DNA of 64,000 nt from positions 1,477,501-1,541,500 of the forward strand of contig NZ_CP135162.1 of NCBI RefSeq assembly GCF_001940165.2. Reading direction: 5' to 3'. The stretch comes from Roseburia sp. 831b. GTDB lineage: Bacteria > Bacillota > Clostridia > Lachnospirales > Lachnospiraceae. Under the pieces are notes generated by a model. That model did no database searches. It saw only the letters and a program-made list of their open reading frames with translations, and was not told the DNA's origin. A program made the position numbers and the translations under genes. This document shows, piece by piece, positions 1-64,000 of this stretch. The stretch's first letter is position 1; each line of letters begins with the position of its first letter.

Positions 1-332
1 ATTCCCATTGCCTCGCCATAAACAGCATGTGTCGTCTTTTTTCCTCTCCGGTATTCATCATTATCCATTGCCGGAAGGTCGTCATGTACCAAAGAATAAG
101 TATGAATCATCTCCATCGCCGCCATAAATGGCTCAATTACCTTTGATTTCCCACCAAACAGACGATAGGTTTCCTGCATTAACATCGGTCTTAAACGCTT
201 TCCACCCGCTAAGATGCTATAATTCATCGCCTCAAAAATGGTCTTTTGATATCCTTCTTCCATCGGCAGATATTGTCTGATGATTGTTTCAATCTGTTCT
301 ACCCGTGCCGCAATCTCCGTCTTGATTTCCAT
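1..332 (-). CDS. ispA: Polyprenyl diphosphate synthase, IspA type (5' part only)
   Basis: This is the N-terminal ~110 residues of a trans-isoprenyl diphosphate synthase, which condenses IPP with allylic diphosphates to make farnesyl or geranylgeranyl diphosphate in the cytosol. The translation contains GGKRLRPML followed by LVHDDLPAMDND, the first aspartate-rich (DDxxD) magnesium-diphosphate motif of the family. The gene runs off the left edge of the window. Its ATG lies 44 bp after the xseB stop, and ispA beside xseB and xseA is the usual Firmicutes order. Product length (C15 or C20) cannot be decided from this fragment. Confidence 0.95.
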   Translation of the reverse strand, partial: MEIKTEIAARVEQIETIIRQYLPMEEGYQKTIFEAMNYSILAGGKRLRPMLMQETYRLFGGKSKVIEPFMAAMEMIHTYSLVHDDLPAMDNDEYRRGKKTTHAVYGEAMG

Positions 333-376
333 GCTACGCCACTCCTATTTTCAGTCTTAACTACATTTGTCGTTTA

Positions 377-589
377 TTAAAAATCCTGCAATTCTCCCTG
401 TGCGTTCATCATCTGCATTTTTTTCTCAACGCCATCCAGAATCTCATTACAACTTTTTAATTTTTCAATACCGCTCTGATAAAGGCTAAATGACTCCTCT
501 AATGTGACGTCTTTTTCCTCCATCTTTGCAATTACCTCTTCTATGGATTCAAATAAATCTTCTAACTTTGGGGTTTCCTGCTGGCTCAT
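377..589 (-). CDS. xseB: Exodeoxyribonuclease VII small subunit
   Basis: This is a 70-residue acidic, helical protein starting MSQQETPKLEDLFE, typical of XseB. It partners XseA in the exonuclease that degrades single-stranded DNA to oligonucleotides. The frame is open upstream to 622, but the ATG at 589 is preceded by GGAG with a 6-base spacer and gives the usual family length. It lies between xseA and ispA in one operon. Confidence 0.93.
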   Translation of the reverse strand: MSQQETPKLEDLFESIEEVIAKMEEKDVTLEESFSLYQSGIEKLKSCNEILDGVEKKMQMMNAQGELQDF

Positions 590-641
590 TCTAATCTCCA
601 TTCTAGCACTGACTTCGTGCAAATCTTGTATCTGATATCTC

Positions 642-1841
642 TTACTCTGTCACCTTTATAACTTTTGCATCCAGGCTGCCTTCTAACAGATGAATTTTTA
701 CCGTGTCATCTACCTTGACATTCTTTGCATCTTTGATTGCCTTTCCATCCATATCTGATACATAGGCATAACCCTGACTTAACTTCTTTGCAGGAGATAA
801 CCCATCTAATCTTCCTGCAAGGATTGCAAATTCATGTTTCTTTTGCTCTATCATCCGATTCATCTGGGTCAAAAGCTTCTCTTCTAACTCTGCAACATAA
901 CGCTGTTCATCGCGCAGCTTATGCTCTGGGCTGACATAGCGGAGCCGGACCCGAAGCTGTTCTAGCCGGTTATAATACCAGGTTAATTTCTGCTCCATGT
1001 CGCGGTACATCCGGTTGTAGTACTGCTTTCTTTGTGCCTCCACTGCCTGATAGTCATAAATCGCTAATTCTGCTGCCGCCGATGGTGTCGGTGCACGAAG
1101 ATCTGCTACAAAATCTGCTATCGTCGTATCCGTCTCATGCCCAACCGCCGAAATAATCGGTGTCTCACATTCAAAGATGGCACGTGCTACCGCCTCTTCA
1201 TTGAATGCCCACAAATCCTCAATGGAACCACCGCCACGTCCGACAATCATAACATCGACACCCAGTTCATCTAAAGCATGTATCCCATTAATGATGCTTT
1301 GAATTGCACCATCTCCCTGTACAAGTGCAGGATATAAAATAAGCTGCACATATGGATTTCTTCTTGCCGCAATATTGCGGATATCCTGTACAGCCGCACC
1401 AGTCGGTGCCGTCACAACGCCGACTCTTTTCACATACTTTGGAATTGGCCTTTTATATTCCTGGGCAAACATGCCCATCTCTTCTAACTCTTGTTTCAGC
1501 GCTTCGTATTTCAGGTAAAGATTTCCAGCGCCGTCTAGTTCGATTTCTCTGGCATATAACTGGTATTTTCCATCTCTTTCGTAAACCCGGATGGATCCCG
1601 TCGCCACCACTTTATCCCCCTCTTTCATTCGAAAAGAAAGATTCTTGCAGTCACTTGCAAACATAAGAGCACTGATGGTGCTGGAGGCATCTTTTAAGGT
1701 GAAATACAAAATTCCGGAAGTGTGATACTTACAGTTTGAAATCTCACCTTTGATGCTGATGCGGTTCATCATAAAATCCTGGGCAAACATATTTTTGATA
1801 TATGTATTTACCTGTCCTACCGAATAAACATTCTTCATCAT
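642..1841 (-). CDS. xseA: Exodeoxyribonuclease VII large subunit
   Basis: This 399-residue protein is the catalytic subunit of exonuclease VII. An N-terminal OB fold (about residues 5-100) binds single-stranded DNA. The conserved XseA core follows (VGVVTAPTGAAVQDI, VGRGGGSIEDLWAFN, SAVGHETDTTIADFVADLRAPTPSAAA), then a coiled-coil tail. Its ATG overlaps the nusB stop by four bases, so the two are translationally coupled. Length and motifs are normal for the family. Confidence 0.97.
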   Translation of the reverse strand: MMKNVYSVGQVNTYIKNMFAQDFMMNRISIKGEISNCKYHTSGILYFTLKDASSTISALMFASDCKNLSFRMKEGDKVVATGSIRVYERDGKYQLYAREIELDGAGNLYLKYEALKQELEEMGMFAQEYKRPIPKYVKRVGVVTAPTGAAVQDIRNIAARRNPYVQLILYPALVQGDGAIQSIINGIHALDELGVDVMIVGRGGGSIEDLWAFNEEAVARAIFECETPIISAVGHETDTTIADFVADLRAPTPSAAAELAIYDYQAVEAQRKQYYNRMYRDMEQKLTWYYNRLEQLRVRLRYVSPEHKLRDEQRYVAELEEKLLTQMNRMIEQKKHEFAILAGRLDGLSPAKKLSQGYAYVSDMDGKAIKDAKNVKVDDTVKIHLLEGSLDAKVIKVTE

Positions 1842-2242
1842 GCTAATTTTGCTAATACTCCATTGACAAATGCAGGGGAATCATCTGTTCCATATTTTTT
1901 GGCAAGTTCTACTGCCTCGTTGATGGCAACCTTAACCGGAACGGACTCCTCATATTTCATTTCATAAACTGCAAGACGAATCAGTGTCAGGTCAACTTTT
2001 CCCATACGAGTTGTCTTCCAGCCTTCTGCTACATCATTGATTGCTTTGTCAATGTCTGAAATATGACCAAGGATATCATTAAACTTTGCCTTGATGTATA
2101 ATGCATCTTTCTCGGAACATTCTTCCTGCATCTCCTCATACATCATAAACTGTTCCGGCATCTCCTCCACATTGTGAAACTCCACACGAAAAAGCATGCG
2201 GAAAACCTGTTCTCTCAACTCTCTTCTTGTCATTAAATTCAC
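1838..2242 (-). CDS. nusB: Transcription antitermination factor NusB
   Basis: This 134-residue helical protein matches NusB, which with S10 binds boxA RNA and supports rRNA antitermination. It begins TRRELREQVFRMLF and ends with the family signature VAINEAVELAKKYGTDDSPAFVNGVL. The likely start is GTG at 2242, four bases after AAGGA; an ATG at 2233 is the alternative. nusB leads the xseA-xseB-ispA operon. Confidence 0.96.
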   Translation of the reverse strand: MNLMTRRELREQVFRMLFRVEFHNVEEMPEQFMMYEEMQEECSEKDALYIKAKFNDILGHISDIDKAINDVAEGWKTTRMGKVDLTLIRLAVYEMKYEESVPVKVAINEAVELAKKYGTDDSPAFVNGVLAKLA

Positions 2243-2325
2243 TATATCCTTTCTTCTTGGTTCTTCTCATCCGTCCTTATCCGGATCTCATCTATCTGAT
2301 CAATTCAAATCTTTTTCTTACATGG

Positions 2326-2348
2326 AAAAAGGGTGTCATACGACACCC
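2326..2348 (-). terminator. Rho-independent terminator after asp23
   Basis: On the minus strand the 18-base hairpin GGGTGTCGTATGACACCC has a 7-8 bp stem and is followed at once by TTTTTC. It sits between the asp23 stop and the nusB start, so asp23 is a separate transcription unit and nusB needs its own promoter. Confidence 0.85.
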
Positions 2349-2383
2349 TATATTATACTACATCTTTCGCTTTTTAAAAAGTA

Positions 2384-2761
2384 CTATTTGTTATTTCCCA
2401 TATCAACGCTGGCAATGCGGATATTTACGATGGATACTTCTAAGCCTGTCATTGTCTCAACTGCTGTTTTTACCTTGTCCTGAACTTTCATTGAAACATC
2501 TGGAATTGCATAACCGTATGCAATATTCAGCGCAACATCCACACTTACCACTCCGTCTGCCACTTCCACACGGATTCCTTTTGATAAGTTCTTCATTCCA
2601 AGCTTGCTGACCAATTCGTTGGTGATGTTGCCCGCCATAGAGCTGACACCTTCTACCTCTGTTGCAGCAAGTCCTGCGATGATTGCAACTACTTCATCTG
2701 CAATCTTTACTTCCCCTAAATTATCATCTTTTATTTTAAATGTTTTTCTATCCTCAGCCAT
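2384..2761 (-). CDS. Asp23/Gls24 family envelope stress protein
   Basis: This 125-residue protein has the Asp23/Gls24 fold: DNLGEVKIADEVVAIIAG at the start, then GVSSMAG and VEVADGVVSVDVALNIAYGYAIPDV. Members are linked to alkaline shock and cell-envelope stress and sit near the membrane through partner proteins. It is monocistronic here, with a terminator behind it. The usual neighbours nusB, xseA and ispA follow. Confidence 0.93.
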   Translation of the reverse strand: MAEDRKTFKIKDDNLGEVKIADEVVAIIAGLAATEVEGVSSMAGNITNELVSKLGMKNLSKGIRVEVADGVVSVDVALNIAYGYAIPDVSMKVQDKVKTAVETMTGLEVSIVNIRIASVDMGNNK

Positions 2762-2860
2762 GTATTTGCCTCCTACGTGATATTATGCAATTATTATAAC
2801 AGACTATTCCTGTTTTGGGAATAAAAATCAAAGAATCCTAAAATATTTTTAAATATCGTT

Positions 2861-4042
2861 CTATTTGCCATTCCATTGCTGATATTCATCCAATCGTTGA
2901 ATATAGCCTGAAAACTCAGGAACCGTAAAGTCTAATTCCTTATACCTTACCGGATAAATAATTCCCTTGCTGATAAGCTGCGCCCTTGTTGTAGAAATCG
3001 AACCGACACTCTTTCCGAGATTTTTTGCGACATTTGAAATGGCACATGGTAACTCGCCACATTTTACCATTGCAAAAATAAATTTTTTATCACTTTCTGC
3101 ACATCTCTCATATCTTGATTTGAAAAATCCTTCATCCAAAGTCTTCAAGAACTCACCTATGCTTTTCTCAACATCTGAGACTTCTATTTTCTCTTTTTCT
3201 GTGTTTTTATACACTATCTGGCATAACTGTTGGATAAAAAACGGATATCCTTTTGTAATTGACACAATTTTTTCTATTGCATCATCTGTATATGAGACAT
3301 GAAACTTTTTCGCCGGCTCCTCTATCGCTTTTTGGGATTGTTCAAGCGTCAAAGAATCAATCTGTTTGTAAGCAAATAATCTTTCCGAATATGATTTTTC
3401 GTCGGAAAGCATTTTATATATTTTAGGCAATCCGGCTCCCACAATCATAACCGGATATCCTAACTGATTCGCCCGATGTAATGCAGCAATTAAAGAACCA
3501 AGCTGTCCCTGTTTCATATATTGAATCTCATCTATAAAAAAACAAATCGGTGTTTCCGATTTATACGCTGTCTCCCCTATTGTTGTAAACACATCGGTTA
3601 AACTTTGTGTCAGGTTATTCGAAACATATAATTCCCGCTCCTGCATTGAGAGTGAAAATGTACTATCATCCGGATTAAACGATATTACCAATGATTTTAT
3701 CGCTTCTAACGGTTTTTGTATCAAATGTTTAAACTTTTCTTTTGTGCTCACGGTTCTCAAAAAAGCCTGTGAACATTCTGCAATCTGTGAAATAAAATCA
3801 TTCTTTTCTTCCACTTCAATATGCTTGCAAAATATTCCTTTTTCCTCTGCAACTAACTGCAGCTTATTAATAAGCACCGTTTTTCCAACGCCACGTAATC
3901 CGCTGAATATGATGGACTGTGTCGGAATATTCAATTTCAATGCTTCAAACATCTGTTCGACATTTTGAATATCCTCATCTCTTCCTGCTATATATACTGG
4001 CATCACCCCAGCCCCGGGTCTGTATGGATTAATCTTATACAT
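2861..4042 (-). CDS. AAA-family ATPase, host gene beside the attachment site
   Basis: This ~393-residue P-loop ATPase starts MYKINPYRPGAG. It has Walker A (GLRGVGKT, about residue 50), Walker B (ICFFIDEIQYM, about residue 165) and a C-terminal winged-helix-like region. It resembles the AAA_16/Cdc6-like ATPases whose function is mostly unknown. An ATG at 4054 is possible, but the one at 4042 has GGAG six bases upstream. It belongs to the host: it lies outside attL and must originally have followed metA. Confidence 0.8.
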   Translation of the reverse strand: MYKINPYRPGAGVMPVYIAGRDEDIQNVEQMFEALKLNIPTQSIIFSGLRGVGKTVLINKLQLVAEEKGIFCKHIEVEEKNDFISQIAECSQAFLRTVSTKEKFKHLIQKPLEAIKSLVISFNPDDSTFSLSMQERELYVSNNLTQSLTDVFTTIGETAYKSETPICFFIDEIQYMKQGQLGSLIAALHRANQLGYPVMIVGAGLPKIYKMLSDEKSYSERLFAYKQIDSLTLEQSQKAIEEPAKKFHVSYTDDAIEKIVSITKGYPFFIQQLCQIVYKNTEKEKIEVSDVEKSIGEFLKTLDEGFFKSRYERCAESDKKFIFAMVKCGELPCAISNVAKNLGKSVGSISTTRAQLISKGIIYPVRYKELDFTVPEFSGYIQRLDEYQQWNGK

Positions 4043-4231
4043 AACGCGCTCCATTTCTGCACATCTGTGATTTGCATTGCAATTTAAAACGTATGTGTGA
4101 GTTTTTCTTTTTCACATGATTCGTTTCAGACACAATCTTATTTTACCGCTTTTTAATGTGTTTTTCAATGTGTTTGCGCTTTTTCCCGTGGGGAAAAGCC
4201 TATAAGTTTTTTCAATACATCCTCCAGGAAC

Positions 4232-4298
4232 TATTTTCCCACAATCTCATCCATATTAATAAACGAATACGGCGTTGTCTGATAGACGTAGTAGTTTA
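4232..4298. repeat. attL core, 67-bp direct repeat
   Basis: These 67 bases are identical to 63378-63444. The right copy encodes the last residues of metA, so this left copy is the displaced original metA 3' end; its stop was TAG, visible as cta at 4231-4233. Identity breaks at 4231 and 4299 when compared with the right copy. It lies 69 bp from the integrase stop. Confidence 0.95.
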
Positions 4299-4358
4299 GC
4301 CAGTTTTCATTTAAAATTATGGTTTTTTGTTGATTTTAAGGCATTTCACAATATTTTC

Positions 4359-4375
4359 GTGTGTAATTTACACAC
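4359..4375. repeat. Palindrome near attL, possible integrase arm site
   Basis: GTGTGTAA-T-TTACACAC is an odd-length palindrome with 8-bp arms, overlapping the integrase stop codon and 60 bp from the attL core. A closely related 18-bp palindrome lies near attR. Both probably come from attP and may bind integrase or excisionase; this role is inferred from position. Confidence 0.5.
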
Positions 4376-5570
4376 TACATACACACTTTTTATCATGAAA
4401 ATCAATAATATTGTCCTTTACATCCGGAACAATTTTTTCAATATCATTTGATAATTTACTTTCCATAACATGTGTGTATAAATCCATTGTCATTTTAAGC
4501 GATGCATGACCCAAATACGATTGAACGACCTTTGGCGAAATACCATTTTCAAAACACCTTGTAGCAAACGTATGTCTAAAAGTATGACCGCTAAAAAAAT
4601 CAAATTCATCTTCCAGACTTCGTGTTGCATTGATTCGTTTAATTACCGAACGTATCGCATCGGCGTATATAACAGAATTTAATGGCGTATTGTACATTGT
4701 GACAAATAGATATTCGTTTTGCTCTTTTGGTCTCCGTTTTGAAACAATTTCTTTTAATTCAAACTGTTTTGCCAAATACTGCTTACAAATACTGTTTAAT
4801 GGAACCTTTCGATAACTCTGCTTTGTCTTTGGCTCTTCAACATGAAATGTCTTTCTTTCATCTGTTAAGTACTTCTGATACACTAATGTTTTATTTACAT
4901 CTATGAATCCATTTTCCATATCAACGTCACTTCTGGTCAAGGCAAAAAGTTCACCAGGTCTTAGTCCTGTATTGACAGCTACATTAAATAAATTATCATA
5001 GAATGTATTTTTACAAAATTCAAAAAATATATTCTGTTCTTCTAATGAAAGCGCCTTTGCCTTTATCTCTCTTTCTGAACGTATCTTCACTCCTGAACAT
5101 GGATTTTTAGACACAAGGTCATCTTCTAATGCCCTACTGAACATATCCGAAAGGATTATTTTAATTTTATTTTGTCTTTCATAATGGTAGCTGTTTTCAT
5201 ATGCAGTGTCAATCAATAATTGAATGTCAGACTTAACCATAGAATTTATCTTGCGATTTCCCATATAAGGTGATATATTTTTATTGTAAATATGAGTGTA
5301 TTCTCGAAGTGTATTCGGGCGTACACTTTTTTCTTTGTACAGACTCACCCAACGCTTAAACCACGAATCCAATGTAATATTGTCTCTAATACTTGTATAG
5401 TTTTCGTTTTCCGCAATAGCAATTGCATATTCTTTTCTTAGATCCGAAATCTTCTTATTATAAATCGTTTTCTGATTTCCAAATCTATCTTTGTATCTTG
5501 CTTGGTATAAACCATCCTTTCTCTGAGTAAATCCTACTCCTAATTCTTTTCCTTTTAAATCTTTTCCCAT
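4368..5570 (-). CDS. int: Phage integrase, tyrosine recombinase
   Basis: This 400-residue tyrosine recombinase catalyses integration between attP and the metA 3' end. It has an arm-binding domain (about residues 15-50), a SAM-like core-binding domain (about 60-155) and a catalytic domain. The visible catalytic residues are R204 (TGLRPGE), H329 and R332 (GHTFRHTFA), H355 (LGH) and the nucleophile Y365 (DLYTHV). It adjoins attL, and a small excisionase follows upstream. The start ATG leads MGKDLKGKELG. Confidence 0.97.
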   Translation of the reverse strand: MGKDLKGKELGVGFTQRKDGLYQARYKDRFGNQKTIYNKKISDLRKEYAIAIAENENYTSIRDNITLDSWFKRWVSLYKEKSVRPNTLREYTHIYNKNISPYMGNRKINSMVKSDIQLLIDTAYENSYHYERQNKIKIILSDMFSRALEDDLVSKNPCSGVKIRSEREIKAKALSLEEQNIFFEFCKNTFYDNLFNVAVNTGLRPGELFALTRSDVDMENGFIDVNKTLVYQKYLTDERKTFHVEEPKTKQSYRKVPLNSICKQYLAKQFELKEIVSKRRPKEQNEYLFVTMYNTPLNSVIYADAIRSVIKRINATRSLEDEFDFFSGHTFRHTFATRCFENGISPKVVQSYLGHASLKMTMDLYTHVMESKLSNDIEKIVPDVKDNIIDFHDKKCVCSV

Positions 5571-5646
5571 ATCACTTGTGCTCCTTATTCAAAAGAGCCT
5601 TGATATATTTTCATATTACTACAACCAGGCTCATTTTTCAATAAAA

Positions 5647-5844
5647 CTATATTTCCAACGTTTTAGCTATATATTTTTCAAACTCCTTTCTCTTTACCAA
5701 TTTCTTACCTTTCCCTACATAAAGCACAAACGGACATCCAGGTTCTTTTAACATCGACTGCAACTTGTTAATCCCTATATTACTGTATTCAGCAGCTTCT
5801 TCTATTGTAATATTCATTTTTTCCCAAATTGGTATGTTATTCAT
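5647..5844 (-). CDS. xis: Excisionase-like DNA-binding protein
   Basis: This 65-residue protein has the small winged-helix layout of Tn916-type excisionases: ITIEEAAEYSNIGINKLQSML near the N-terminus and a basic end (KGKKLVKRKEFEKYI). Excisionases bend DNA at attL and attR to favour excision. It is encoded immediately upstream of the integrase in the same direction. Confidence 0.8.
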   Translation of the reverse strand: MNNIPIWEKMNITIEEAAEYSNIGINKLQSMLKEPGCPFVLYVGKGKKLVKRKEFEKYIAKTLEI

Positions 5845-5863
5845 TAAATCACCTTTCTCATTT

Positions 5864-6862
5864 TTATGCTGCAGTATTTGCTTTTGTTCGGTCTAGCTCG
5901 ACATCATCACAGATATAGTATCGCATCGTCACATCTGTACTGCTGTGACCAAGCCTTTTCGAAACATACAAAATGTCATTCGTTCTTCGATATTCCCTTG
6001 ATGCAAAAGTTTTACGAAAAGAATGAACTGTTGCATTAAACTTGCAACCACCAGCAACAGCAATTTCCTTTGCCATCGCTTCTATTGTGTTTCTCGACAA
6101 CGCCACGTGTAATCCACGCTTTCCAACAAATACCGGTCCCGCAGAACGTTCCCCGATATAAACTTGAAGTGCTTGCTTACACCTCTCTGTCATAAAACAT
6201 GTTCTCCATTGCGATGTTTTTTCTCCCAAAATACGAACCTCTTTTCGTTGAAAATCTAAATTTTCAATCTTTAAATTTGAAATTTCTCCAACTCTTGGCC
6301 CAGCCGATAACATTAATTCAAACAAGGCATTTAACCTTAAATCATTTGAAATCGTTAATGATGCTTTTACAATTTCTTCATCGCTCAATCGCTCCTTTCG
6401 CTTTTGTGGAGCCTTGATTTTGTCAATGTCTCTAGCAACATCCTCTTCAATATGTTTCTTCCGATATGCCCAGGAAAAGAATGCTGACATATATCTTTGA
6501 ATCGTTGATGCATATGCCTTGCTGATTTTATCTCTATAAAGTCTCAATGCAATATAATCCATCACATCTTGGCCTGTGCATGTATGATAATTCAACCTTG
6601 TTTCTTCGAAAAACTTTTTTATTATAATAATGTATAGATTGATGGTGCTTTGCTTTCTGCCTGTGGCTGTCAAATCAATTATGTATCTCTTCAAAATCCA
6701 GTCATTATTATACACTTCATTTGATGGCAGCGTCTCACTTGCTGTCAGATTAATATTCATCAACTTCACGGTAATTATATTTTTTAACCTATCAATTCCA
6801 TCATTCGTTAAGTACCCCGTCATGCAAAAAACCACATCATTAATCAATTCTGTTTTTGTCAT
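5864..6862 (-). CDS. Second tyrosine recombinase, XerC/D-like
   Basis: This 332-residue site-specific recombinase has a SAM-like N-terminal domain (about residues 55-150) and a full catalytic set: R190 (AGPRVGE), H280 and R283 (VHSFRKTF), H306 (LGHSS) and tyrosine at 315/316 (MRYY). The frame is open to a TTG at 6910, but the ATG at 6862 follows AGGAGAAAG. A second integrase-type enzyme is unusual in one prophage. It could resolve multimers, be left from another element, or drive the tail-fibre inversion proposed at 32048-32943; its substrate cannot be read from sequence. Confidence 0.85.
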   Translation of the reverse strand: MTKTELINDVVFCMTGYLTNDGIDRLKNIITVKLMNINLTASETLPSNEVYNNDWILKRYIIDLTATGRKQSTINLYIIIIKKFFEETRLNYHTCTGQDVMDYIALRLYRDKISKAYASTIQRYMSAFFSWAYRKKHIEEDVARDIDKIKAPQKRKERLSDEEIVKASLTISNDLRLNALFELMLSAGPRVGEISNLKIENLDFQRKEVRILGEKTSQWRTCFMTERCKQALQVYIGERSAGPVFVGKRGLHVALSRNTIEAMAKEIAVAGGCKFNATVHSFRKTFASREYRRTNDILYVSKRLGHSSTDVTMRYYICDDVELDRTKANTAA

Positions 6863-6914
6863 ATAACTTTCTTTCTCCTCTTCCCAAATATTAAATTTCC
6901 ATCGTTTCAAATGA

Positions 6915-6934
6915 GCCTGCGCCTAAACGCAGGC
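6915..6934 (-). terminator. Hairpin upstream of second recombinase
   Basis: GCCTGCG-CCTAAA-CGCAGGC forms a 7-bp GC-rich stem. The U-run is stronger on the plus side (CTTATTTCTTTT) than on the minus side (TCATTT), so it may act in either direction. It separates the recombinase from the upstream small gene. Confidence 0.45.
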
Positions 6935-7005
6935 CCTTATTTCTTTTCTATATACGTTCGCAAATTTATGTTAAGAACAATACTACATCCACAACGTATC
7001 CATTC

Positions 7006-7293
7006 TTATATCTCCTTGTTTGCGCATAAAAGCTTGGCTCTTTCCAATGTTGTTAGAGACTTGTCATCCAAGATTCTAAACCACTCGCGATGGAAGAAGT
7101 CTTCCCTCTCATCATGCTTGTACTTCTCGTCGATATTATCCTTTAAAATTCCCAATATATCGTCAAATATTCCAAAAAGTCCGTCCTCAAATCCGGTCAC
7201 GTAAGCTTCCCCAAATAGTATTTTTTGAACTTCCTCGATTCCGTCCATTTTGTCATAAATTCTTATCAATTTTTCGTAATCTCTAATATTCAT
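7006..7293 (-). CDS. Hypothetical acidic protein
   Basis: This 95-residue acidic protein has no motif I recognise (FGEAYVTGFEDGLFGIFDDI, then a charged tail). The ATG at 7293 follows AGGAGG with a 9-base spacer, better than the in-frame ATG at 7311. It lies between the lipoprotein gene and the recombinase, in the accessory zone beside attL. Confidence 0.6.
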   Translation of the reverse strand: MNIRDYEKLIRIYDKMDGIEEVQKILFGEAYVTGFEDGLFGIFDDILGILKDNIDEKYKHDEREDFFHREWFRILDDKSLTTLERAKLLCANKEI

Positions 7294-7373
7294 CCATTGA
7301 TTCCTCCTCATTCGTTTTCTTGATTATGGCATCTTTCAACTCATTTTCACATTCGGTATGGTGTAAATATTCA

Positions 7374-8051
7374 TTAGTTTACCGAGTCCTCTATTAATTC
7401 GCTGTCTATGATTGTGAAATTGCTTCTGTGGATATACAATGGCAATCCATCAATCATAATTTTTGTTGTCTTTGGCAACTTGTCAGCCACTTCCCAAGTT
7501 ACATCATCTCCGATAAATGCACCTATGTTATATCCGTCCTGTGATTGGATAAGAACAACTTTACTTCCATGCTGCCCCTGTTCTTTAATGTCGTACCACC
7601 AATTGGTTAATCCGACGTATGTATTTATGCCTTGACCATCGACTGATACTGTATATCCATCTTCACTGCCAGCTTCTACGGAATTTAACTCGTCTGGAAT
7701 ATCAAGCATGTCTAACCTTGTATCTTTAAATATCACTGTGCTGCCACAAGATTGTATATAACTTCCATCGATTTCGATTGTTACTACTGAACTTGTTTCG
7801 TAAAAGCTTGTCCAGGTTCCATCTGTGTTCCAGCCGTACTGTTTTATTTTGTTTGGAGTGATTGTGAAATTATTTCCATAAAAATTCAGAAAATCATTTC
7901 CCTGGTTGTCATATAGCATGGCTTCATAGGTAATAGGCTCTGAATCCTCTGTACTCTCCTGTGTAATCGTTGTCGAGTTGTCCTCTGTGCATCCTGCCAT
8001 CATAAGCATAATTATTAAAATTGCAATTACTGATATTAATTTCTTTTTCAT
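7374..8051 (-). CDS. Predicted lipoprotein
   Basis: This 225-residue protein has a basic, hydrophobic signal (MKKKLISVIAILIIMLMM) ending in the lipobox MAGC, so Cys21 should be lipidated and the protein held on the outer face of the membrane. The rest is beta-rich with no catalytic motif visible. A secreted lipoprotein in a prophage accessory zone suggests superinfection exclusion or another lysogenic-conversion role; that is inference. Confidence 0.8.
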   Translation of the reverse strand: MKKKLISVIAILIIMLMMAGCTEDNSTTITQESTEDSEPITYEAMLYDNQGNDFLNFYGNNFTITPNKIKQYGWNTDGTWTSFYETSSVVTIEIDGSYIQSCGSTVIFKDTRLDMLDIPDELNSVEAGSEDGYTVSVDGQGINTYVGLTNWWYDIKEQGQHGSKVVLIQSQDGYNIGAFIGDDVTWEVADKLPKTTKIMIDGLPLYIHRSNFTIIDSELIEDSVN

Positions 8052-8078
8052 CTTCCTACCTCCACTAAAATCTCTCTT

Positions 8079-8234
8079 TTAATCCAATTCGATTTTTAAA
8101 TCGCTGTCTTTATAAATCATCTGCCCTGTTCTATCCTCGTAAACTACCACATAGGCACCGCCTTTATCATTTACACTCGTGGCATCGTTTCGGTGCAAAA
8201 TTGTCTTGTTTCCTTTTTTTACTGTTATCTTCAT
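8079..8234 (-). CDS. Small hypothetical protein (51 aa)
   Basis: The short frame starts MKITVKKGNKTILHRND and ends KDSDLKIELD. It is supported by GAGG seven bases before its ATG and by fitting exactly between the lipoprotein and the zinc-finger-like gene. The composition looks like a compact beta protein. No family is recognised. Confidence 0.6.
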   Translation of the reverse strand: MKITVKKGNKTILHRNDATSVNDKGGAYVVVYEDRTGQMIYKDSDLKIELD

Positions 8235-8258
8235 CTTTCTACCTCACTAAATTTTAAT

Positions 8259-8477
8259 TTAATCCAAAGCTTTCATCTGATTTTCTTCGTAAGGCTCTCC
8301 GCAAAATGGGCATTTTGACAAAAGCATTGGAAGTTTTCTTTCTCTTTTCTTACCTGGCTCTTTCACAGTAAACGTCAATATTGCTCTGCCCGATATAAAC
8401 TCAATCGGTGGAATTACGTACTCGAATCCTTTTGATTCTTTTAGCTTTTCAGTTTTTTCGCTCATACAATTGCACAT
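8259..8477 (-). CDS. Small Cys-rich, zinc-ribbon-like protein
   Basis: This 72-residue protein begins MCNCMSE and carries KCPFCGEPYE near its end, so two cysteine pairs could bind zinc. The ATG at 8477 has GGAGG eight bases upstream; upstream in-frame ATGs lack this. It directly follows the methyltransferase gene. Its function is unknown. Confidence 0.65.
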   Translation of the reverse strand: MCNCMSEKTEKLKESKGFEYVIPPIEFISGRAILTFTVKEPGKKRERKLPMLLSKCPFCGEPYEENQMKALD

Positions 8478-8505
8478 CGTCTCTACCTCCATAAAGTCTA
8501 ATTTA

Positions 8506-10104
8506 TCACGCAAACCGGAGCTGTCCGGTCTGCTCTGCTTCTATCTTCATGTTCGGTGTGCGCTCTGCCACGCACAGCTCTGGCAAGTTTGCTTTTACAA
8601 GTGCTGCTGGGATCGGCGGGCATACCGCATTGCCGCATCTACGCACTTGTTCACTTCTTGGGTATGTCTTTCCTGTATAATCATGGTCAATTATGTAATC
8701 ACCTGGGAATCCTTGACATCCATACAGCTCTCTTGGCTCTAACATCCGAAGTCCGATATCCACAATCTGATAATCCACACCCTCGATTGTTACTAGACCA
8801 AATCTATCCTTTGTTGTAACCGTATCAAGTGGTTGCTCTATATCCTGTCCTGTGGCATCTCCATAGTATTTAATCAAAAATGCTCTGACTTCTCCGAAAT
8901 GTCCGGCTGATGTTGTAATTGTATGCAATGGTTCTCGCAAATCTTGCCCTGTGCCACTCTTATAAAATTTGCTCAAAAATGATGTGACAAGTCCATAACG
9001 ATTTGAACTATCAACCGTCATTATCGGGTCTTCAATTGTCTGCCCTCTGACTTCTCCCCGTGCTGTCTCGGAATGATACTGTATAAGCGTTGGACTGATA
9101 AGACAATGTTCATTCTTGCTCACAATCGTTGTCAGTGGTTCCCGTACATCCTTGCTTCGGTCTTTTGTAAATCCAGTTTGCCCAATCTGTACCATATACG
9201 GCTCCACGATTCCATATCCGTGCTTTCCAGTAATGGTTGGCATCGGTTCCCGGATATCGTTCGGTCTGCGCTCTCCACCGTGGTTGCATTGAATGATAAA
9301 TGGTTCCGGATTATCAAGAACGAACTTTTTCAAGCCTCTTGCAATCCGATCCATTGTTTTCTTTGCCAGCGGACGTACCGCCCGGATGCCGTACTTTTCC
9401 TTGATTTCTTCCGAAGTGTCAAAAATGCTCGGGCATGGCCGGCTGAAATCAATCTGTGTGTACGCTCCAACATAGGGTTTCAACAGTCCTGCTTTTACCG
9501 CTTCGCTGTCTGCCGGTCCGTGCGTTGGCTCTGGCCAAACAATCGGCTTGCCGTCACACCGCGCAATCATAAAAAATCTCTTTCGCATGGTGGGTGCGCC
9601 GTAGTCAGCGGCAATCAACTCCTTGAACTGCACTTCATAGCCTAAATCTGTAAGCTGCTGGATAAACCGTTCAAATGTCTTGCCCTGCTTACTCTTGATT
9701 GGATGGTGCCGTCGGTTCAACGGACCCCATGTCTTAAATTCTTCGACATTCTCCAGCATAATCACTCTCGGTCGGACAAGTCCCGCCCACCTGCAGGCTA
9801 CCCATGCAAGACCACGAATATTTTTATCTTTCGGTTTTCCACCCTTGGCTTTAGAAAAATGCTTACAGTCCGGCGAGAACCAGGCTAGTGCTACCGGATG
9901 CCCACCACAAGCCTTTACTGGGTCCACTGCCCACACGTTTTCACAATAGTGTTTTGTGTTCGGATGATTTGCCTTGTGCATCCGGATTGCTTCTGGGTCG
10001 TGGTTAATGGCAATATCCACGCTATAACCTGTGGCTAACTCAATCCCGGTGGAAGCACCTCCCCCGCCGGCAAAATTGTCTACTATTAATTCTCCTTTTA
10101 TCAT
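8506..10104 (-). CDS. Orphan DNA cytosine-5 methyltransferase with repeat-containing target region
   Basis: This 532-residue enzyme transfers a methyl group from SAM to cytosine C5 in DNA. Motif I is DNFAGGGGASTG (9-20), the catalytic Cys80 lies in FSPDCKHFSK, motif VI is LENVEEF (about 117-123), motif VIII is MRKRFF, and the C-terminal motifs are RMLEPRELYGCQGFP and RCGNAVCP. Between them lie five copies of a REPxxTIT-like unit at about 284, 320, 356, 388 and 421, where target recognition is expected. No restriction enzyme is encoded nearby, so it probably protects phage DNA. It overlaps the next upstream gene by four bases. Confidence 0.93.
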   Translation of the reverse strand: MIKGELIVDNFAGGGGASTGIELATGYSVDIAINHDPEAIRMHKANHPNTKHYCENVWAVDPVKACGGHPVALAWFSPDCKHFSKAKGGKPKDKNIRGLAWVACRWAGLVRPRVIMLENVEEFKTWGPLNRRHHPIKSKQGKTFERFIQQLTDLGYEVQFKELIAADYGAPTMRKRFFMIARCDGKPIVWPEPTHGPADSEAVKAGLLKPYVGAYTQIDFSRPCPSIFDTSEEIKEKYGIRAVRPLAKKTMDRIARGLKKFVLDNPEPFIIQCNHGGERRPNDIREPMPTITGKHGYGIVEPYMVQIGQTGFTKDRSKDVREPLTTIVSKNEHCLISPTLIQYHSETARGEVRGQTIEDPIMTVDSSNRYGLVTSFLSKFYKSGTGQDLREPLHTITTSAGHFGEVRAFLIKYYGDATGQDIEQPLDTVTTKDRFGLVTIEGVDYQIVDIGLRMLEPRELYGCQGFPGDYIIDHDYTGKTYPRSEQVRRCGNAVCPPIPAALVKANLPELCVAERTPNMKIEAEQTGQLRFA

Positions 10105-10373
10105 GGCAGCACCTCTGGGAAATCCTCAATCTGCATTTGCCCCGCTAGTTTCTCTGCATCCTGCTCACATTCTTTACATGCTGCCACAAGCTCTGCGTCC
10201 ATATTGGATTCCTTTCCAACCTCAATACAAAATACCGGTTGGTCAAAATCCGTGATGCACATTGCATTGACTATATCATACACTTTTCTCTTCTTTGGAT
10301 TCGTCAAGATAACGCTTACTTGCGCATCATCTGGAAAACTATTCAGATATTCTTTTAATTCACTATTTTTCAT
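10101..10373 (-). CDS. Hypothetical phage protein
   Basis: This ~90-residue acidic protein begins MKNSELKEYLNSFPDDAQV and contains a small beta region (SVILTNPKKRKVYDI). Its stop overlaps the methyltransferase start as ATGA, which indicates coupled translation. A TTG at 10382 is an alternative start. It is the first gene of this unit; the divergent DUF4145 promoter lies just behind it. Confidence 0.6.
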   Translation of the reverse strand: MKNSELKEYLNSFPDDAQVSVILTNPKKRKVYDIVNAMCITDFDQPVFCIEVGKESNMDAELVAACKECEQDAEKLAGQMQIEDFPEVLP

Positions 10374-10434
10374 TCTTTTCAAAAGGAACCCAGCGCGCCT
10401 TTTATCCGGATAGGTTCCGTCTCCTTTCTTATAC

Positions 10435-10463
10435 TTGTTATTCCTTTTTAACCGATGTAAAAT
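10435..10463 (+). promoter_or_regulatory. Sigma-A-type promoter for the DUF4145 gene
   Basis: The -35 element TTGTTA (10435-10440) and the -10 element TAAAAT (10458-10463) are separated by exactly 17 bp. They lie 24 bp before the start codon of the only plus-strand gene in this part of the prophage, which has a strong ribosome site (AGGAGG). Confidence 0.7.
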
Positions 10464-10486
10464 ATTGTCAAAAAGGAGGTTTTTTT

Positions 10487-11188
10487 ATGTTACATACTAT
10501 TACAGCTAAAAATATGATTGATTCACGAAATAGCGAAATCAAAATTGACGATAAAGATATTACAGAATGTCCTTTATGTCACAAATCTATTGCCCCTCTA
10601 CCAATTTTTGCTTGTATCTATGAATTATCGGATTCAACTATATGTGCTAGTGTTGTTTATTTTTGTAGACACTGTACTTCTCCATTTATTGCTCACTATC
10701 TAGTTTTCGATCCTACTTATCATGTCAGTTCCATCACCTATAACGCTGCCACATTTCGTTATGTTGAACCAATAAAATTTGTAAAAACGGCTTTTGATAA
10801 TAAAATCGTTAAACTTTCACCACAATTTGACAAAATATATAATCAAGCCCTTGCTGCTGAAACATCTGGTCTTGATGAAATTGCAGGTATTGGTTACAGG
10901 AAATCCCTTGAATTCCTAATAAAAGATTTTGCAATACATGAAAATCCGGATGCCGAAGAAAAAATCAAATCTATGCCACTTGCAGCTTGTATCAAAAACT
11001 TTATTGATTCTCCTAATATAAAAACATTAGCTACTCGGTCTGCTTGGATAGGTAATGATGAAGCTCACTATATTCGGAAGCAAGAAGACCGAGATGTTAA
11101 TGATATGAAATCGTTTATTCAGGCAACAGTTTACTTCATTAGCATGATTCTAATTACCGAAGACGCTGGTTCTATGGAACCTAAATAG
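10487..11188 (+). CDS. DUF4145-domain protein, autonomous accessory gene
   Basis: This 233-residue protein has two cysteine pairs near the start (CPLCHK and CRHC, zinc-ribbon-like). A DUF4145-like helical core follows (GLDEIAGIGYRKSLEFLIKDF, then SAWIGNDEAHYIR). DUF4145 is common in restriction and other defence loci, where it is thought to act as an accessory domain. The gene has its own promoter and opposes its neighbours, the mark of a moron expressed in the lysogen. Its stop overlaps the end of the convergent gene by eight bases. A defence role is inference. Confidence 0.8.
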   Translation: MLHTITAKNMIDSRNSEIKIDDKDITECPLCHKSIAPLPIFACIYELSDSTICASVVYFCRHCTSPFIAHYLVFDPTYHVSSITYNAATFRYVEPIKFVKTAFDNKIVKLSPQFDKIYNQALAAETSGLDEIAGIGYRKSLEFLIKDFAIHENPDAEEKIKSMPLAACIKNFIDSPNIKTLATRSAWIGNDEAHYIRKQEDRDVNDMKSFIQATVYFISMILITEDAGSMEPK

Positions 11189-11387
11189 ATTCCTTAACAG
11201 CTTTTGTATCATGCTCTATAATCACCATACAATGCTCTGCATCCATTTCTGCCAAAAAATTTCCATCGAAGTCCCAGTATTGAGTAACCTCTCTTACTGG
11301 GTCTTTTTTTGTTCCAATACCTCTTTTTGCCTTTGTTTCAATTACCTGTATTACTTTTGCAATTTCAGTTCCATCTGGTCTTACCAT
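11181..11387 (-). CDS. Hypothetical small protein
   Basis: This 68-residue beta-rich protein (GTEIAKVIQVIETKAKRGIG, then QYWDFDGNFLAEMD) has AGGTAGAAA before its ATG. It converges with the DUF4145 gene. No family is recognised. Codon use and spacing fit the other small early-region genes. Confidence 0.6.
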   Translation of the reverse strand: MVRPDGTEIAKVIQVIETKAKRGIGTKKDPVREVTQYWDFDGNFLAEMDAEHCMVIIEHDTKAVKESI

Positions 11388-11403
11388 TTTTCTACCTCCT
11401 AAT

Positions 11404-12147
11404 TCACTGTGCTAAATAGCACATTATCCCGCAATCCGGGAAAATTTCTGTGTTCATGTTACCTCTGTCCGGGTCCAGTTCATCCAGATATACCGGATTC
11501 CCTTTACCGTCCTTAAGGATTGAATAGCCTACCAACCTTTCCAACTTCGCCCGGCTCTCGAATACTTCCGGGAAATCTTTTCGAATCCGATTCCAATATC
11601 CCATACCGCCCTTGATACATCCAATGCAATTGTTGTTTGGATATCCTTTTTGGTACATCCAAGGTCGGGCAAAATCAAAAGTCCGTTCAAACAATCCATG
11701 TACCTCTTCTTTTGAGAGGTTGCTTTCTATAAGCGGAAATTCGTGTGTAGCCTGCGGATTGGCTTCAACGGTTCGTTCGGCTCTGTCCTTTTCCTTAAGG
11801 TCAAATCCCCAAACGTAAGTCAACTCACAATCCCGGTGCTGTTCTTCCCACTCTTTTCTCACTCTCTTTTTTAACCAGTTAGTGCATGGTGCGAATCCAT
11901 TCGCCGGGTTTCTAAATCCCCCAAATGCTCTCACACAATCCTCTACACAACTGTACTGACTTGATTTCAGTATTTTGACTTCCTTTCCGATTGCCTTTTC
12001 GCAATCCTTAATGAATCTGATACTGTCCTCCTGCTGGTCGGCGATATCAATGTAAATCCATTCGTCCACGTCTCCGGCAAGATACCCTGCCATAAAACTT
12101 GAAATTCCTGCGCTTACCCAACATACTTTTAGTTTCTTTTTTGTCAT
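11404..12147 (-). CDS. PAPS-reductase-like (adenine nucleotide alpha hydrolase) protein
   Basis: This 247-residue protein resembles the phosphoadenosine phosphosulfate reductase/DndC-like superfamily common in phages. It has a PP-loop-like start (CWVSAGISSFMAGYLA, serine-rich in place of SGGxDS) and a late CIGCIKGGMGYWNRI cysteine motif typical of these proteins. Family members activate or reduce sulfur compounds using ATP. Here it may serve nucleic-acid modification or be repurposed; its substrate is unknown. No other Dnd genes are present. Confidence 0.75.
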   Translation of the reverse strand: MTKKKLKVCWVSAGISSFMAGYLAGDVDEWIYIDIADQQEDSIRFIKDCEKAIGKEVKILKSSQYSCVEDCVRAFGGFRNPANGFAPCTNWLKKRVRKEWEEQHRDCELTYVWGFDLKEKDRAERTVEANPQATHEFPLIESNLSKEEVHGLFERTFDFARPWMYQKGYPNNNCIGCIKGGMGYWNRIRKDFPEVFESRAKLERLVGYSILKDGKGNPVYLDELDPDRGNMNTEIFPDCGIMCYLAQ

Positions 12148-12285
12148 AACACCACGCTACAAATCCATGTATCGTGGATAGCAATCGTGCCGAGCGTTTT
12201 TTAACGTACTTTAAAGACATTTTTTCAGCCTACTCACTTCCCCATTGCTTTATGTATCAACTTCGTAACTTTAGCTTCAATACAA

Positions 12286-12301
12286 CCTCGGTTTACCGAG
12301 G
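12286..12301 (-). terminator. Possible terminator hairpin
   Basis: CCTCGG-TTTA-CCGAGG gives a 6-bp GC stem followed on the minus strand by TTGTATT. It lies in the 159-bp gap between two minus-strand genes and may attenuate transcription. The weak U-run lowers confidence. Confidence 0.4.
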
Positions 12302-12306
12302 ATTCG

Positions 12307-12585
12307 TTATTCCTTTCTTTCTGATATAATTTCATCTAAACAAGCATTCCAGCCAATCTTATACGATGGTGTAATTCCATCAGGCTGCGGATATCTTCCG
12401 CAAACTTTCATTTTCTCTGGAAGTTCCCGAAGTGGACACCAATCCGGCTTCCCGACATTGTTCGCATCCTCTCCTGTAGCACCACATACCAGATTAAGTT
12501 CCTTGGTGTCTCTTTCAAAGTATCCGCAATGACAATCTGCACAACACTCTGGCATGTCATCCATAACTAATACTGCTTTAGCCAT
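12307..12585 (-). CDS. Cys-rich hypothetical phage protein
   Basis: This 92-residue protein has many cysteines (MPECCADCHCGYFERD, LVCGATGE, DWCPLREL) that could hold zinc. A similar layout is frequent in small Firmicutes phage proteins. It directly follows the ASCH-like gene, three bases apart. Its function is unknown. Confidence 0.7.
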   Translation of the reverse strand: MAKAVLVMDDMPECCADCHCGYFERDTKELNLVCGATGEDANNVGKPDWCPLRELPEKMKVCGRYPQPDGITPSYKIGWNACLDEIISERKE

Positions 12586-12588
12586 ACC

Positions 12589-13314
12589 TCACACTCCTTC
12601 CGGCTTCTCACACTTCTCAAACTCGATAACCCATACCCACGGCGATGCATCCCAACTGTAGCTGTCAAGGTCGGATTTCTTGATGGTGCTGTTCCAAAGG
12701 TTTTTCCACTCTTCCATTGCAATCTCCATGTCTCCGGCATGAACTGCCATAGAAGAAAGCCCCTCATTGCGAATACCGTCAATGGTAATCTCCTGCAACC
12801 GCTCAATTCTCACGTCCGTAACGCGGAGCCAGATTCGCGCCGCTTCTTTTGGCATAAATAATGATGGTTTCCACTCACCATTATGACTGAACCACTTATG
12901 CACAAATGTGTCATAGTCTAATCGGTTTATGGAATCTGTATTTCCATTTGCAAATTGCAACCTCACATCATCTCCGCCTGCTCTAAATCTTATGTCAGCA
13001 GTTGCTTCGTATCGGTGTGCTCGCCAACATTGCCATGTTTCCCGGACATACAGGATATCACCTGTGTGATATGGTGGATTCCATCGTTTACTCAATTCTT
13101 CCTCTGTAATATCGTTTGGAAGTTTAAATTCTTCTCCCCATATTTCATGTGCTGTTCTATTTGGATATCCCCATGTGTCAGAATCACTTCCTGCGAATGT
13201 GTAACACAGCCTTGATTTAGGCTGTGGCTTTACCAACCGTCTGGTGCAAGTCTTCCGTCCGTCCAGAATTGCCCGAACCATTTCTGTATTGAATAAAATC
13301 GGTTTAATTGCCAC
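12589..13314 (-). CDS. ASCH/PUA-like phage protein
   Basis: This 241-residue protein opens IKPILFNTEMVRAILDGRKTCTRR and contains GDILYVRETWQ and SLFMPKEAARIWLRVTDVRIERLQEI, the pattern of phage ASCH-like proteins with a PUA-type RNA-binding fold. Homologues are often annotated only as phage morphogenesis proteins. The start is GTG, overlapping the HNH gene by 11 bases. The precise role is unknown. Confidence 0.78.
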   Translation of the reverse strand: MAIKPILFNTEMVRAILDGRKTCTRRLVKPQPKSRLCYTFAGSDSDTWGYPNRTAHEIWGEEFKLPNDITEEELSKRWNPPYHTGDILYVRETWQCWRAHRYEATADIRFRAGGDDVRLQFANGNTDSINRLDYDTFVHKWFSHNGEWKPSLFMPKEAARIWLRVTDVRIERLQEITIDGIRNEGLSSMAVHAGDMEIAMEEWKNLWNSTIKKSDLDSYSWDASPWVWVIEFEKCEKPEGV

Positions 13315-13591
13315 CTATCACACCTGCCTTTCTTCTCGTTTCTGCCCTGTGTTTTGCATCATATCTGTTGTGGCATCTCTGGCATAACGCTCTAAGATTA
13401 CTGTAATCGCAATTTTCCGGTGTATGGTCTAAATGCGCTATTGTCAGGACAACTTTTGAGCCATTTTCGCGGATAGCATAATTCTCAATTCCACAAAATT
13501 CGCATTTATTGTCTGCCCGTTTAAGGATATCTTTTCGTATGTCTTTCCAGTTTGCCGGATATCTTTTCCGATTTTCTGGTTTAATTGGCAT
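13304..13591 (-). CDS. HNH endonuclease
   Basis: This 95-residue HNH nuclease has CEFCG, then TIAHLDHTPENCDYSNLRALCQRCHNRYD, the beta-beta-alpha-metal motif with paired zinc cysteines. The small size fits a stand-alone phage nuclease. Its distance from the terminase makes a packaging role less likely than a role in DNA processing or homing. It overlaps both neighbours by about 11 bases. Confidence 0.88.
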   Translation of the reverse strand: MPIKPENRKRYPANWKDIRKDILKRADNKCEFCGIENYAIRENGSKVVLTIAHLDHTPENCDYSNLRALCQRCHNRYDAKHRAETRRKAGVIGGN

Positions 13592-14018
13592 CTACACCAC
13601 CGCCTTTCACAATCTCGATTGCTTTGTCCATTCCGTAAATTCTTCCTCTATCAATGTCTGCTTCTGAAATTTTAAGTGTTTCCAGCATAAGGCTTTTTCT
13701 ATCTTCCAACTGCTGCACAACCTTATCCGGATCATAGGCGGTCGGATAATCACGCAAAGCGTAAATTACGTCTTGCATATCCTCCGCATCACTACGCATA
13801 ACCGACCTTTCAAACGCATCCGCATCAATTAATCTTCCCATCGTTCGCCCTCCTGTTCCATGCTTTTCCTCGCTTTCTTCCTGCAACCATCTAAGCCAAT
13901 CATTCTTGCTCATTGAAATATTACTACATTGCATAAATGCGTTCGCCAACTCATCATCCGTCATGCTCCGGATTTGGTCTGCATTGGTCTGTGGCCTTTC
14001 TTTATCAATTTTATCCAT
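13581..14018 (-). CDS. Hypothetical phage protein
   Basis: This 145-residue acidic protein contains MGRLIDADAFERSVMRS and QDVIYALRDYPTAYD, a segment seen in many small Clostridia phage proteins of unknown function. The ATG at 14018 follows GGAGG with a 7-base spacer, although the frame is open further upstream. Its start lies within the end of the preceding gene, in another frame (58-base overlap). Confidence 0.65.
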   Translation of the reverse strand: MDKIDKERPQTNADQIRSMTDDELANAFMQCSNISMSKNDWLRWLQEESEEKHGTGGRTMGRLIDADAFERSVMRSDAEDMQDVIYALRDYPTAYDPDKVVQQLEDRKSLMLETLKISEADIDRGRIYGMDKAIEIVKGGGVDAN

Positions 14019-14437
14019 GACTTTCCCTCCATTTCTTTCAGCTTGGCTTCGGCTTCCTCTCGGTCGAGAAAAATTGTTTCTCCTATTGCCGATATAGTTA
14101 CTTTGTTTTTGCACTTTTTTGTATCATTCGTAATTGTAGAAATCAGCAAATTCCTATAAAAATCCACAGACACTTCCGTAACTGTCGCTTCATAAATTCC
14201 ATACAGAAGTTTCTTCTCTTTTCTATTCATTCCGCTAATCATTATCTGCCAAACTGTATCTCCCACCTTGCACGGCAACCGCAGAAGCAATCCCTGTTCC
14301 TCGGCATCCTCGTAATTTCCCAATTTTTCAATAATTTCTGTCAGATTGCTCTCTGACGAATCTGATTTATGGGTTAAATTCAATGGCTTTTGGGGTAAAT
14401 GCTCTCCCACCGCACTTATCTTTGTTAATCTCTCCAC
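13961..14437 (-). CDS. Hypothetical phage protein
   Basis: This 158-residue protein has the common phage segment KLGNYEDAEEQGLLLRLPCKVGDTVW and a late IGETIFLDREEAEAKLKEME. The VGDTVW region suggests a small beta-barrel. Homologues are widespread in Lachnospiraceae prophages without known function. It is co-transcribed with the preceding small gene. Confidence 0.7.
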   Translation of the reverse strand: MERLTKISAVGEHLPQKPLNLTHKSDSSESNLTEIIEKLGNYEDAEEQGLLLRLPCKVGDTVWQIMISGMNRKEKKLLYGIYEATVTEVSVDFYRNLLISTITNDTKKCKNKVTISAIGETIFLDREEAEAKLKEMEGKSWIKLIKKGHRPMQTKSGA

Positions 14438-14438
14438 G

Positions 14439-14624
14439 TTATCTATCCCTCCGTTTCAATTCTCGTTTACATGCTGCAATCCTTGTCTTGTTCTTCCCGC
14501 CGTTCCGCTCCATCGTCTCTACCGCTATGCGAATCTGATTCGATGTTGCTCTTTTTAAGTCTGCCGTGAAATTCAAATCCGTTGCCGGAAGTGTTACAAG
14601 GCTTTTTATTATATCTGTGTACAT
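14439..14624 (-). CDS. Small basic phage protein
   Basis: This 61-residue basic protein (TADLKRATSNQIRIAVETME, then KNKTRIAACKRELKRR) follows AGGAGTAACA before its ATG. Its helical, basic character fits a nucleic-acid-binding role, but no family is assigned. One base separates it from the next gene. Confidence 0.65.
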   Translation of the reverse strand: MYTDIIKSLVTLPATDLNFTADLKRATSNQIRIAVETMERNGGKNKTRIAACKRELKRRDR

Positions 14625-14719
14625 TGTTACTCCTTGATTTATAATTCACATTATGCTAAATTTATCTTGTTACTATTTCTTGCCGTTTCAGGCTTATTTC
14701 CCACGAAAGGAATTTAAAA

Positions 14720-15007
14720 ATGTTTACTCAAAAAGAGAGAAACCATATCGACCAATCTTATTTTGTCGTACTGCAAGCAACATGTTACTCAATCACATTG
14801 CAATCACGAAATACTAAACACTATTGGCACATTCTACATGAGGTCGGACAAGGCTATTCAACTTGCCAAATCAATCATAAACACCATTCTGAAAACTCTT
14901 GGCACAGGCATCGAAATCAACCTAATCTGTCTGCCTCATTAATAGAAATCCGTTCCCATGACACATTTCATTTGCAAAGAGAAAAATCAAAAAAATCTCA
15001 TTTCTAA
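14720..15007 (+). CDS. Possible plus-strand small protein
   Basis: This 95-residue frame starts MFTQKERNHIDQSYFVVLQ and contains ITLQSRNTKHYWHILHE and a His-rich middle. It has AAGGA eight bases before the ATG and fills an otherwise empty 380-bp gap. The wording resembles small Lachnospiraceae proteins, and the stop meets the convergent gene with a 4-base overlap. No clear promoter was found, so it could be chance. Confidence 0.5.
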   Translation: MFTQKERNHIDQSYFVVLQATCYSITLQSRNTKHYWHILHEVGQGYSTCQINHKHHSENSWHRHRNQPNLSASLIEIRSHDTFHLQREKSKKSHF

Positions 15008-15621
15008 ATTTCGTATGTCTTTCCTGCGAATCGCTTATCAATGTACTTGCACTCATACGCCAGCACACTTGCTACACCTGTCATGGTTTCGTACCCTTTT
15101 GAAATACTATTAATGTAATATCGAATCCATTCAAACAGCTCAGAAATTTTATTCTTCGAAAAGCCAAAACTTGTTTTTAAGCACACTCCAATAAGAGAAA
15201 AATAATTACAGATTGATGCTGTTAAATATTTCCCGGCGGACGGCATTGAACTAGCCGCAACCTTTCTTTCAACAAGACTAAATCTCTCTCTGAAAGGAAC
15301 CTTGTTAGCTTCCTCCTTAACATCAATTCCACACTTCTCTTTCATGAAGAACTGTAACTGTTCTGTTGAAAGTCCACCTGCTGCCGTCGTTTTTAAATAT
15401 TCGGAAGTAATATTCTCGACTTTAATGATTCTTCGATTTCCAAATCCGAACTTATCATGAAGAATTTGAAATGCTATTAACTGCAAATTCAAAAAGGATT
15501 CCTCGATTAAAAAATCCGTATTTCTTTTGTTCTTCGCATAGTTTTGGATTCCAACCAGCTCTTTCTTTGAATAACCCAAGGGCTGCATCTTTCTGGATTT
15601 ACGTCTTAACGCGTTACTCAT
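15004..15621 (-). CDS. Hypothetical protein in replication module
   Basis: This 205-residue mostly helical protein has a basic start (MSNALRRKSRKMQPLGYSKK) and no motif I recognise. It overlaps the next upstream gene by four bases, in the same unit as dnaB, so a replication-linked role is plausible but unproven. Confidence 0.65.
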   Translation of the reverse strand: MSNALRRKSRKMQPLGYSKKELVGIQNYAKNKRNTDFLIEESFLNLQLIAFQILHDKFGFGNRRIIKVENITSEYLKTTAAGGLSTEQLQFFMKEKCGIDVKEEANKVPFRERFSLVERKVAASSMPSAGKYLTASICNYFSLIGVCLKTSFGFSKNKISELFEWIRYYINSISKGYETMTGVASVLAYECKYIDKRFAGKTYEI

Positions 15622-15851
15622 TTACTTTTCCATCTCCTTTCTACGTCCTCAAAGTGACTAAATATGAGACTTTGAACATATTTAGCTATATTTGTCTGTG
15701 CGTATTTTTCTATTAGTGATTCTCCTGCTTTCATCATTCCTGCGAACCATTCTTCTCCGTCGTCAGCTTCATAATACTTCTGCCGAAATTTGTAATAATC
15801 ATTAAAGAACATCCATTCTTCCGAACCTTTTTCAAATTTTTTACTTGCCAT
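15618..15851 (-). CDS. Small hypothetical protein
   Basis: This 77-residue helical, aromatic-rich protein starts MASKKFEKGSEEWMFFNDYYKF. An in-frame TTG at 15866 would lengthen it. It lies between dnaB and the 205-residue gene, overlapping the latter. Function unknown. Confidence 0.6.
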   Translation of the reverse strand: MASKKFEKGSEEWMFFNDYYKFRQKYYEADDGEEWFAGMMKAGESLIEKYAQTNIAKYVQSLIFSHFEDVERRWKSK

Positions 15852-15853
15852 AA

Positions 15854-17182
15854 TCAACCATCCCAATCATCAAAAGGCGAATTGTCAATATCTTCAAAAT
15901 CTTGCATACTCCGTTCAAGTTGTTTCACTCTGGAAGAGAACTTTTCAAATGGCTCCGGGCGTTCAATGAACCTCATATGTTCTCCATCAAATTCAAGTCC
16001 TTCTCTCATTGGTTCGCCTTGTCGTTGCTTTTCAACCTTTAAGCCTTTGTACTTCCTGTTTTCCGATACATTCCAAAGAAGAATAATATTTGATGCATCC
16101 TGCTCAATATCGCCAGATTCTCGAAGCTCTGACATTGTAGGCTCTTTTGTATCTCTTATTTCAGAAGTTCGATTCAACTGTGATAGAAGAATAATTGGTA
16201 CATGCAGCTCCATTGCCAGTGCTTTAATTGCCTTTGAAATATCTCCAACCTCTGACGCTCTGTTTGCAAATTTTCTATCTGCCTTTATCAACTGCAAATA
16301 GTCGATGATAATAACATCAAATTGCTGATGCCTGCATTCTGCCTTAATATCACTTACTGTTTTAGCTCCGGTTGAAATTGTGACATCATATCCACACATT
16401 TCTTCATTAGCTCTGTCAAACGCTTCTTTCTCGCCACCTAAAAATGATGTTGCACGCCTAACTCTTGTAAGGCTTAATTCTGCCAATCTGGCAACAAATC
16501 GCTCGTACACTTGTGATTCATTCATTTCAAGGTTGAAATAACCTATTCTGTTTCCTTTTTTTGCTATTTGACCAATTATTTGCGTAACCAATGCTGATTT
16601 ACCAACACCAGGTCGTGCACCGATTACAGTCACATCTCCACCTTCAAGACATCCAAGGCAATCATCTAATTTGTAGAATCCGGTTTTTATACCGCCCTCT
16701 CCAACACGCTCATTGAAGTACTTGTCCTTATTTTCTTGCACAATTTGCTTCAATGATTTTGATTGAACGTCCTTACCCGCTTGCAATTCTTCAAGCCTTA
16801 TTAAAACCTCTGCAATTGTATTATCAATATCACAAGGCCTTAAACTCGACCTATGAAACAATTCCTTTACTGTCCTTGCCCTGTAATCTCGAACAATGGT
16901 TTCCGCATAGCTTTTGATGGAAACGGATGTCGGTGCTGACAATGTACAATCCTTTAATTCCTCTCCAATTACTTCTGGTGACCATTTATGATTTTCAAGT
17001 GCCTGCGATAAAGACATTACATTGATATTATCTCCACGGTCGTACATGGTTAACATTTCAGCAAATGCGTCTTGGCAAAATTCCGATTCAAACATCTGTG
17101 GTTTTAACGTGTTATAAATCTTATTCATTGAAACGTTATCAATCAAAACGCAGCCAATCACACCTGTTTCAGCTTCTGTCAA
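15854..17182 (-). CDS. dnaB: Replicative DNA helicase, DnaB family
   Basis: This 442-residue hexameric helicase unwinds DNA at the phage fork. The N-terminal DnaB domain (1-110) is followed by a RecA-like core with Walker A GARPGVGKS (188-196), Walker B VIIIDYLQL and the DnaB signature ELRESGDIEQDASNIILLW. The start is TTG with AGGTGG six bases upstream, overlapping the replisome organiser stop by four bases. It is loaded by the product of the preceding gene. Confidence 0.96.
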   Translation of the reverse strand: MTEAETGVIGCVLIDNVSMNKIYNTLKPQMFESEFCQDAFAEMLTMYDRGDNINVMSLSQALENHKWSPEVIGEELKDCTLSAPTSVSIKSYAETIVRDYRARTVKELFHRSSLRPCDIDNTIAEVLIRLEELQAGKDVQSKSLKQIVQENKDKYFNERVGEGGIKTGFYKLDDCLGCLEGGDVTVIGARPGVGKSALVTQIIGQIAKKGNRIGYFNLEMNESQVYERFVARLAELSLTRVRRATSFLGGEKEAFDRANEEMCGYDVTISTGAKTVSDIKAECRHQQFDVIIIDYLQLIKADRKFANRASEVGDISKAIKALAMELHVPIILLSQLNRTSEIRDTKEPTMSELRESGDIEQDASNIILLWNVSENRKYKGLKVEKQRQGEPMREGLEFDGEHMRFIERPEPFEKFSSRVKQLERSMQDFEDIDNSPFDDWDG

Positions 17183-17988
17183 CTTTCACCACCTCGTATT
17201 TTCTGTTTCTCTTCAACTTTTCTTATCCAATAATCACAGTCATCAACAAGCCAATCTGAATACTTCGGAATATATCTAAATGTCGTATCATTTGGCTCTC
17301 GTTTCGCATAATCCTTTATGTAATCAACCGTCGCATAGTAAATAAGCTTTGCAACATCCTTTCGATTTGGTTCAAGCACTCCTAATAGTTTTTCCATCCA
17401 CACTTGCTTCGCTTTTACTGCTGCTGATTTTTTAGGATATTTGTCAAATGTATCAATCCACGCCTGCTCTGCATTGAATGAACTGGCAAGCGAGCTTTCT
17501 TTTGTATTTTCTTTCTCTATATCTGTATCTATGTCTTTCTCTGTATCTATCTCTACATTGCAATTTTGTTGCAAATTGTTGCGCTCCGCTTCAACAGCGT
17601 TGCATTGCAACATTTTTTGTGCATTTTCCCTAGATTTCCGACTTCTTCTAGTACTTGCGGTCTCACTTCCTAGGTTATCTTGCACAAATGGCATGATGTA
17701 CTCGATATTGTCAGATGTTTCCAGTAATCCACATGATAAAAGATACTGAATTGTGACTTGAACATTAATCTCGTCCTCGTCAATATCAAGGGCGATTTCT
17801 TTGTAAAATTCATCTTCTAAGCCGGAGTATTCCAGGTAACCGCCTTTTTTTAGCGATAACAACTGCATTTTTAAATAGATGATGGTATATGTATCTCCAC
17901 CTGCCATCTTTCGTAGCTTTTTAATTCTCTTACTGTCGAAGAAGTCATCCATCAATTTAAGCCAATAGTATCGCTTATTCTCCGCCAT
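17179..17988 (-). CDS. Phage replisome organiser (DnaD-like)
   Basis: This ~269-residue initiator starts MAENKRYYWLKLMDDFFDS, the phage replisome-organiser N-terminal domain (winged helix). A low-complexity linker follows (IDTEKDIDTDIEKENT), then a DnaD-like C-terminal region (TFDKYPKKSAAVKAKQVW). The ATG at 17988 follows GGAGG with an 8-base spacer. The linker coding DNA (about 17535-17611) holds phased GTTGCA repeats, so the origin may lie inside the gene as in other phages. It precedes dnaB. Confidence 0.9.
   Translation of the reverse strand: MAENKRYYWLKLMDDFFDSKRIKKLRKMAGGDTYTIIYLKMQLLSLKKGGYLEYSGLEDEFYKEIALDIDEDEINVQVTIQYLLSCGLLETSDNIEYIMPFVQDNLGSETASTRRSRKSRENAQKMLQCNAVEAERNNLQQNCNVEIDTEKDIDTDIEKENTKESSLASSFNAEQAWIDTFDKYPKKSAAVKAKQVWMEKLLGVLEPNRKDVAKLIYYATVDYIKDYAKREPNDTTFRYIPKYSDWLVDDCDYWIRKVEEKQKIRGGES
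17551..17611. repeat. Iteron array inside the replisome organiser gene
   Basis: GTTGCA-like hexamers start at 17557, 17568, 17578 and 17599, at multiples of about 10.5 bp, and end in an inverted TTGCAAC. The tract upstream (TCTTTCTCTGTATCTATCTC) and the array recur at 59041-59115. Helical phasing of repeats within an initiator gene is the layout of a phage origin; that function is inferred. Confidence 0.55.
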
Positions 17989-18580
17989 CCTCTTTTCCTC
18001 CAAGTAATTCGATAACCTTTGCGCCTGCGTTCTCTGGTCGGCAAAATACAAACTCAACACCATACTTAAGCTGCATGGTCAACATCGCCTTTGCAAGCGT
18101 CTCACCGGATGTTGGTTTTGCTTTCGGTAACGCTACGTTCAGCCACTTTCCAATATTGTGCATATAAGCAATTTTGTTGTATCGGTGCATCCGTGGATTC
18201 TGCCAACGGAATACATCATCAATAGATTTCACTCCATCTGTATTCTCAATCAATACATACAACTTAATTCCGTTGTTCTGTGCCAAGATACATTCATCCC
18301 TGAACCTCGCGTGTTGCTTTCCGCAGATATTCCCGACAATCTCCTGCATATCTTTCTTGGTGTCTACCGACACATCGTAGCTTCCAAGGAAATCCATTTT
18401 TTTCACTTCCGTGTTTCGCCTTGCTTTTCTGTCTATTACATCCTGAACCTTTTCATTAACAACTATGTAATCACCAACCGGCAAAGGAAGTCTGTAAACT
18501 TCAATATCATTATCTTCAAAAAATTGTTTTTTCTGAATATGTTTATCCGCCTGTTGTCCTTTATCTTCTATCAATTTCAC
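17975..18580 (-). CDS. ERCC4-type nuclease
   Basis: This 201-residue protein carries the ERCC4 nuclease pattern: YRLPLPVGDYIVV, then VIDRKAR, and RFRDECILAQ. These give the GDY...ERK-like acidic and lysine residues used for metal-dependent cutting of branched DNA. The start is GTG at 18580 (AGAGG upstream); a TTG at 18598 is possible. It probably resolves replication or recombination intermediates. Confidence 0.85.
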   Translation of the reverse strand: MKLIEDKGQQADKHIQKKQFFEDNDIEVYRLPLPVGDYIVVNEKVQDVIDRKARRNTEVKKMDFLGSYDVSVDTKKDMQEIVGNICGKQHARFRDECILAQNNGIKLYVLIENTDGVKSIDDVFRWQNPRMHRYNKIAYMHNIGKWLNVALPKAKPTSGETLAKAMLTMQLKYGVEFVFCRPENAGAKVIELLGGKEDGGE

Positions 18581-18679
18581 TTCATCACTTCCTCTCAAAA
18601 TACCTCTGTGGCTTTGTAATTTGACCGTAGACGAGTTTTTATTGCATCAGCGGACAAATTAACAACAAAGGATAAAAAT

Positions 18680-18952
18680 TTAGTTAAACGGCAATTCTGA
18701 ATAACCTTTGATAACATATCTATTGACAACTACTGCAAACGTAGCTTCTTGATGTGTTTTTAAACACCAAATAATTTGTTCCTCTGTTGGTTCTTTATCA
18801 AAAACTTCTTCTGCTACTACAGTTTTCTTAAATCCGTTATCGTAAATAAGTCGCACAACATATTCTTTTCTAAGCATTTCTCCATCATTCAAGAGAACTG
18901 TGTCGCTATTAACTAAATCTGATTTTCCATTTCTTTGAATTGCATACTTCAA
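18680..18952 (-). CDS. Hypothetical protein
   Basis: This 90-residue protein begins KYAIQRNGKSDLVNSDTVLL from a TTG codon with AGGAGG six bases upstream. A beta-rich half and an EEQIIWCLKTHQEA helix follow. It lies between the MBL hydrolase and ERCC4 nuclease genes. Not recognised. Confidence 0.6.
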   Translation of the reverse strand: MKYAIQRNGKSDLVNSDTVLLNDGEMLRKEYVVRLIYDNGFKKTVVAEEVFDKEPTEEQIIWCLKTHQEATFAVVVNRYVIKGYSELPFN

Positions 18953-19107
18953 AGTTTTCCTCCTTTCCGGCGGCCACAGGGGGATTGCAACCGCCTTGTT
19001 GGTATTCCATGGCTTTCAATAAAATTTCGTGATATATTATTTTCCTTACCAAATAGCCATGTCCGCATGAATGGGTTTCTTTTATGCTTTCGCAAAGGTG
19101 TTTCAAC

Positions 19108-19830
19108 CTACGTGAACGGACAAAGGTTCAAATCGACCTCTAATCCTTTTTCTGCTATGTAACAATCTGCGCCATATTTAATTGTTTCTCTTGTCTTTTG
19201 TAGAAATTGTGCCGAATCGGCGTTTTTATCTGATAAGTGTAGTAGAACGACATTTCTCAATGCCGGATTATCGTTAGTAGATATGAAGTCCAGAGCCGTT
19301 TGCAGGCTCATGTGACCTCTTAAAACATGTTCGCGGTTGACAGCTTCATTGTCAATCAAATCATCGCTGTAATTGGCTTCTGCGAGTATATGATTTACAT
19401 TGGAGAACCGCCAACGGACGCATTCTGTATCTGTCACGTAGACAAGACTTCCAATGTCCGGATGCTCAATATAGAATCCATAACAAGGACACTCCGAACC
19501 GTCATTATTTCCATGGAACCAATGACCATCTTTTGACATGTTTGGAAAAGCCCTTATTCTAAACTGCGAATTGTCAAATTCAAGACTTTGTCCTTCATTT
19601 CTGAACGGTTCAAATACTGGTATTCCTGCTCTTGCATACTCAAACCAATGTAAATGGTGGTCAGAATGGATATGGGTTATAATGACCGCCTTAATCTTCC
19701 TCACATTGAAATCCAATGCTTTCTTGACTTCCATAAATGGCAACCCGGCTTCGATTATCAATGCTTCGTTGTCATTCTCCAGTATGTAGCAGTTACCGGA
19801 TGAACCGGAACCTAAAACTTTAAGTTTCAT
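19108..19830 (-). CDS. MBL-fold metallo-hydrolase (YycJ-like)
   Basis: This 240-residue metallo-beta-lactamase-fold enzyme opens MKLKVLGSGSSGNCYIL and has the two-metal motif THIHSDHHLH at about residues 55-64. A later conserved histidine lies in HMSLQTAL. Relatives of this type are often found in phage recombination modules, where they are thought to act as nucleases. It starts within the end of the upstream gene, with AAGG-CGG preceding the ATG. Confidence 0.85.
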   Translation of the reverse strand: MKLKVLGSGSSGNCYILENDNEALIIEAGLPFMEVKKALDFNVRKIKAVIITHIHSDHHLHWFEYARAGIPVFEPFRNEGQSLEFDNSQFRIRAFPNMSKDGHWFHGNNDGSECPCYGFYIEHPDIGSLVYVTDTECVRWRFSNVNHILAEANYSDDLIDNEAVNREHVLRGHMSLQTALDFISTNDNPALRNVVLLHLSDKNADSAQFLQKTRETIKYGADCYIAEKGLEVDLNLCPFT

Positions 19831-20197
19831 CACCATCACCGCCTTTTGATTCAGATATGTACTTTACCCGTAAGTCATATACTGTCTGGCAAAGAGTATC
19901 GCAGATTTCATTTGCAATCTCTCCCTCATTTGCCAAGTGACGAACATAACTTTTACCGCATATATAACAAGTCAGTTTTCGTATAAGTTCCCACATCGCC
20001 CATGAAGTAACGCTGTCAATAACCGTTCGCATTAGTCCATCTTGGCTCTTTCCATCAACAGTTCTCTTTACAAACCAATACTCCCTTGGCTCTTTAAGCG
20101 TTGTGGAAACATCCTCTCTTATTACCTTTCCTCTAAGTGATTTCTCAACTTCTTTCAGGATTTCTGCTTTCAATTCTTCTTTTTCTTTATCTGTCAA
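19820..20197 (-). CDS. Hypothetical phage protein
   Basis: This 125-residue charged protein has a helical start (TDKEKEELKAEILKEVEKSL) and later LIRKLTCYICGKSYVRHL. The start is TTG with AGGAGA eight bases upstream. It is coupled to the MBL hydrolase by overlap. Function not recognised. Confidence 0.65.
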   Translation of the reverse strand: MTDKEKEELKAEILKEVEKSLRGKVIREDVSTTLKEPREYWFVKRTVDGKSQDGLMRTVIDSVTSWAMWELIRKLTCYICGKSYVRHLANEGEIANEICDTLCQTVYDLRVKYISESKGGDGDET

Positions 20198-20288
20198 AAA
20201 AATTCTCTCCTTACGTCAATAATGCTTCGTGTCTGCCCTAACAACTTCCACATTGCACTGCGTCTAAAAATGATAAGACTTCCATAGG

Positions 20289-20600
20289 CTACTCCAATTC
20301 TTCCTCTGCCGGGAACTGAAATACTTTAGGAAGCACCCAATAATTCGGCTGTACATATACTTTGTTTACATGGTCAAAACCGCCATCAAGTTCCATTCTT
20401 GTCAGATATTTTTCTCTAAGCATTTCCATAGCTTTCTTGGCTTTTTCTTCGGTTGAGTATGAAGCCATTTCCATATCGTTTATAACTGACTCCACACCAG
20501 TTAAATTTTTATTGAGAAAGTATATTACTCGGTTAAAACGCTGAATAACAACCTGCTCATAAGGAACATCAATTGTTCCGTCCTGTGATATAACTCTCAT
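20289..20600 (-). CDS. Conserved small phage protein
   Basis: This 103-residue protein begins MRVISQDGTIDVPYEQVVI and ends with an STEEKAKKAMEMLREKYL helix. It belongs to a widespread Firmicutes phage family of unknown role, and 56799-57032 encodes a diverged second member in this prophage. It lies next to the RecT-like gene. Confidence 0.75.
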   Translation of the reverse strand: MRVISQDGTIDVPYEQVVIQRFNRVIYFLNKNLTGVESVINDMEMASYSTEEKAKKAMEMLREKYLTRMELDGGFDHVNKVYVQPNYWVLPKVFQFPAEEELE

Positions 20601-20609
20601 GGCAACCTC

Positions 20610-21680
20610 CTAGTCCTTCATAAAGTCTGGCACGTTCTCGTCATTCTCAACGACTTCTCCGGCTACTTTCTCTGGCTGTGCCATCTTAGGTTCCTCCACG
20701 GTTTCTGCAACTTCCTGGTCAACCTGGAAATCCTCGGAATTAGCATTCTCTGCAATTTCTTCCTGCGTTTGCACATAGGTTTCATCAAGCTGATTGAATG
20801 ACTGCTTTGCCATACTGTTAAAGTCCTTGCGATACTTCTTGATTGCATTGTTACGCATCTTGCGAACAATCATAGATTCTGGCGTATCAAGCCATGCTGC
20901 GCTGATATAAGGCTTTGCAACTTCACATTCCAACATTTCATCAACGGTTGCGCATTTTCTCAAAGCGTCGAAAATCTCTTCTTTCTTTGTCTTGATTTTG
21001 CCTAACTGTTCCGCCGATGCTTTGTAACGATTCTGGCAGATGCCAAAAGTCTCATTCATCAGATTGTTGCGCACATGGGCAAACAGATTGACTTTTACAC
21101 CGTCTCTCTCTGCAATCAGATACTGAAATGTGCCGTCCTTTAATTTCAGAGGATAAACAACACGGACAACTTTCTGCGACTGTCCCATTTCTTCCCACTC
21201 TGGCGGTGTCATTTCGATACCTTTATGCTTTGGATATGAAAATTCATCGCCCTCTTTAACAAGCCAACAAGGATATACGGTATCAACATTCTCTCCGTAG
21301 TTACGAAGTAATGCATCGTTGCCGTCTCCCTCGATCCCCATTTCAACGACCTGCACATAGTTGTCTCCGGACTTCTTTGTTCTAAGCTGAAAATAGCACT
21401 CTCTCGGCACTGCATTTGCATTAAGTTTAAGGCTTGCGCACTGACCGACAACCTCACGCAGATTTGACTTATCAAGATTGTTTAAGTCCTTGATTTTGTC
21501 GCTGTCCTTAACAAGCTGATAAATACTTGTCATAGCTGACATGGCGCACTGTTTTGAATAATCATCATATGGCACGCCACATAACTCAAAATCCTTTGTA
21601 ACAAGATTCGTGATTGAATTAGTCCACTGACTGACCGCAGTGTTGACTTTCTGTACCTCTAAACTGTTGTTTTCTGCCAT
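20610..21680 (-). CDS. RecT-like single-strand annealing protein
   Basis: This 356-residue protein shows the RecT pattern: a helical start, ASLKLNANAVPRECYFQLRT, then VQVVEMGIEGDGNDALLRNYG and a later metal- or DNA-binding segment. RecT proteins anneal complementary strands during phage recombination. The acidic C-terminal tail (about residue 300 onward) could recruit SSB or a nuclease. Context with SbcC-like ATPase and SSB genes supports this, but the match is distant. Confidence 0.6.
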   Translation of the reverse strand: MAENNSLEVQKVNTAVSQWTNSITNLVTKDFELCGVPYDDYSKQCAMSAMTSIYQLVKDSDKIKDLNNLDKSNLREVVGQCASLKLNANAVPRECYFQLRTKKSGDNYVQVVEMGIEGDGNDALLRNYGENVDTVYPCWLVKEGDEFSYPKHKGIEMTPPEWEEMGQSQKVVRVVYPLKLKDGTFQYLIAERDGVKVNLFAHVRNNLMNETFGICQNRYKASAEQLGKIKTKKEEIFDALRKCATVDEMLECEVAKPYISAAWLDTPESMIVRKMRNNAIKKYRKDFNSMAKQSFNQLDETYVQTQEEIAENANSEDFQVDQEVAETVEEPKMAQPEKVAGEVVENDENVPDFMKD

Positions 21681-21682
21681 AA

Positions 21683-22417
21683 TTATTTTTCCTCGCTTTC
21701 TTCAAATTCTTTTAACTGCTCCGCTAAATTCTTGCACTCATCCGCAACATATTCTTCGGTGCAGATAACATCATCAATCGGATATTTACTTTCAACCATT
21801 TTTCGTAGTTGATACTCTTTTCTATGGCTCGGAAACTTCTGCATCGCATAATCCAAATCCGACTTATCTCCTGCATGTCCGCAATCAAATCCGAACCACC
21901 ACAAATCACTCTCGATTGGATAACTTGAATGCTCTCCACCGCCTGCGTATGTAATACCACCGTGACACTGAAAGTATGCTTCAATGCGTATCCTTTCATC
22001 TTCATCCAGACAAGCACCAAGCAAAGGAAAAATCCCGCTTACTTCTCTGTCCCCGACATCGGCTTTCTTGATTTCAAGGTAATCACTGTAATCCTTTCCG
22101 TATAATGGATGATTCTTTGGAATGCCGACATAACCGCATCTGTGCCCGATACTTCCAAATATGACAACACATTTGTAGCCTGCGTGTTCAAACTCACGCT
22201 CGACAATGTACCGTTTTTCCGGCGCTTCATATTTCTTCACAACTGCCACCTTGTCAGCACCGTAGATTTCCACCCACTTCATATCCACAGATTCATCCGT
22301 GACGATTAACTTTGCACCTTTGGCATTTACAACCGTGTCACCGGCTTTTACAGAATCCTCGGTGCGGTATGTATAACTTCTGGTGCTGTTTGGGAATTTT
22401 GCTTTGATATAATTCAT
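21683..22417 (-). CDS. Conserved phage protein of unknown function
   Basis: This 244-residue protein holds GHRCGYVGIPKNHPLYGKDY, HGGITYAGGG and DLWWFGFDCGHAGD, a signature of a common phage protein family with no known role. The conserved His, Cys and Asp residues hint at a metal site. Two bases separate it from the RecT-like gene. Confidence 0.75.
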   Translation of the reverse strand: MNYIKAKFPNSTRSYTYRTEDSVKAGDTVVNAKGAKLIVTDESVDMKWVEIYGADKVAVVKKYEAPEKRYIVEREFEHAGYKCVVIFGSIGHRCGYVGIPKNHPLYGKDYSDYLEIKKADVGDREVSGIFPLLGACLDEDERIRIEAYFQCHGGITYAGGGEHSSYPIESDLWWFGFDCGHAGDKSDLDYAMQKFPSHRKEYQLRKMVESKYPIDDVICTEEYVADECKNLAEQLKEFEESEEK

Positions 22418-22433
22418 TCTGATACCTCACTAT

Positions 22434-23363
22434 CTAAAATAATTTATTTATCAATTCCATTGCATACATTGTGTCAACCTTGGAATCGCCAGTCTCTTCC
22501 ATGTGTTTCTGCAATGCTTCGACCATCATCTGAAAATAAGTTGTATCTACACCGGTCAGCTGTTCTTCCAAGACTTTTACATCTTTCAAATCCAGCTCAT
22601 TTAACTGCATACACATTTTTACATACTGACCAGCGTTGATATGATAGCCGCGCTCAATGTACTTCCTTGTGCGAATAATAGAGCAAAGCGGATATTTAGA
22701 GCCTACATAATACAATTCCTTGTTAATGATGCACTCCAACGCCTTAGGTGGAAGAAATACCTCGTTATCCCACGAACTCCATGCACAGGTGCAATGAACG
22801 AAATCATAATTCTTATGAATTTCCTCTACTTCTCCATAGAACCTTGTAACAATCTGAATCTTGTTTGAAAGGCTTATTGCGTTGCTCGTAATAAAGCGCG
22901 GTCTGTATTTTTCTTTAGAATCTGAATCCGTTTCTTCCTGTTCGTGCTCCATTCCAACTGCTTCATCTTCCTCGGCTGTAGAATCAAAATTGTAAGAAAC
23001 GGAATTTCCTTCCACTTCATCCTCATCTGCAATTCCTTTGGAACGGACAAAACATTTTACCGAACCATTATCACTACCAGTCGCTTTTGCCAATTCTTTC
23101 CCCCACATAAGAGTGACCGGTTTATCTTTGTGCATATCGTTCCACTTATCAACATAGTATTTCGCAACCGCAATACACGCATCTTTTGTTCTGAAATATA
23201 CATCGTAGTCATGCACAGTCTCCCCTGTTAAAAGGGAAACCAAGGCGCCACCTGTGATAATGGTATTTTCTTTTACCACAGCCTTTACGTTCTCATCGTC
23301 AATGCTCTCCATCCAGTCACGAAGTTTGTTACCTAAATGCCGCTTGATATTCTTACTGTTCAT
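22434..23363 (-). CDS. Nucleotidyltransferase-like protein
   Basis: This 309-residue protein has the polymerase-beta-type motif TGGALVSLLTGETVHDYDVYF-like spacing: a GG pair at about residue 37 and the DxD pair in HDYDVYF at about 50. This resembles class II CCA-adding enzymes. An acidic insert and a helical C-terminus follow. The ATG at 23363 has GGAGG nine bases upstream. A nucleotidyltransferase in a recombination module is unusual; its substrate is unknown. Confidence 0.65.
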   Translation of the reverse strand: MNSKNIKRHLGNKLRDWMESIDDENVKAVVKENTIITGGALVSLLTGETVHDYDVYFRTKDACIAVAKYYVDKWNDMHKDKPVTLMWGKELAKATGSDNGSVKCFVRSKGIADEDEVEGNSVSYNFDSTAEEDEAVGMEHEQEETDSDSKEKYRPRFITSNAISLSNKIQIVTRFYGEVEEIHKNYDFVHCTCAWSSWDNEVFLPPKALECIINKELYYVGSKYPLCSIIRTRKYIERGYHINAGQYVKMCMQLNELDLKDVKVLEEQLTGVDTTYFQMMVEALQKHMEETGDSKVDTMYAMELINKLF

Positions 23364-23364
23364 C

Positions 23365-25407
23365 CTACACACCCTCCACTTTCAACTGTTTGTCCTCTGA
23401 TACGGTCAAAAGAATTAACTGTGCATCCATATCTGGCACATTGAACTCATTCAGCGATTCCGCGTTATCAACAAAAATCGGTACGCTCACGCCGTATAAC
23501 TCGCTAAGAGAACGGATAATATCAAGTCCGGCTACGATTCTGTGACCACTGTTCAAAGTCGAATACGGAACGCCATTTACGGTACACTCACAGCAATCTT
23601 TAAGTCCGCCATTTAATTGCGTTTCAAAGAGTTTGAAGTTTACGGTCTTGAAATGGCTGTTGATAGATTCAGAAACCTTATCCAGCTTGAAGCGTATAAA
23701 CTCTTCCAAGAGGTAAAGCATCTGTTCCTGGTCCGCAACTTTCTGTCCGATTTCTTTCTGCTCTGCCTGCAACTGTGCGATTCTCTCGTCAATCTCGACA
23801 TTCATGGATGCCTTGGCAATGATACTGTTCACTTCATCAAGCCGGCTCTGTAAATCAGATTTTTCACATTTAAGGGAATCCAAAATTTCTTCATCATTAG
23901 ATTTTTCCAGATTCTCGATTTTTGCAGTAACTTCATCATGTTTCACTTTCAACTCTACATACTTTGGATTCTGCATATAGTCTGAAAATTCCGGAATCTC
24001 CGCAAGTTTCTTATCAAAATCATTCTTTGATGCAAGTGCTGCAACTTCCTGTTCCTTCAAACTTTTGATGGATTCATGCAATTCTGTATTTTCTTTTCTC
24101 ATACGTTCGATTTCAGATTTGTATTTATTCCCATCAGCAATCAGTTGCTTAAGTGTTGCTTGCTTACTTGCATTGAAATTAGCAATTGCGTCTCTCAACC
24201 TCTTCTCGGCATCGGCTTTTGCCTTTTCTTTTCTGTCCTCAAAATCTAATTTTAACTGCTCAATCTTATCAGCCGGAAGTGTCTGCCCGCATAAAGAGCA
24301 AACCGTTGTAGATTCGTCAAATACCCACTTGGATTCATCAAAGAGATACGGTGTTTCATCAAATGCCCTGGCAAATTCGGCATTGTACTGTGTTCCTAAA
24401 CTGTGACGTTTTTCGTCATAATCAGCGATGCACTTATCATTCAATTTAATCTGATTTTCTGCAATCTGAATCTGATTATGAAAATCACTAAATTTTCGTG
24501 CAGCACAATCCTTTTCATTGTTAAGTTCTCTTCTCCTTGCGGACAGTTCACTATTCATAGTCTGCATAATGCCAGACATTTCAAATTGCAACTGCATCTC
24601 TTCCTGCTGCAGATTACCAATTGCATTTTCAATACTGGAATCCGCAATCTTTTTATCAACACCTGTAATCTGTCTCTCTAAATCAGCTTTTGCAAGTTCC
24701 TGCTCCGCCACGTCAACGTCAACCTTAGATTTCTCGGCTTCATCAATACGGACCGGAATTTCAGCCTGTTTCTTCTTCCACTCTGTAAGAGCCTTGGAAA
24801 ACTTGGCACGAATATCGTCCGTAGACGGCGCTTTTCCTAATTCATCAACCAGTGGTGCATACTTGGCATCTGTCTTTGCAAGTTCCACATCTGATACTTC
24901 TGCAACAAGCTTCATCAGAATATCTCTCTGCTCTTTCCATTTCAGAGAAGAGAAATACTGCGGATTGGTCAACAGCTTAAACATATCCTCGCTCTGCGCC
25001 AGTCCGGAAACATAAGCTTTGAAATCAGCTTCACTTTTCGGGTAACCGTCAATTTCAAATGAATTGACATTTCCCTGCAATGTAACAGTATCAGTACCAC
25101 GTTTCTTAACCCAGTTCTGTTTCTGCGTCTTGGATAGTTCCACTTCCTTGCCGTCTACATCCAGAACCGCTGCAACATTAATTTCTACGTTGTCAATGCG
25201 CTTTCCGTCCTTATCCAGTGGGCGTACATTGAACTTTTCCTCTCCGGCACTGTTCTTGTTAAACAGAAGCCATGTAAACGCATCAAAGATTGTTGTTTTT
25301 CCTGCAGCATTCTGTCCTTTAATACTTGTCTTGTTGGAGAAATTCACATCAAGGCTCCTAATTCCTTTGAAATTCTCCATATGTAACGATTTCAAAATCA
25401 TTCGCAT
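23365..25407 (-). CDS. SbcC/RecF-like AAA ATPase
   Basis: This 680-residue SMC-type ATPase begins with KSLHMENFKGIRSLDVNFSN and Walker A GQNAAGKTT (31-39). Two long coiled coils (about 200-350 and 390-560) flank a zinc-hook CSLCGQ (Cys370, Cys373). The C-terminal half carries the second ATPase lobe (SGHRIVAGLDIIRSLSE, VPIFVDNAESLN). It likely tethers DNA ends for the phage recombination system. No SbcD partner is adjacent; the MBL hydrolase could fill that role. Confidence 0.85.
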   Translation of the reverse strand: MRMILKSLHMENFKGIRSLDVNFSNKTSIKGQNAAGKTTIFDAFTWLLFNKNSAGEEKFNVRPLDKDGKRIDNVEINVAAVLDVDGKEVELSKTQKQNWVKKRGTDTVTLQGNVNSFEIDGYPKSEADFKAYVSGLAQSEDMFKLLTNPQYFSSLKWKEQRDILMKLVAEVSDVELAKTDAKYAPLVDELGKAPSTDDIRAKFSKALTEWKKKQAEIPVRIDEAEKSKVDVDVAEQELAKADLERQITGVDKKIADSSIENAIGNLQQEEMQLQFEMSGIMQTMNSELSARRRELNNEKDCAARKFSDFHNQIQIAENQIKLNDKCIADYDEKRHSLGTQYNAEFARAFDETPYLFDESKWVFDESTTVCSLCGQTLPADKIEQLKLDFEDRKEKAKADAEKRLRDAIANFNASKQATLKQLIADGNKYKSEIERMRKENTELHESIKSLKEQEVAALASKNDFDKKLAEIPEFSDYMQNPKYVELKVKHDEVTAKIENLEKSNDEEILDSLKCEKSDLQSRLDEVNSIIAKASMNVEIDERIAQLQAEQKEIGQKVADQEQMLYLLEEFIRFKLDKVSESINSHFKTVNFKLFETQLNGGLKDCCECTVNGVPYSTLNSGHRIVAGLDIIRSLSELYGVSVPIFVDNAESLNEFNVPDMDAQLILLTVSEDKQLKVEGV

Positions 25408-25664
25408 TTCTTTTTCATCCTTTCTTCATATCCATTTTTTAAACTTTCAAAGTAATTTTCATTCTCAATATATCCACTAACTGATTCAAGCACAGCCAAT
25501 GGAACTCCAAGAGCTTTCTTTCCACTGTATCTGATATTTATTGCGTGGCACCTTGTGATGTACTGGTACACATCATCTATGTGTGTTCTGCATTCAATCA
25601 AATTTTCATATTCATCTCTTGGTATACACACGCTGTCCGAATTTTTATTGCCCTTTTCCATCAA
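25398..25664 (-). CDS. Small hypothetical protein
   Basis: This 88-residue protein starts MMEKGNKNSDSVCIPRDEYE and overlaps both neighbours (SSB stop and ATPase start). The DEYENLIECRTHIDDVYQYI helix is common in small phage proteins. Function unknown. Confidence 0.65.
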   Translation of the reverse strand: MMEKGNKNSDSVCIPRDEYENLIECRTHIDDVYQYITRCHAINIRYSGKKALGVPLAVLESVSGYIENENYFESLKNGYEERMKKKCE

Positions 25665-26284
25665 TCCGCCACCTCAATATTGCTTGCAGAAACCTCATAC
25701 GCAATTCTTTCCTCAAAATCTGTATCAGAAATCTTCTTTTTGTATATACGGCTTTGAACACGTCCTTTAATTTTGATTTTTGTTCCAACTTCTAAGCCAG
25801 ATGAAAATGCAGCGTTTCTTCCCCATGTAATACACGGAATATAGTCCGTTTTTCCATAATAACGTCCAACTGCAAGCAGCACATCCGCAACCTCTCTTCC
25901 AAATGGTGTTTTACGGTAAATTGGTTCTTTACAGATAAATCCAATTAAAGTTATTTCATTTTTGTCTAATCCACTAACTTTCGTAATTATTTCTTCAATA
26001 TCTTGGACGAATACAGATAGTATCAAATGATTTCCCGTTTCATCATGTTCATTGAATGAGCGGAAACTTCCATATACATTAACGGCAAGTCCGACATGTT
26101 TGTCTTCAACTTTAAACAACCGTTCAGAAATGGTCAGCGGAACGACATCTGCAATACCGCTCGTTCTCTTTGCTTCAAGTGTCATAATGTAAAATTTCTC
26201 ACCATAAAATTCATGGCTAAATACAGGCTCTGATGTAATTACTCCTGAAAGTTCTACAATGTTATTCTCTATTGTTCTATTCAT
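25661..26284 (-). CDS. ssb: Single-stranded DNA-binding protein with two OB folds
   Basis: This 207-residue protein looks like a tandem-OB SSB. The first fold is ENNIVELSGVITSEPVFSHEF and the second begins KNEITLIGFICKEPIYRKTPFGREVAD, with YIPCITWGRNA. It coats single-stranded DNA and should cooperate with the RecT-like and ATPase proteins encoded just downstream. Two OB domains in one chain differs from the single-domain host SSB. Confidence 0.85.
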   Translation of the reverse strand: MNRTIENNIVELSGVITSEPVFSHEFYGEKFYIMTLEAKRTSGIADVVPLTISERLFKVEDKHVGLAVNVYGSFRSFNEHDETGNHLILSVFVQDIEEIITKVSGLDKNEITLIGFICKEPIYRKTPFGREVADVLLAVGRYYGKTDYIPCITWGRNAAFSSGLEVGTKIKIKGRVQSRIYKKKISDTDFEERIAYEVSASNIEVAD

Positions 26285-26423
26285 ATTTGAATTTCTCCTT
26301 TTTGTATGTTAAAATGTACGCAAATAGCTTATGCTATTGCTTGATTTGGAATCATTCTGCTTTGGTCGGTTTGGATGATTCCTTTTCTTTTTTTCTAATG
26401 TTTCTTTAATATAATGAAGATTC

Positions 26424-26696
26424 TCATTTGCACATATAATTTTCAGATCCATGATTATCGTATGTAATGTATGTAATCCCATCATCCGTATCATCATCTT
26501 CAACATATGGCGTATGTTCTTCGACAATTTCTTCCGCATCCTGCCAGCCCCCTTCCACTTTTGTGCCAATAAAAAATACTATCCAGCCTGAAAGTATAGG
26601 AATTGACAAAATAGGCTTTTCCGAAACATCAAAGCACATTGAAACGATTGCAATAAAAAATCCGATAATCTCAAATACTTTTGCTATTTTTTTCAT
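26424..26696 (-). CDS. Small membrane protein
   Basis: This 90-residue protein starts MKKIAKVFEIIGFFIAIVSM and has two hydrophobic stretches (about 8-25 and 30-45), then an acidic cytosolic or external tail (DDDTDDGITYITYD). The ATG at 26696 follows AGAGG. It is not recognised; it may be an exclusion or lysogeny function. Confidence 0.65.
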   Translation of the reverse strand: MKKIAKVFEIIGFFIAIVSMCFDVSEKPILSIPILSGWIVFFIGTKVEGGWQDAEEIVEEHTPYVEDDDTDDGITYITYDNHGSENYMCK

Positions 26697-26706
26697 AGGC
26701 ATCCTC

Positions 26707-27378
26707 TCATGTAATAGAAAAAAGTTTTTTCATCTTCTTTTTAGGACTTTTTATTTCAAACCTTTCTCCTGTTTCATCGTCGATCATGTATTTGCCTTCC
26801 TGATGCATTATGTGCGGCTTAACTCCCTGCTCTTCCATAAACTCGAGCAAGATGTCTTTTCCGTCCTGCACAATACTCATCCTGTTCACGACTTCCATCC
26901 AGTAGACCATGTATCGTTCAACATCAAGATTCTGATATTCCATAAGAAATTCTGCCGCTTTGTCTCCGATCACTTTATCAATCCCGAACTTCTTAACATA
27001 ATCCATAGTGTAAAAATAATCTTTCCACTGGTATTTTTCTCCATCAAATGACTTTTCAATAGGAAACATGTTCATGAACTCTCTCGGTGTCAATAATCCG
27101 ATCATACTGTCAATTGCACTGATAATCCTAAACTCATCAATGATAAATTCGGACTCTGCACTTTTAAACACATCAAAACCTGTTGTAGATTTCAATTTTA
27201 TTAGCAAGAACAGATCTTTTTTAAATTCATCTGGATAGGTTTCTTTCATTTCCTGCATGGTCATATCGCTTTGAGAGTTTATCATTTCATATCTTCTATG
27301 AAATGCTCTTGCGTAGTTAATATGCTTAGGCTTAAAATCAATCAGCTTTTTCCCGTCCATGACATAAAAATCATGCAT
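26707..27378 (-). CDS. Hypothetical phage protein
   Basis: This 223-residue protein opens MHDFYVMDGKKLIDFKPKHI. The helical middle (IDEFRIISAIDSMIGLLTPREFMNMFPI) and C-terminal beta region resemble a family common in Clostridia phages without known function. It lies 24 bp beyond the antirepressor gene in transcription order. Confidence 0.7.
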   Translation of the reverse strand: MHDFYVMDGKKLIDFKPKHINYARAFHRRYEMINSQSDMTMQEMKETYPDEFKKDLFLLIKLKSTTGFDVFKSAESEFIIDEFRIISAIDSMIGLLTPREFMNMFPIEKSFDGEKYQWKDYFYTMDYVKKFGIDKVIGDKAAEFLMEYQNLDVERYMVYWMEVVNRMSIVQDGKDILLEFMEEQGVKPHIMHQEGKYMIDDETGERFEIKSPKKKMKKLFSIT

Positions 27379-27402
27379 TTCTTTCGTCTCCTCTCATATT
27401 TA

Positions 27403-28209
27403 TTATTCTTTTCCAACTCCGTATCTGATTGCCATTTCTTTCACAATAGCCGTATATCCTTCGACCAATTTCTTGTCCTCTGCAATAATATCCACATAGG
27501 ATAATTTGTCTCTGGCTGATTTACAGATACCCTCATCTGCCATGCGCCTGCGCTTATTAGTCAGCCGTTGTTTCAGATTTACACCCATTCGCTTTGACAA
27601 CAGTTCATAACTTTCCGCTCTTACTTGGCTATATGCCTGCCCGCCGCCAAGTTCCATGCTGATCTTGCGCAGAATGTTTCCAGTATCATCACGCCATGAT
27701 GTTGTATCAAGCGCAACCACTTCCCGGATACTCTCAACTCTCTGTTCCACATGGTTCAGTTGTTCCGCCTGCCGTTTCTGTTCCAACTGCTGTTCTGCTA
27801 CAGAATTGAAAATCTTCTGGAACATCTGTAACTCCGGTGATAACTGATTGAGGTCGATTACCTTTTGTTTCACACGTTCTTCCAAGGTTGTGAAATAATC
27901 TCGTGCTTCTTCTGCTTTCGCTCCATTTCCTTTCATGGAAAGCTTCTTTGCAAAATGGGCTGTGAGTTTATAATCATCAGCAAAATTTCCTCTGCTACTT
28001 TCATTCGCCATTGATGGCGAGTAAAAATAATCCTCATTTTCAGTAGCAAATTCATTGTCAACAATATTGGCTTTCACCCATCTGGAATAATGGCTTTTAT
28101 CCATCTCCAAGAACTCATACAGCTTTCTTGCTGTAGTCATTCCGTTTTCATCAACACCAAGCGCAATTTCGATTGGTGTCTGCATTTTAATTGTTTCTAA
28201 GTCGTTCAT
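27403..28209 (-). CDS. AntA/AntB-ORF6C antirepressor
   Basis: This 268-residue protein has an N-terminal AntA/AntB domain (TPIEIALGVDENGMTTARKL, then SHYSRWVKANIVDNEFATENEDYF) and a C-terminal ORF6C domain with a coiled coil (ALDTTSWRDDTGNILRKIS). Such proteins oppose the CI repressor to trigger lytic growth. It is in the early leftward transcript after the Cro-like gene and overlaps the small gene before it by four bases. Confidence 0.9.
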   Translation of the reverse strand: MNDLETIKMQTPIEIALGVDENGMTTARKLYEFLEMDKSHYSRWVKANIVDNEFATENEDYFYSPSMANESSRGNFADDYKLTAHFAKKLSMKGNGAKAEEARDYFTTLEERVKQKVIDLNQLSPELQMFQKIFNSVAEQQLEQKRQAEQLNHVEQRVESIREVVALDTTSWRDDTGNILRKISMELGGGQAYSQVRAESYELLSKRMGVNLKQRLTNKRRRMADEGICKSARDKLSYVDIIAEDKKLVEGYTAIVKEMAIRYGVGKE

Positions 28210-28367
28210 TCTTCTTCCTCCTTAAATATTTCTGGTGTGTCAGCTGCCACCTCATACACGAATCTGTAAAAGAATCGTAAAGCCCTCACATCTGTGATTT
28301 TATCAACCAGCTTTTTAAATTCATCTTTGCATTCATCTGCTGTCATATCTTGAATTTTCTTTTGCAT
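28206..28367 (-). CDS. Small acidic phage protein
   Basis: This 53-residue protein starts MQKKIQDMTADECKDEFKKL and ends in an EEEE tail. AAAGGAG precedes its ATG. The segment ALRFFYRFVYEVA resembles LRWFYNFVDE in the SOS-controlled gene at 29536-29712, so the two may be distant relatives. Function unknown. Confidence 0.65.
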   Translation of the reverse strand: MQKKIQDMTADECKDEFKKLVDKITDVRALRFFYRFVYEVAADTPEIFKEEEE

Positions 28368-28380
28368 GAAATTCTCCTTT

Positions 28381-28587
28381 CTAATCAATTAAATCTGATA
28401 CTTTCATATTTAACGCAAGTGCGATAGCAGAAAGTTTTTCAAGTTTTGGCTGATATCCCGCTGCACCGCCTGTTTCATGATGCTTTTTCCATTCGCTTAG
28501 CGTTGCGGTAAGTACCCCACTCATTTGAGCCACCTTATAATCAGTGAGTCCAAGTTCATCCCTGCGTTTCGCGTACTTTTCGTACAT
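28381..28587 (-). CDS. Cro-like HTH repressor
   Basis: This 68-residue XRE-type helix-turn-helix protein (GLTDYKVAQMSGVLTATLSEW) consists of the DNA-binding domain alone, as in Cro. It is the first gene of the leftward early operon and opposes the CI-like gene across a 209-bp operator region. Its N-terminus (YEKYAKRRDELGLTDYKVAQ) is similar to that of the CI-like protein, so both may read the same operators. Confidence 0.88.
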   Translation of the reverse strand: MYEKYAKRRDELGLTDYKVAQMSGVLTATLSEWKKHHETGGAAGYQPKLEKLSAIALALNMKVSDLID

Positions 28588-28615
28588 TTTCCCACCTCTT
28601 TTCTACTGAAAGATA

Positions 28616-28776
28616 TTGACATTAGCTTAGATTTCTGATATATTCATAGTGCTGTCTAAGTTAATATAGAAATCCAAGCGATTACTTTTTGATTAGCTTA
28701 TTTTTCTAAGCTATGTTTGTACTTTAACATAGTTTTGTAAGTGTGTCAATACGTAATAGCTTATTTTTCTTATCTA
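28616..28776. promoter_or_regulatory. Lysogeny switch: two promoters and four operator-like repeats
   Basis: The plus promoter is TTGACA (28616-28621), 17 bp, TATATT (28639-28644). The minus promoter is TTGACA (28749-28744), 17 bp, TAAAGT (28726-28721). Four 20-bp repeats related to TAGCTTA-N6-TAAGCTA lie at 28623, 28662 (reversed), 28694 (perfect) and 28757. The promoters point at each other and their starts (about 28651 and 28714) overlap, like the face-to-face switch of coliphage 186. Operator use is inferred. Confidence 0.7.
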
Positions 28777-28796
28777 TTTTTAGAAAGAGGTATAAT

Positions 28797-29534
28797 ATGG
28801 GCGATTATTCTTATGAAAGATACGCTAAAATACGTGATTTTCGTGGCTTTACTGATTACAAGGTAACGCAATTAGCAGGAATAAAAGGAACTGCCACAAT
28901 ATCAAATTGGAAAAACGGAAAATACACTCCAAAAGATGATAAAATGCAACGCATAGCCGACGCACTTGAAGTAAGTCTTGATTTTTTAAACGGTAAAACT
29001 GATGAGATAGAATGTAAAGAATGCGGACAAAAATACAACCCTCTTGACGAATTTGATTGTGCAATACACGAACAATTTCACACAAAGATTCTCAAAGCAA
29101 AAGAAAAATATAAATGTCTGTTGCCGTACAATGAACTTGTATCTATTCGCTATAACAGTTTGGAAAAAATTAGAAGTGGTTCGGAAGATATAGCTACAGA
29201 ATTGAATAAATATTTAAAAGCCGAATTTTCTCATTACGTTTATATGAATTACGAAGATAGCAGACATTATGATTTCTTTGAATTTGCGAAATCTAAAGTT
29301 GTAGAAATGATTAACAACGGAGATATTCCTCAAGACCAAATAGATAATGTTGCGAAATGGTATAAATTGGATAAGGAGTTTATAAATATACAAGGAGCAT
29401 CACTTGCAAGAGCAAGTAAAAATCCTCAGTTAATGCGTTTACTTGCATATGCTGAAAAATTAAATCCAGAAATGTTAAACATGTTAGAGATACAAGCAAA
29501 AGCTTTATCAGAACAAAATAAAAAAGAGGAGTAG
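28797..29534 (+). CDS. CI-like repressor
   Basis: This 245-residue repressor has an N-terminal XRE domain (FTDYKVTQLAGIKGTATISNWKNGK-type, about 13-60). A probable zinc finger follows (CKECG at about 75, then HEQFH), then a helical C-terminus. No Ser-Lys S24 protease signature is visible, so RecA-driven self-cleavage is not expected. The ATG at 28797 follows AAAGAGG. The gene opposes the early operon and ends in its own terminator. Confidence 0.88.
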   Translation: MGDYSYERYAKIRDFRGFTDYKVTQLAGIKGTATISNWKNGKYTPKDDKMQRIADALEVSLDFLNGKTDEIECKECGQKYNPLDEFDCAIHEQFHTKILKAKEKYKCLLPYNELVSIRYNSLEKIRSGSEDIATELNKYLKAEFSHYVYMNYEDSRHYDFFEFAKSKVVEMINNGDIPQDQIDNVAKWYKLDKEFINIQGASLARASKNPQLMRLLAYAEKLNPEMLNMLEIQAKALSEQNKKEE

Positions 29535-29558
29535 CTTAATTGCTACTCCTTATTTTTT
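29527..29558 (+). terminator. Terminator of the CI-like gene
   Basis: GGAGTAGC-TTAATT-GCTACTCC has a perfect 8-bp stem followed by TTATTTTTT. The hairpin overlaps the repressor stop codon. It separates the repressor from the convergent SOS-controlled gene. Confidence 0.85.
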
Positions 29559-29712
29559 CATCTACAAAATTATAAAACCAACGTAATTTATAATTTTCAT
29601 TAATACCTCTGAATAAATCGCCCAGTCGCCTACGATACTCTTCATTAGAGATATATCTTTCTTCTGTTTCCTCACTGCATTGAATTTCCTCATCTTCTAA
29701 AACCAAATCCAT
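29536..29712 (-). CDS. Small acidic protein under a LexA-type promoter
   Basis: This 58-residue protein starts MDLVLEDEEIQCSEETEERY and ends YKLRWFYNFVDEKIRSSN. The ATG at 29712 has GGAGG seven bases upstream. Its promoter carries a LexA-like box in the spacer and another just upstream, so it should be induced by DNA damage. It faces the CI-like gene. The size, regulation and position suggest an antirepressor of Tum type, which is inference; no homologue is recognised. Confidence 0.7.
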   Translation of the reverse strand: MDLVLEDEEIQCSEETEERYISNEEYRRRLGDLFRGINENYKLRWFYNFVDEKIRSSN

Positions 29713-29758
29713 CAAAGTACCTCCATAATTTTTATCTTTCCGAAAATGTCCTATGAAT

Positions 29759-29810
29759 ATTATAGAACGCACGTTCGAATATTTCAACTATATTTTCGAA
29801 CAAATGTTTT
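29759..29810 (-). promoter_or_regulatory. SOS promoter: -35/-10 with two LexA-like boxes
   Basis: On the minus strand TTGAAA (29787-29782) and TATAAT (29764-29759) are spaced by 17 bp. AGAAC-GCAC-GTTCG (29764-29777) fills the spacer and CGAAC-AAAT-GTTTT (29797-29810) lies just upstream. Both match the Firmicutes LexA consensus CGAAC-N4-GTTCG at all but one position. Confidence 0.75.
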
Positions 29811-29811
29811 T

Positions 29812-30003
29812 TTACCAAAAGAATAACTCCTCTACGCTTACATCCAAGGCATTGGCAAGCTTAAAAGCAACCTCTATCTTCGGATTAATATCTTTCTGAT
29901 TCTCTAATCTACAAATTGTGCTTCGGCTTACGCCAGATTCCATTGCTAACCGTTCCTCCGACCACCCATGTTTCCATCTTAATTCCTGCAATTTATGTCT
30001 CAT
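29812..30003 (-). CDS. XRE-family HTH regulator, possibly leaderless
   Basis: This 63-residue protein is a bare XRE helix-turn-helix (HGWSEERLAMESGVSRSTICRLE). No ribosome site precedes the ATG at 30003. A TATAAT (30015-30010) lies six bases upstream, so the transcript may start at the ATG itself, as lambda cI does from PRM. It may regulate the SOS gene next to it or the late region. Confidence 0.8.
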   Translation of the reverse strand: MRHKLQELRWKHGWSEERLAMESGVSRSTICRLENQKDINPKIEVAFKLANALDVSVEELFFW

Positions 30004-30280
30004 GTATAGATTATAGTAATTTATGAATGAATTTTTTACCGGTAATTTTTTCCATCTGAGGATATTATCTCATAAAAAGATGTCTGTGTGCAAAACACTT
30101 TTTGCGGAATTTACGTCAAATCGAATATGTTTCTTCTTTTATTTGTGTTATGATTAAAAGTTATTCTTTTTTTGATTTTTAACCACCTCTCTAAAATCAG
30201 TGTAGTTATATTTAGGTGTTAAAAGTCAAGCATTTTTTTAATTTTTTATTTTTCATGCAAAGACAAGCAAAAGAACACAA
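30004..30280. other. Intergenic stretch between lysin terminator and HTH regulator
   Basis: This gap is AT-rich and holds no gene. On the minus strand TTGCAC-18 bp-GATAAT (about 30097-30068) is a second promoter candidate for the HTH gene, besides the TATAAT beside its ATG. Nothing else was recognised. Confidence 0.4.
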
Positions 30281-30319
30281 AAAAGAGCCGACAGAGTTGA
30301 AAATTTTCTCTCTGTCGGC
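30281..30319 (-). terminator. Late-operon terminator after the lysin
   Basis: On the minus strand a 10-bp stem, GCCGACAGAG paired with CTCTGTCGGC, is followed by TCTTTTTTGTG. It lies 15 bp after the endolysin stop and should end the long late transcript. Confidence 0.9.
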
Positions 30320-30333
30320 TTTCTCGCTATCAC

Positions 30334-31323
30334 TTATTTAATTGCTTCGGTCACAGTTGCAAGACCAACAACACCGTCTGGAACAAGTCCATGTGCTTTC
30401 TGCCACTCTCTAGTTGCTTCTAGTGTCTTGTTTCCAAACTTGCCATCTGAAGTTACGCCAATAATTTCCTGCCACCATCTGACCGCAGTAGGGCATCCCT
30501 GGATGTTGTAATAAATCAGGTGCGTTTTTGCCACATTCTGCGTTTTCGGGCCAAACTTCTTGTCCTCTGCAAGTTCATTTTTTGTGCCTTTCAAATCAAA
30601 CCCGATGTTCGCTGCATGCTGGTACTGCCCCACCTTGTCATTTTCAATGTACTTAGGCTTGTCTACGACTGCCTGTGTGGCTTGTAAAGGCGTTTCGTGT
30701 TTGATTTCAAAGAAGTACTCGTTTAAATCCACACTACCCTCTACGCCAGAAATAGAGCCTTTAGAGGTATACTGCCACATGTCAACTCTTTCGAGTGCTG
30801 GGCTTGTCTGCGCATTTCCATCATTTGTACCGTATTTTGCGCACCAAATCTTATACTGCTTAATCTGGTCATAATCAAGATTACTCTTGAACCAAGACTC
30901 AGATGCATACACACCAGCTTCTTTGCCGCATGATACAACTTTTTCACAGAAAGCTTTTACAATTGCTGTTCTATCCTCTTTAGAAAGTCTGTCGGCACGA
31001 ACAACCTTCGGTGTACCATCTCCGTCCTCTGAATCTATAAACAGTGGAAGTGTCGCACCGTACTGGTCAGCAAATGTAGCCGCAAACTGTGCCTCCTCTT
31101 CTGCTTCTTCAATATTTATTGCCTGTGACATAAAATAGATTCCAAACGGAATACCTTTCTCTTTGCATGCCTGTGCGAACTCAACAAACTTTGCATCCTG
31201 TACCACCTTGCCTGATCCATATCCGCGATAGCCAGCACGGATGATAACTCCATCCACGCTGTTAGCCACAGCTCCAAAATCTGAAACTGTATTATATTTT
31301 GATAAGTCAATCACTTTTCTCAT
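30334..31323 (-). CDS. Endolysin: GH25 lysozyme with peptidoglycan-binding domain
   Basis: This 329-residue lysin cuts the glycan strands of peptidoglycan at the end of infection. A GH25 muramidase domain spans about 1-200 (VIDLSKYN, VIIRAGYRGYG, PLFIDSEDGDG with the catalytic acidic pair, MWQYTSKG). A C-terminal peptidoglycan-binding domain follows (WWQEIIGVTSDGKFGNKTLEA). The ATG at 31323 has GTGAGG upstream and overlaps the holin stop region. No signal peptide is visible, which fits holin-dependent export. Confidence 0.95.
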   Translation of the reverse strand: MRKVIDLSKYNTVSDFGAVANSVDGVIIRAGYRGYGSGKVVQDAKFVEFAQACKEKGIPFGIYFMSQAINIEEAEEEAQFAATFADQYGATLPLFIDSEDGDGTPKVVRADRLSKEDRTAIVKAFCEKVVSCGKEAGVYASESWFKSNLDYDQIKQYKIWCAKYGTNDGNAQTSPALERVDMWQYTSKGSISGVEGSVDLNEYFFEIKHETPLQATQAVVDKPKYIENDKVGQYQHAANIGFDLKGTKNELAEDKKFGPKTQNVAKTHLIYYNIQGCPTAVRWWQEIIGVTSDGKFGNKTLEATREWQKAHGLVPDGVVGLATVTEAIK

Positions 31324-31324
31324 A

Positions 31325-31612
31325 TTATTTTTCCTCACTTTCTGTTTTCTTATCGCCATCAATCAATTGTTTTAACAACTGATGTAATCCGGTACTTGCT
31401 AATCCACTAAATAAGCCACTTAGCAAGATAGATGGTGAAATACTCCATCCATTCATCCAAATTGCTAAAATAACGCCTAAAATGGCACACACAGTAGGAA
31501 TATACTTATTGTCAACATCCTTAATCCATTTCTTGATTACATAGCCTACACAAAGACAAATTCCTACAATTACAGGCACCATAAATTCTGATAAAAATCC
31601 TAAATCTGTCAT
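31325..31612 (-). CDS. Holin
   Basis: This 95-residue membrane protein has two or three hydrophobic segments (MVPVIVGICLCVGYVIKKW, then YIPTVCAILGVILAIWM and ILLSGLFSGLASTG) and a charged tail. This is the usual pattern of a Firmicutes phage holin that opens the membrane for the lysin. It is encoded directly before the endolysin. Confidence 0.88.
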   Translation of the reverse strand: MTDLGFLSEFMVPVIVGICLCVGYVIKKWIKDVDNKYIPTVCAILGVILAIWMNGWSISPSILLSGLFSGLASTGLHQLLKQLIDGDKKTESEEK

Positions 31613-31627
31613 ATCAATTCCTCCATT

Positions 31628-31963
31628 TTATAAATTTTGTGCAATTAAAAAAATCAACCCAGTTGCCATTGCTCCAGCAACCGTGCTGATTATTGATGTT
31701 ATTGCTGTCTTTTTATAATTTTTCATATCATCCGCCGGGGCACGTTCCATATCGTCAACCCTTGCATCCATACGGTCAATCTTTTCATCTAACGTACATA
31801 CTGTTTCGTTCGTATGTTTCACCTCTCCAACCAACTCCACCATTGTTTTTGACATTGTATGTATTTCATTCACAATTGGTTCTAATTTGTCGATACGGTG
31901 TGTATTCGACTTGGAGCGCTGCTCAACTTCCGTAATTCTGTGTTCAATTTCAATTTCATTCAT
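31628..31963 (-). CDS. XhlA-like membrane protein
   Basis: This 111-residue protein has an N-terminal coiled coil (EIEHRITEVEQRSKSNTHRI to about residue 75) and one C-terminal transmembrane helix (TAITSIISTVAGAMATGLIF), the layout of haemolysin XhlA. XhlA works with the holin and lysin in cell lysis. It is the first gene of the lysis cassette. Confidence 0.85.
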   Translation of the reverse strand: MNEIEIEHRITEVEQRSKSNTHRIDKLEPIVNEIHTMSKTMVELVGEVKHTNETVCTLDEKIDRMDARVDDMERAPADDMKNYKKTAITSIISTVAGAMATGLIFLIAQNL

Positions 31964-32047
31964 ATTTTACGCCTTTCTATGCAAGTGATTTATTATTTAA
32001 ATTTGTTATGGACTTCCTCTAATTACTAATTTCAAAATTTTTCTCCT

Positions 32048-32575
32048 ATAAACGAAAGTTTAAAACAGGAATCCCAAAAGGTCGGAACATTGACCTCTCT
32101 TACAACAACAATCAGAACGTCAATTGTGAACGCAATTAATTCCTTAGTTGCAAGGATAGTTATACTGGAAAATGTAAATTCATGTGATGCACTTTTTTCA
32201 GTCGGAGCACATGGAGCACTTGCGACATCTGCATATTACACACTGACCTCAATCACAAAGAACTTTGGTTCAGACAACATTTATGTAGATAAATATGGTG
32301 CTATCATTTTTAAACTTGAAGGTCATTATATGCTTGACATAAATCTTGTGCTTGATAAAAGCTTTACTTCGATAAGCGCCAATATAAGCGTCCATCGGTA
32401 CGATTCGAAAGGTGGTTCAGACACCCTTATTGCAGAGGAATTTTTCTACTCAGCAAATAATGCGCACAGTGGTCATATTAACATTCTCGTACCTGTTAAA
32501 GAATATGGATTTATAAAAATCTTTGGTATCGGTAAAATAGCGGGCGGCTATATATCTTTACATAGAGTTGCTTAG
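32048..32575 (+). CDS. Silent alternative C-terminus of tail fibre
   Basis: The open frame runs from a stop at 32027 to 32575 and lacks a start codon with a ribosome site. It reads INESLKQESQKVGTLTSL..., a linker style typical of tail fibres (VGTLTSLTTTIRTSIVNAIN), then a beta-rich tip ending SLHRVA. After inversion at the 16-bp repeats it would fuse in frame to the N-terminal part of the fibre at 32944-33129. In the present orientation it is silent. Confidence 0.75.
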   Translation: MNESLKQESQKVGTLTSLTTTIRTSIVNAINSLVARIVILENVNSCDALFSVGAHGALATSAYYTLTSITKNFGSDNIYVDKYGAIIFKLEGHYMLDINLVLDKSFTSISANISVHRYDSKGGSDTLIAEEFFYSANNAHSGHINILVPVKEYGFIKIFGIGKIAGGYISLHRVA

Positions 32576-32943
32576 GTCTACTCTTTCGCCCAGGTCAGCC
32601 AAAAACTCATTGTGGCACTGCTTGTTAATCCGTCAATGATGAGTGTGTAACGACCGTCATTTCGTTTATTTATACCTTTAACGAAGTAACTGGAATCATC
32701 TCTGACAGTATGCGCTGATAGTAATGTATATCCTTCTTTATTAACTATTGCATAGTTTGTATTAGTCGAAGCCGTGTACAACTCCATAATGAGCTTTTCC
32801 TGCCGGGTATTAACTCTTTTTTGAGCATCGGTGTGGATGTCGTCAATTGTCGAGCCACCGACAGCGTTGACATTTTGTTCTGAAATATTAGAAGTTGTGA
32901 TAGCAGTCGAGGCGTCTTGCTTCTTACTTAAACTTTCGTTTAT
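32048..32943. repeat. Invertible tail-fibre segment bounded by 16-bp inverted repeats
   Basis: ATAAACGAAAGTTTAA at 32048-32063 is repeated exactly in reverse orientation at 32928-32943. Each copy encodes Ile-Asn-Glu-Ser-Leu in the reading frame of the adjoining fibre sequence. The 896-bp segment holds two tail-to-tail C-termini, the expressed one and a start-less one, with two bases between their stops. The repeat contains TAAAC-GAAA-GTTTA dyad symmetry, as expected of a recombinase site. Confidence 0.8.
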
Positions 32944-33129
32944 CTCATTGACTTTTCCATTCGTTGCATTAATATCAGCACCACCAAAAGGATCTCCCTC
33001 CTGCGTATACTCGGTCGCATCCTCAAACGAGACTGTTCCATCATCATTTTGAATCATCCTGAATTTTCTTTTTTCATTCTTTGACGTATCCAGCACATCA
33101 TCTTTGTAATTTGTCTTTAAATCTGCCAT
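32578..33129 (-). CDS. Tail fibre / receptor-binding protein
   Basis: This 183-residue protein begins MADLKTNYKDDVLDTSKNEK and has a connector (DDGTVSFEDATEYTQEGDPFGG, then ATNGKVNEINESLSKKQDAS) typical of the last tail gene in Clostridia siphophages. The C-terminal tip probably contacts the host surface. The INESL codons are the inversion repeat, so residues from about 63 on can be exchanged. It lies last among the tail genes, before the lysis cassette. Confidence 0.8.
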   Translation of the reverse strand: MADLKTNYKDDVLDTSKNEKRKFRMIQNDDGTVSFEDATEYTQEGDPFGGADINATNGKVNEINESLSKKQDASTAITTSNISEQNVNAVGGSTIDDIHTDAQKRVNTRQEKLIMELYTASTNTNYAIVNKEGYTLLSAHTVRDDSSYFVKGINKRNDGRYTLIIDGLTSSATMSFWLTWAKE

Positions 33130-33131
33130 GT

Positions 33132-33542
33132 TTATAACCTTATTCCTTTCTGGCCGCCAAGCCTAAATGACAACTTTGGAAGTGCTTCCTTTTGCGCTGT
33201 CATTGTTTTGTATAGCAATAAAATAGCACTCTCAATTCGGTTAAATTCCGAATATAATGGAGTGCTTTGGTTTGCGTAATATGTTTTTTTATTTCCAATA
33301 TTAAAGGAATAGCTACCAAGATTCAGCTTTTCCAAACAATCCTCAATAGCATTTATTTCTTTTGCGTATATCATACTTGTATAGGTTTTACCAGCACCTA
33401 GACTTACAATGTTTGGAAATCCATAAAAAAGTGATGTTCCCAACGCCTTGAGATATTCCAGATTTCCAATGATGCGGTTGTAATCTTCGATATTGAAATA
33501 ATCAGAACTCTTCCAATCCGTTTTCGGTTCTATCCATGCCAT
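33132..33542 (-). CDS. Tail-tip associated protein
   Basis: This 136-residue protein starts MAWIEPKTDWKSSDYFNIED and has LEYLKALGTSLFYG and FNRIESAILLLYKTM helices. Similar short proteins sit between the tail spike and fibre genes of Firmicutes phages and are structural by position. No enzyme motif is seen. Confidence 0.65.
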   Translation of the reverse strand: MAWIEPKTDWKSSDYFNIEDYNRIIGNLEYLKALGTSLFYGFPNIVSLGAGKTYTSMIYAKEINAIEDCLEKLNLGSYSFNIGNKKTYYANQSTPLYSEFNRIESAILLLYKTMTAQKEALPKLSFRLGGQKGIRL

Positions 33543-33773
33543 TTAAGCTTCCTCCGGCTCTCCAAAATACTCAATATATTTTTCTACGTCATGCTCGCCC
33601 AGATACTCTTTTGCCTGTTCATCCGTTATAGGTACAATATCATTTGTTGAATAAGCTTTAAAAAAGTTCCCCTTCTTGGTTCTATATAACCAACGTTTAC
33701 CTTCTTCTTCTGTGTAAACTAACTCCGATTTATCTGTGTCATACAATTTCCCATTAACTACTTTTCTCATCAT
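33543..33773 (-). CDS. Small structural-region protein
   Basis: This 76-residue acidic protein (KRWLYRTKKGNFFKAYSTND, then AKEYLGEHDVEKYIEYFGEP) overlaps the large tail gene by four bases. It is probably a small tail or assembly component, by position only. Confidence 0.6.
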   Translation of the reverse strand: MMRKVVNGKLYDTDKSELVYTEEEGKRWLYRTKKGNFFKAYSTNDIVPITDEQAKEYLGEHDVEKYIEYFGEPEEA

Positions 33774-35797
33774 GATACCTCCATCATTCTTAATGCATGT
33801 CTCAACTCTAACGTTCCACTAAAGCTACCGTTAAAATCAAACTTATGTGATTCAATTTCAACTTGCAGATTATTAACAACATCACTTTCCATGTATATAA
33901 TATCTGCAGCATTTAGCCTTGGTTCTCCTCTATATTTCACATTGTATGAAATATTGTTTCTGTAATAGTTTCCTAGCCATTCAGCCACATCCTGTGCATG
34001 TTTCTGCGTACTGATTAACTGATTTTCAAATTCAACAGTATAACCGACACTTGCTAACTTTTGTGTATAATATACGGAATCATCTTTTGCCTGTGGTTTA
34101 CCTTGTTTATCATTTTCAAATGTAAATATCCTAACAGAAACCGCTTTGTTTTGCTTTTCTCTGTAGCCGATCGGTTCTTCCAACATATCTTGTTTTTTCA
34201 ATGTATAATCAGACAAATCACCAAATGACACCTTATTAACAAGAACTCTGTCATTCGGGTATGCCCTGGTAAACTCCAATGTCATAGTATCAAATGTACT
34301 AAATTCTTGATTCAATATATTGGTTTTATTCAAATCAGAAAACTTAAAAGTATCAGCAGCAACACCATTTCTAAAAGTATGAACAACCATCTCCTTAGGC
34401 GGGTTCCCGTCAAAATCAACATAAATACTATAATACATATAGCCTGCCGGCAATTTGATTGTAATGGATGGATTCGTCGTAAATTTTCCATCTTTATCTG
34501 CTACCGATGCGCTTATAAACGATGTTGCTAGATAATTTCCATCTTCTGGCATAAATACCATGCTGCCGTCCACAGAAAAGAAATTCTTTGTCATATCAGC
34601 ATAAACATAATCGCTTCCCTTAACAACATTACCAGGATTTGACCATGCGCTTGCACCCACTGATGTAACAGTCAAATCATCTGGATTCAGTACTGTTGCA
34701 AAATTAGCTTTGATGCAGGGGTTCCCATCCTTGTTCTGGTACAAAATACATCTACCTGCATTAGCAATTAACTGCAAGCATTGTGCGTGTGATGCTTCCG
34801 GTAATGGGTTTGTAATAACCACATCTTTCAAACATTCATCTATTTCGTACTCATCCGGTTCTAATCCATAATCAGTTAATACCGATTTTGCATCGTCATA
34901 CAGTGTTCGTGTATGAATTGTATTTCCAGCCGAATACTTATCTGTCATAAATGCAAATATATCTTTTGCGTTAAAATTCATTGCGCCTTTTTGTGATTTC
35001 CAATCAGACAAATATACACTTGCTACCTGCAACCATTCAACTGAATCATCTGCCAATGTAACGCCAACTGATACCGGTATCTTCTGCCCTGCCTGCAAGA
35101 AGTTCACAAAGGAATTATCATCATCAACATTGAACCTGTGTTCCATATCATTGACAGTTAGTGAAAAATCTATAGCCGGTAATTCCTCACATACTGAATT
35201 TACCTGCTCCCGCCATGACGCTGAACAAATATCATCATTGCCAAAATCAAGTCCGACACCCATCAACACTTTGTTGATTCTAAGTCTCTGCTGACCACCA
35301 ACCATTGATACCGGTATAATTTGAATGTATGAAGTAGTTCCAAGATTATCCTGCGTTGTAAATTCCATAGAATTGTTTGCGTATGTTTTGTCGACTTCCT
35401 CTGTCTTTAATCTGAACGAAGTTGGATAACATTCATCGAAATTAATGGTAAATCCTTTGATTGAATATGAATCATTGAACTTGATTGTTATTACTCCTAG
35501 AATATCGTTGGTTGTACAACTTCTGTTCTGAATATACTGTGCATACTGATTATCTTCCGGAAGAAACAACATGCTGCCATCTGCCTTGAAATAATTCTGA
35601 TCCATAGTGGCATACCTGCCATTTGCATCCTTATTATTCAACGGTGTATCTTGGCTACTCCAATAAGCAAATTTTCCATTAAGCCTTGCAGAATTTTGCG
35701 CATATTGGTTAATGACACCGACAGCAACGGACATATATCCTTGCTTTCGTATCATGCTATCCATCATTTCTTTATACTGTCTTGATACATTCTGCAT
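33770..35797 (-). CDS. Tail protein (tail-tip/endopeptidase position) with internal duplication
   Basis: This 675-residue protein starts QNVSRQYKEMMDSMIRKQGY and lies where siphophages encode the tail-associated lysin or baseplate hub. Two ~140-residue copies are visible at about 44-185 and 384-527, each with a YAxMxxNxFxxDGSMxFxPED motif and ending NKVxxG. The C-terminal part (YTVEFENQL, HKFDFNGSFSGTLELRHALR) is hub-like. No peptidase signature was recognised. Confidence 0.75.
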   Translation of the reverse strand: MQNVSRQYKEMMDSMIRKQGYMSVAVGVINQYAQNSARLNGKFAYWSSQDTPLNNKDANGRYATMDQNYFKADGSMLFLPEDNQYAQYIQNRSCTTNDILGVITIKFNDSYSIKGFTINFDECYPTSFRLKTEEVDKTYANNSMEFTTQDNLGTTSYIQIIPVSMVGGQQRLRINKVLMGVGLDFGNDDICSASWREQVNSVCEELPAIDFSLTVNDMEHRFNVDDDNSFVNFLQAGQKIPVSVGVTLADDSVEWLQVASVYLSDWKSQKGAMNFNAKDIFAFMTDKYSAGNTIHTRTLYDDAKSVLTDYGLEPDEYEIDECLKDVVITNPLPEASHAQCLQLIANAGRCILYQNKDGNPCIKANFATVLNPDDLTVTSVGASAWSNPGNVVKGSDYVYADMTKNFFSVDGSMVFMPEDGNYLATSFISASVADKDGKFTTNPSITIKLPAGYMYYSIYVDFDGNPPKEMVVHTFRNGVAADTFKFSDLNKTNILNQEFSTFDTMTLEFTRAYPNDRVLVNKVSFGDLSDYTLKKQDMLEEPIGYREKQNKAVSVRIFTFENDKQGKPQAKDDSVYYTQKLASVGYTVEFENQLISTQKHAQDVAEWLGNYYRNNISYNVKYRGEPRLNAADIIYMESDVVNNLQVEIESHKFDFNGSFSGTLELRHALRMMEVS

Positions 35798-35800
35798 ATA

Positions 35801-36181
35801 CTACCACCCACAATCAATTAAATTGAATTTGCACGTTGAAAAATTCTTATAGAAAATACCATCAAGGAAAAGAGGTTGCCCCGATGTATCTCCTGGGTAC
35901 ATGTAAATCGTATGTCGCTGGTTATCATCACCGGTAAATGTCACTGGAACGAAAAAAGGTTCCAATGCCGCTTTCATCATCTTCCATGTATCAGCATCGA
36001 GACCATTCCACTGTAAATTATTCAATTTCCAAAGTTTTCTTCCGACAAGCTGACCGACAACTGCATTATTTGCATTACGACCACTGTTTACCGCCTGTGA
36101 ATGAACTATATCCAATCCTCTTGCTGGGTACGGAAACTGCACACCATTCACAATTAAAAAATCCGATGTTTTTCCTCGCAT
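35801..36181 (-). CDS. Tail protein, distal-tail position
   Basis: This 126-residue protein starts MRGKTSDFLIVNGVQFPYPA and contains NLQWNGLDADTWKMMKAALE and HTIYMYPGDTSG. It resembles the small tail-tip proteins that follow the tape measure gene. The ATG at 36181 follows AGGTGGTGG. Three bases separate it from the large tail gene. Confidence 0.75.
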   Translation of the reverse strand: MRGKTSDFLIVNGVQFPYPARGLDIVHSQAVNSGRNANNAVVGQLVGRKLWKLNNLQWNGLDADTWKMMKAALEPFFVPVTFTGDDNQRHTIYMYPGDTSGQPLFLDGIFYKNFSTCKFNLIDCGW

Positions 36182-36246
36182 AAAACCACCACCTATAATT
36201 TTCATTAGGTTAACAGCTATTTGCCTTAAATAGCCGTTATTGCATA

Positions 36247-36278
36247 GAAAAAGCACCTACCCTTTTTCGGGTAAGTGC
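36247..36278 (-). terminator. Terminator of the inserted membrane-protein gene
   Basis: On the minus strand GCACTTACCC-GAAAAA-GGGTAGGTGC forms a 10-bp stem with one G-U pair and is followed by TTTTTC. A terminator inside the late operon marks the preceding gene as an independent insert. Confidence 0.85.
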
Positions 36279-36284
36279 CTTTAA

Positions 36285-37190
36285 TTATTTTCTTCCTGCT
36301 AAATAAAATTCTACTCTATCAAAATCTTTATATGCTGTCATTTGTTCTGATATTGTTTCACCTGGTTTCAATTCTGAATCATCATCTGTAAAATATGTCA
36401 TTTCATATTCAACCAATTCATCATTAGAAAAAAATAAAGCGTAACCTTCAACAAAATCCGCTGCATCATCTCCATTATTTGTTACTTGAAATACAGCACC
36501 ATTTTCTATATCATTTTGAATATATGACAAATCTTGTATAACGGATTTATAATATTTACTGGTGGATACATTCATTTTTGTCTCATAATGGTCAATATCA
36601 GCATTTGTTTCAAAAGCTTCATCTATAACGGATACGCATCCAGCACCAAGTGCATACAATTCACCATCGGCAGAAGACACTATTGTATTATCTGATCCAT
36701 ATGCTAACGATGATGTTGATATATCAACAGTTTTATCAGAAATATTCTTAACAACAATAAAGTGGTTTGTATACCAACCTATGCTATCAGGAAGTGTATA
36801 TTCTGCTATAGTTTCTATATATTTTTCTTCTTTTTTATCATCTTTTTCCTTTTCAGTACCGACTATTGTACTTTCCTCTGACGTCATATTAGTTTTTGTT
36901 TCACTATCTTCAATTATTTCTTGTTCACTTTCAGCAGTGTATGAAATATCTTTTTTTCTGTTATTTCCTACATTTATAATCATTAGAATTGCGCAAAAAA
37001 TGAGTATGCCAACTATTGATACAATTAGTCCTGCAATAGCCGTCTCATGTCCCTTATTTTTCCTTGTAAATGCCAGTATTGCCAAAATAAGTCCAACTAT
37101 TGATGGTATAATTCCAATAGCTATGAATGAAAACAAGACACCAGCTATTCCACACACTAATGATGCAATCCCCAATCTGCTTTGTTTCAT
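36285..37190 (-). CDS. Predicted membrane protein (DUF4190-like N-terminus), moron
   Basis: This 301-residue protein starts MKQSRLGIASLVCGIAGVLF and has two or three membrane helices (about 5-85), the DUF4190 arrangement. An acidic linker rich in E, K and T follows, then an extracellular beta domain (HFIVVKNISDKTVDIS, VFQVTNNGDD). It interrupts the tail genes, has its own terminator, and lies just after the tape measure gene. A surface or exclusion role is likely but unproven. Confidence 0.75.
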   Translation of the reverse strand: MKQSRLGIASLVCGIAGVLFSFIAIGIIPSIVGLILAILAFTRKNKGHETAIAGLIVSIVGILIFCAILMIINVGNNRKKDISYTAESEQEIIEDSETKTNMTSEESTIVGTEKEKDDKKEEKYIETIAEYTLPDSIGWYTNHFIVVKNISDKTVDISTSSLAYGSDNTIVSSADGELYALGAGCVSVIDEAFETNADIDHYETKMNVSTSKYYKSVIQDLSYIQNDIENGAVFQVTNNGDDAADFVEGYALFFSNDELVEYEMTYFTDDDSELKPGETISEQMTAYKDFDRVEFYLAGRK

Positions 37191-37276
37191 ATTTTTCTTC
37201 TCCTTCGTCAATATTTTTTTCTTTATCATATCATTAATGGAAATGGAAGTCCATCCGAAGATAAACTTCCATTATT

Positions 37277-40200
37277 TTATGTTGTTCTTAATGTCAATCC
37301 CATTGACCTGCGACCTCTTTCGTTTGCTCTAGCAATATCTCTATCTCCTATATTTACAGATGTGTCCTTTTCTAGTAACTGTTTTAGCAAGCTATTCTGT
37401 TCTCTTAACAATGCATTCTGCTCCTCATTTGCTTGATAAACACCGTTTTTAATACCTGCAACAATCTGGTCATTATTTGCTACTGCATGGTGACTGCCAA
37501 TCTGACCGACCATCTCATTGATTCCGTTTTCACGAGCCATGAATAACTGACCTGTCTCTGGGAAACCACCATCGGCAAACATCGGTATGTTACCTAACGA
37601 AATCTTATCAGTTCCTAATACTGACTTAATTCCACTTCCGATTACTGTTGATGTATCAATTTTAATCGTAAGCTTTGCATTTAACCATTCTGCGAAACTG
37701 TTCCACTTTGATTTCAAAGTTTCAATTGCAGCATTCCATGCCGAACTAAGGCCATCTTTTATTCCACTAAAACTCCATGAATCAGATGAAAATTTAGATT
37801 CGACACCACTCCACCATTTTGCAAAACCTGTATTTGACCACCATGATGTAAATTCATTCCATTTGGATTCTAAACCACTTTTTGCATCAGAGCCTAAACT
37901 TGACCACTTTTCTCTCGTAAACCATGGTGAAACGTTCTCTTTCCACCACTTATATACTCCAGTGTTCTGCCACCAGGATGTGAATTCATTCCATTTTTCC
38001 TGAAGTCCTTGTTGCATTCCATCTGATGCACCGCGCCACTTCTCTTTTGTGAACCATGGCGAAACGTTATTGTTCCACCATGTAGGAACTCCTGTTCCAC
38101 CCCACCACTGACTAAATTCATTCCATTTTGTTGATAATCCATCTTTAGTATTTTGACCTAATTCGGACCATTTCTCTTTGGTAAACCACGGTGAGACGTT
38201 TTCATCCCACCAATCTGGAACTCCCGTTCCACTCCACCAATCACCAAACTCGCTCCATTTTGTTGATAGCGACGATTTTATATTTTCACCTAACTCCTGC
38301 CATTTTTCCTTCGTAAACCATGGTGTTACATCATTCGTCCACCATGAAGAAAGTTTTGCCGATAAACTATCAGCTAGTTCCCCCCACTCTTTATCTTCTG
38401 CATCTCTTGTTTCTCGATTTTTAGCTTGCCATTTTTCAAGTTTTTCAAGCCAAGAATCAAATGGACCGCTTCCATCTTCCTGCGTAACAGCTTTTCCATT
38501 TTTGTAAGGATTTGCAGTATTTTCTTCTGCCGATTTTTTTCTACCCTCATCCCAACCAAAATCCTTTATGTTCTGTATCCAATTTTTTGCATCCTCTACA
38601 AATTTAAAAGATACATACACTGTTGCTGCTATTGCAAATCCTGCCGCAACTGCACTACCTACACTTCCTGCTGCTGCAGACAACGATGAGCCACCAATTA
38701 ATGATGAAAGTTTTGACGTGATTACAGATTTAAGAATCGCAGATGTCAGCAACTTTCCTGCATATTTTAATGCAAATGCTCCAATTAAAATTGCTACAGT
38801 ATCAACATCTAACTCACCTACAAAATCTGCTATTCCTTTCCATACATCACTCCATTTTACCTTTTTTAATGCTGTTCTAATTGCATTAAACAAACCTTGA
38901 ACCCATACATTAAGTGTTCTTCCCATAGATTTAAAATCAAAAGTTCTAAAGAACTCGTTTACACCGCTTGCAATAGATTCTCCAAGATTCGACCAGTCAA
39001 AAGTTTCTCCAAAAGATAGCGCTGCGTAAATTGCAGTATTCAAAGAGCCAGCAATTGTTTTTCCAACATCACCGAATAACCTAGGTGTAATCAGTCCATT
39101 AAGGAACTGCGCTAAGCCTGTTCCAAAGTTATTTGCAACACCATACACTGATTTCCAATTGATTTTCTCTAATGCAGATGAAATACCGTTGCTGATATAA
39201 GTTCCGATACCCTCGTAATCTCCACGTTCAAAAGCACTGCAAATAGCATCTGCTATCTTCTGTGCCTTGTTTTCGGATTCAGCAAAAGCTTTATCCCAAA
39301 CGGATTCATAATCTGCAAGAGCATTTGCAATCTCATCTGATAAATCAATACCATTACCTTTTCCAGAACCGCTACTAGATGAAGAACCACTATCAGAATT
39401 AGGATTATTGATGTTTAATTCATCAATACCAAGAGTTACATCTTTTAGCTTTTTAGCTGCATTGGCAGCATCATTAAGGCTGTCTGCTGTATCGTCTGCA
39501 TCCTCTCCTAAGTCCTCTACACCACTTCCATATCCCTTACTTGTTCCGTCCTGTAAATCTTTCAGCCAGTTATCGCCAAAGAAATGGAATCCAAGTGTTG
39601 TAAATAATCTGTTCAATGCCATAATCAAAGCATTGACAACAGGAAGTACATTTTTCACGATAGGCAAGAATAAATTACCAATAGTTCTTCCAAGGTTCGC
39701 AATCTGCTGTTTCATGATTCTGTACTGGTTTGCAACAGAGCCAAGAGTATTCGCCTGGTCTCCCCATGCTACCTTAGACTGGTCTAAAATAGCTATTAGT
39801 CGCAACTGCATCTTCTCGGACTGAGACATCGACGATAAAGACTTTGTTACTCCAAGATTGTATGCATACTGCTGTAATGTGGCATTTGTAATATCAATAC
39901 CGAATTTATACAGTGCCCTTGACTGGCCAATCAATCCGGACTGGAAATTTGTCATAACAGAAGATAAATCCTCATTGGTATATGAGGACATATCTGCTGC
40001 AAGCATAGAAAGTGCTTTTGCTGTATTGGTACTTGTTTCACCGCAAAGACCAACCGCGTTCGTTACAGATACAATCTTTGCCTGGTAGTTCATTAACTGC
40101 TCTGGGTCAAGACCAAGGTTCTTATTATCGGTTAATGTCAAATTGCCGGAATCTCCAATGCTATATCCGGTCATTTTTAGGGTCAATGACTTTAATCTAT

Positions 40201-41050
40201 CTGAAAATGAATTTGCGTAAGCTTCAGCACTGTCATATCCGTATTGCTCAAATTGATTTCCAAATTCTGTACCAATCTTATCAAGCGCAACGTTCCAATA
40301 GTTGAATGTTTCCACATAATCCATTGAAGAAAGAACTGCTTTCCATGTTCTTTGTATTCCATGCAGAACCGAATAGAAATTTGCATAGAAAGCTCCTGCA
40401 AGCTGTGAAAAGCTCCTAAAACTTCTGGAACTTTTATTTGTGCTTGATGTAAGAGCATTAAAGAACTGTGATAACTTATTTACGCTCTCTCCAGTTTTAG
40501 ATGTAGCAGACTGTGTTCCTTTTACGCTTACTGCTAGGTTAGCTAGCGCATTCGTCATTTGAACAAGATTTCCGCTGACCTTTGGAGCTTTAGAAAGGGT
40601 GCTTATTGTCTGACTTAATGCTGTTGCGAATCTTGGCATATTGTCAATTGCATTTACAACACCTTTATTTCCAAGCTTTGAAATATTCTTCGCAATCTCT
40701 CCGATAGCTGTTGCATTTGCGGATGCTGCACCAAAAGACGAAAGCTGTTTTGCCATCACTCCAATTGCTGATGAAGAAGCATTTAAACTTGCCGGACTGA
40801 TAGATGCAATTTTTTCAATATTCTTAGCAAGTCTAGTAAAATCTGCTGTTTTGATATTTGACATCCCAGCACTTGATTTACAGATTTTATCAACGCCGTT
40901 TGCAAATCCAACCAAATCACTTCCGTTCACTTTTCCAACAGATGAACTTAGTTTCTCTAATTTGCTAACAAGTGCATCTAAAGCTCTATTTGCTTTTGTT
41001 GCCTGCGCTTCAACCTCGATTTCAAGGCGGTCAATATCTGCTGCTCCCAT
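37277..41050 (-). CDS. Tape measure protein with 44-residue tandem repeats
   Basis: This 1257-residue protein sets tail length and occupies the tail lumen. A helical N-terminus (residues 1-430, ASxA-rich) leads to hydrophobic segments. Four exact-length 44-residue repeats (PWFTKEKW...WWxxTGVPxWW) are encoded at about 37860-38340; the motif cores lie 132 bp apart at 38300, 38168, 38036 and 37904. The C-terminus (ADGGFPETGQLFMARENGIN) is standard for tape measures. It is the longest gene in the window. Confidence 0.95.
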   Translation of the reverse strand: MGAADIDRLEIEVEAQATKANRALDALVSKLEKLSSSVGKVNGSDLVGFANGVDKICKSSAGMSNIKTADFTRLAKNIEKIASISPASLNASSSAIGVMAKQLSSFGAASANATAIGEIAKNISKLGNKGVVNAIDNMPRFATALSQTISTLSKAPKVSGNLVQMTNALANLAVSVKGTQSATSKTGESVNKLSQFFNALTSSTNKSSRSFRSFSQLAGAFYANFYSVLHGIQRTWKAVLSSMDYVETFNYWNVALDKIGTEFGNQFEQYGYDSAEAYANSFSDRLKSLTLKMTGYSIGDSGNLTLTDNKNLGLDPEQLMNYQAKIVSVTNAVGLCGETSTNTAKALSMLAADMSSYTNEDLSSVMTNFQSGLIGQSRALYKFGIDITNATLQQYAYNLGVTKSLSSMSQSEKMQLRLIAILDQSKVAWGDQANTLGSVANQYRIMKQQIANLGRTIGNLFLPIVKNVLPVVNALIMALNRLFTTLGFHFFGDNWLKDLQDGTSKGYGSGVEDLGEDADDTADSLNDAANAAKKLKDVTLGIDELNINNPNSDSGSSSSSGSGKGNGIDLSDEIANALADYESVWDKAFAESENKAQKIADAICSAFERGDYEGIGTYISNGISSALEKINWKSVYGVANNFGTGLAQFLNGLITPRLFGDVGKTIAGSLNTAIYAALSFGETFDWSNLGESIASGVNEFFRTFDFKSMGRTLNVWVQGLFNAIRTALKKVKWSDVWKGIADFVGELDVDTVAILIGAFALKYAGKLLTSAILKSVITSKLSSLIGGSSLSAAAGSVGSAVAAGFAIAATVYVSFKFVEDAKNWIQNIKDFGWDEGRKKSAEENTANPYKNGKAVTQEDGSGPFDSWLEKLEKWQAKNRETRDAEDKEWGELADSLSAKLSSWWTNDVTPWFTKEKWQELGENIKSSLSTKWSEFGDWWSGTGVPDWWDENVSPWFTKEKWSELGQNTKDGLSTKWNEFSQWWGGTGVPTWWNNNVSPWFTKEKWRGASDGMQQGLQEKWNEFTSWWQNTGVYKWWKENVSPWFTREKWSSLGSDAKSGLESKWNEFTSWWSNTGFAKWWSGVESKFSSDSWSFSGIKDGLSSAWNAAIETLKSKWNSFAEWLNAKLTIKIDTSTVIGSGIKSVLGTDKISLGNIPMFADGGFPETGQLFMARENGINEMVGQIGSHHAVANNDQIVAGIKNGVYQANEEQNALLREQNSLLKQLLEKDTSVNIGDRDIARANERGRRSMGLTLRTT

Positions 41051-41143
41051 GATTTCACCAACTTCCTATAGCTTTTTAGGTCAATGACTATCATTCCCTT
41101 CGATAGCCAGTAAAAAGAACGGACGCTGTGACACGTCCGCTCC

Positions 41144-41476
41144 TTAATTTTCATCGAATTTTCTATTAAATTCTGCAATCCATAATTTAAACTTTTCTTC
41201 TGGTGATAAAGGCTTTTCTTTTTCAACTAGAGAAAATGGTTTTTTAGGATATTTCGCACTTTTATTAAAACACGATGCGATGGCTTGATGAACATACAAG
41301 CCCTGGTAATAGGCTGCCACATCAAGCATTTTTAGTTGTTCCTCTTTTTCTTTGATGAAATTGTCCTGGTACATATACATGTACTTAGGATTAAGCTCCC
41401 AGAACACATCCATAGGTATTCCCATTCGAAGTGCCGCTGGGAGCCATACATCATCAATTAAACTGGAAAAGGTCAT
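41144..41476 (-). CDS. Tail assembly chaperone, frameshift-extension part
   Basis: This frame (MTFSSLIDDVWLPAALRMG, then AEFNRKFDEN) is the second part of the tail chaperone pair, equivalent to the lambda T segment. It stays open upstream across the end of the first chaperone in the -1 frame as far as a T-TTT-TTC slippery site at 41575-41569. It is therefore probably made mostly as a 231-residue fusion; the ATG at 41476 may not be used. Confidence 0.8.
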   Translation of the reverse strand: MTFSSLIDDVWLPAALRMGIPMDVFWELNPKYMYMYQDNFIKEKEEQLKMLDVAAYYQGLYVHQAIASCFNKSAKYPKKPFSLVEKEKPLSPEEKFKLWIAEFNRKFDEN

Positions 41477-41496
41477 TTCCTTTTTCTCAACAACCT

Positions 41497-41838
41497 CTAC
41501 TCCGTTTTCTGCTGTGCAGATTTCTTCGTATTCTTCGGTTTCTCCTCGTCCACATTGAGGAGTTTTCTGAAAAAACGACTTTCCTGCACTGCATTTGCGT
41601 ATGCTTCGTAAATTTCCTCAATGTTTCCGCCGCCTTCGATATGCTGCTCGACTAAGTAATCTGCCTGTTCAGCATCACATGGTACTACAATTGCCACAAA
41701 TGCGGACACCGCTGTAAAAATATACTTTCTACTAATAAGTCCTTCAACTGGCAATCCCATCTGCTCCATTCTCTTTGAATGTGTGAAATTAAGTTCTGGT
41801 ACCGTATAAGTTTTGTTGTTGATTTTCACTGTTGCCAT
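41497..41838 (-). CDS. Tail assembly chaperone (lambda G-like)
   Basis: This 113-residue protein (MATVKINNKTYTVPELNFTH) lies between the major tail protein and tape measure genes, the G position in siphophages. Near its end, codons CGT-TTT-TTC form a T TTT TTC heptamer. A -1 slip after residue 90 enters the next frame and gives the longer product. Both forms chaperone the tape measure. Confidence 0.85.
   Translation of the reverse strand: MATVKINNKTYTVPELNFTHSKRMEQMGLPVEGLISRKYIFTAVSAFVAIVVPCDAEQADYLVEQHIEGGGNIEEIYEAYANAVQESRFFRKLLNVDEEKPKNTKKSAQQKTE
41569..41575 (-). promoter_or_regulatory. Programmed -1 ribosomal frameshift site
   Basis: The minus strand reads T-TTT-TTC in the zero frame of the upstream chaperone, a classic X-XXY-YYZ slippery heptamer. 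A -1 shift leads into a 141-codon open frame that includes the downstream chaperone. No structure was computed downstream. Confidence 0.75.
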
Positions 41839-41860
41839 AATGATTTTTCTCCCTTCAATC

Positions 41861-42286
41861 TTAGGCTGTTGCAGCTCCGACTGAAATCTTTGTGGAAGGC
41901 GATACAGAAATGGTCATTTCACGAACACCATTTACTTCTCCCTCGTTAATGTAAACTGAATGCTGTCCTTCCCATGTAGCTACACCATCTGCTCCGTCAG
42001 TTCCCATTTTCAAGCGATATTTCAATGCTGTTCCCTCTTTTGCCTTTACTGACGTATAAGCTTTCAATGTGTAGTTTGCGGTAAACTCCATAGCATCCTG
42101 TGACTGCACACCTGCAATGAATGTCTGTGATTCATCTTCAAGGTCTGTTGTTTCAAGCTGATCCGGTGCACCTCCTAACTGTGGATAAGACTTGATCTTA
42201 CACAGTTTTTCCCATGCTGTACCATCTGTACTTGTTTCCAAAATTGTTCCAATCGTGCTTACTGCTTTTACTTCTGCTTCTGCCAT
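41861..42286 (-). CDS. Major tail protein
   Basis: This 141-residue protein (GTILETSTDGTAWEKLCKIK, then LGGAPDQLETTDLEDESQTF) has the fold pattern of siphophage tail-tube subunits. Hundreds of copies should stack to form the tube. Its position before the chaperones and tape measure is canonical. Two hairpins precede the gene. Confidence 0.9.
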   Translation of the reverse strand: MAEAEVKAVSTIGTILETSTDGTAWEKLCKIKSYPQLGGAPDQLETTDLEDESQTFIAGVQSQDAMEFTANYTLKAYTSVKAKEGTALKYRLKMGTDGADGVATWEGQHSVYINEGEVNGVREMTISVSPSTKISVGAATA

Positions 42287-42361
42287 ATTTTCTTCCTTTC
42301 TACCGCTATCTGCCTGCGGTCAGCGAACGTCTCTCGAGTTGACGTCCGGTGCATAAAAATA

Positions 42362-42412
42362 AGAGCCTTTCGGCTCTAAGTTTCATTTATATGCTACCGA
42401 CATAAATGTCGG
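42362..42412 (-). terminator. Two hairpins before the major tail protein
   Basis: On the minus strand the first stem is CCGACA-TTTA-TGTCGG (42397-42412). The second, AGAGCC-GAAA-GGCTCT (42362-42377), is followed by TATTTTTATG. The second looks like a terminator or attenuator, or a stabilising 5' structure for the very abundant tail-tube mRNA. Confidence 0.5.
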
Positions 42413-42419
42413 GACCATT

Positions 42420-42821
42420 TTAATTTATCTCTTTTATCTCATCTCCATCTGCATAAATGCGTTGGAATCTTGCAACCCATCGGCTTACGTTTGGGTCTGC
42501 TGCATTTGCAACAGGTAACGGACCGGCTTTACACTGCCAGCCATACTTATGCATAATTTCTTTTGCCTTACTGCAAATCGTATAACAAGTATTATCCGCA
42601 AGACTTCCGGTGGCATATGCCGATATGGTAATCATTGGTGTCTGTGAACCTTCATTCCCTTCCAAATCGTAATTTCCACCGGATATATCGCTTAAGGCTA
42701 CGTCACAATATGGAAAATCGGTTTTCTTCGGTGTGATATATCGCCCGACCTTGCATTGCGGATATGCAGTTTTCATTTTCTTTTCAAAATGTGTAAAAAA
42801 TGTATTCCATTCAAATGACAT
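42420..42821 (-). CDS. Tail terminator / minor structural protein
   Basis: This 133-residue protein (FFTHFEKKMKTAYPQCKVGRYI) has the size and place of a tail-completion protein between the neck gene and the tail tube. It shares one base with the upstream gene. Assignment is mostly by order. Confidence 0.7.
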   Translation of the reverse strand: MSFEWNTFFTHFEKKMKTAYPQCKVGRYITPKKTDFPYCDVALSDISGGNYDLEGNEGSQTPMITISAYATGSLADNTCYTICSKAKEIMHKYGWQCKAGPLPVANAADPNVSRWVARFQRIYADGDEIKEIN

Positions 42822-43357
42822 TATCTAAATACCTCTCTGGCTATTTCTACAACTTTTTCTCTCAATTCCTTGCCGGCATTGTACATTGGCATCTTCGGAG
42901 AAATACCGGTTGAATAGTGCCATTCGCCTTGTAAGTCCATGTACCACCATCCCGGCTCATTACCGTGCGTGCCGTATGTTCCGGTTCCTACGCCCGGAAT
43001 ATTCGCTGGGTTCTGCGCCGGAAGTCCTGCTCCAAACTCTAACATGAGTGCCGGTGAGATTTCTTTACTTTGCACGCCATCTAAGTTTTGCCATTGGCTT
43101 ATAATCTTCTGCGAATCTTCCATATAAAAGATTGCCTTGCATCCGGCTTTCTCCGGTGTGATTTCAGAGGATAAATGAATGTACTTACCAAAACCACTAC
43201 TACCAATGTGAATCTGTGCAATAGATATGCCCTCTGCGGTCAATCTGCGGCACAATTCCTCGCATTTCCCATCAAGGCTGTTCTGGTATTCCTTAATCTC
43301 TTTGATAGCGTTCTGAATCTCTTTTACGGATAAGCCGAATGATATTTTCTTACTCAT
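42821..43357 (-). CDS. HK97 gp10-like neck protein
   Basis: This 178-residue protein has a helical start (LSVKEIQNAIKEIKEYQNSL) and SPALMLEFGAGLPAQNPANI, then a C-terminal PMYNAGKELREKVVEIAREV helix, as in HK97 gp10 family proteins that act at the head-tail joint. It overlaps the metallopeptidase gene by eight bases. Confidence 0.85.
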   Translation of the reverse strand: MSKKISFGLSVKEIQNAIKEIKEYQNSLDGKCEELCRRLTAEGISIAQIHIGSSGFGKYIHLSSEITPEKAGCKAIFYMEDSQKIISQWQNLDGVQSKEISPALMLEFGAGLPAQNPANIPGVGTGTYGTHGNEPGWWYMDLQGEWHYSTGISPKMPMYNAGKELREKVVEIAREVFR

Positions 43358-43853
43358 TCAGCAATCCCACCTGCCTTGCCGTATCAACGGTTTTTCTTGC
43401 CGCATCTGAAATGCACTTAAAGGCTTCGCTCATATCAAGATTGGTGAAAGAGCCTGTTTGCAATGGTGGAATACTTGGAATCGGTGCATCAATAAGCCCT
43501 AACTCCAAATACACCTTAAAAATCTTTGGAGACTGAATAGCGAACCAATCAACCATTTCCTCATTCTTCGCCCACGCACCGTCAAACCGGTTTGAACTAT
43601 CGGATAGTCCACTCTCATTCAAAAAAGCGTGCATGATTTCATGGCGTAGAACCCTCTTTCGATATGTTTCTTGCGTCTTTTCATCCATGCCAGTGAAATA
43701 TTTTTCTTCTGACATATCAGCAACAACAATCAGCTTTTCATCTTCTCCACAATAACCGGAAAGCTTGTTTTTCTCCAGATAACTGTCCTCTGATACTTTG
43801 TGGGTTTCAATCTGGTATTCAGTTCCAAGGATATTGATTTTTCTGTTTTCCAT
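43350..43853 (-). CDS. Zinc metallopeptidase-like protein in head-tail module
   Basis: This 167-residue protein has RHEIMHAFLNESG with the HExxH zinc motif at residues 71-75 and a downstream acidic NEEMVDWFAIQ helix that could supply the third ligand. Small gluzincin-like proteins occur in some Clostridia phages; their target is unknown. It lies between connector genes and shares overlap with the neck protein. Confidence 0.8.
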   Translation of the reverse strand: MENRKINILGTEYQIETHKVSEDSYLEKNKLSGYCGEDEKLIVVADMSEEKYFTGMDEKTQETYRKRVLRHEIMHAFLNESGLSDSSNRFDGAWAKNEEMVDWFAIQSPKIFKVYLELGLIDAPIPSIPPLQTGSFTNLDMSEAFKCISDAARKTVDTARQVGLLNE

Positions 43854-43856
43854 ATT

Positions 43857-44123
43857 TCACGCTCCAAACGTCATAAATCTGTTTCCAAAATGTGCTTCAT
43901 TCAATGCCTTTTCAAGTTCATCTCGATAAGCAAATGGGCTTAATGGACTTTCAATCCTCTCTCGTAAAATTGGTGCTAATGCGCCCACGGAAGCTGTCTG
44001 CCAAGCATCTGCACACATCTTAGGTGGCAATTCAGCCAAAGCGTACATTTCCATTTTCTTATGGTCGCACGAATCAACTTTCGGGCAAGCCTTACACTTC
44101 TCTGATAACTTCGATAATACCAT
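43857..44123 (-). CDS. Cys-rich small protein in head-tail module
   Basis: This 88-residue protein starts MVLSKLSEKCKACPKVDSCD, with a CxxC-x4-C cluster that may bind zinc or iron, and a helical remainder. GGAGG lies six bases before the ATG at 44123. Function unknown; the position suggests virion assembly. Confidence 0.65.
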   Translation of the reverse strand: MVLSKLSEKCKACPKVDSCDHKKMEMYALAELPPKMCADAWQTASVGALAPILRERIESPLSPFAYRDELEKALNEAHFGNRFMTFGA

Positions 44124-44124
44124 A

Positions 44125-44553
44125 TCATCCCTCCGGTAATTCCTTAATCGCAATAACGATTCCATTCAGACTTTTCGCAGGCGGCGCGGCAACCTCATAA
44201 TTGGCACTATCGCCATTCACAGAACCGTCCTCGTTGTATTGCGGTTCACAGCCAATCCACAACCGTGTCAGCTTGGTAATCGGGCAATCCATATTGCAAG
44301 TGGATATTGTCCGGGAATAGTCAACGCTACTTCCGAACACATCAGCCTGCACATCGCCCTTGCCTGCGGAAATGTTGGCATAAAAAAGAACCGGGTCATT
44401 ATAACCTGGTTCTGTTCCTATCTCGACAGGGATTTTCTCTCCGTCAATCTCTATGTACTTGATATTTCCGTCCTCGTCACGGTCGTATACCTTTTTCTCG
44501 GCATCGTAGGTGGCGTAATAGAATGTTTGCTTATTTTTCTTTAATGAACGCAT
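44125..44553 (-). CDS. Head-closure / connector protein
   Basis: This 142-residue protein (RSLKKNKQTFYYATYDAEKK, then LFYANISAGKGDVQADVFG) matches the small beta proteins encoded between the head-tail connector and neck genes. It abuts the Cys-rich gene by one base. Assignment rests on position and general pattern. Confidence 0.7.
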   Translation of the reverse strand: MRSLKKNKQTFYYATYDAEKKVYDRDEDGNIKYIEIDGEKIPVEIGTEPGYNDPVLFYANISAGKGDVQADVFGSSVDYSRTISTCNMDCPITKLTRLWIGCEPQYNEDGSVNGDSANYEVAAPPAKSLNGIVIAIKELPEG

Positions 44554-44560
44554 GAGGACT

Positions 44561-45160
44561 TTACCTTTCCTTAATTTCCAAAGTTCCATTAGAAATGCTT
44601 GCTACCATGTCGTTTAATGGAAGATACTTATTTTTCCAACCATCTATCCTAAATATTTCCGAATCCTTTTTAACTATATCTGTTTCATCCTCTGTAATAC
44701 TCTCTTTAAACAAATACATTTCCAGTAAATATAACACAGAAAGCAACATCAACACGTTTTTTAAATTTGCTTCTTGATAATTTGCCACTCTCCCATGTTT
44801 TATATCATTATAAGCCTTCCACCATTCTAATTCGGATGGTTTTCTCTTATTCAAATTCTCAAATGGGGTAATACTAATATCTTTTACTAGTATTTTTCTA
44901 TCAAACATATCTTCGTGTTTTTGCTCGATTCCATTTATATAATCATTTATGTTCTTTCTTTCTCCCTGTGAAAAACCCAACAACTCCTTAAAAACAATAT
45001 CTATTTCTGAGCCAATCTCTCGAATTTGGCTTGCAAACTCCATAGAAAATGTATCGAAATTTCGTTTATCAAGTTCAACATATTGAAGCGTTTCTGTAAA
45101 TCTTCTTTCCAGCATCAAATAAAATCTCCAATGCCTTTCAATGAATTCTTGCTTTGTCAT
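44561..45160 (-). CDS. Hypothetical helical protein, HEPN-like motif, probable moron
   Basis: This ~199-residue helical protein (MTKQEFIERHWRFYLMLERR) has the late segment WWKAYNDIKHGRVANYQEAN, similar to the R/N-x-K-H pattern of HEPN nucleases. It sits among head genes but lacks structural character, so it may be an accessory toxin or defence gene. An alternative ATG is 45166. The HEPN link is tentative. Confidence 0.55.
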   Translation of the reverse strand: MTKQEFIERHWRFYLMLERRFTETLQYVELDKRNFDTFSMEFASQIREIGSEIDIVFKELLGFSQGERKNINDYINGIEQKHEDMFDRKILVKDISITPFENLNKRKPSELEWWKAYNDIKHGRVANYQEANLKNVLMLLSVLYLLEMYLFKESITEDETDIVKKDSEIFRIDGWKNKYLPLNDMVASISNGTLEIKER

Positions 45161-45218
45161 TAGCATACACCCACCTTTCACCGCCATTATACGGCAAAAG
45201 GAGAACCGCTACAAGGAT

Positions 45219-45515
45219 TTATTCTCCTACAATATCAATTCCATACTGCACGGCACATTCATGCTCAATTTTACATCCTCTGTAATCTTCCCAACCCTCT
45301 GCAAAATAAGCACAATCAGCCGTAGAAAGTAATTCCAGAGACTTTCCAAGGAACCATAAGGGCTTGGCATCATGCGGCGCGGATTCAAAGAATGAATCAA
45401 TAACATCAACCTCTCCGAAACGTTCTGTGACCGCTTTAACAATCTTGTCTCTTTCTGCCTTGATTTCTTCATCGGTCTTATCTCTCATAGGCTGTGAAAT
45501 AAATAATTTCTTCAT
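45219..45515 (-). CDS. DUF4406 / nucleoside deoxyribosyltransferase-like protein
   Basis: This 98-residue protein begins KKLFISQPMRDKTDEEIKAE and contains FLGKSLELLSTADCAYFAEG and CKIEHECAVQYGI, as in DUF4406, a group related to nucleoside 2-deoxyribosyltransferases. It could bind or modify nucleotides. It is another non-structural gene inside the head module. Confidence 0.82.
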   Translation of the reverse strand: MKKLFISQPMRDKTDEEIKAERDKIVKAVTERFGEVDVIDSFFESAPHDAKPLWFLGKSLELLSTADCAYFAEGWEDYRGCKIEHECAVQYGIDIVGE

Positions 45516-45518
45516 AGA

Positions 45519-45791
45519 TTATTCCTCGCTTCCCTTTACAACGAAATTCTCCCACTTCTTATAGGCATCCACATAAGTTTCATTCTTATCGCCGTTATGG
45601 GTAATCTCGTAATACATACCGTCTGAAACGGTTGTGCTGACCAGTGCCTTGTTGTTCTGTAAAGTCTTACAACTCCATACAACAAATACATCTTCCTTGG
45701 AAATCTGCTTTTTATCGGTCTTATCAGCATGAGTGTTGAAATAATCAACAACAATCTGCTTGCATAAATCTAAAAACTTATCGTTTGACAT
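45519..45791 (-). CDS. DUF6275-like small protein
   Basis: This 90-residue protein (MSNDKFLDLCKQIVVDYFNT, then VFVVWSCKTLQNNKALVSTT, DGMYYEITHNGDKNETYVDA) fits a small conserved phage family often placed near DUF4406 genes. The ATG at 45791 has AAGGAAG upstream. Function unknown. Confidence 0.7.
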   Translation of the reverse strand: MSNDKFLDLCKQIVVDYFNTHADKTDKKQISKEDVFVVWSCKTLQNNKALVSTTVSDGMYYEITHNGDKNETYVDAYKKWENFVVKGSEE

Positions 45792-46011
45792 AATTTCTTC
45801 CTTTCCAAAATAGAAATATGGCGCACCGCCCACCACCGCTTAACGTGCGCCGCCTGCAACCATATTACCGGCACTGGCAAAATGGTCACGCACAATCTTC
45901 TTTCATTGCCTGCATTGCAAACAAATTACCTTTTCTACAACACGGTAGATAGGCTATACCGCTTAACCCTGCGGTCGGGAGATAAAAACCGGATCACCTA
46001 AACCTTTCTTT

Positions 46012-46377
46012 TTAAATACAGTTCGCAAATCCTATCACTCCCTTGTAAGCCATAAGATACTCACTATAAGTCCTTGAAGTTCCATTTTCCGAATGGCTCA
46101 ACTGATTTTCTGCACCGTTTTTGGATTCAATCTCAATCGCCGCCATTGCAATTTTGGCTTTGTTTTTCTCCAAGTCTTCAAGGATTTTATCCATTCCCCA
46201 TGAACTAGGATAGTTTCTAAGCGTTTCAAACGATTCAATGGCAAGGCTTACTGTCAGACTGGAAACGCTGATTTCTGCGTCATATTCAGTTATCATCGAC
46301 TTAATATCTTCCTTGAATTTCTCCATTGGAGTGAGCGTTACCGCATCATCCTTTGGTGTTTCTTCAATATCAGCCAT
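46012..46377 (-). CDS. Head-tail connector protein
   Basis: This 121-residue helical protein (KDIKSMITEYDAEISVSSLT, then NGAENQLSHSENGTSRTYSE) matches phage head-tail connector family proteins that bind below the portal. It follows the capsid genes in standard order. A 220-bp spacer without a gene separates it from the DUF6275-like gene. Confidence 0.85.
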   Translation of the reverse strand: MADIEETPKDDAVTLTPMEKFKEDIKSMITEYDAEISVSSLTVSLAIESFETLRNYPSSWGMDKILEDLEKNKAKIAMAAIEIESKNGAENQLSHSENGTSRTYSEYLMAYKGVIGFANCI

Positions 46378-46395
46378 CCTGCCACCTCATTTCAT

Positions 46396-46728
46396 TTACA
46401 GACCAAGTTTTTCAATGATCTGTTCTTTCAGCATCTTCCCGGTAGATTCCTCTGTTACTTCCAACCCTAAAGTTTTCGCTACTTCCTTAAGATCAGACGT
46501 ACTCATTCTGGTAATCTCCGATCTCTGATACTGTTTTTGCCCTGTTTTAGGCTCGCCCATATCGGCATCACTCGGATTTGTCTCAATTGTCTGCGCCGGA
46601 TCTAGTGGAATCTGAGCGGAAGAAGGGGCGGTTTTCTCAACCACCCTCTTATATCCGCATGATTCCATAACCCTTACCATGTTCTCGTTGACAATCATCT
46701 GAACGCCGTCTTTTTCATAGCAAATCAT
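46396..46728 (-). CDS. Small capsid-region protein with SAP/HeH-like end
   Basis: This 110-residue protein ends with STSDLKEVAKTLGLEVTEES, a helix-extended-helix-like module often found after the major capsid gene. The middle is flexible (PAQTIETNPSDADMGEPKTG). It may help head completion. Confidence 0.65.
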   Translation of the reverse strand: MICYEKDGVQMIVNENMVRVMESCGYKRVVEKTAPSSAQIPLDPAQTIETNPSDADMGEPKTGQKQYQRSEITRMSTSDLKEVAKTLGLEVTEESTGKMLKEQIIEKLGL

Positions 46729-46744
46729 TCAACGATCACTCCTT

Positions 46745-47812
46745 TTAGGAATTAAGTGTTACTGCCTGTGTTGCTGTCTTTGTAACGCCGTTTTCTGTGT
46801 AAGATACGGTGACATTGCCAGCCTGTGTGATTGTATCAGGTGCATATGTAACATGTTTTGTTACATCCTGTGTTGCCCCGGAATTGCCATATGTAGCTGT
46901 TACAACCATTCCGGTAGGATCAAACTTCTCTCCGGAAGCGTACTTAGTCTTTGTCGGTGCTGTTGTGATTGCAATAGAGCTTAAAGCTGCTGTTGCATGA
47001 ACGCCGATTGCGTCCAGCTTTTCATTTAAGCAGAAAGCGTCATAACGAACACGACCTTCTACTAACCATCCAGAGATACCAGGTGCATCGGAGTGAATCT
47101 TGTACTCTGTAAGTTTGATTGGCGCAACACAAACGATTGAATTTGTGATGATAAAATCAACATTTGCAGGGAAATAAGATGCTGGAGCCTTGATAATCGG
47201 TACTCCGTCAACCTCACCAACAACACCGTTAATTGCGATTTGAGTTGCCATATCGCCCTTCTTTGTGAATGCATCATCTAACTTGATGTTCTTGTAGTAA
47301 GATGAACGGCAGAGACAAATACGTCCGCCTGTAGGCACTTTTGCATCGTCAAGTTTTTCCTGCACAGACAAGAAATTCTCATATGCATTAGTCTTTGTGG
47401 TAGCTCCGGTTACGATATTTGCTGCCTTTGCAGATGCACAAATCTTATGGATACGGTAAATATCAACCTCTGGAATAACAACCTCGTTAATCTGACGTGC
47501 GAGCGCTTTTCCAGCCTCCATCGTCATCTGTGTATCATCGTAGGACTTACGATCAATAGTGAATGTGAATGATCTGTCCTGTGTCAGAGTCATTTCCTGT
47601 GTGTTGTTCCCCAACTCGTCCGGATTGCCGTAACGATTGGCACCAGAAGTCTTATAATCGTTCATTCCAACGGTAGGGATTGAATATACCTTTACGGTTT
47701 CAACACCGATAAAATCATAACTGTTATTTACTACTGCTCCCGTCAAAGACCCGAGTGCAAAACGCTCATCAACCTGTGGACTATACTTCTCTGCATAATT
47801 TACTACTGCCAT
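46745..47812 (-). CDS. Major capsid protein with C-terminal Ig-like domain
   Basis: This 355-residue protein forms the head shell. The HK97-type core (NYAEKYSPQVDERFALGSLT to about 275) is followed by a bacterial Ig-like domain at about 279-355 (TKTKYASGEKFDPTGMVVTA, then VSYTENGVTKTATQAV). The extra domain should project from the capsid surface and could bind mucus or host glycans, as proposed for Hoc-type decoration. It lies directly after the scaffold gene. Confidence 0.92.
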   Translation of the reverse strand: MAVVNYAEKYSPQVDERFALGSLTGAVVNNSYDFIGVETVKVYSIPTVGMNDYKTSGANRYGNPDELGNNTQEMTLTQDRSFTFTIDRKSYDDTQMTMEAGKALARQINEVVIPEVDIYRIHKICASAKAANIVTGATTKTNAYENFLSVQEKLDDAKVPTGGRICLCRSSYYKNIKLDDAFTKKGDMATQIAINGVVGEVDGVPIIKAPASYFPANVDFIITNSIVCVAPIKLTEYKIHSDAPGISGWLVEGRVRYDAFCLNEKLDAIGVHATAALSSIAITTAPTKTKYASGEKFDPTGMVVTATYGNSGATQDVTKHVTYAPDTITQAGNVTVSYTENGVTKTATQAVTLNS

Positions 47813-47836
47813 ATTTTTACCTCTACTTTCTTAAAA

Positions 47837-48406
47837 TTACGAATTAAATCCCTGTAAGAACGGATCCTCTTTTCCATTGCTTACCCCGGTATTTACCTCC
47901 GGGCGGTTTTTGTACCACTCACTCTCCTTTGCTTTCAGAATGGATTCCTGCGCCTGTGACTGCACGGTAAAAAGAGTGTCTGTGTCGCCATCAAACTGCG
48001 CTTCGGCAGCTTTCTTGGCTAATTCCTGTGAGTAACCAAGTGTCAAGAAATTCTTTTCGAATTTGGAAACAGCGCTCTCTCTGCGGAGCCGATTAAGCTC
48101 TGCATCCTTTTCCGCTTCCTTGTCAGCCTTTTCCTGTGCCAGCTTTTCAGCATCGCTTAAAGTGGCGTTGTACTTTTTCTTCCAATTGGAAGCATCCGTA
48201 GCAGCATCTTCCTGCGCTTTTTTCAGCTTTGCGTTCTCTATACGCATCTGCTGCAACTGCTCTTCAAGACTTGGCTGTGGCTCATCTTTTTTCGGCTCAT
48301 CCTTTGGCGGCTCTGTTGCTGGTGGCTTCGGCTCATCCTTTGGTGGCTCTGCTGCTGGCTCTGCAAAATGCTGCAAATTCATTTTCAAAAGTTCTTTCTT
48401 TTCCAT
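47837..48406 (-). CDS. Scaffold protein (DUF4355-like)
   Basis: This 189-residue acidic coiled-coil protein (KKELLKMNLQHFAEPAAEPP, then a PPKDEP repeat region, ENAKLKKAQEDAATDASNWK) guides capsid assembly and is then lost. It lies between portal and capsid. The upstream 156-bp spacer holds three AGGGAA hairpins. Confidence 0.9.
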   Translation of the reverse strand: MEKKELLKMNLQHFAEPAAEPPKDEPKPPATEPPKDEPKKDEPQPSLEEQLQQMRIENAKLKKAQEDAATDASNWKKKYNATLSDAEKLAQEKADKEAEKDAELNRLRRESAVSKFEKNFLTLGYSQELAKKAAEAQFDGDTDTLFTVQSQAQESILKAKESEWYKNRPEVNTGVSNGKEDPFLQGFNS

Positions 48407-48441
48407 CTTTGTTACCTCAACTTTCTTTGCGATTGATTACC

Positions 48442-48528
48442 CTCGTTTCCCTACGAGTTGTTTATTTTTGCGATTTTCGTTTTCCCTAACGTTGCGTTGC
48501 GAAACTTATAAGGCGCTTTCCCTAGCGC
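48442..48528 (-). ncRNA. Three evenly spaced hairpins with identical AGGGAA loops
   Basis: On the minus strand the hairpins are GCGCT-AGGGAA-AGCGC (48528-48513), CGTT-AGGGAA-AACG (48491-48478) and CTCGT-AGGGAA-ACGAG (48457-48442). The stems differ but pair perfectly; the loops are identical, and the loop centres are 36 and 35 bases apart. They lie in the leader of the scaffold gene. This pattern suggests repeated protein- or ribosome-binding sites on the RNA. Confidence 0.7.
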
Positions 48529-48532
48529 ATAT

Positions 48533-48560
48533 AAAAAGCACCAACATTTCTGTGAGTGCT
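48533..48560 (-). terminator. Terminator-like hairpin after the portal gene
   Basis: On the minus strand AGCAC pairs with GTGCT around a 14-base loop that can itself pair CA with TG, followed by TTTTTAT. It begins two bases after the portal stop. It may attenuate transcription between portal and scaffold or be a processing site. Confidence 0.5.
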
Positions 48561-48562
48561 GA

Positions 48563-50182
48563 TTAGCTTTGTATTGGGCTGTTTTTCGTCTGGTCTGATG
48601 AATCCGGCATAATCCGCTTGGAATCCGGATTGACTTTGGCTTTCAGTGCATCGTCTGCATCCTGCTGTTGCCGTGGATCATCATTTTTATTTTCTCCCAG
48701 CTGATTGCCACTGGATTTCTTGCTTTCAAGCAATGTTTTCTGGTATTCAAGCATCTTTGGTACAGAATCTTCGACAGCCTCGGCGAGGTTCGGGAAAAAG
48801 TCTATTGCTTCCATTGCCACACGCGGATGCACAAAATTCTGAACCATCGTAGCAAGTGAATTGATCTTTGTTGCCATATCAAACGTTTTTTGCCGAATTG
48901 GTCGAATCTCAATATCACTATTTTTCAGTTTCAAAAGTGGACTCTCTGGATCCGTGTCCGGAGATTTCTTAATTGCAATCAATGCAAGGCGATTTCTTTC
49001 CTTGAAACCTCTCTTAATGATTGCCGCCTGCTTGCAAGCCACCGCTTCTGTTGCGGTCCAACCACTTGACAAGCTTGTCGCTCCGGTCGTAGAGCCGCCG
49101 CTTTGCTCCGTCTGCTTTGGTGTGAATGTTCTTTCCAAAATACCGTCATGCTTGGCTTGGATATTGGCAAGAACGCCGGTATAGTCGTAATTAAGAACCA
49201 GCCCCTTAATATTTGGCTGTTTGCCGTTTCCGTTGGTCTTGGTCAAAATCCATTGTCCGGCTTGAGGTCCTTTTACTTTTCCGTTATCATCTGTATCTAA
49301 TTCAATGTCATTGCCCCACCAGTTCGCCTGTGTGGTCTGCGACACATCATTACACAGATCGGATTCAAGAATATTCAAGGCATTCAGTTCGTCAAGCTGG
49401 CGCTCAAATACGCCGGTCCGGTCTGTAGAACGTTCAAATTCGACAATATTTACTCTGCCGAATGGATTTACCTGTACGCCGTCCTTACCCTTTGTTATTT
49501 TCTTTCCGTTGCGGGTTTTTGTTCCGCGAACAAATTCAACCATGTCGCGGATTTCATATATCGCATCATCCGTAACGCAAGTGAATATCTTTGAACCATT
49601 CTCACCCTCTGAATACGACACACCCATTACAGGTCGCTCATAAGCATCAGAAGAATAGACAACAAACGAATAAAGAGGATTCAGCGTCACAAGATCAAAT
49701 GCTGCATCATCATCATCCGGGTTACGCTTAATATCAATAAGCTGACAGCATATTCCGCATACTTCCAGATAATACGCAAGTAACTGGTCCTTACTTTCCA
49801 TGTCCTCGGCATCGTACATTTCATTCAAAAGGGTGATTGCAGAATCGCTATCTGTTGGGTTGCTATCTGTTGGGTGCTTGTCCGACTTCTGTACAAACGC
49901 CATGTGATTGCCCCAAAAGTAACCAAGCCAAAATTCTGTGATCTGATGTGCAAGGTTGGAAATAGACTTAATATCAATGTCTGTCCGAACCTTCTTTTCA
50001 CGCTTTAACGGCTGATCTCCTTTTTCAAAATTGATAAGGTTGCGAATCTGCGTGCGATTCAGCTCATGCTTTGTCATGGCGGTAGAAAGAACCTGGATAA
50101 CATTGTCCTTTGTGATTTCTTTCACGTCTGTATAGATTTTGATTCTTCCACGATATTCAATGTTACGTTCTTTTTCGCTCAC
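48563..50182 (-). CDS. Portal protein (SPP1 gp6-like)
   Basis: This 539-residue protein matches the SPP1-type portal family (VLSTAMTKHELNRTQIRNLI, LVTLNPLYSFVVYSSDAYER, then SLSSGWTATEAVACKQAAII). Twelve or so copies form the DNA entry ring. A disordered polar tail ends the protein. It follows the terminase genes, separated by a zinc-ribbon gene. Confidence 0.93.
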   Translation of the reverse strand: MSEKERNIEYRGRIKIYTDVKEITKDNVIQVLSTAMTKHELNRTQIRNLINFEKGDQPLKREKKVRTDIDIKSISNLAHQITEFWLGYFWGNHMAFVQKSDKHPTDSNPTDSDSAITLLNEMYDAEDMESKDQLLAYYLEVCGICCQLIDIKRNPDDDDAAFDLVTLNPLYSFVVYSSDAYERPVMGVSYSEGENGSKIFTCVTDDAIYEIRDMVEFVRGTKTRNGKKITKGKDGVQVNPFGRVNIVEFERSTDRTGVFERQLDELNALNILESDLCNDVSQTTQANWWGNDIELDTDDNGKVKGPQAGQWILTKTNGNGKQPNIKGLVLNYDYTGVLANIQAKHDGILERTFTPKQTEQSGGSTTGATSLSSGWTATEAVACKQAAIIKRGFKERNRLALIAIKKSPDTDPESPLLKLKNSDIEIRPIRQKTFDMATKINSLATMVQNFVHPRVAMEAIDFFPNLAEAVEDSVPKMLEYQKTLLESKKSSGNQLGENKNDDPRQQQDADDALKAKVNPDSKRIMPDSSDQTKNSPIQS

Positions 50183-50203
50183 GCTTACTCACTTCCTTTA
50201 CTT

Positions 50204-50395
50204 TCAATATATCCTGCAGCCGGATGCCGTTCTGCACTCCGGCGGTTCGATTCTCTCAACCTCAACCAAACGGAAACGATATTTATAAAATCCTTTACAT
50301 TTTGGGCATTTGAAAATCTGATCTCCCATGTCTGCCGGAATCTCGATTTTCTTGCCGCATCTACGACAATTCCAATAAATACGTTCTGGTTCCAT
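50204..50395 (-). CDS. Zinc-ribbon protein
   Basis: This 63-residue protein has two CxxC knuckles (WNCRRCGKK and FKCPKCKGF), a classic zinc ribbon. The ATG at 50395 has GGAG eight bases upstream. It lies between terminator and portal and may control expression, like Com-type proteins. Confidence 0.75.
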   Translation of the reverse strand: MEPERIYWNCRRCGKKIEIPADMGDQIFKCPKCKGFYKYRFRLVEVERIEPPECRTASGCRIY

Positions 50396-50410
50396 ACGCA
50401 TTTCTCCGCA

Positions 50411-50447
50411 CTAAAAAGCCACCGCCGGATTTCTCCAACGGTGGCTT
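50411..50447 (-). terminator. Terminator upstream of the zinc-ribbon gene
   Basis: On the minus strand a 9-bp stem, AAGCCACCG with CGGTGGCTT, is followed by TTTTTAG. It lies between the regulator-like gene at 50507 and the structural genes, so late expression may need antitermination or a new promoter here. Confidence 0.8.
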
Positions 50448-50506
50448 ACTTTTCATTTTTCGATGATATAATAATATCATGAAAGTATGTCCTTTTTTTC
50501 CGCATT

Positions 50507-50914
50507 TCACATTGCTTTATTTTGGTCAAGCAAGTAAAAGAAATATCTGCGCATCTCATAAAATGCCGATTTTCCAATTGGCATACCCTCGCAAGCTATT
50601 AGATATGTAACTGGGACTTCGTAGCAAACTGATTTAATTATATATTGGCTTAAGTCATTTCCTGCTTGCTTTGCTGTTTCTTCAATCAACCGGCATTTTT
50701 CTTCTAAACCAATTCTCTTAATTGCCAGATTGCCGGTTGCATCTGAATTGCTGTGATAAATTGGCGTGTCCTTTATTTCAATGCTCTTAACCGTATCATT
50801 ACTGAATTTCAACTGATTTTTCCATTCCGGATACTGCTCACAAAATCCGCAAAGTTCTTTGTATCGCTTACCGGAAATCCCATATTTTTCAAGATTCAAC
50901 TCTCTTTTATTCAC
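50507..50914 (-). CDS. RinA/ArpU-like late transcription regulator
   Basis: This 135-residue helical protein (CRLIEETAKQAGNDLSQYII, then MPIGKSAFYEMRRYFFYLLD) shows the C-terminal helix-turn-helix style of ArpU/RinA phage regulators, which switch on late genes. It lies just after the large terminase gene. The assignment is by pattern. Confidence 0.65.
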   Translation of the reverse strand: MNKRELNLEKYGISGKRYKELCGFCEQYPEWKNQLKFSNDTVKSIEIKDTPIYHSNSDATGNLAIKRIGLEEKCRLIEETAKQAGNDLSQYIIKSVCYEVPVTYLIACEGMPIGKSAFYEMRRYFFYLLDQNKAM

Positions 50915-50926
50915 TCTATCACTCCT

Positions 50927-53719
50927 CTATCCCATTGGGCTATTGATAACCTGTGCTTTACACACAAAACCATTTGTTATATAAAGTGCGAAGCTTGCTA
51001 ATCCATCCGGAACATCATCATGGGGATTTTTACCGACTACTGAATAACTCAATAACCATCCCATCATCACGCCATATTCATCTTTAGGCTTGTACATTTC
51101 TTTATCCTTGAATAAAACATGTTTCTTTACCCAATCGGCATTGACTATAATCTTTGTTTCCTTGTTTGAACTGGTTGTTTTGTCAGTGATGTTACACCTA
51201 CCGCCACGCTCGTCAACTATCTTCGCCACCTCATACGCCACCCTGGTACCGCCGTTATTGCTCTCAAATTCGCACTGCTGCATATTGTTTTCAAGGATAA
51301 TATCTGCTGATCTCTCATATTGCAGGCCATAATCACTGCTATCGTTGCAAATACAGTCAACCAGATAGAAGTCGTTTCCGTACTGCTTGAAACATGGCAG
51401 GAAATAGAAATCACTTCCCTTGTCCTTTGTATCGCAAATACCAAGAATTGCATCCGGTTCGCCAAGTGGCAATGACTGATACCGCCGCAGGTCATCTTCG
51501 TGATACAGAAGTCCTTCACGTTCAATAGGTTCATTCTTGTACAAACATTTGTACGAAATATCATCCATCGTTAAAGCTTGGTCATTGAAGAATTTCACGG
51601 ACATACCATTAAACTCGTAATCAAAGTTGCTTTCTCCGGTTTCCGGGTCAATATCCGGCACTGCAATAAACCTCGCCCTTGGATTTCCGTCATATAGCCT
51701 TTTCAATCGTCCAATAACATCATGCACGGACCACCTTGTGGCAATATGTATCTCTTTTACCTGTTCATTCAGCTTTCTTTGCTTGGCATCGGTTCCATAT
51801 ATTCGCCACAGCTTGTCAAGCTGATTCTTATTCAACGCTTCTTCGATGCCGCCTATCAGATCATCACAGTACAAATATCTGTTACATCGAACTTTACCTG
51901 CATTTTTAGATCCTACAGACGTACATTGCAGATTGGCAAACGGCTTGTACTTGTTGAAATTGATCTGTTCTCTCTTGGCATCGGTGCTTGCCAAGTGAAC
52001 ATCCGGGAAAATCTCATTCCAACAATATTCCTCATCATTCGTGGTAATATCAATCACTCCGTCATAAAACATACGGGTAATATCTCCGCTGTGTGAGAAA
52101 AACAGGCTGTAATCGTCCGGATGTCTGCCGATAATCCACGAAGCAAAGAACTTTTCAAGTGTGGTATTATGAGTAATTACATAATCATCGGTTATGTATA
52201 AATGCGATGGATCGTCGATATAAATACACTGGCACTCTTCTTTACCAACAAATTTAATATCTGTAATAAATCTTTTTAACTTTTTCCGTCTTGGCTTATA
52301 TCTGTCTGCTTTTCTTTTGATATAAAAAGGATTTGGTTGTTTAGAACTAAAACCAATCGTGACAGTATAGCAATCATTGCAACGAATATACTTTCCGTCT
52401 TTTTTATATCCAGCTTCCATTTTTGTTATCTTGGCATATCCTCCAAGAGAATTTACCAATTCTTTAACATCTTTTGCCAATTGTTCAGATATTGTGGCAT
52501 AGCTGCAATTTGTGCATTTATTTGAAGCGTATCCATCCGTATCCATCAAACCGCGTAAAAGCCACAATCGCTCATCGTAACTCGCATACAAGTATTCTTT
52601 TGGAATGTGCTTTTCTTTCGCACCTTTCCCTTTTAACCCATATCTTTCAAGTGATTTTCTTAAGTCGCTCTTGCCTTGTGAATAATAGGTATTTGTCTTT
52701 ATTCCATACCCATATTTTCCCTTATGAATGAACTCATACTGCAATGGAACATTCATTCTTACTCTTTCTAGCAATTCTTCGTCTTTTGTTGTAATACTCA
52801 TATTTCCATCTGTAATAGAGCCATCACCAATAAGAACTCCTAAAAAATATGGATCAATTTCCAACTTTTCATGTTTTGAAAAGTCAAATTGTGGTACATA
52901 GTCGATTGAATAATTTGCTCTTTTCCCATTTTCAACTCTGTAATTTTTAAGCATGTCTTTTAATTCAATTGTTCTATATTTTTCACTACCATCCTTATTT
53001 TTTCTTCTTCTGTCATCTCTGGTCTGAACTGTCCATAAATGATTGTCAGAGCATCTTACCTTAGAACCATCGTCAAAGGTTAATTCATATATATCTCTTT
53101 TCTTTCTAGGAGAAATGCTCAATACTGTTGCAATATTTCCCCTTCCAGAAATAACCTTTTCCCCGATCTTAACGTCTCCCATACGAATAAATCCTGTAGG
53201 CGTCAAAAGCTTTGAATAAAGCGGTTGGCATTTTTGCGTACCAGGTGGCATTGAAATACTCAAAATATCCAATTTATCATCTTCCAAGTCCTGCATGGCT
53301 TGAATCAAACCATGTTTATTCAACTGCTTGCGCTTTGGAAGATAAAACATATCGCGCCGCTCACGCTTGCGCTCCAGATAGATTAAATACGAATCAAACC
53401 AATACGGCGCTTCCACTTTCAGAGTTTTCCAATACAATTCATCCATCAGTACGACTTCCACGCCTTTTTGAATCGCCCATGTGCAACATTCCTTGATGTA
53501 TGAAGTGACTTTCAACGCCCATTCTGTGTCATTTTCCTTTTCAAATGCCACTTTTGCCACATCCAAAAGGTCAAACAGTGACCGGTATTCAATTCCATGC
53601 TGTTTTATGTAATTTTTAATATCATCAGCGGTTGCCCGTGTCTGTTCTGAAACCAAAAAAGAGTCTACCTCCCTTCTATCTTGGAAATAGGCTCTCTCTA
53701 CATATGTGCCACATGGCAC
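50927..53719 (-). CDS. terL: Terminase large subunit, interrupted by an intein
   Basis: This 930-codon gene encodes the DNA-packaging motor. The Walker A P-loop is split: SMPPGTQK (about 156-163), then a 355-residue intein, then TTLEKFFASW. The rejoined protein is 575 residues. It keeps a Walker B-like region (NRYLYCDDLIGG) and a nuclease domain with acidic residues (GICDTKDKGSDFYF, CEFESNNGG, HDDVPDGLASFALY). The GTG at 53719 lacks a clear ribosome site, so the true start is uncertain. Confidence 0.93.
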   Translation of the reverse strand: MPCGTYVERAYFQDRREVDSFLVSEQTRATADDIKNYIKQHGIEYRSLFDLLDVAKVAFEKENDTEWALKVTSYIKECCTWAIQKGVEVVLMDELYWKTLKVEAPYWFDSYLIYLERKRERRDMFYLPKRKQLNKHGLIQAMQDLEDDKLDILSISMPPGTQKCQPLYSKLLTPTGFIRMGDVKIGEKVISGRGNIATVLSISPRKKRDIYELTFDDGSKVRCSDNHLWTVQTRDDRRRKNKDGSEKYRTIELKDMLKNYRVENGKRANYSIDYVPQFDFSKHEKLEIDPYFLGVLIGDGSITDGNMSITTKDEELLERVRMNVPLQYEFIHKGKYGYGIKTNTYYSQGKSDLRKSLERYGLKGKGAKEKHIPKEYLYASYDERLWLLRGLMDTDGYASNKCTNCSYATISEQLAKDVKELVNSLGGYAKITKMEAGYKKDGKYIRCNDCYTVTIGFSSKQPNPFYIKRKADRYKPRRKKLKRFITDIKFVGKEECQCIYIDDPSHLYITDDYVITHNTTLEKFFASWIIGRHPDDYSLFFSHSGDITRMFYDGVIDITTNDEEYCWNEIFPDVHLASTDAKREQINFNKYKPFANLQCTSVGSKNAGKVRCNRYLYCDDLIGGIEEALNKNQLDKLWRIYGTDAKQRKLNEQVKEIHIATRWSVHDVIGRLKRLYDGNPRARFIAVPDIDPETGESNFDYEFNGMSVKFFNDQALTMDDISYKCLYKNEPIEREGLLYHEDDLRRYQSLPLGEPDAILGICDTKDKGSDFYFLPCFKQYGNDFYLVDCICNDSSDYGLQYERSADIILENNMQQCEFESNNGGTRVAYEVAKIVDERGGRCNITDKTTSSNKETKIIVNADWVKKHVLFKDKEMYKPKDEYGVMMGWLLSYSVVGKNPHDDVPDGLASFALYITNGFVCKAQVINSPMG
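52166..53230 (-). mobile_element. LAGLIDADG intein in the terminase Walker A motif
   Basis: Residues 164-518 of the terminase ORF form an intein. It starts with Cys164 (CQPLYSKLLTPTG), has Hint blocks (DVKIGEKVISGRG, SDNHLWTVQT) and ends VITHN518, followed by Thr519. Two LAGLIDADG motifs mark an active-looking homing endonuclease (FLGVLIGDGSI and LLRGLMDTDGYAS). Self-splicing would join Lys163 to Thr519 and restore the P-loop. Confidence 0.95.
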
Positions 53720-53752
53720 TCTGCAACTGGTGCTCTTGATTTTCTATCTCAT

Positions 53753-53926
53753 TTACAATTCACGCCAAAACACTACATAGCACATCTGACTTGTGTCATA
53801 CGATATACTGATTATTTGATCCACACTTTCTAATCCTTCCCAGTTCGGGTCATTCGACATAATGGCTTTGTTTATATCATTTGGGTCTTTGCAATATTGC
53901 CAATTTACTAATCTTGCCCGTTTCAT
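53753..53926 (-). CDS. Small phage protein (57 aa)
   Basis: The frame encodes MKRARLVNWQYCKDPNDINK... ending VVFWREL, and its ATG overlaps the stop of the zinc-ribbon gene as ATGA. The DQIISISYDTSQMCYVVFW segment resembles short proteins seen near phage terminases. It lies directly before terL. Confidence 0.7.
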   Translation of the reverse strand: MKRARLVNWQYCKDPNDINKAIMSNDPNWEGLESVDQIISISYDTSQMCYVVFWREL

Positions 53927-54108
53927 AACCTTTTCACCACAATTCTATTGATTTTCCCGCATTTCGGGCATTTGATTTCAGCCTGTCCGTTGAATTTGCC
54001 TAAAAGGCGATTGCAATGCTGACACCGCTTTTCAAATAGTCCATCTGGCTTCATTGTCTGCCGTAGCGCATCCCGCTCTATACTCTCTATTACTGCTTCC
54101 ATGCTCAT
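53923..54108 (-). CDS. Com-like zinc-ribbon protein
   Basis: This ~61-residue protein ends with RCQHCNRLLGKFNGQAEIKC and PKCGKINRI, the zinc ribbon of the Com family (a translational regulator in phage Mu). The start is placed at 54108 (MSMEAVIES); 54102 is possible. It is coupled to the 57-residue gene by overlap. Confidence 0.8.
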   Translation of the reverse strand: MSMEAVIESIERDALRQTMKPDGLFEKRCQHCNRLLGKFNGQAEIKCPKCGKINRIVVKRL

Positions 54109-54140
54109 TTCTTCATCTACCTCTATCTTATTTTTGCGTA

Positions 54141-54175
54141 AAAAAATACCAACCATCGAATATTGACGGTTGGTA
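54141..54175 (-). terminator. Terminator of the two-gene accessory unit
   Basis: On the minus strand TACCAACC and GGTTGGTA form an 8-bp stem, extended inside, and are followed by a run of T including TTTTTTT. It ends the unit 54184-54994 and isolates it from the terminase genes. Confidence 0.88.
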
Positions 54176-54183
54176 ACAATTAT

Positions 54184-54546
54184 TCAATTTATCAAATCAT
54201 CTAAAAAATCGTCTGGATCATCCAATTCATTTTTTATTGTTTCTTCAAGTGTTTTTAATTTGGGAGAATTACCAGAGGATAAAACCGTTATATCCGCATT
54301 TTTATTTGGCTGAATAGCAATTTCTCTATACCCGTCTTCAACCTGATTTGTGAAATAAATATAACCCTCTTTGTATGGTGCCACATAATTATTTATGCCG
54401 TCTATTGCCATATCATTATTGGATATATATTTATTGTAAAAAGGATTTCTTTTCCACAAATCGATATCAGATCGTTCCCATTCAATTTTGCCGTCTTCCG
54501 TTTTTCTTAATATTCCATCCAACGCTTTCTCTAACTTATCGCCCAT
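54184..54546 (-). CDS. Hypothetical protein, second gene of accessory pair
   Basis: This 120-residue acidic protein (LEKALDGILRKTEDGKIEWE, then EGYIYFTNQVEDGYREIAIQ) overlaps the membrane-protein gene by 11 bases, so they are coupled. A small cytosolic partner of a membrane protein could be an effector-immunity or exclusion pair; that is speculation from layout. Confidence 0.65.
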   Translation of the reverse strand: MGDKLEKALDGILRKTEDGKIEWERSDIDLWKRNPFYNKYISNNDMAIDGINNYVAPYKEGYIYFTNQVEDGYREIAIQPNKNADITVLSSGNSPKLKTLEETIKNELDDPDDFLDDLIN

Positions 54547-54994
54547 TATTCTCTTGCTCCTTTTCTAAAAATGTAATGAATTCGCCCAAAAAAGCTATTA
54601 GTTTTTTTGTATCTTTGCCATATCTTCGATCGTACATGTCTTTTAACTCTTTAAATTCCTGTTCCCAATGTTCAATTTTTTTCTTTTTAGAGCCCTTTCT
54701 CTCATACTGCATTAAAACGTCCCAAGAAGAGCGAACCAACTGAATTGCATTGTTTATGTTTGCATATTGTGTTGTCGAAAACAACACTTCTTCCTGTGCA
54801 CTCGGCGCTATATCCTGCAATTGTCTCAAACTTGGTAAATATATTTCAATCTTTTTATCAAAATAACTACGATCACTTTTTGATTTTAAAATACCATTCA
54901 CCTTTTTATTTACAGTCGTAGTAAGTAATAAAGTAATAATTGTGATCACAAGACCGATTATACTTGACCAATTGCCAATATCACTTAAATTCAT
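54536..54994 (-). CDS. Single-pass membrane protein, first gene of accessory pair
   Basis: This 152-residue protein has one N-terminal membrane helix (WSSIIGLVITIITLLLTTTV), then a helical charged region (AIQLVRSSWDVLMQYERKGS). With the gene at 54184 it forms a two-gene unit ended by its own terminator, between the tRNA region and the terminase. Function unknown. Confidence 0.7.
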   Translation of the reverse strand: MNLSDIGNWSSIIGLVITIITLLLTTTVNKKVNGILKSKSDRSYFDKKIEIYLPSLRQLQDIAPSAQEEVLFSTTQYANINNAIQLVRSSWDVLMQYERKGSKKKKIEHWEQEFKELKDMYDRRYGKDTKKLIAFLGEFITFLEKEQENNGR

Positions 54995-55064
54995 AACATT
55001 TCCTTCTCTTTTGTAATAATAAATATATTATCAACCATCAATGTTCAATTGTCAATGTTCAAAA

Positions 55065-55237
55065 TAGCTACACAGGGAATCGAACCCTGTCAGATCAAAC
55101 CATGCCAACCACTTTCAAATCTGCAATTTCTAGTCACGGAAGGGTTTTCTGTTTCCAATGATGCCGCTACCATCAATAAGTCTCCCATCGACCTGAACTA
55201 TTGCAGTAGTGCCAGACTAAGTGGAGATAAGGATAAA
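55065..55237 (-). ncRNA. Structured non-coding stretch ending in a T-arm-like hairpin
   Basis: No gene is present. On the minus strand CAATA and TATTG pair around an inner GTC/GAC, and CAGAT pairs with ATCTG. The end CAGGG-TTCGATT-CCCTG looks like a tRNA T-arm, but no matching acceptor or anticodon arm was found. It may be a decayed tRNA or part of a larger structured RNA. Confidence 0.4.
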
Positions 55238-55305
55238 CACGCCCGGAAAGCATCGAACTTTCGTTAGAGGTTTTGGAGACCTCTTTCTGACCAACAGACA
55301 GACGT
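55238..55305 (-). tRNA. tRNA-Trp (CCA)
   Basis: The minus strand folds with acceptor ACGTCTG/CGGGCGT (G-U pairs) and anticodon stem GAGGT/ACCTC with loop CTCCAAA, giving anticodon CCA. The T-arm is GAAAG-TTCGATG-CTTTC and the discriminator base is G. The D-arm is short. CCA is not encoded. Confidence 0.82.
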
Positions 55306-55457
55306 ATATAAAGTTTTCACGATTTTTTGAAACTTGAAACGGTCAAACTTTTTCATTGCTTTCCAAAACAAGAGGATTTGTCGCCACCTCGGCAAAGCTA
55401 CTTTCTAGAATTTTCACTTCTCAATAGCAACCACTGGTCGCATCCTTCAACAACGCA

Positions 55458-55541
55458 CGCCGTGTTAGGGATTTGAACCCCAGAGACTTTTACATCCAGA
55501 CTGTTTTCAAGACAGCACCCTCGACCAACCGGATACACGGC
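55458..55541 (-). tRNA. tRNA-Ser (UGA)
   Basis: The acceptor GCCGTGT/ACACGGC pairs perfectly. The anticodon loop CTTGAAA gives UGA; a long variable arm follows, as expected of class II serine tRNA. The T-arm is TGGGG-TTCAAAT-CCCTA and the discriminator is G. Confidence 0.9.
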
Positions 55542-55657
55542 AAATATAGCGATCGCAGTGTAACCGCTACATTTGAAATTGTTTTTGTCACTGCTTTGTA
55601 CAATTTCATGCGGACTTTCTACCGCTTACGGCAAGGTTTACCCCTGTCGTAAGTTAG

Positions 55658-55745
55658 CGCAGATATTCAGACTCGAACTGAAACACCGTTTCCGGCTACT
55701 GGCTGTTTAGCAAACAGTTTCCTTGCCAATTAGGATTATATCTGC
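55658..55745 (-). tRNA. tRNA-Ser (GCU)
   Basis: The acceptor GCAGATA/TATCTGC is perfect. The anticodon stem CTGT/ACAG with loop TTGCTAA gives GCU. The long variable arm (AGTAGCCGGAAACGGTG) marks a serine tRNA, and the T-arm is TTCAG-TTCGAGT-CTGAA. Discriminator G. Confidence 0.9.
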
Positions 55746-56271
55746 AAATAACTTTCAAAACGGAGAAGGTGAGGAGAGCATTTTGTGGAATATACTCTCC
55801 TCTGTATGTATTTAAGGGGTATAGTCATATCCTGGGGAAGATATGACTAACCGGAATGGAGGGAATCGAACCCACTAACTCTCCAACAAACAGCCTATCC
55901 AAAGTTCATCAGAATCGAACCTGCTGACATTCCGAAACCGCCATCAGACGGTTAGCAATAATATTTTTCGTGCCATGCGTTGCACTATCCGGTTTACAGC
56001 ATTTTACCGGCAACTCTTTTTTAACAGCTCAGGCACCGTGGGATAGATGCCCGAACTATCAATAGGCTGCTGTTGGGTTGCTCGTCAGCAAAATTACAAG
56101 ACGGTCTCCATCCTAACCACACAGGCTTACACCCAATACCGCTCTTGGCGGTGATAACCACCGGACGGTCTCGCACCGCCCTTAACAGAATAGTCCTAGT
56201 GGCGAAAGGAGGTGCATCTAATACACCAAGACAAAACGTCTACGGAATGAATCTTTAAATCCACTCCTCAG
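55746..56271 (-). ncRNA. Candidate large structured RNA between tRNAs
   Basis: These 526 bases hold no credible gene but many stems on the minus strand: GGCGGTG/CACCGCC (7 bp), TAGTCATATC/GATATGACTA (10 bp, perfect), GGTGTA/TGCACC, AACCG/CGGTT, GATAG/CTATC, GGAGAG/CTCTCC. There is also a tRNA-like outer stem CGGAATG/CATTCCG with a T-loop GGGTTCGATTCCC. ROOL and GOLLD giant RNAs are known beside phage tRNAs; this could be one, a new class, or decayed tRNAs. Confidence 0.5.
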
Positions 56272-56344
56272 TCGGAACAGCAGGAATTGAACCTGCGACC
56301 GCTCGGATATAAGCCGAGTGCTCTTCCATCTGCGCTATGTTCCG
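56272..56344 (-). tRNA. tRNA-Ile (UAU)
   Basis: The acceptor CGGAACA/TGTTCCG is perfect. The anticodon stem CTCGG/CCGAG has loop CTTATAT, giving UAU for the AUA codon. The T-arm is GCAGG-TTCAATT-CCTGC and the discriminator A. AUA is a rare codon in many hosts and common in AT-rich phage genes. It is first in the tRNA transcript. Confidence 0.92.
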
Positions 56345-56468
56345 ATGCGGCACTTTATAGAACCGCTTACAAAATTCAACTGATGAATATTTAGTTATGG
56401 CCAGCAGCCACCCAAAATAGATATATGCCAATTTTCTATTTCTGTTATTTTCAGACTGCCGGCTTAAG

Positions 56469-56636
56469 CTAAACCGGATGTTCCGATTTCTCACTCTGGT
56501 GTTTGGCGTCACCATCCAGTTTGAGATAATCTCCGGTATATCCCGGCTCCCTTGAAATGATTTTATGTATTCTTTCCACAACGATTTGAATTATCGGTAG
56601 AAAGTAAATACCAAATATTGGGTCAAATATTAACAT
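56469..56636 (-). CDS. Small hydrophobic-start protein (55 aa)
   Basis: The protein begins MLIFDPIFGIYFLPIIQIVV and ends KHQSEKSEHPV. GGAG lies seven bases before the ATG, and the start is three bases after the previous stop. It has one membrane helix and a polar tail. Not recognised. Confidence 0.65.
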   Translation of the reverse strand: MLIFDPIFGIYFLPIIQIVVERIHKIISREPGYTGDYLKLDGDAKHQSEKSEHPV

Positions 56637-56639
56637 TAA

Positions 56640-56795
56640 CTATCTCCATATAGCCATTATGTTTACTGCGACAAATGTAATGATGCAGATGTCCGTAATT
56701 TTCTCTTTTCTATCTTCTGTAACTATGCCCATAATTCCAAATAGCGCAATTGCCAAGACATCGAACATAGTTATGATTAATTTTGCAACTTCCAT
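56640..56795 (-). CDS. Small membrane protein (51 aa)
   Basis: The protein MEVAKLIITMFDVLAIALFG... has two hydrophobic segments separated by a charged turn (EDRKEKI). GGAGG lies eight bases before its ATG, inside the end of the preceding gene. It is coupled to the next small gene. Function unknown. Confidence 0.65.
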   Translation of the reverse strand: MEVAKLIITMFDVLAIALFGIMGIVTEDRKEKITDICIITFVAVNIMAIWR

Positions 56796-56798
56796 CTT

Positions 56799-57032
56799 TT
56801 AATCCTCCGGCAGACAAAACACTTTTGAATCAAGTACATGTTCTGGTCTTGTAATCTCTTCATACTTGTTATGCATGTTCATAAACACTTCCCTGGCTCG
56901 TTGCTCGGATTTGTACTTTCCAATCAATTGACTTGTCGTATCAACTTTTGCATATATGTAACAATCCTGCATCCATGACACCGTATTCTCAAATTCAAAT
57001 GAAAAATCTCTATTCTGTGATACTACTCGCAT
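56799..57032 (-). CDS. Conserved small phage protein, paralogue of 20289-20600
   Basis: This 77-residue protein (MRVVSQNRDFSFEFENTVSW, then YKSEQRAREVFMNMHNKYEE) shares its start and its terminal helix pattern with the protein at 20289. The ATG at 57032 follows GGGAGG. Two copies in one prophage suggest mosaic origin. Role unknown. Confidence 0.72.
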   Translation of the reverse strand: MRVVSQNRDFSFEFENTVSWMQDCYIYAKVDTTSQLIGKYKSEQRAREVFMNMHNKYEEITRPEHVLDSKVFCLPED

Positions 57033-57178
57033 CCTTTGCCCTCCCAATCGTCGCATACATGATTGAACTCTACGAAATCTGCCACATACTCACTGTCGCT
57101 ATTCACGCATATATAACCATCTGTTTTGTCATATGATCCATATTGGCAAGTTCCGCAGCACTGTTTACAATCTGACAT
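57023..57178 (-). CDS. Small Cys-rich protein (51 aa)
   Basis: The protein MSDCKQCCGTCQYGSYDKTD... has eight cysteines with a CxxCCxxC start and late C residues, suggesting zinc binding. GAGAGG lies seven bases before the ATG, and the stop overlaps the next gene by ten bases. Similar short phage proteins exist without known function. Confidence 0.7.
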   Translation of the reverse strand: MSDCKQCCGTCQYGSYDKTDGYICVNSDSEYVADFVEFNHVCDDWEGKGCE

Positions 57179-57274
57179 ATTAAAACCTCTCTTTTTGTTT
57201 TAAAAAATTTTTGAAAATCGTTATCGAATGTAACTTTTGAATTTTTATCTGATGTGAAAAATAGATTTTTGTTG

Positions 57275-57847
57275 TCAATCTGTAATTTTTACTTCATACA
57301 TCATCATTGCGTTGAACAATCTATCCGGTATTTTGTCTTTGTAGGCTTCCGCAATAGCCTTGATATACTTTTCTTTTTCTTGTTTGTAACATTCAAATGC
57401 TGATACAGCATCTCTGTGGTCCTTTTTATGATTTTTCCCATCTATACTACAACACGAAATGAAGCATTTCCTTTTCTTGCTATAATAAACTCCTATCGGC
57501 AAGTCACCACGTTTTAGTTTGTTAGAAACAAATACTTGATTTATTAACTTAGGAACGAAAATACAATTTTCCGGGCAATAGACCTTGTTTCCATGATGAA
57601 TTATGTCTTTATCAAGGCTCATCTCTTCACCTGGTATCTCATAATAATTTCTATCGTACCATTTTCTAAACACAGAAAAATCGAGCCACTCATCGCAAAC
57701 TGCAATCCCTTGTTTTCTATAATTTTCATATTTTTTCTCTGATGAATAACATCTCTTAAGCATATTTCTCCATGTTAGAAAGCTCTTATCATTGGTATTG
57801 CTATATCTGCTTGTCTTGTCAGAACAATATCCCATTCCATATACCAT
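57275..57847 (-). CDS. HNH-like homing endonuclease relative
   Basis: This 190-residue protein has SFLTWRNMLKRCYSSEKKYE, then GIAVCDEWLDFSVFRKWYDR and LDKDIIHHGNKVYCPENCIF, the pattern of phage HNH-type proteins with an AP2-like tail (GVYYSKKRKCFISCC). These are usually mobile endonucleases inserted between phage genes. It lies beside the repeat-rich region 57848-58130. Confidence 0.78.
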   Translation of the reverse strand: MVYGMGYCSDKTSRYSNTNDKSFLTWRNMLKRCYSSEKKYENYRKQGIAVCDEWLDFSVFRKWYDRNYYEIPGEEMSLDKDIIHHGNKVYCPENCIFVPKLINQVFVSNKLKRGDLPIGVYYSKKRKCFISCCSIDGKNHKKDHRDAVSAFECYKQEKEKYIKAIAEAYKDKIPDRLFNAMMMYEVKITD

Positions 57848-58130
57848 GCAATATCCCCTTTTTGTTATTTCTTAATTCGATCTACTCAGTTACTACCCGG
57901 GGGTGTTTCCTGTAAGACCCCGCCCCGGCATCCGTCCGGACCATTCCAGCACAATTAAAAACGCATGTTAAATTGTGCAATCTTCAAAAACAATTAACAC
58001 AATTCTGTTTTGTGCGTTTCAAGACTTCGTTAAACAAAACTATTACGAAGTCTTAGCGAAATCTTGAACCTCTGAAACCCTTGATTTTGCTAGGGTTTTA
58101 AATTGTTGTTAAACTAAACACAATTTAGAA
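57848..58130. repeat. Inverted-repeat-rich intergenic region
   Basis: The 283-bp gap has no gene. It includes AAGACTTCGT/ACGAAGTCTT (10-bp arms, about 58020-58054), AAACCCT/AGGGTTT (about 58076-58099) and several scattered ACAATT/AATTGT elements with TTAAAC. A pac/cos or regulator-binding region beside the possible small terminase gene is plausible. Nothing is proven. Confidence 0.5.
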
Positions 58131-58754
58131 TCAAAAATCCGGGTTCGGCGGTTCTAATTGTGTACTTTTTACAGACAATTCAGGCGGTTTATAGCGCTCC
58201 CGAATCTGTTCTATGCTCTGCGTCTGTTCTGGTGATTGTGCTCTCACGCCTGGCATATTGAAGCCACAATACTTATTCAGCGACGGCATGTAATTCATCG
58301 GGTTTCCTTTTCCGGAGACCTGCAATCCTACAAGGCTTTCCTCTCTCATTTCGTCAATCTTTTTCGAAATGTCGGAACCGAGAGAGCCGAGCGTGGCATC
58401 GTGTGACCACTCATTCAGCGTGTCTCTGTGAATTCCTGTAAAGAATGTGAATCCTGTAATATTAATAATCTTTTCATAATCATTACACAGGTCAATATAA
58501 AGTTCTAATACTTTTAATACTTTTTCCTTGTCATATTGATTATTTATATTATTTTCACTTTTCAAGTACACTGTATTATCTTTAAAGACATGATTATATA
58601 TATATTTACAGCAGTTATACCATCTGTTTTGAGAAGTTTTACACATGTCTTCAATGTTTCGTTCTTCCATCCAGAAAGTAATATATTTTTCAATGTCATT
58701 TTTAAAAACATCGACAGTAATATTATTTACTTCCTGTACTTCAATTTTCGACAT
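58131..58754 (-). CDS. Possible small terminase subunit
   Basis: This 207-residue protein has a helix-turn-helix-like segment (ITGFTFFTGIHRDTLNEWSH) and KGNPMNYMPSLNKYCGFNMP near the end. These resemble DNA-packaging gp3-type small terminases (HTH, then NPxxxIxxLNxxxG). AAAGGAG precedes the ATG. It is encoded upstream of terL but separated by the tRNA region, which weakens the case. Confidence 0.5.
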   Translation of the reverse strand: MSKIEVQEVNNITVDVFKNDIEKYITFWMEERNIEDMCKTSQNRWYNCCKYIYNHVFKDNTVYLKSENNINNQYDKEKVLKVLELYIDLCNDYEKIINITGFTFFTGIHRDTLNEWSHDATLGSLGSDISKKIDEMREESLVGLQVSGKGNPMNYMPSLNKYCGFNMPGVRAQSPEQTQSIEQIRERYKPPELSVKSTQLEPPNPDF

Positions 58755-59070
58755 GATTGTATACTCCTTTCTTCTGGATCTTTAAAATAAAAAATGCAAC
58801 TGATACAATTCAATTCCTTGAACTGCACCGGCTGCATGAATTCCGTCACTTCCGGGACCTGCTCAATTATGAGATGTTGCCCGGATGCTTTTAAATTTGA
58901 TTTAACGATACCATTCTATCATTTTCTTGTCAAGATGTATTTTAAAATTAAATTTTAAGCTTATATATTATATATATTTAATATTAATATACTGCCTTGT
59001 TTATATATTTTATAAATATAATTGACTGGCTATAATATACTCTTTCTCTGTATCTAGTGTCTATATCTAC
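58755..59070. other. AT-rich non-coding stretch
   Basis: No gene was found. From about 58925 to 59040 the DNA is almost all A and T (TATATATTATATATATTTAA and similar) and should melt easily. It directly adjoins the iteron array at 59071, the arrangement of an origin of replication. Confidence 0.45.
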
Positions 59071-59115
59071 GTTGCAAAAATGTTGCACTTTGTTGCACAG
59101 GTGTTGCATTGCAAC
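59071..59115. repeat. Second phased iteron array beside the AT-rich stretch
   Basis: GTTGCA starts at 59071, 59082, 59092 and 59103 (spacing 11, 10, 11), ending in an inverted TGCAAC. The block and its leader TCTTTCTCTGTATCTA are shared with the replisome organiser gene at 17535-17611. It may be the active origin, a second origin, or the remnant of another organiser gene. Confidence 0.55.
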
Positions 59116-59213
59116 AAAACTAATACTATTCTATCATTTTTCACTTGTTCGCCAGGCATTTTCTAGCCTTAATAATTTTGTGAAAAGCAACGAAATTTTT
59201 CTGCGATTTGCAC

Positions 59214-59241
59214 AAAAAAGACGGCTATATTTCAAGCCGTC
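59214..59241 (-). terminator. Terminator after a broken small frame
   Basis: On the minus strand GACGGCT-TGAAATAT-AGCCGTC is followed by TTTTTTG. Just upstream (about 59252-59335) an open frame ends IRAAKAKLEAMGIVTEDLNI but has lost its start (ATGATGTAA), so a small gene seems to have decayed there. Confidence 0.8.
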
Positions 59242-59357
59242 CATCTTGTTAAATATTTAAATCCTCTGTTACGATTCCCATCGCTTCAAGCTTCGCCTTC
59301 GCTGCTCTAATCTGGTACTCAATTTCTTTTTCTTTACATCATTAACGTGTTCAGCTT

Positions 59358-60098
59358 TTATGCTACTTTGTCAAGTATTTTTCTAATGTAGTCAACACCT
59401 TTTTGAAAAACAAGAGTTTTAATATTTATCCGGATTTCTCCCGGCTTGGCTGCATACTTCTGTTCTATAACTCTAAAATATCCACAGTCAATATATTTCT
59501 GATATGGTTCATTATTCTGCTTTAAAATTCCGTTATTTCTAAGAATTTCAAAAAGCTTGTTTCTGCCAATTCCTGGGAAGTTCAAAACCTTTGCGACTTG
59601 TCCAATATCAATAGCGTCTTTGCTGTCAGTCACCGCATCAAAAAACTCTTCTTTCGGCTTCATTCTCTCATTTTCGGTCAAGAGCAATTTATTCTTTTTC
59701 TCAAGCTCCTGTTTTCTTTCCAGTGCATCAGCGTAAGCCCTTAACGCTGTAGGGTAATCTTTCGGAATTTCGTTTTGATCCTTATTAAAATAGTTGTCAA
59801 CAAGTCTGTCATACACATCCCATGCAACATCGTTGTTTAATGATTTTGCATGAAGAAATGCGCCTTTCTCTGTCCAGAGATACAGACGATTAAGATTACT
59901 AGGCAAATCGTGAATTTCACGAAACGCTCGGAGTTCTTCCCCGTCAAGCAAAATAAAATGTTTACCCTCTTTATACCGCCCTTTGTTATGATTAAAATTG
60001 TATGAAATCGTTTTACTATCTGTTCCGTACGCTTCAGCAATCTGCTGTGTTGTTAGTACGCGAATATTTTTATACTCCGTCACTGTTAAATTATTCAT
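59358..60098 (-). CDS. Phage antirepressor, ORF6N-KilAC type
   Basis: This 246-residue protein has an ORF6N-like N-terminus (YKNIRVLTTQQIAEAYGTDS, then LLDGEELRAFREIHDLPSNL), a coiled-coil link and a KilAC C-terminus (DIGQVAKVLNFPGIGRNKLF). Such proteins antagonise repressors or alter host regulation. The ATG at 60098 follows GGAGAG. It is the second antirepressor of this prophage, paired with the repressor at 60245. Confidence 0.9.
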   Translation of the reverse strand: MNNLTVTEYKNIRVLTTQQIAEAYGTDSKTISYNFNHNKGRYKEGKHFILLDGEELRAFREIHDLPSNLNRLYLWTEKGAFLHAKSLNNDVAWDVYDRLVDNYFNKDQNEIPKDYPTALRAYADALERKQELEKKNKLLLTENERMKPKEEFFDAVTDSKDAIDIGQVAKVLNFPGIGRNKLFEILRNNGILKQNNEPYQKYIDCGYFRVIEQKYAAKPGEIRINIKTLVFQKGVDYIRKILDKVA

Positions 60099-60197
60099 AT
60101 ATTTACTCTCCAATCAAATTCAATTATTTTTTATATCTTCTGTAAGTAGAGTTTTTCTCTTTCTTCTGTGAATTAAATTTGCTTTATCTGGAGTAAA

Positions 60198-60244
60198 TAA
60201 AAAACTACCAAAGCGCCTATTTTGCGGCTGTTATCTTTGGTAGT
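60198..60244 (-). terminator. Terminator of the XRE repressor gene
   Basis: On the minus strand a perfect 10-bp stem (ACTACCAAAG with CTTTGGTAGT) around a 21-base loop is followed by TTTTTTA. It starts just after the repressor stop at 60245 and separates it from the antirepressor. Confidence 0.85.
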
Positions 60245-60487
60245 TTAATCATTCTTGTTTGGTATGTATTCCATTATATCTTTTGGCTGACACTTTAAAG
60301 CATCACATAAAATAATAATTGTATCTGTGTTTATTGTATCGCCTGCAATTATCTTTTGTATTGTTGATGGGTGTATTGGGTTTGGCTCTAATTTTCTTAG
60401 ATCTGCCTTTTTTATCCCCATTTTATCCATTCTCTCAAATAATTTTTCGTAAGAAATTTTACCGGGTAAAATTCTTTCTTTTGGCAT
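60245..60487 (-). CDS. XRE-family repressor (second switch)
   Basis: This 80-residue protein has a helix-turn-helix of the XRE/Cro type (MGIKKADLRKLEPNPIHPST, then TINTDTIIILCDALKCQPKD). Its own promoter (TTGACT-17-TATATT) overlaps a 16-bp palindrome that recurs twice more before the divergent operon, so it should repress both directions. It differs from the 28-kb switch. Confidence 0.88.
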   Translation of the reverse strand: MPKERILPGKISYEKLFERMDKMGIKKADLRKLEPNPIHPSTIQKIIAGDTINTDTIIILCDALKCQPKDIMEYIPNKND

Positions 60488-60509
60488 GTTCTCACCTCAC
60501 TTTTATCTT

Positions 60510-60665
60510 AATATACTTTAGCGTACTTTAAAAGTCAATATTTTTTTCGTTCTAATGTACTAATATGCGTTTTATTTTTGTACGTTATAGTGAACTTATT
60601 ACAAGTATCATGTGTCGTTTTTGTGTACTTTATCCATTGCATTTAAGTACGTTTTAGTGTACTAT
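60510..60665. promoter_or_regulatory. Second switch: divergent promoters with three operators
   Basis: Three related 16-bp sites, consensus GTACGYTWWAGTRWAY, lie at 60511-60526 (reversed), 60580-60595 and 60647-60662. The minus promoter (TTGACT 60538-60533, TATATT 60515-60510) covers the first. The plus promoter (TTGCAT 60637-60642, 17 bp, TACTAT 60660-60665) covers the third. Confidence 0.75.
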
Positions 60666-60709
60666 ATAACCATCAAGAGGAACACGAAACAGAAAGCGAG
60701 GAAATAAAC

Positions 60710-60952
60710 ATGGATGAATTTGCAAAGATGATTTACGAACAATGGTTCAAAGAAGAAGCAGACAATTTCAATTGGGGCGATTACGACAAAGCAGTTGAGA
60801 AAATCCACGAAATTCTAAACGAAAAACTTGCAGATGAAATAGAATGCTCCATCAACAAAAAGGTTTGGGATATTCAAGAAAAAGCTTTTATAGCCGGATT
60901 CTCATACGCCTGTAAATGTCTTTCAAACGGCAAAATAGAATTTTCGAAATAA
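60710..60952 (+). CDS. Small acidic protein, first gene of plus-strand operon
   Basis: This 80-residue protein (MDEFAKMIYEQWFKEEADNF, ending YACKCLSNGKIEFSK) has GAGG eight bases before the ATG and follows an operator-controlled promoter. No family is assigned. It begins a series of small genes divided by GC-rich hairpins. Confidence 0.7.
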   Translation: MDEFAKMIYEQWFKEEADNFNWGDYDKAVEKIHEILNEKLADEIECSINKKVWDIQEKAFIAGFSYACKCLSNGKIEFSK

Positions 60953-60956
60953 TCTT

Positions 60957-61003
60957 TCCGGCGGCGGTTCAGACGTACGCAGCAAAGCAACCGCCGGAAC
61001 TAC
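60957..61003 (+). repeat. GC-rich hairpin spacer
   Basis: CCGGCGGCGGTT and AACCGCCGG can pair across a 19-base loop. Its GC content contrasts with the AT-rich genes on both sides. The same kind of spacer follows the next two genes. Confidence 0.45.
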
Positions 61004-61036
61004 TAAAAAATGAAGCACGAAAGCGAGGGTTTAAAC

Positions 61037-61261
61037 ATGACAGGAACAATCAAAATCAATGGAGCATACGGCGCTAAAATTGGAAATATACAGGTATTTA
61101 CTTATGAGGGAGCTGTTAATGCCTATAAAAATTTTTGCAAGCTCTTTAATCGTGACATGTCAATTGAGGCATCTGTAGTTCAGGATGCAGCCGCCGAAGA
61201 TATGCACAAAATTGGCTTCAGTTGGGAAGAAATCGAAGCTATTGAATTATTTGTATCTTAA
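61037..61261 (+). CDS. Small hypothetical protein
   Basis: This 74-residue protein starts MTGTIKINGAYGAKIGNIQV and ends FSWEEIEAIELFVS. The ATG at 61037 has GAGGG seven bases upstream. The fold looks mixed alpha/beta. Second gene of the repressor-controlled operon. Not recognised. Confidence 0.65.
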   Translation: MTGTIKINGAYGAKIGNIQVFTYEGAVNAYKNFCKLFNRDMSIEASVVQDAAAEDMHKIGFSWEEIEAIELFVS

Positions 61262-61267
61262 GCCGAA

Positions 61268-61313
61268 ACGCTCCACTCCGGAGCGTCAGCCGCGGACCGG
61301 TCGCCGTGGCTCT
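61268..61313 (+). repeat. Two GC-rich hairpins after 61037-61261
   Basis: ACGCTCC-ACTCC-GGAGCGT (7-bp stem) and AGCCGCGG-ACCGGTCG-CCGTGGCT (8-bp stem) lie back to back. They lack a U-run, so simple termination is unlikely. They may protect or separate mRNA segments. Confidence 0.5.
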
Positions 61314-61341
61314 GATGATGGCAGACCAGAAAGGATTAAAA

Positions 61342-61614
61342 ATGACACAAAAAGAGCGATACGAAAACGAGATAAAAGAGATTCAGGAGAAAATCGAATT
61401 CTTAAAAACCAAATGCAAAGAAAAACGGGAATTTATAAAAAAAGAAAATTTTTCACTTCGAGAATTAAATTTGAATAAATCAGATTATTTGATTAGCAAA
61501 ATTAAATTTTCGGGCTTTTCAGACAGCGAAAATGTGCTGATTGTAATAATTGACTTTGAAGATGGCTCTTATTTGAGAAAAAGAATTTATAATTTTGAAG
61601 AAAAATTTGACTAG
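61342..61614 (+). CDS. Small coiled-coil protein
   Basis: This 90-residue protein (MTQKERYENEIKEIQEKIEF, then a beta tail VLIVIIDFEDGSYLRKRIYN) has AAAGGA six bases before its ATG. A coiled-coil start with a small beta end is seen. Third gene of the operon. Function unknown. Confidence 0.65.
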   Translation: MTQKERYENEIKEIQEKIEFLKTKCKEKREFIKKENFSLRELNLNKSDYLISKIKFSGFSDSENVLIVIIDFEDGSYLRKRIYNFEEKFD

Positions 61615-61713
61615 TCGAAACCGCCGCCCGGCGGTCTGCAGGAACTGCCCCACCTGCACCGATGAGACAGGGCGCTGCGGTCGATGTGTTTAATGATTTA
61701 TAAAATTATCCGC
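61615..61713. other. GC-rich spacer after the third small gene
   Basis: ACCGCC-GCCC-GGCGGT and GCAGG-N10-CCTGC form two more short hairpins. No gene is visible. Together with the two spacers upstream they show a repeated theme of GC-rich stems between AT-rich genes. Confidence 0.4.
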
Positions 61714-61742
61714 TTGACAATTACCGTGCAAGCTCATAAAAT
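61714..61742 (+). promoter_or_regulatory. Strong promoter for the membrane peptide
   Basis: TTGACA (61714-61719) and TAAAAT (61737-61742) are 17 bp apart, close to the sigma-A consensus. The leader of about 150 bases before the 41-codon gene includes TTATCGATAA and could be a target for regulation. Confidence 0.7.
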
Positions 61743-61899
61743 CGAATTTAAGAACATTTCAGTATAAATCAGCCAGATTATCATTAAAATGTTTCCAATT
61801 CGAAAATGACGCGAATATGAAGTCTAGACAGTATATTATCGATAATGTATCATGAATAAGGCACTTTATCGTTGTAAAATTTTCTAGGAGGTCAAAATC

Positions 61900-62025
61900 A
61901 TGATTGAATTACTATTTTACATAATGTTCTTTCCTATTATTCTAGCATTCAAACTATTTGGGTGGATTATAAAAGGAATTCTTGCCATTCTACGAATGAT
62001 TGGATTTATAGATATTTTCAAATAA
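61900..62025 (+). CDS. Small hydrophobic membrane peptide (41 aa)
   Basis: The 41-codon frame (MIELLFYIMFFPIILAFKLF... ending GFIDIFK) has AGGAGG eight bases before the ATG and a strong promoter 150 bp upstream. It is almost entirely hydrophobic. Such peptides can be type I toxins or exclusion factors; here this is inference. It converges on the AbiH gene. Confidence 0.7.
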   Translation: MIELLFYIMFFPIILAFKLFGWIIKGILAILRMIGFIDIFK

Positions 62026-62034
62026 AGCAAAAAG

Positions 62035-62062
62035 ACCGTGCAGCTTCTATTCGCTGCACGGT
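62035..62062. terminator. Bidirectional terminator between peptide and AbiH genes
   Basis: ACCGTGCAGC-TTCTATTC-GCTGCACGGT has a perfect 10-bp stem. The minus strand continues CTTTTTGC and the plus strand TCAAATTT. The AbiH stop codon lies within it. Confidence 0.85.
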
Positions 62063-63102
62063 TCAAATTTAATAAATCCGTTCTGAATAAGCTTGGTTGC
62101 TTCTTCTTTTCCAAACACATCTATCAGATTGATTACTTTCTGTTCGTAGTCATCCTGATTATATATATAAATCACAAATCCTCTTGCCAAACTTCGCAAT
62201 TTTACGATAATATCTCCGTCTGTTTTATCCATAGAATGACCATAAAAATAAACAATTGGTTTTGGCGATAAAACGTTATTCCGATCTATCAATCTTGCTT
62301 CGTTTATATACCCGGTCAATTTCTGTATTCTCTGAAAATACTTTTTAAAATATACAAAATCCAAATTCATTTCATCCTCGTCATTAAATCCGAGAACCAT
62401 ATTATTTTTATCAAGACTTCCATGAACATGAAATACATCTTCCGGCTTTATTCCATAGATTCTATATGTATCAGTGTAATTAAAAGAAATAACATAAGAT
62501 GGATTTACTTCTTCGATTTGGTGAATTTTCTTTATGCTCTCACATTTTTCATTCATTTGATTTTTTAAATATATTCGCAAAAGTTCTATTATTTCATCCA
62601 ATTGTTTTTTTAGTAAATTCAAGATTTCTCGCTTATTTAATCCAAAGGCATTTGTATAATACTTATTATCCAAATGCATAGAATGAATGCTGGAACGGGA
62701 ATAATCCTTATCATACAGCAATACAAATGAATGTAAGCAATATATAGTTTTTAGCATACCACTTTTTGACATATCTATTCGTGCTGAATCCCATGATATG
62801 CATCCTCTATTATCTATAAAAGATGGATATTTAGAAAAAAATAATTCAAAATACCCAATTATTTCTTTTATTAATCTTTCTAAATCTACCCAGCCAGGCA
62901 CCACGTTAGTATAACGAAAAAAATATCCTACGAATCCATTGCTTTCTATGCACTTATGAATAAATTCACGTTCAGACTGATTTTCGATAAAACTATCATC
63001 TTCTTTTGCTTTCTTAATCCAATCAATAAAATCATCATATCTAGTGTTTAATTCGTGTGACAAATCAAATCCGTTTCCGATAACTAAAATATTGTGCTCC
63101 AT
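62047..63102 (-). CDS. abiH: AbiH-family abortive infection protein
   Basis: This 351-residue protein matches AbiH: ILVIGNGFDLSHELNTRYDD at the start, then WVDLERLIKEI, YVISFNYTDTYRIYG, VFHVHGSLDKNNMVLGFND and IVYFYGHSMDKTDGDII. AbiH-type proteins stop the growth of invading phages by an unclear mechanism. It is the last phage gene before attR, a common place for cargo. AGAGG precedes its ATG. It probably protects the lysogen from other phages. Confidence 0.9.
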   Translation of the reverse strand: MEHNILVIGNGFDLSHELNTRYDDFIDWIKKAKEDDSFIENQSEREFIHKCIESNGFVGYFFRYTNVVPGWVDLERLIKEIIGYFELFFSKYPSFIDNRGCISWDSARIDMSKSGMLKTIYCLHSFVLLYDKDYSRSSIHSMHLDNKYYTNAFGLNKREILNLLKKQLDEIIELLRIYLKNQMNEKCESIKKIHQIEEVNPSYVISFNYTDTYRIYGIKPEDVFHVHGSLDKNNMVLGFNDEDEMNLDFVYFKKYFQRIQKLTGYINEARLIDRNNVLSPKPIVYFYGHSMDKTDGDIIVKLRSLARGFVIYIYNQDDYEQKVINLIDVFGKEEATKLIQNGFIKFEPCSE

Positions 63103-63261
63103 AATCTTCCTCTTTCGTAATTAACAAATGAATTGTTGTAATACATCGATTATATAACAAACCATAATTTTGTGCAAAAAAAGAGAAGATGTAAAAAACA
63201 TTCTTCTCATATTTTTGTCATATCAAGGCTCTTATTTAATTTTTCTTATAGTATCAGTTTT

Positions 63262-63279
63262 GTGTGTAGTACTACACAC
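63262..63279. repeat. Palindrome near attR, possible integrase arm site
   Basis: GTGTGTAGTACTACACAC is a perfect 18-bp palindrome 98 bp inside attR, sharing GTGTGTA/TACACAC with the palindrome beside attL. CTTTACACACAC follows. A role as an arm-type binding site of the attP region is inferred. Confidence 0.5.
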
Positions 63280-63376
63280 GCTTTACACACACTTGCTATT
63301 AAAATACATAAAAATTTATAGAATTTTATATTTTTCAGTACCTTTCAACAAATCCCATAAAATCAACTCAAATGCC

Positions 63377-64000
63377 TTATTTTCCCACAATCTCATCCAT
63401 ATTAATAAACGAATACGGCGTTGTCTGATAGACGTAGTAGTTTAACCAATTCAGGTACAGTGCATTTCCGTGGGATCTCCACTGTAATCTTGGTTTCTTG
63501 GTATCATCATCATCCGGGTAATAATTCTTTGGCGGTGCAATCGGAAGACCTTTTTCCTTGTCTCTCATATACTCTTTGTGAAGTGTCATTCTGTCATACT
63601 CTGGATGACCCATCACAAAAATCTTGCGGCCTTCGTTTGCAATCACAAGAAAAACTCCTGCTTCTTCGGATTCTGCTAAAATCGTCAAATCATCCACTGC
63701 TTCAATGTCTTCTTTTAACACCTCGGTGTGTCTGGAATGCGGTGCCATGAAATAATCATCAAAACCTCTGACAAGCGGAACCTTGCGGTTCTTTACGTGG
63801 TGTTCATAAACACCGAACTTCTTTTCTTTTAACATATGTTTTGGAATTCCATAATGGTAATAGAGTCCTGCCTGGGCTCCCCAGCACAAATGAAGGGTCG
63901 ATGTTACATGTGTTTTGCTCCACTCCATGATTTCACACACTTCATCCCAGTAATCTACCTCTTCGTATTCCATCTGCTCTACCGGGGCACCTGTGATGAT
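63377..64000 (-). CDS. metA: Homoserine O-acyltransferase MetA (3' part)
   Basis: MetA acylates homoserine at the first committed step of methionine synthesis. The visible part has [19 protein letters not shown], the catalytic Cys in [20 protein letters not shown], and [10 protein letters not shown] with the His-Glu of the triad. The start lies beyond the window. The last ~22 codons are the attR copy brought by the phage; the stop changed from TAG to TAA and the protein stays intact. Confidence 0.96.
63378..63444. repeat. attR core, 67-bp direct repeat inside metA
   Basis: These bases are identical to 4232-4298 and encode the MetA C-terminus. Insertion therefore did not disrupt metA. The copy ends where metA sequence diverges from the left copy at 63445. 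Confidence 0.95.

Follow-up and report, generated by a model that had tools for sequence, protein, structure and literature searches.

Does the tip of a prophage tail fibre in Roseburia sp. 831b alternate between two forms by inversion of a short DNA segment, and, if so, which enzyme turns the segment over? The locus that raises this question lies in a stretch of 64,000 nucleotides, referred to below as the window. Comparison with PHROGs and Pfam identified the window as a prophage region encoding a portal, a major head protein, a tape measure protein, a holin and a glycosyl-hydrolase endolysin, together with a RecT-like protein, a DnaB-like helicase, an anti-repressor and an integrase. The genes for the tape measure, holin and endolysin are located near the fibre gene, in the tail module. 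The fibre gene had no PHROG or Pfam match of its own and no relatives of the fibre were found in named phages; the name 'fibre' was given because of its position in the tail module, its relatives, and a weak tail-fibre match of the alternative tip. A neighbouring 675-aa protein had no confirmed relatives in viral contigs. The window also contains a match to a type II hammerhead ribozyme (Rfam RF02276) at 61261-61330 on the + strand, with 54.5 bits for a gathering threshold of 37. The features on which the analysis bears are the following.

4368-5570, - strand: prophage integrase, distinct from the proposed tip recombinase (Pfam Phage_integrase and Phage_int_SAM_3, N-terminal Integrase_DNA domain)
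5864-6862, - strand: proposed tip recombinase, an Xer-like tyrosine recombinase of 332 aa (Pfam, structures, residues, co-occurrence)
32048-32063, + strand: proposed left crossover site (exact inverted repeat; consensus from relatives), made up of TAAA at 32049-32052, a proposed 6-bp overlap CGAAAG at 32053-32058 and TTTA at 32059-32062
32048-32575, + strand: silent alternative tip, an open frame of 175 codons counted from the repeat, without stem or evident start
32578-33129, - strand: tail-fibre gene in its present state (ORF), encoding a probable receptor-binding protein of 183 aa
32578-32943, - strand: present tip, part of the tail-fibre gene
32928-32943, - strand: proposed right crossover site, the same sequence inverted, inside the fibre gene (exact repeat, in frame)
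32944-33129, - strand: constant stem, part of the tail-fibre gene

The two copies of a perfect 16-bp inverted repeat (ATAAACGAAAGTTTAA), at 32048-32063 (+) and 32928-32943 (-), delimit 896 bp from end to end. The anatomy of this segment largely agreed with the original prediction, which had been made by reading the window unaided by databases. The repeat copies are exact, both encode Ile-Asn-Glu-Ser-Leu (INESL) in frame, and the frames meet tail to tail, their stops (both TAG) being separated by the two bases GT. In-silico inversion of the segment left the frame unbroken and produced a fibre with the other tip, as had been anticipated. The frame on the opposite strand had been described as 171 codons without a start; its length was found to be 175 codons, while its lack of a stem was borne out, since upstream of the repeat it stays open for only six codons before a stop. 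The silent tip had a weak match to a PHROG tail-fibre profile (phrog_25848, E 0.0005, residues 2-49); apart from its own genome, none of 397 family genomes contained a relative of this tip, and none was confirmed in viral contigs.

Repeat length taken alone is weak evidence and not significant: among 150 versions of the 64-kb window obtained by dinucleotide shuffling, 16 contained an inverted repeat of at least 16 bp within 4 kb. What gives the repeat weight is its position within the fibre gene and the evidence of related elements, not its length. The silent frame itself contains no stop, as against 7 to 14 in each of the other five frames there, and it stayed open in none of 20,000 single-base shuffles. 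A search of the 3.37-Mb genome for the 16-mer, with at most one mismatch, returned four places, which are the window pair and an inverted pair belonging to a second prophage.

This second pair (C1:1014522-1015356) lies in frame in the fibre gene of the other prophage, here called P2, and the tip of that fibre again meets a stemless tip tail to tail. P2 also encodes a recombinase (C1:997251-998210) about 50% identical to that of the window (5864-6862), both proteins belonging to one tyrosine recombinase family. The present tips of the two fibres are 75% identical over 130 aa, and their stems gave no BLAST match to each other. From recombinase to tip cassette, P2 spans C1:997251-1015356 (L015, L016). 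The prophage has only one other record (L018), which matches it at 100% identity over 10.8 kb without any change of orientation and probably stems from the same strain. As the chromosome carries two inverted pairs of identical overlap, recombination could also take place between the pairs.

The distribution of such cassettes was analysed among 21 element sequences, reduced to 20 by removal of one duplicate. The near-identical prophages G315 and G681, from two strains, were counted apart, and duplicate records were counted once (L051 and L222 for G314; L018 and L046). A tail-to-tail site pair was found in half of the elements (10 of 20: the window, P2, G250, G264, G308, G302, G303, G299, G306c and G681), with no stem on the contig in the case of G306c. 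Five further contigs (G313, G315, G306a, G306b and G316) end 49 to 125 bp past an in-frame site, within an open stem-like frame, these sites having been selected visually from the five highest matrix scores per element. A lone in-frame site with no opposing tip was present in G307, and the site was absent from four short contigs of 8.1 to 17.7 kb (G006, G310, G311 and G312). The number of tips varied, G264 having four in two cassettes and the window one inverted pair. The recombinase gene was situated 15.6 to 26.1 kb from the cassette in nine of the ten pair-bearing elements, and 25 kb from it in the window, so that the link between enzyme and switch is one of co-occurrence and not of adjacency. 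Only in G306c is a family member sited among tips. The region concerned (L081, 12324-14671) has a layout reminiscent of the Rin shufflon discussed below, with the distant recombinase at 13286-14230 among three stemless tips and a TAATAA overlap.

Six records shared a stem or tip piece and had no cassette beside it (G300, G301 and G416-G419; L020, L021 and L224-L227). In five of them, no match to the recombinase profile was found at E <= 0.001, and the sixth, G419, gave three weak matches (best E 3e-13). Such records may be fragments, G418 for instance being 12 kb long, and the site check for G300 and G301 consisted of one pattern search and a repeat scan. A contrary case was provided by G415 (L223), where a good in-frame fibre site was accompanied by only a weak recombinase match (1e-8) on a 33-kb fragment ending 113 bp past the site start. 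A scan of 393 genomes of the order yielded one new carrier of the recombinase, G681, for which the presence of a cassette was predicted out of sample: one tail-to-tail pair was found, with a score of 39.3, at 17 kb from the recombinase.

Exact inverted repeats of at least 11 bases had given the pairs of the window, P2, G250, G264 (two pairs), G308, G302 and G299, and 9-base words beginning with TAAAC or TAAAT added those of G303 and G306c. The sites fit the form TAAA-YRNNAR-TTTA, the second half being looser. The stretch identical in every one of eleven pairs corresponds to columns 5-10, that is, to the six bases between the half-sites, and these are best read as the putative overlap of a tyrosine recombinase. 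Overlaps differ among phages (CGAAAG, CAGCAA, TGGCAA, CGGCAG, TAATAA, TGAGAA and TAGCAA). The matrix scans demand six identical middle bases, and identity within pairs is therefore partly a search condition; the observation is its narrowing to columns 5-10. In translation, the site reads mostly L/I/V-N-x-x-L/F/I, one copy in G302 reading LTSNL. Its form, TAA-6 bp-TTA, resembles the core of dif.

As these elements themselves supplied the site matrix, it was assessed by leave-one-out and out-of-sample tests. Leave-one-out searches combining the site matrix with the tail-to-tail rule gave scores of at least 21.0 for the nine elements tested, and a control on 119 other viral loci (1.12 Mb) gave one pair, with a score of 12.9. 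The control loci, presumed unrelated, came from a 16-mer scan of viral contigs that returned at least 120 loci; 119 were used, and L154, which is P2, was left out. Read backwards, the matrix had one match in 20 sequences, in G306c and at the same place, the site being nearly palindromic.

In Murimonas intestini (G250), 17 extra copies of TAAACAGCAATWTW (L083-L101 except L094 and L095; 0 in the backward control) were considered as further cassettes, an interpretation dropped once their frames were read. Most of these copies, which lie outside the cassette, end what looks like a dispersed host repeat, and the last bases of this repeat equal the phage crossover site. One copy lies in a long host-like frame and several are near contig ends. 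No Rfam match was obtained in the five loci tested.

Regarding the enzyme, the original prediction had seen no serine invertase and had proposed the second tyrosine recombinase, at 5864-6862, as a candidate. The genome contains 10 matches to the serine recombinase domain (PF00239), none of them in the window; one, in a 503-aa frame, lies 12 kb from the P2 recombinase. It also contains six further, weaker tyrosine recombinase matches. The candidate itself was strengthened, its relatives co-occurring with cassettes and P2 carrying a member of the same family. The protein has a Pfam Phage_integrase match and only a sub-threshold SAM-like match, and no match to an arm-binding domain. The nearest solved structures are XerA, then an XerC-like protein and XerD. 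XerA is also its best profile, below cut-off like the others (NCBIfam bits against cut-off: XerA 151/220, XerC 97.5/335, XerD 92.5/330). Residues R190, K215, H280 and R283 (as H280-x-x-R283), H306 and Y315 are invariant in five family members, and we take them to be the catalytic residues. All except K215 align with the same residue in XerA and XerD; K215 aligns with a lysine in XerA only.

This recombinase family is rare. Members were found at E <= 1e-60 in four of 299 family genomes and, with an alignment as query at E <= 1e-90, in two of 393 order genomes and three of 397 family genomes, the latter two draws overlapping and the counts including the centre genomes. Nine matches were obtained in a genome-contig scan: four are titled Lachnospiraceae, two come from uncultured bacteria and one is a distant Traorella sequence. 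The remaining two belong to Murimonas intestini DSM 26524, whose record is flagged UNVERIFIED_CONTAM, and to Parablautia intestinalis D8-82, both Lachnospiraceae according to NCBI taxonomy. A single-sequence search with the recombinase gave no confirmed relatives in viral contigs, where the alignment search found them. Identity with named phages was at most 28.0% among the matches listed (40 of 255). The more distant members include those of G299 (E 3.7e-47) and G306c (E 1.8e-42), G299 having entered the sample by its tip before it was found to carry a recombinase of the family; the distant matches L044 (27% identity) and L054 (30%) were left out. The recombinase copy of G315 (L061, 17387-18376) has an in-frame TGA, and none was reported in the near-identical G681 prophage.

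Site-specific tip switching is well supported by the P2 cassette, the site pairs in 10 of the 20 elements, the successful prediction in G681 and the difference between the tips of G315 and G681 described below, all of which favour the invertible fibre tip originally proposed. We therefore read the 896-bp segment as a probable two-state tail-fibre tip switch, operated by the phage-encoded, armless Xer-like tyrosine recombinase at 5864-6862, and give this reading a probability of about 0.88. The recombinase would bind the half-sites TAAA...TTTA of the 16-bp site and cut around the putative 6-bp overlap, CGAAAG in this case. It would then synapse two sites of equal overlap and exchange strands, which in an inverted pair would result in a flip and a swap of tips. 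Two states are expected: the constant stem joined to the present tip, or the same stem joined to the tip that is now silent. Either orientation would give an unbroken fibre because the site encodes a short linker. The switch may still be active, with both orientations present among cells of the strain, and the tips would presumably bind receptors. Exchange could also involve sites on separate prophages or in an orphan cassette and, if repeated, would bring stems and tips into new combinations.

Three other explanations have to be weighed against this reading. The second frame could be an independent gene on the + strand, in which case the repeat would be a chance occurrence or a remnant; TTG at 32090 is indeed taken as a start in the ORF list (32090-32575), and a repeat of such length is not rare by chance in the window. 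This can hardly be reconciled with the six codons by which the frame is open upstream of the repeat, with tail-to-tail frames at comparable sites in 10 elements, or with the existence of homologous tips that are joined to a stem in one element but not in another, and it was rejected on these grounds. An enzyme acting in trans, be it a host Xer protein or one of the serine recombinases of the genome, may instead invert the segment, the protein at 5864-6862 serving the prophage otherwise. The 10 PF00239 matches of the genome, including the 503-aa frame at 12 kb from the P2 recombinase, its six weaker tyrosine recombinase matches and the 25 kb between the window recombinase gene and the switch would all be compatible with such a scheme. 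It is nonetheless unlikely, given the lack of PF00239 matches in the window, the cassettes that accompany the recombinase family in 10 of 20 elements, and the cassette-less records, five of six being devoid of a recombinase match at E <= 0.001 and the sixth having weak ones only.

A somewhat different possibility is that the cassette was inverted in the past and is now locked in this strain. A single orientation was seen for both prophages of the Roseburia genome, as a fossil cassette would have it. The in-frame TGA in the G315 recombinase copy further suggests that loss may happen. In the window, by contrast, the recombinase is full length with the conserved residues of its family in place, the two sites match exactly and no stop interrupts the silent frame, which makes a locked cassette improbable. 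The tip switch operated by the prophage's own recombinase accordingly remains the preferred reading.

Besides the proposed flip in place, stems and tips have been reassorted in nature at junctions that fall within the site. An alignment of 18.9 kb between the IMG/VR prophage G315 and the prophage of G681 shows 99.6% identity and ends at the site, after which the two tips differ; further blocks match at 88-98.5%. The 125 bp of G315 from the site on had no BLAST match in the G681 region and are identical to those of G313, a second prophage under the same IMG isolate number, which has a different stem. Taken together, the G315/G681 and G315/G313 comparisons place the crossover within 15 bases (TAAATGGCAATTTAA). 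The sharing visible is limited to 125 bp, since the G313 and G315 records end 125 bp into the shared tip; such ends fit an assembly stopping at a shared repeat, as assemblies do. The same pattern was observed for G306a and G306b, contigs of one MAG, with 49 bp visible before the records end in the tip. In G313, G315, G306a, G306b, G316 and the record behind L223, the assemblies stop 49-125 bp past the site start, and contig ends of this kind may help to find shared or mixed tips elsewhere.

Related tips were also found with a stem in one element and stemless in another. The tips of the window and P2 are 58% and 68% identical, respectively, to a tip of G299 over 31 aa, that of G303 is 45% identical over 94 aa to the tip at 14294 in G306c, and that of G316 is 54% identical over 39 aa to one of G306c. 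These similarities begin at the site, or seven residues after it in P2. An orphan cassette composed of two stemless tips between inverted sites occurs in Parablautia intestinalis D8-82 (G264, L033:6592-7152); it has the same overlap as the fibre cassette, which lies about 22 kb away in the same IMG/VR prophage record. By eye, the frame beside this orphan cassette looks ParB-like.

Exchange of tips between prophages is a likely explanation of these sequence relationships. Whether Lachnospiraceae prophages share a pool of tips defined by the site, in which recombinases with matching 6-bp overlaps both flip tips and move them between co-resident prophages or from orphan cassettes, is a broader proposal for which we consider the odds about even. 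If true, the prophages of one cell would be a mutual reservoir of receptor-binding ends, comparable to an integron cassette pool. Near-identical prophages bearing different tips, along with a tip start common to two prophages from one isolate, would imply that prophages in one cell can exchange receptor-binding tips site-specifically; this aspect of phage mosaicism is directly testable. The original prediction did not include the other cassette of the genome, the site consensus, the stemless cassettes or the signs of tip exchange between prophages.

Inversion systems of the Gin/Cin/Min type depend on an enhancer bound by Fis. Gin of Mu, Cin of P1 and Min of p15B are serine recombinases that switch fibre C-termini by inversion (PMC6109161). 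The window system resembles them in having two or more fibre C-termini, in the proposed inversion and in a crossover site inside coding sequence, but no serine recombinase was found in the window or beside the segment. More generally, inversions in prophages, located around structural genes and above all those for tail fibres, have been described in four Proteobacteria species (PMC5903667). The closest family by sequence to the protein at 5864-6862 is that of XerC, XerD and XerA, from which it is set apart by scores below the NCBIfam cut-offs and by its presumed role on fibre cassettes.

In the open-access literature searched, phage tyrosine invertases acting on receptor-binding proteins were found described only for Bifidobacterium and Eggerthella prophages. 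No report of a Lachnospiraceae system, or of its tip exchange between prophages, was recognised in that literature. Lachnospiraceae would represent a further host group with such invertases, and the crossover site with its overlap can be searched for in other genomes. In clade 1 of Eggerthella lenta prophages, a Rin-type locus has been described with an 8-bp repeat (ttccgtat), an adjacent recombinase and several tandem tips (PMC8778435). Judging from this description, a tyrosine recombinase, variable tips and a short repeat inside a constant gene are common to both systems, whereas the repeat, the adjacency of the recombinase and the tandem arrangement of tips distinguish the Eggerthella locus.

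The closest precedent in layout is a second locus of the tRNA-Met-integrated bifidophages 689b-1 and Bb423phi2, a segment of about 500 bp that is inverted between the two phages at an 8-bp site, CAGGGTTA (PMC6109161). This locus comprises a small gene together with the 3' end of the adjacent one; its halves are dissimilar, it is not flanked by a recombinase gene, and the authors suggest an enzyme acting in trans (PMC6109161). A remote enzyme is less novel because of this locus; in our case, a candidate enzyme is present in the same prophage and tied to the cassette by co-occurrence. The Rin shufflon of Bifidobacterium prophages involves an armless, XerD-like phage tyrosine recombinase, distinct from the integrase, that acts on the C-termini of receptor-binding proteins, and variant orientations were seen in reads; rin adjoins the receptor-binding protein locus, which has several tips and 11-bp sites (TTCCCTAACCC) (PMC6109161). 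As far as that account extends, the two systems share an armless phage tyrosine recombinase separate from the integrase and C-termini that are, or in our case would be, swapped at short in-gene sites. They differ in that the window enzyme is encoded 25 kb from the fibre locus of the same prophage instead of flanking it, in the single inverted pair with two tips tail to tail instead of several tips, and in the site, TAAA-YRNNAR-TTTA instead of the rix site. Compared by description, the window system works like Rin, while in site and layout it falls outside the Rin family.
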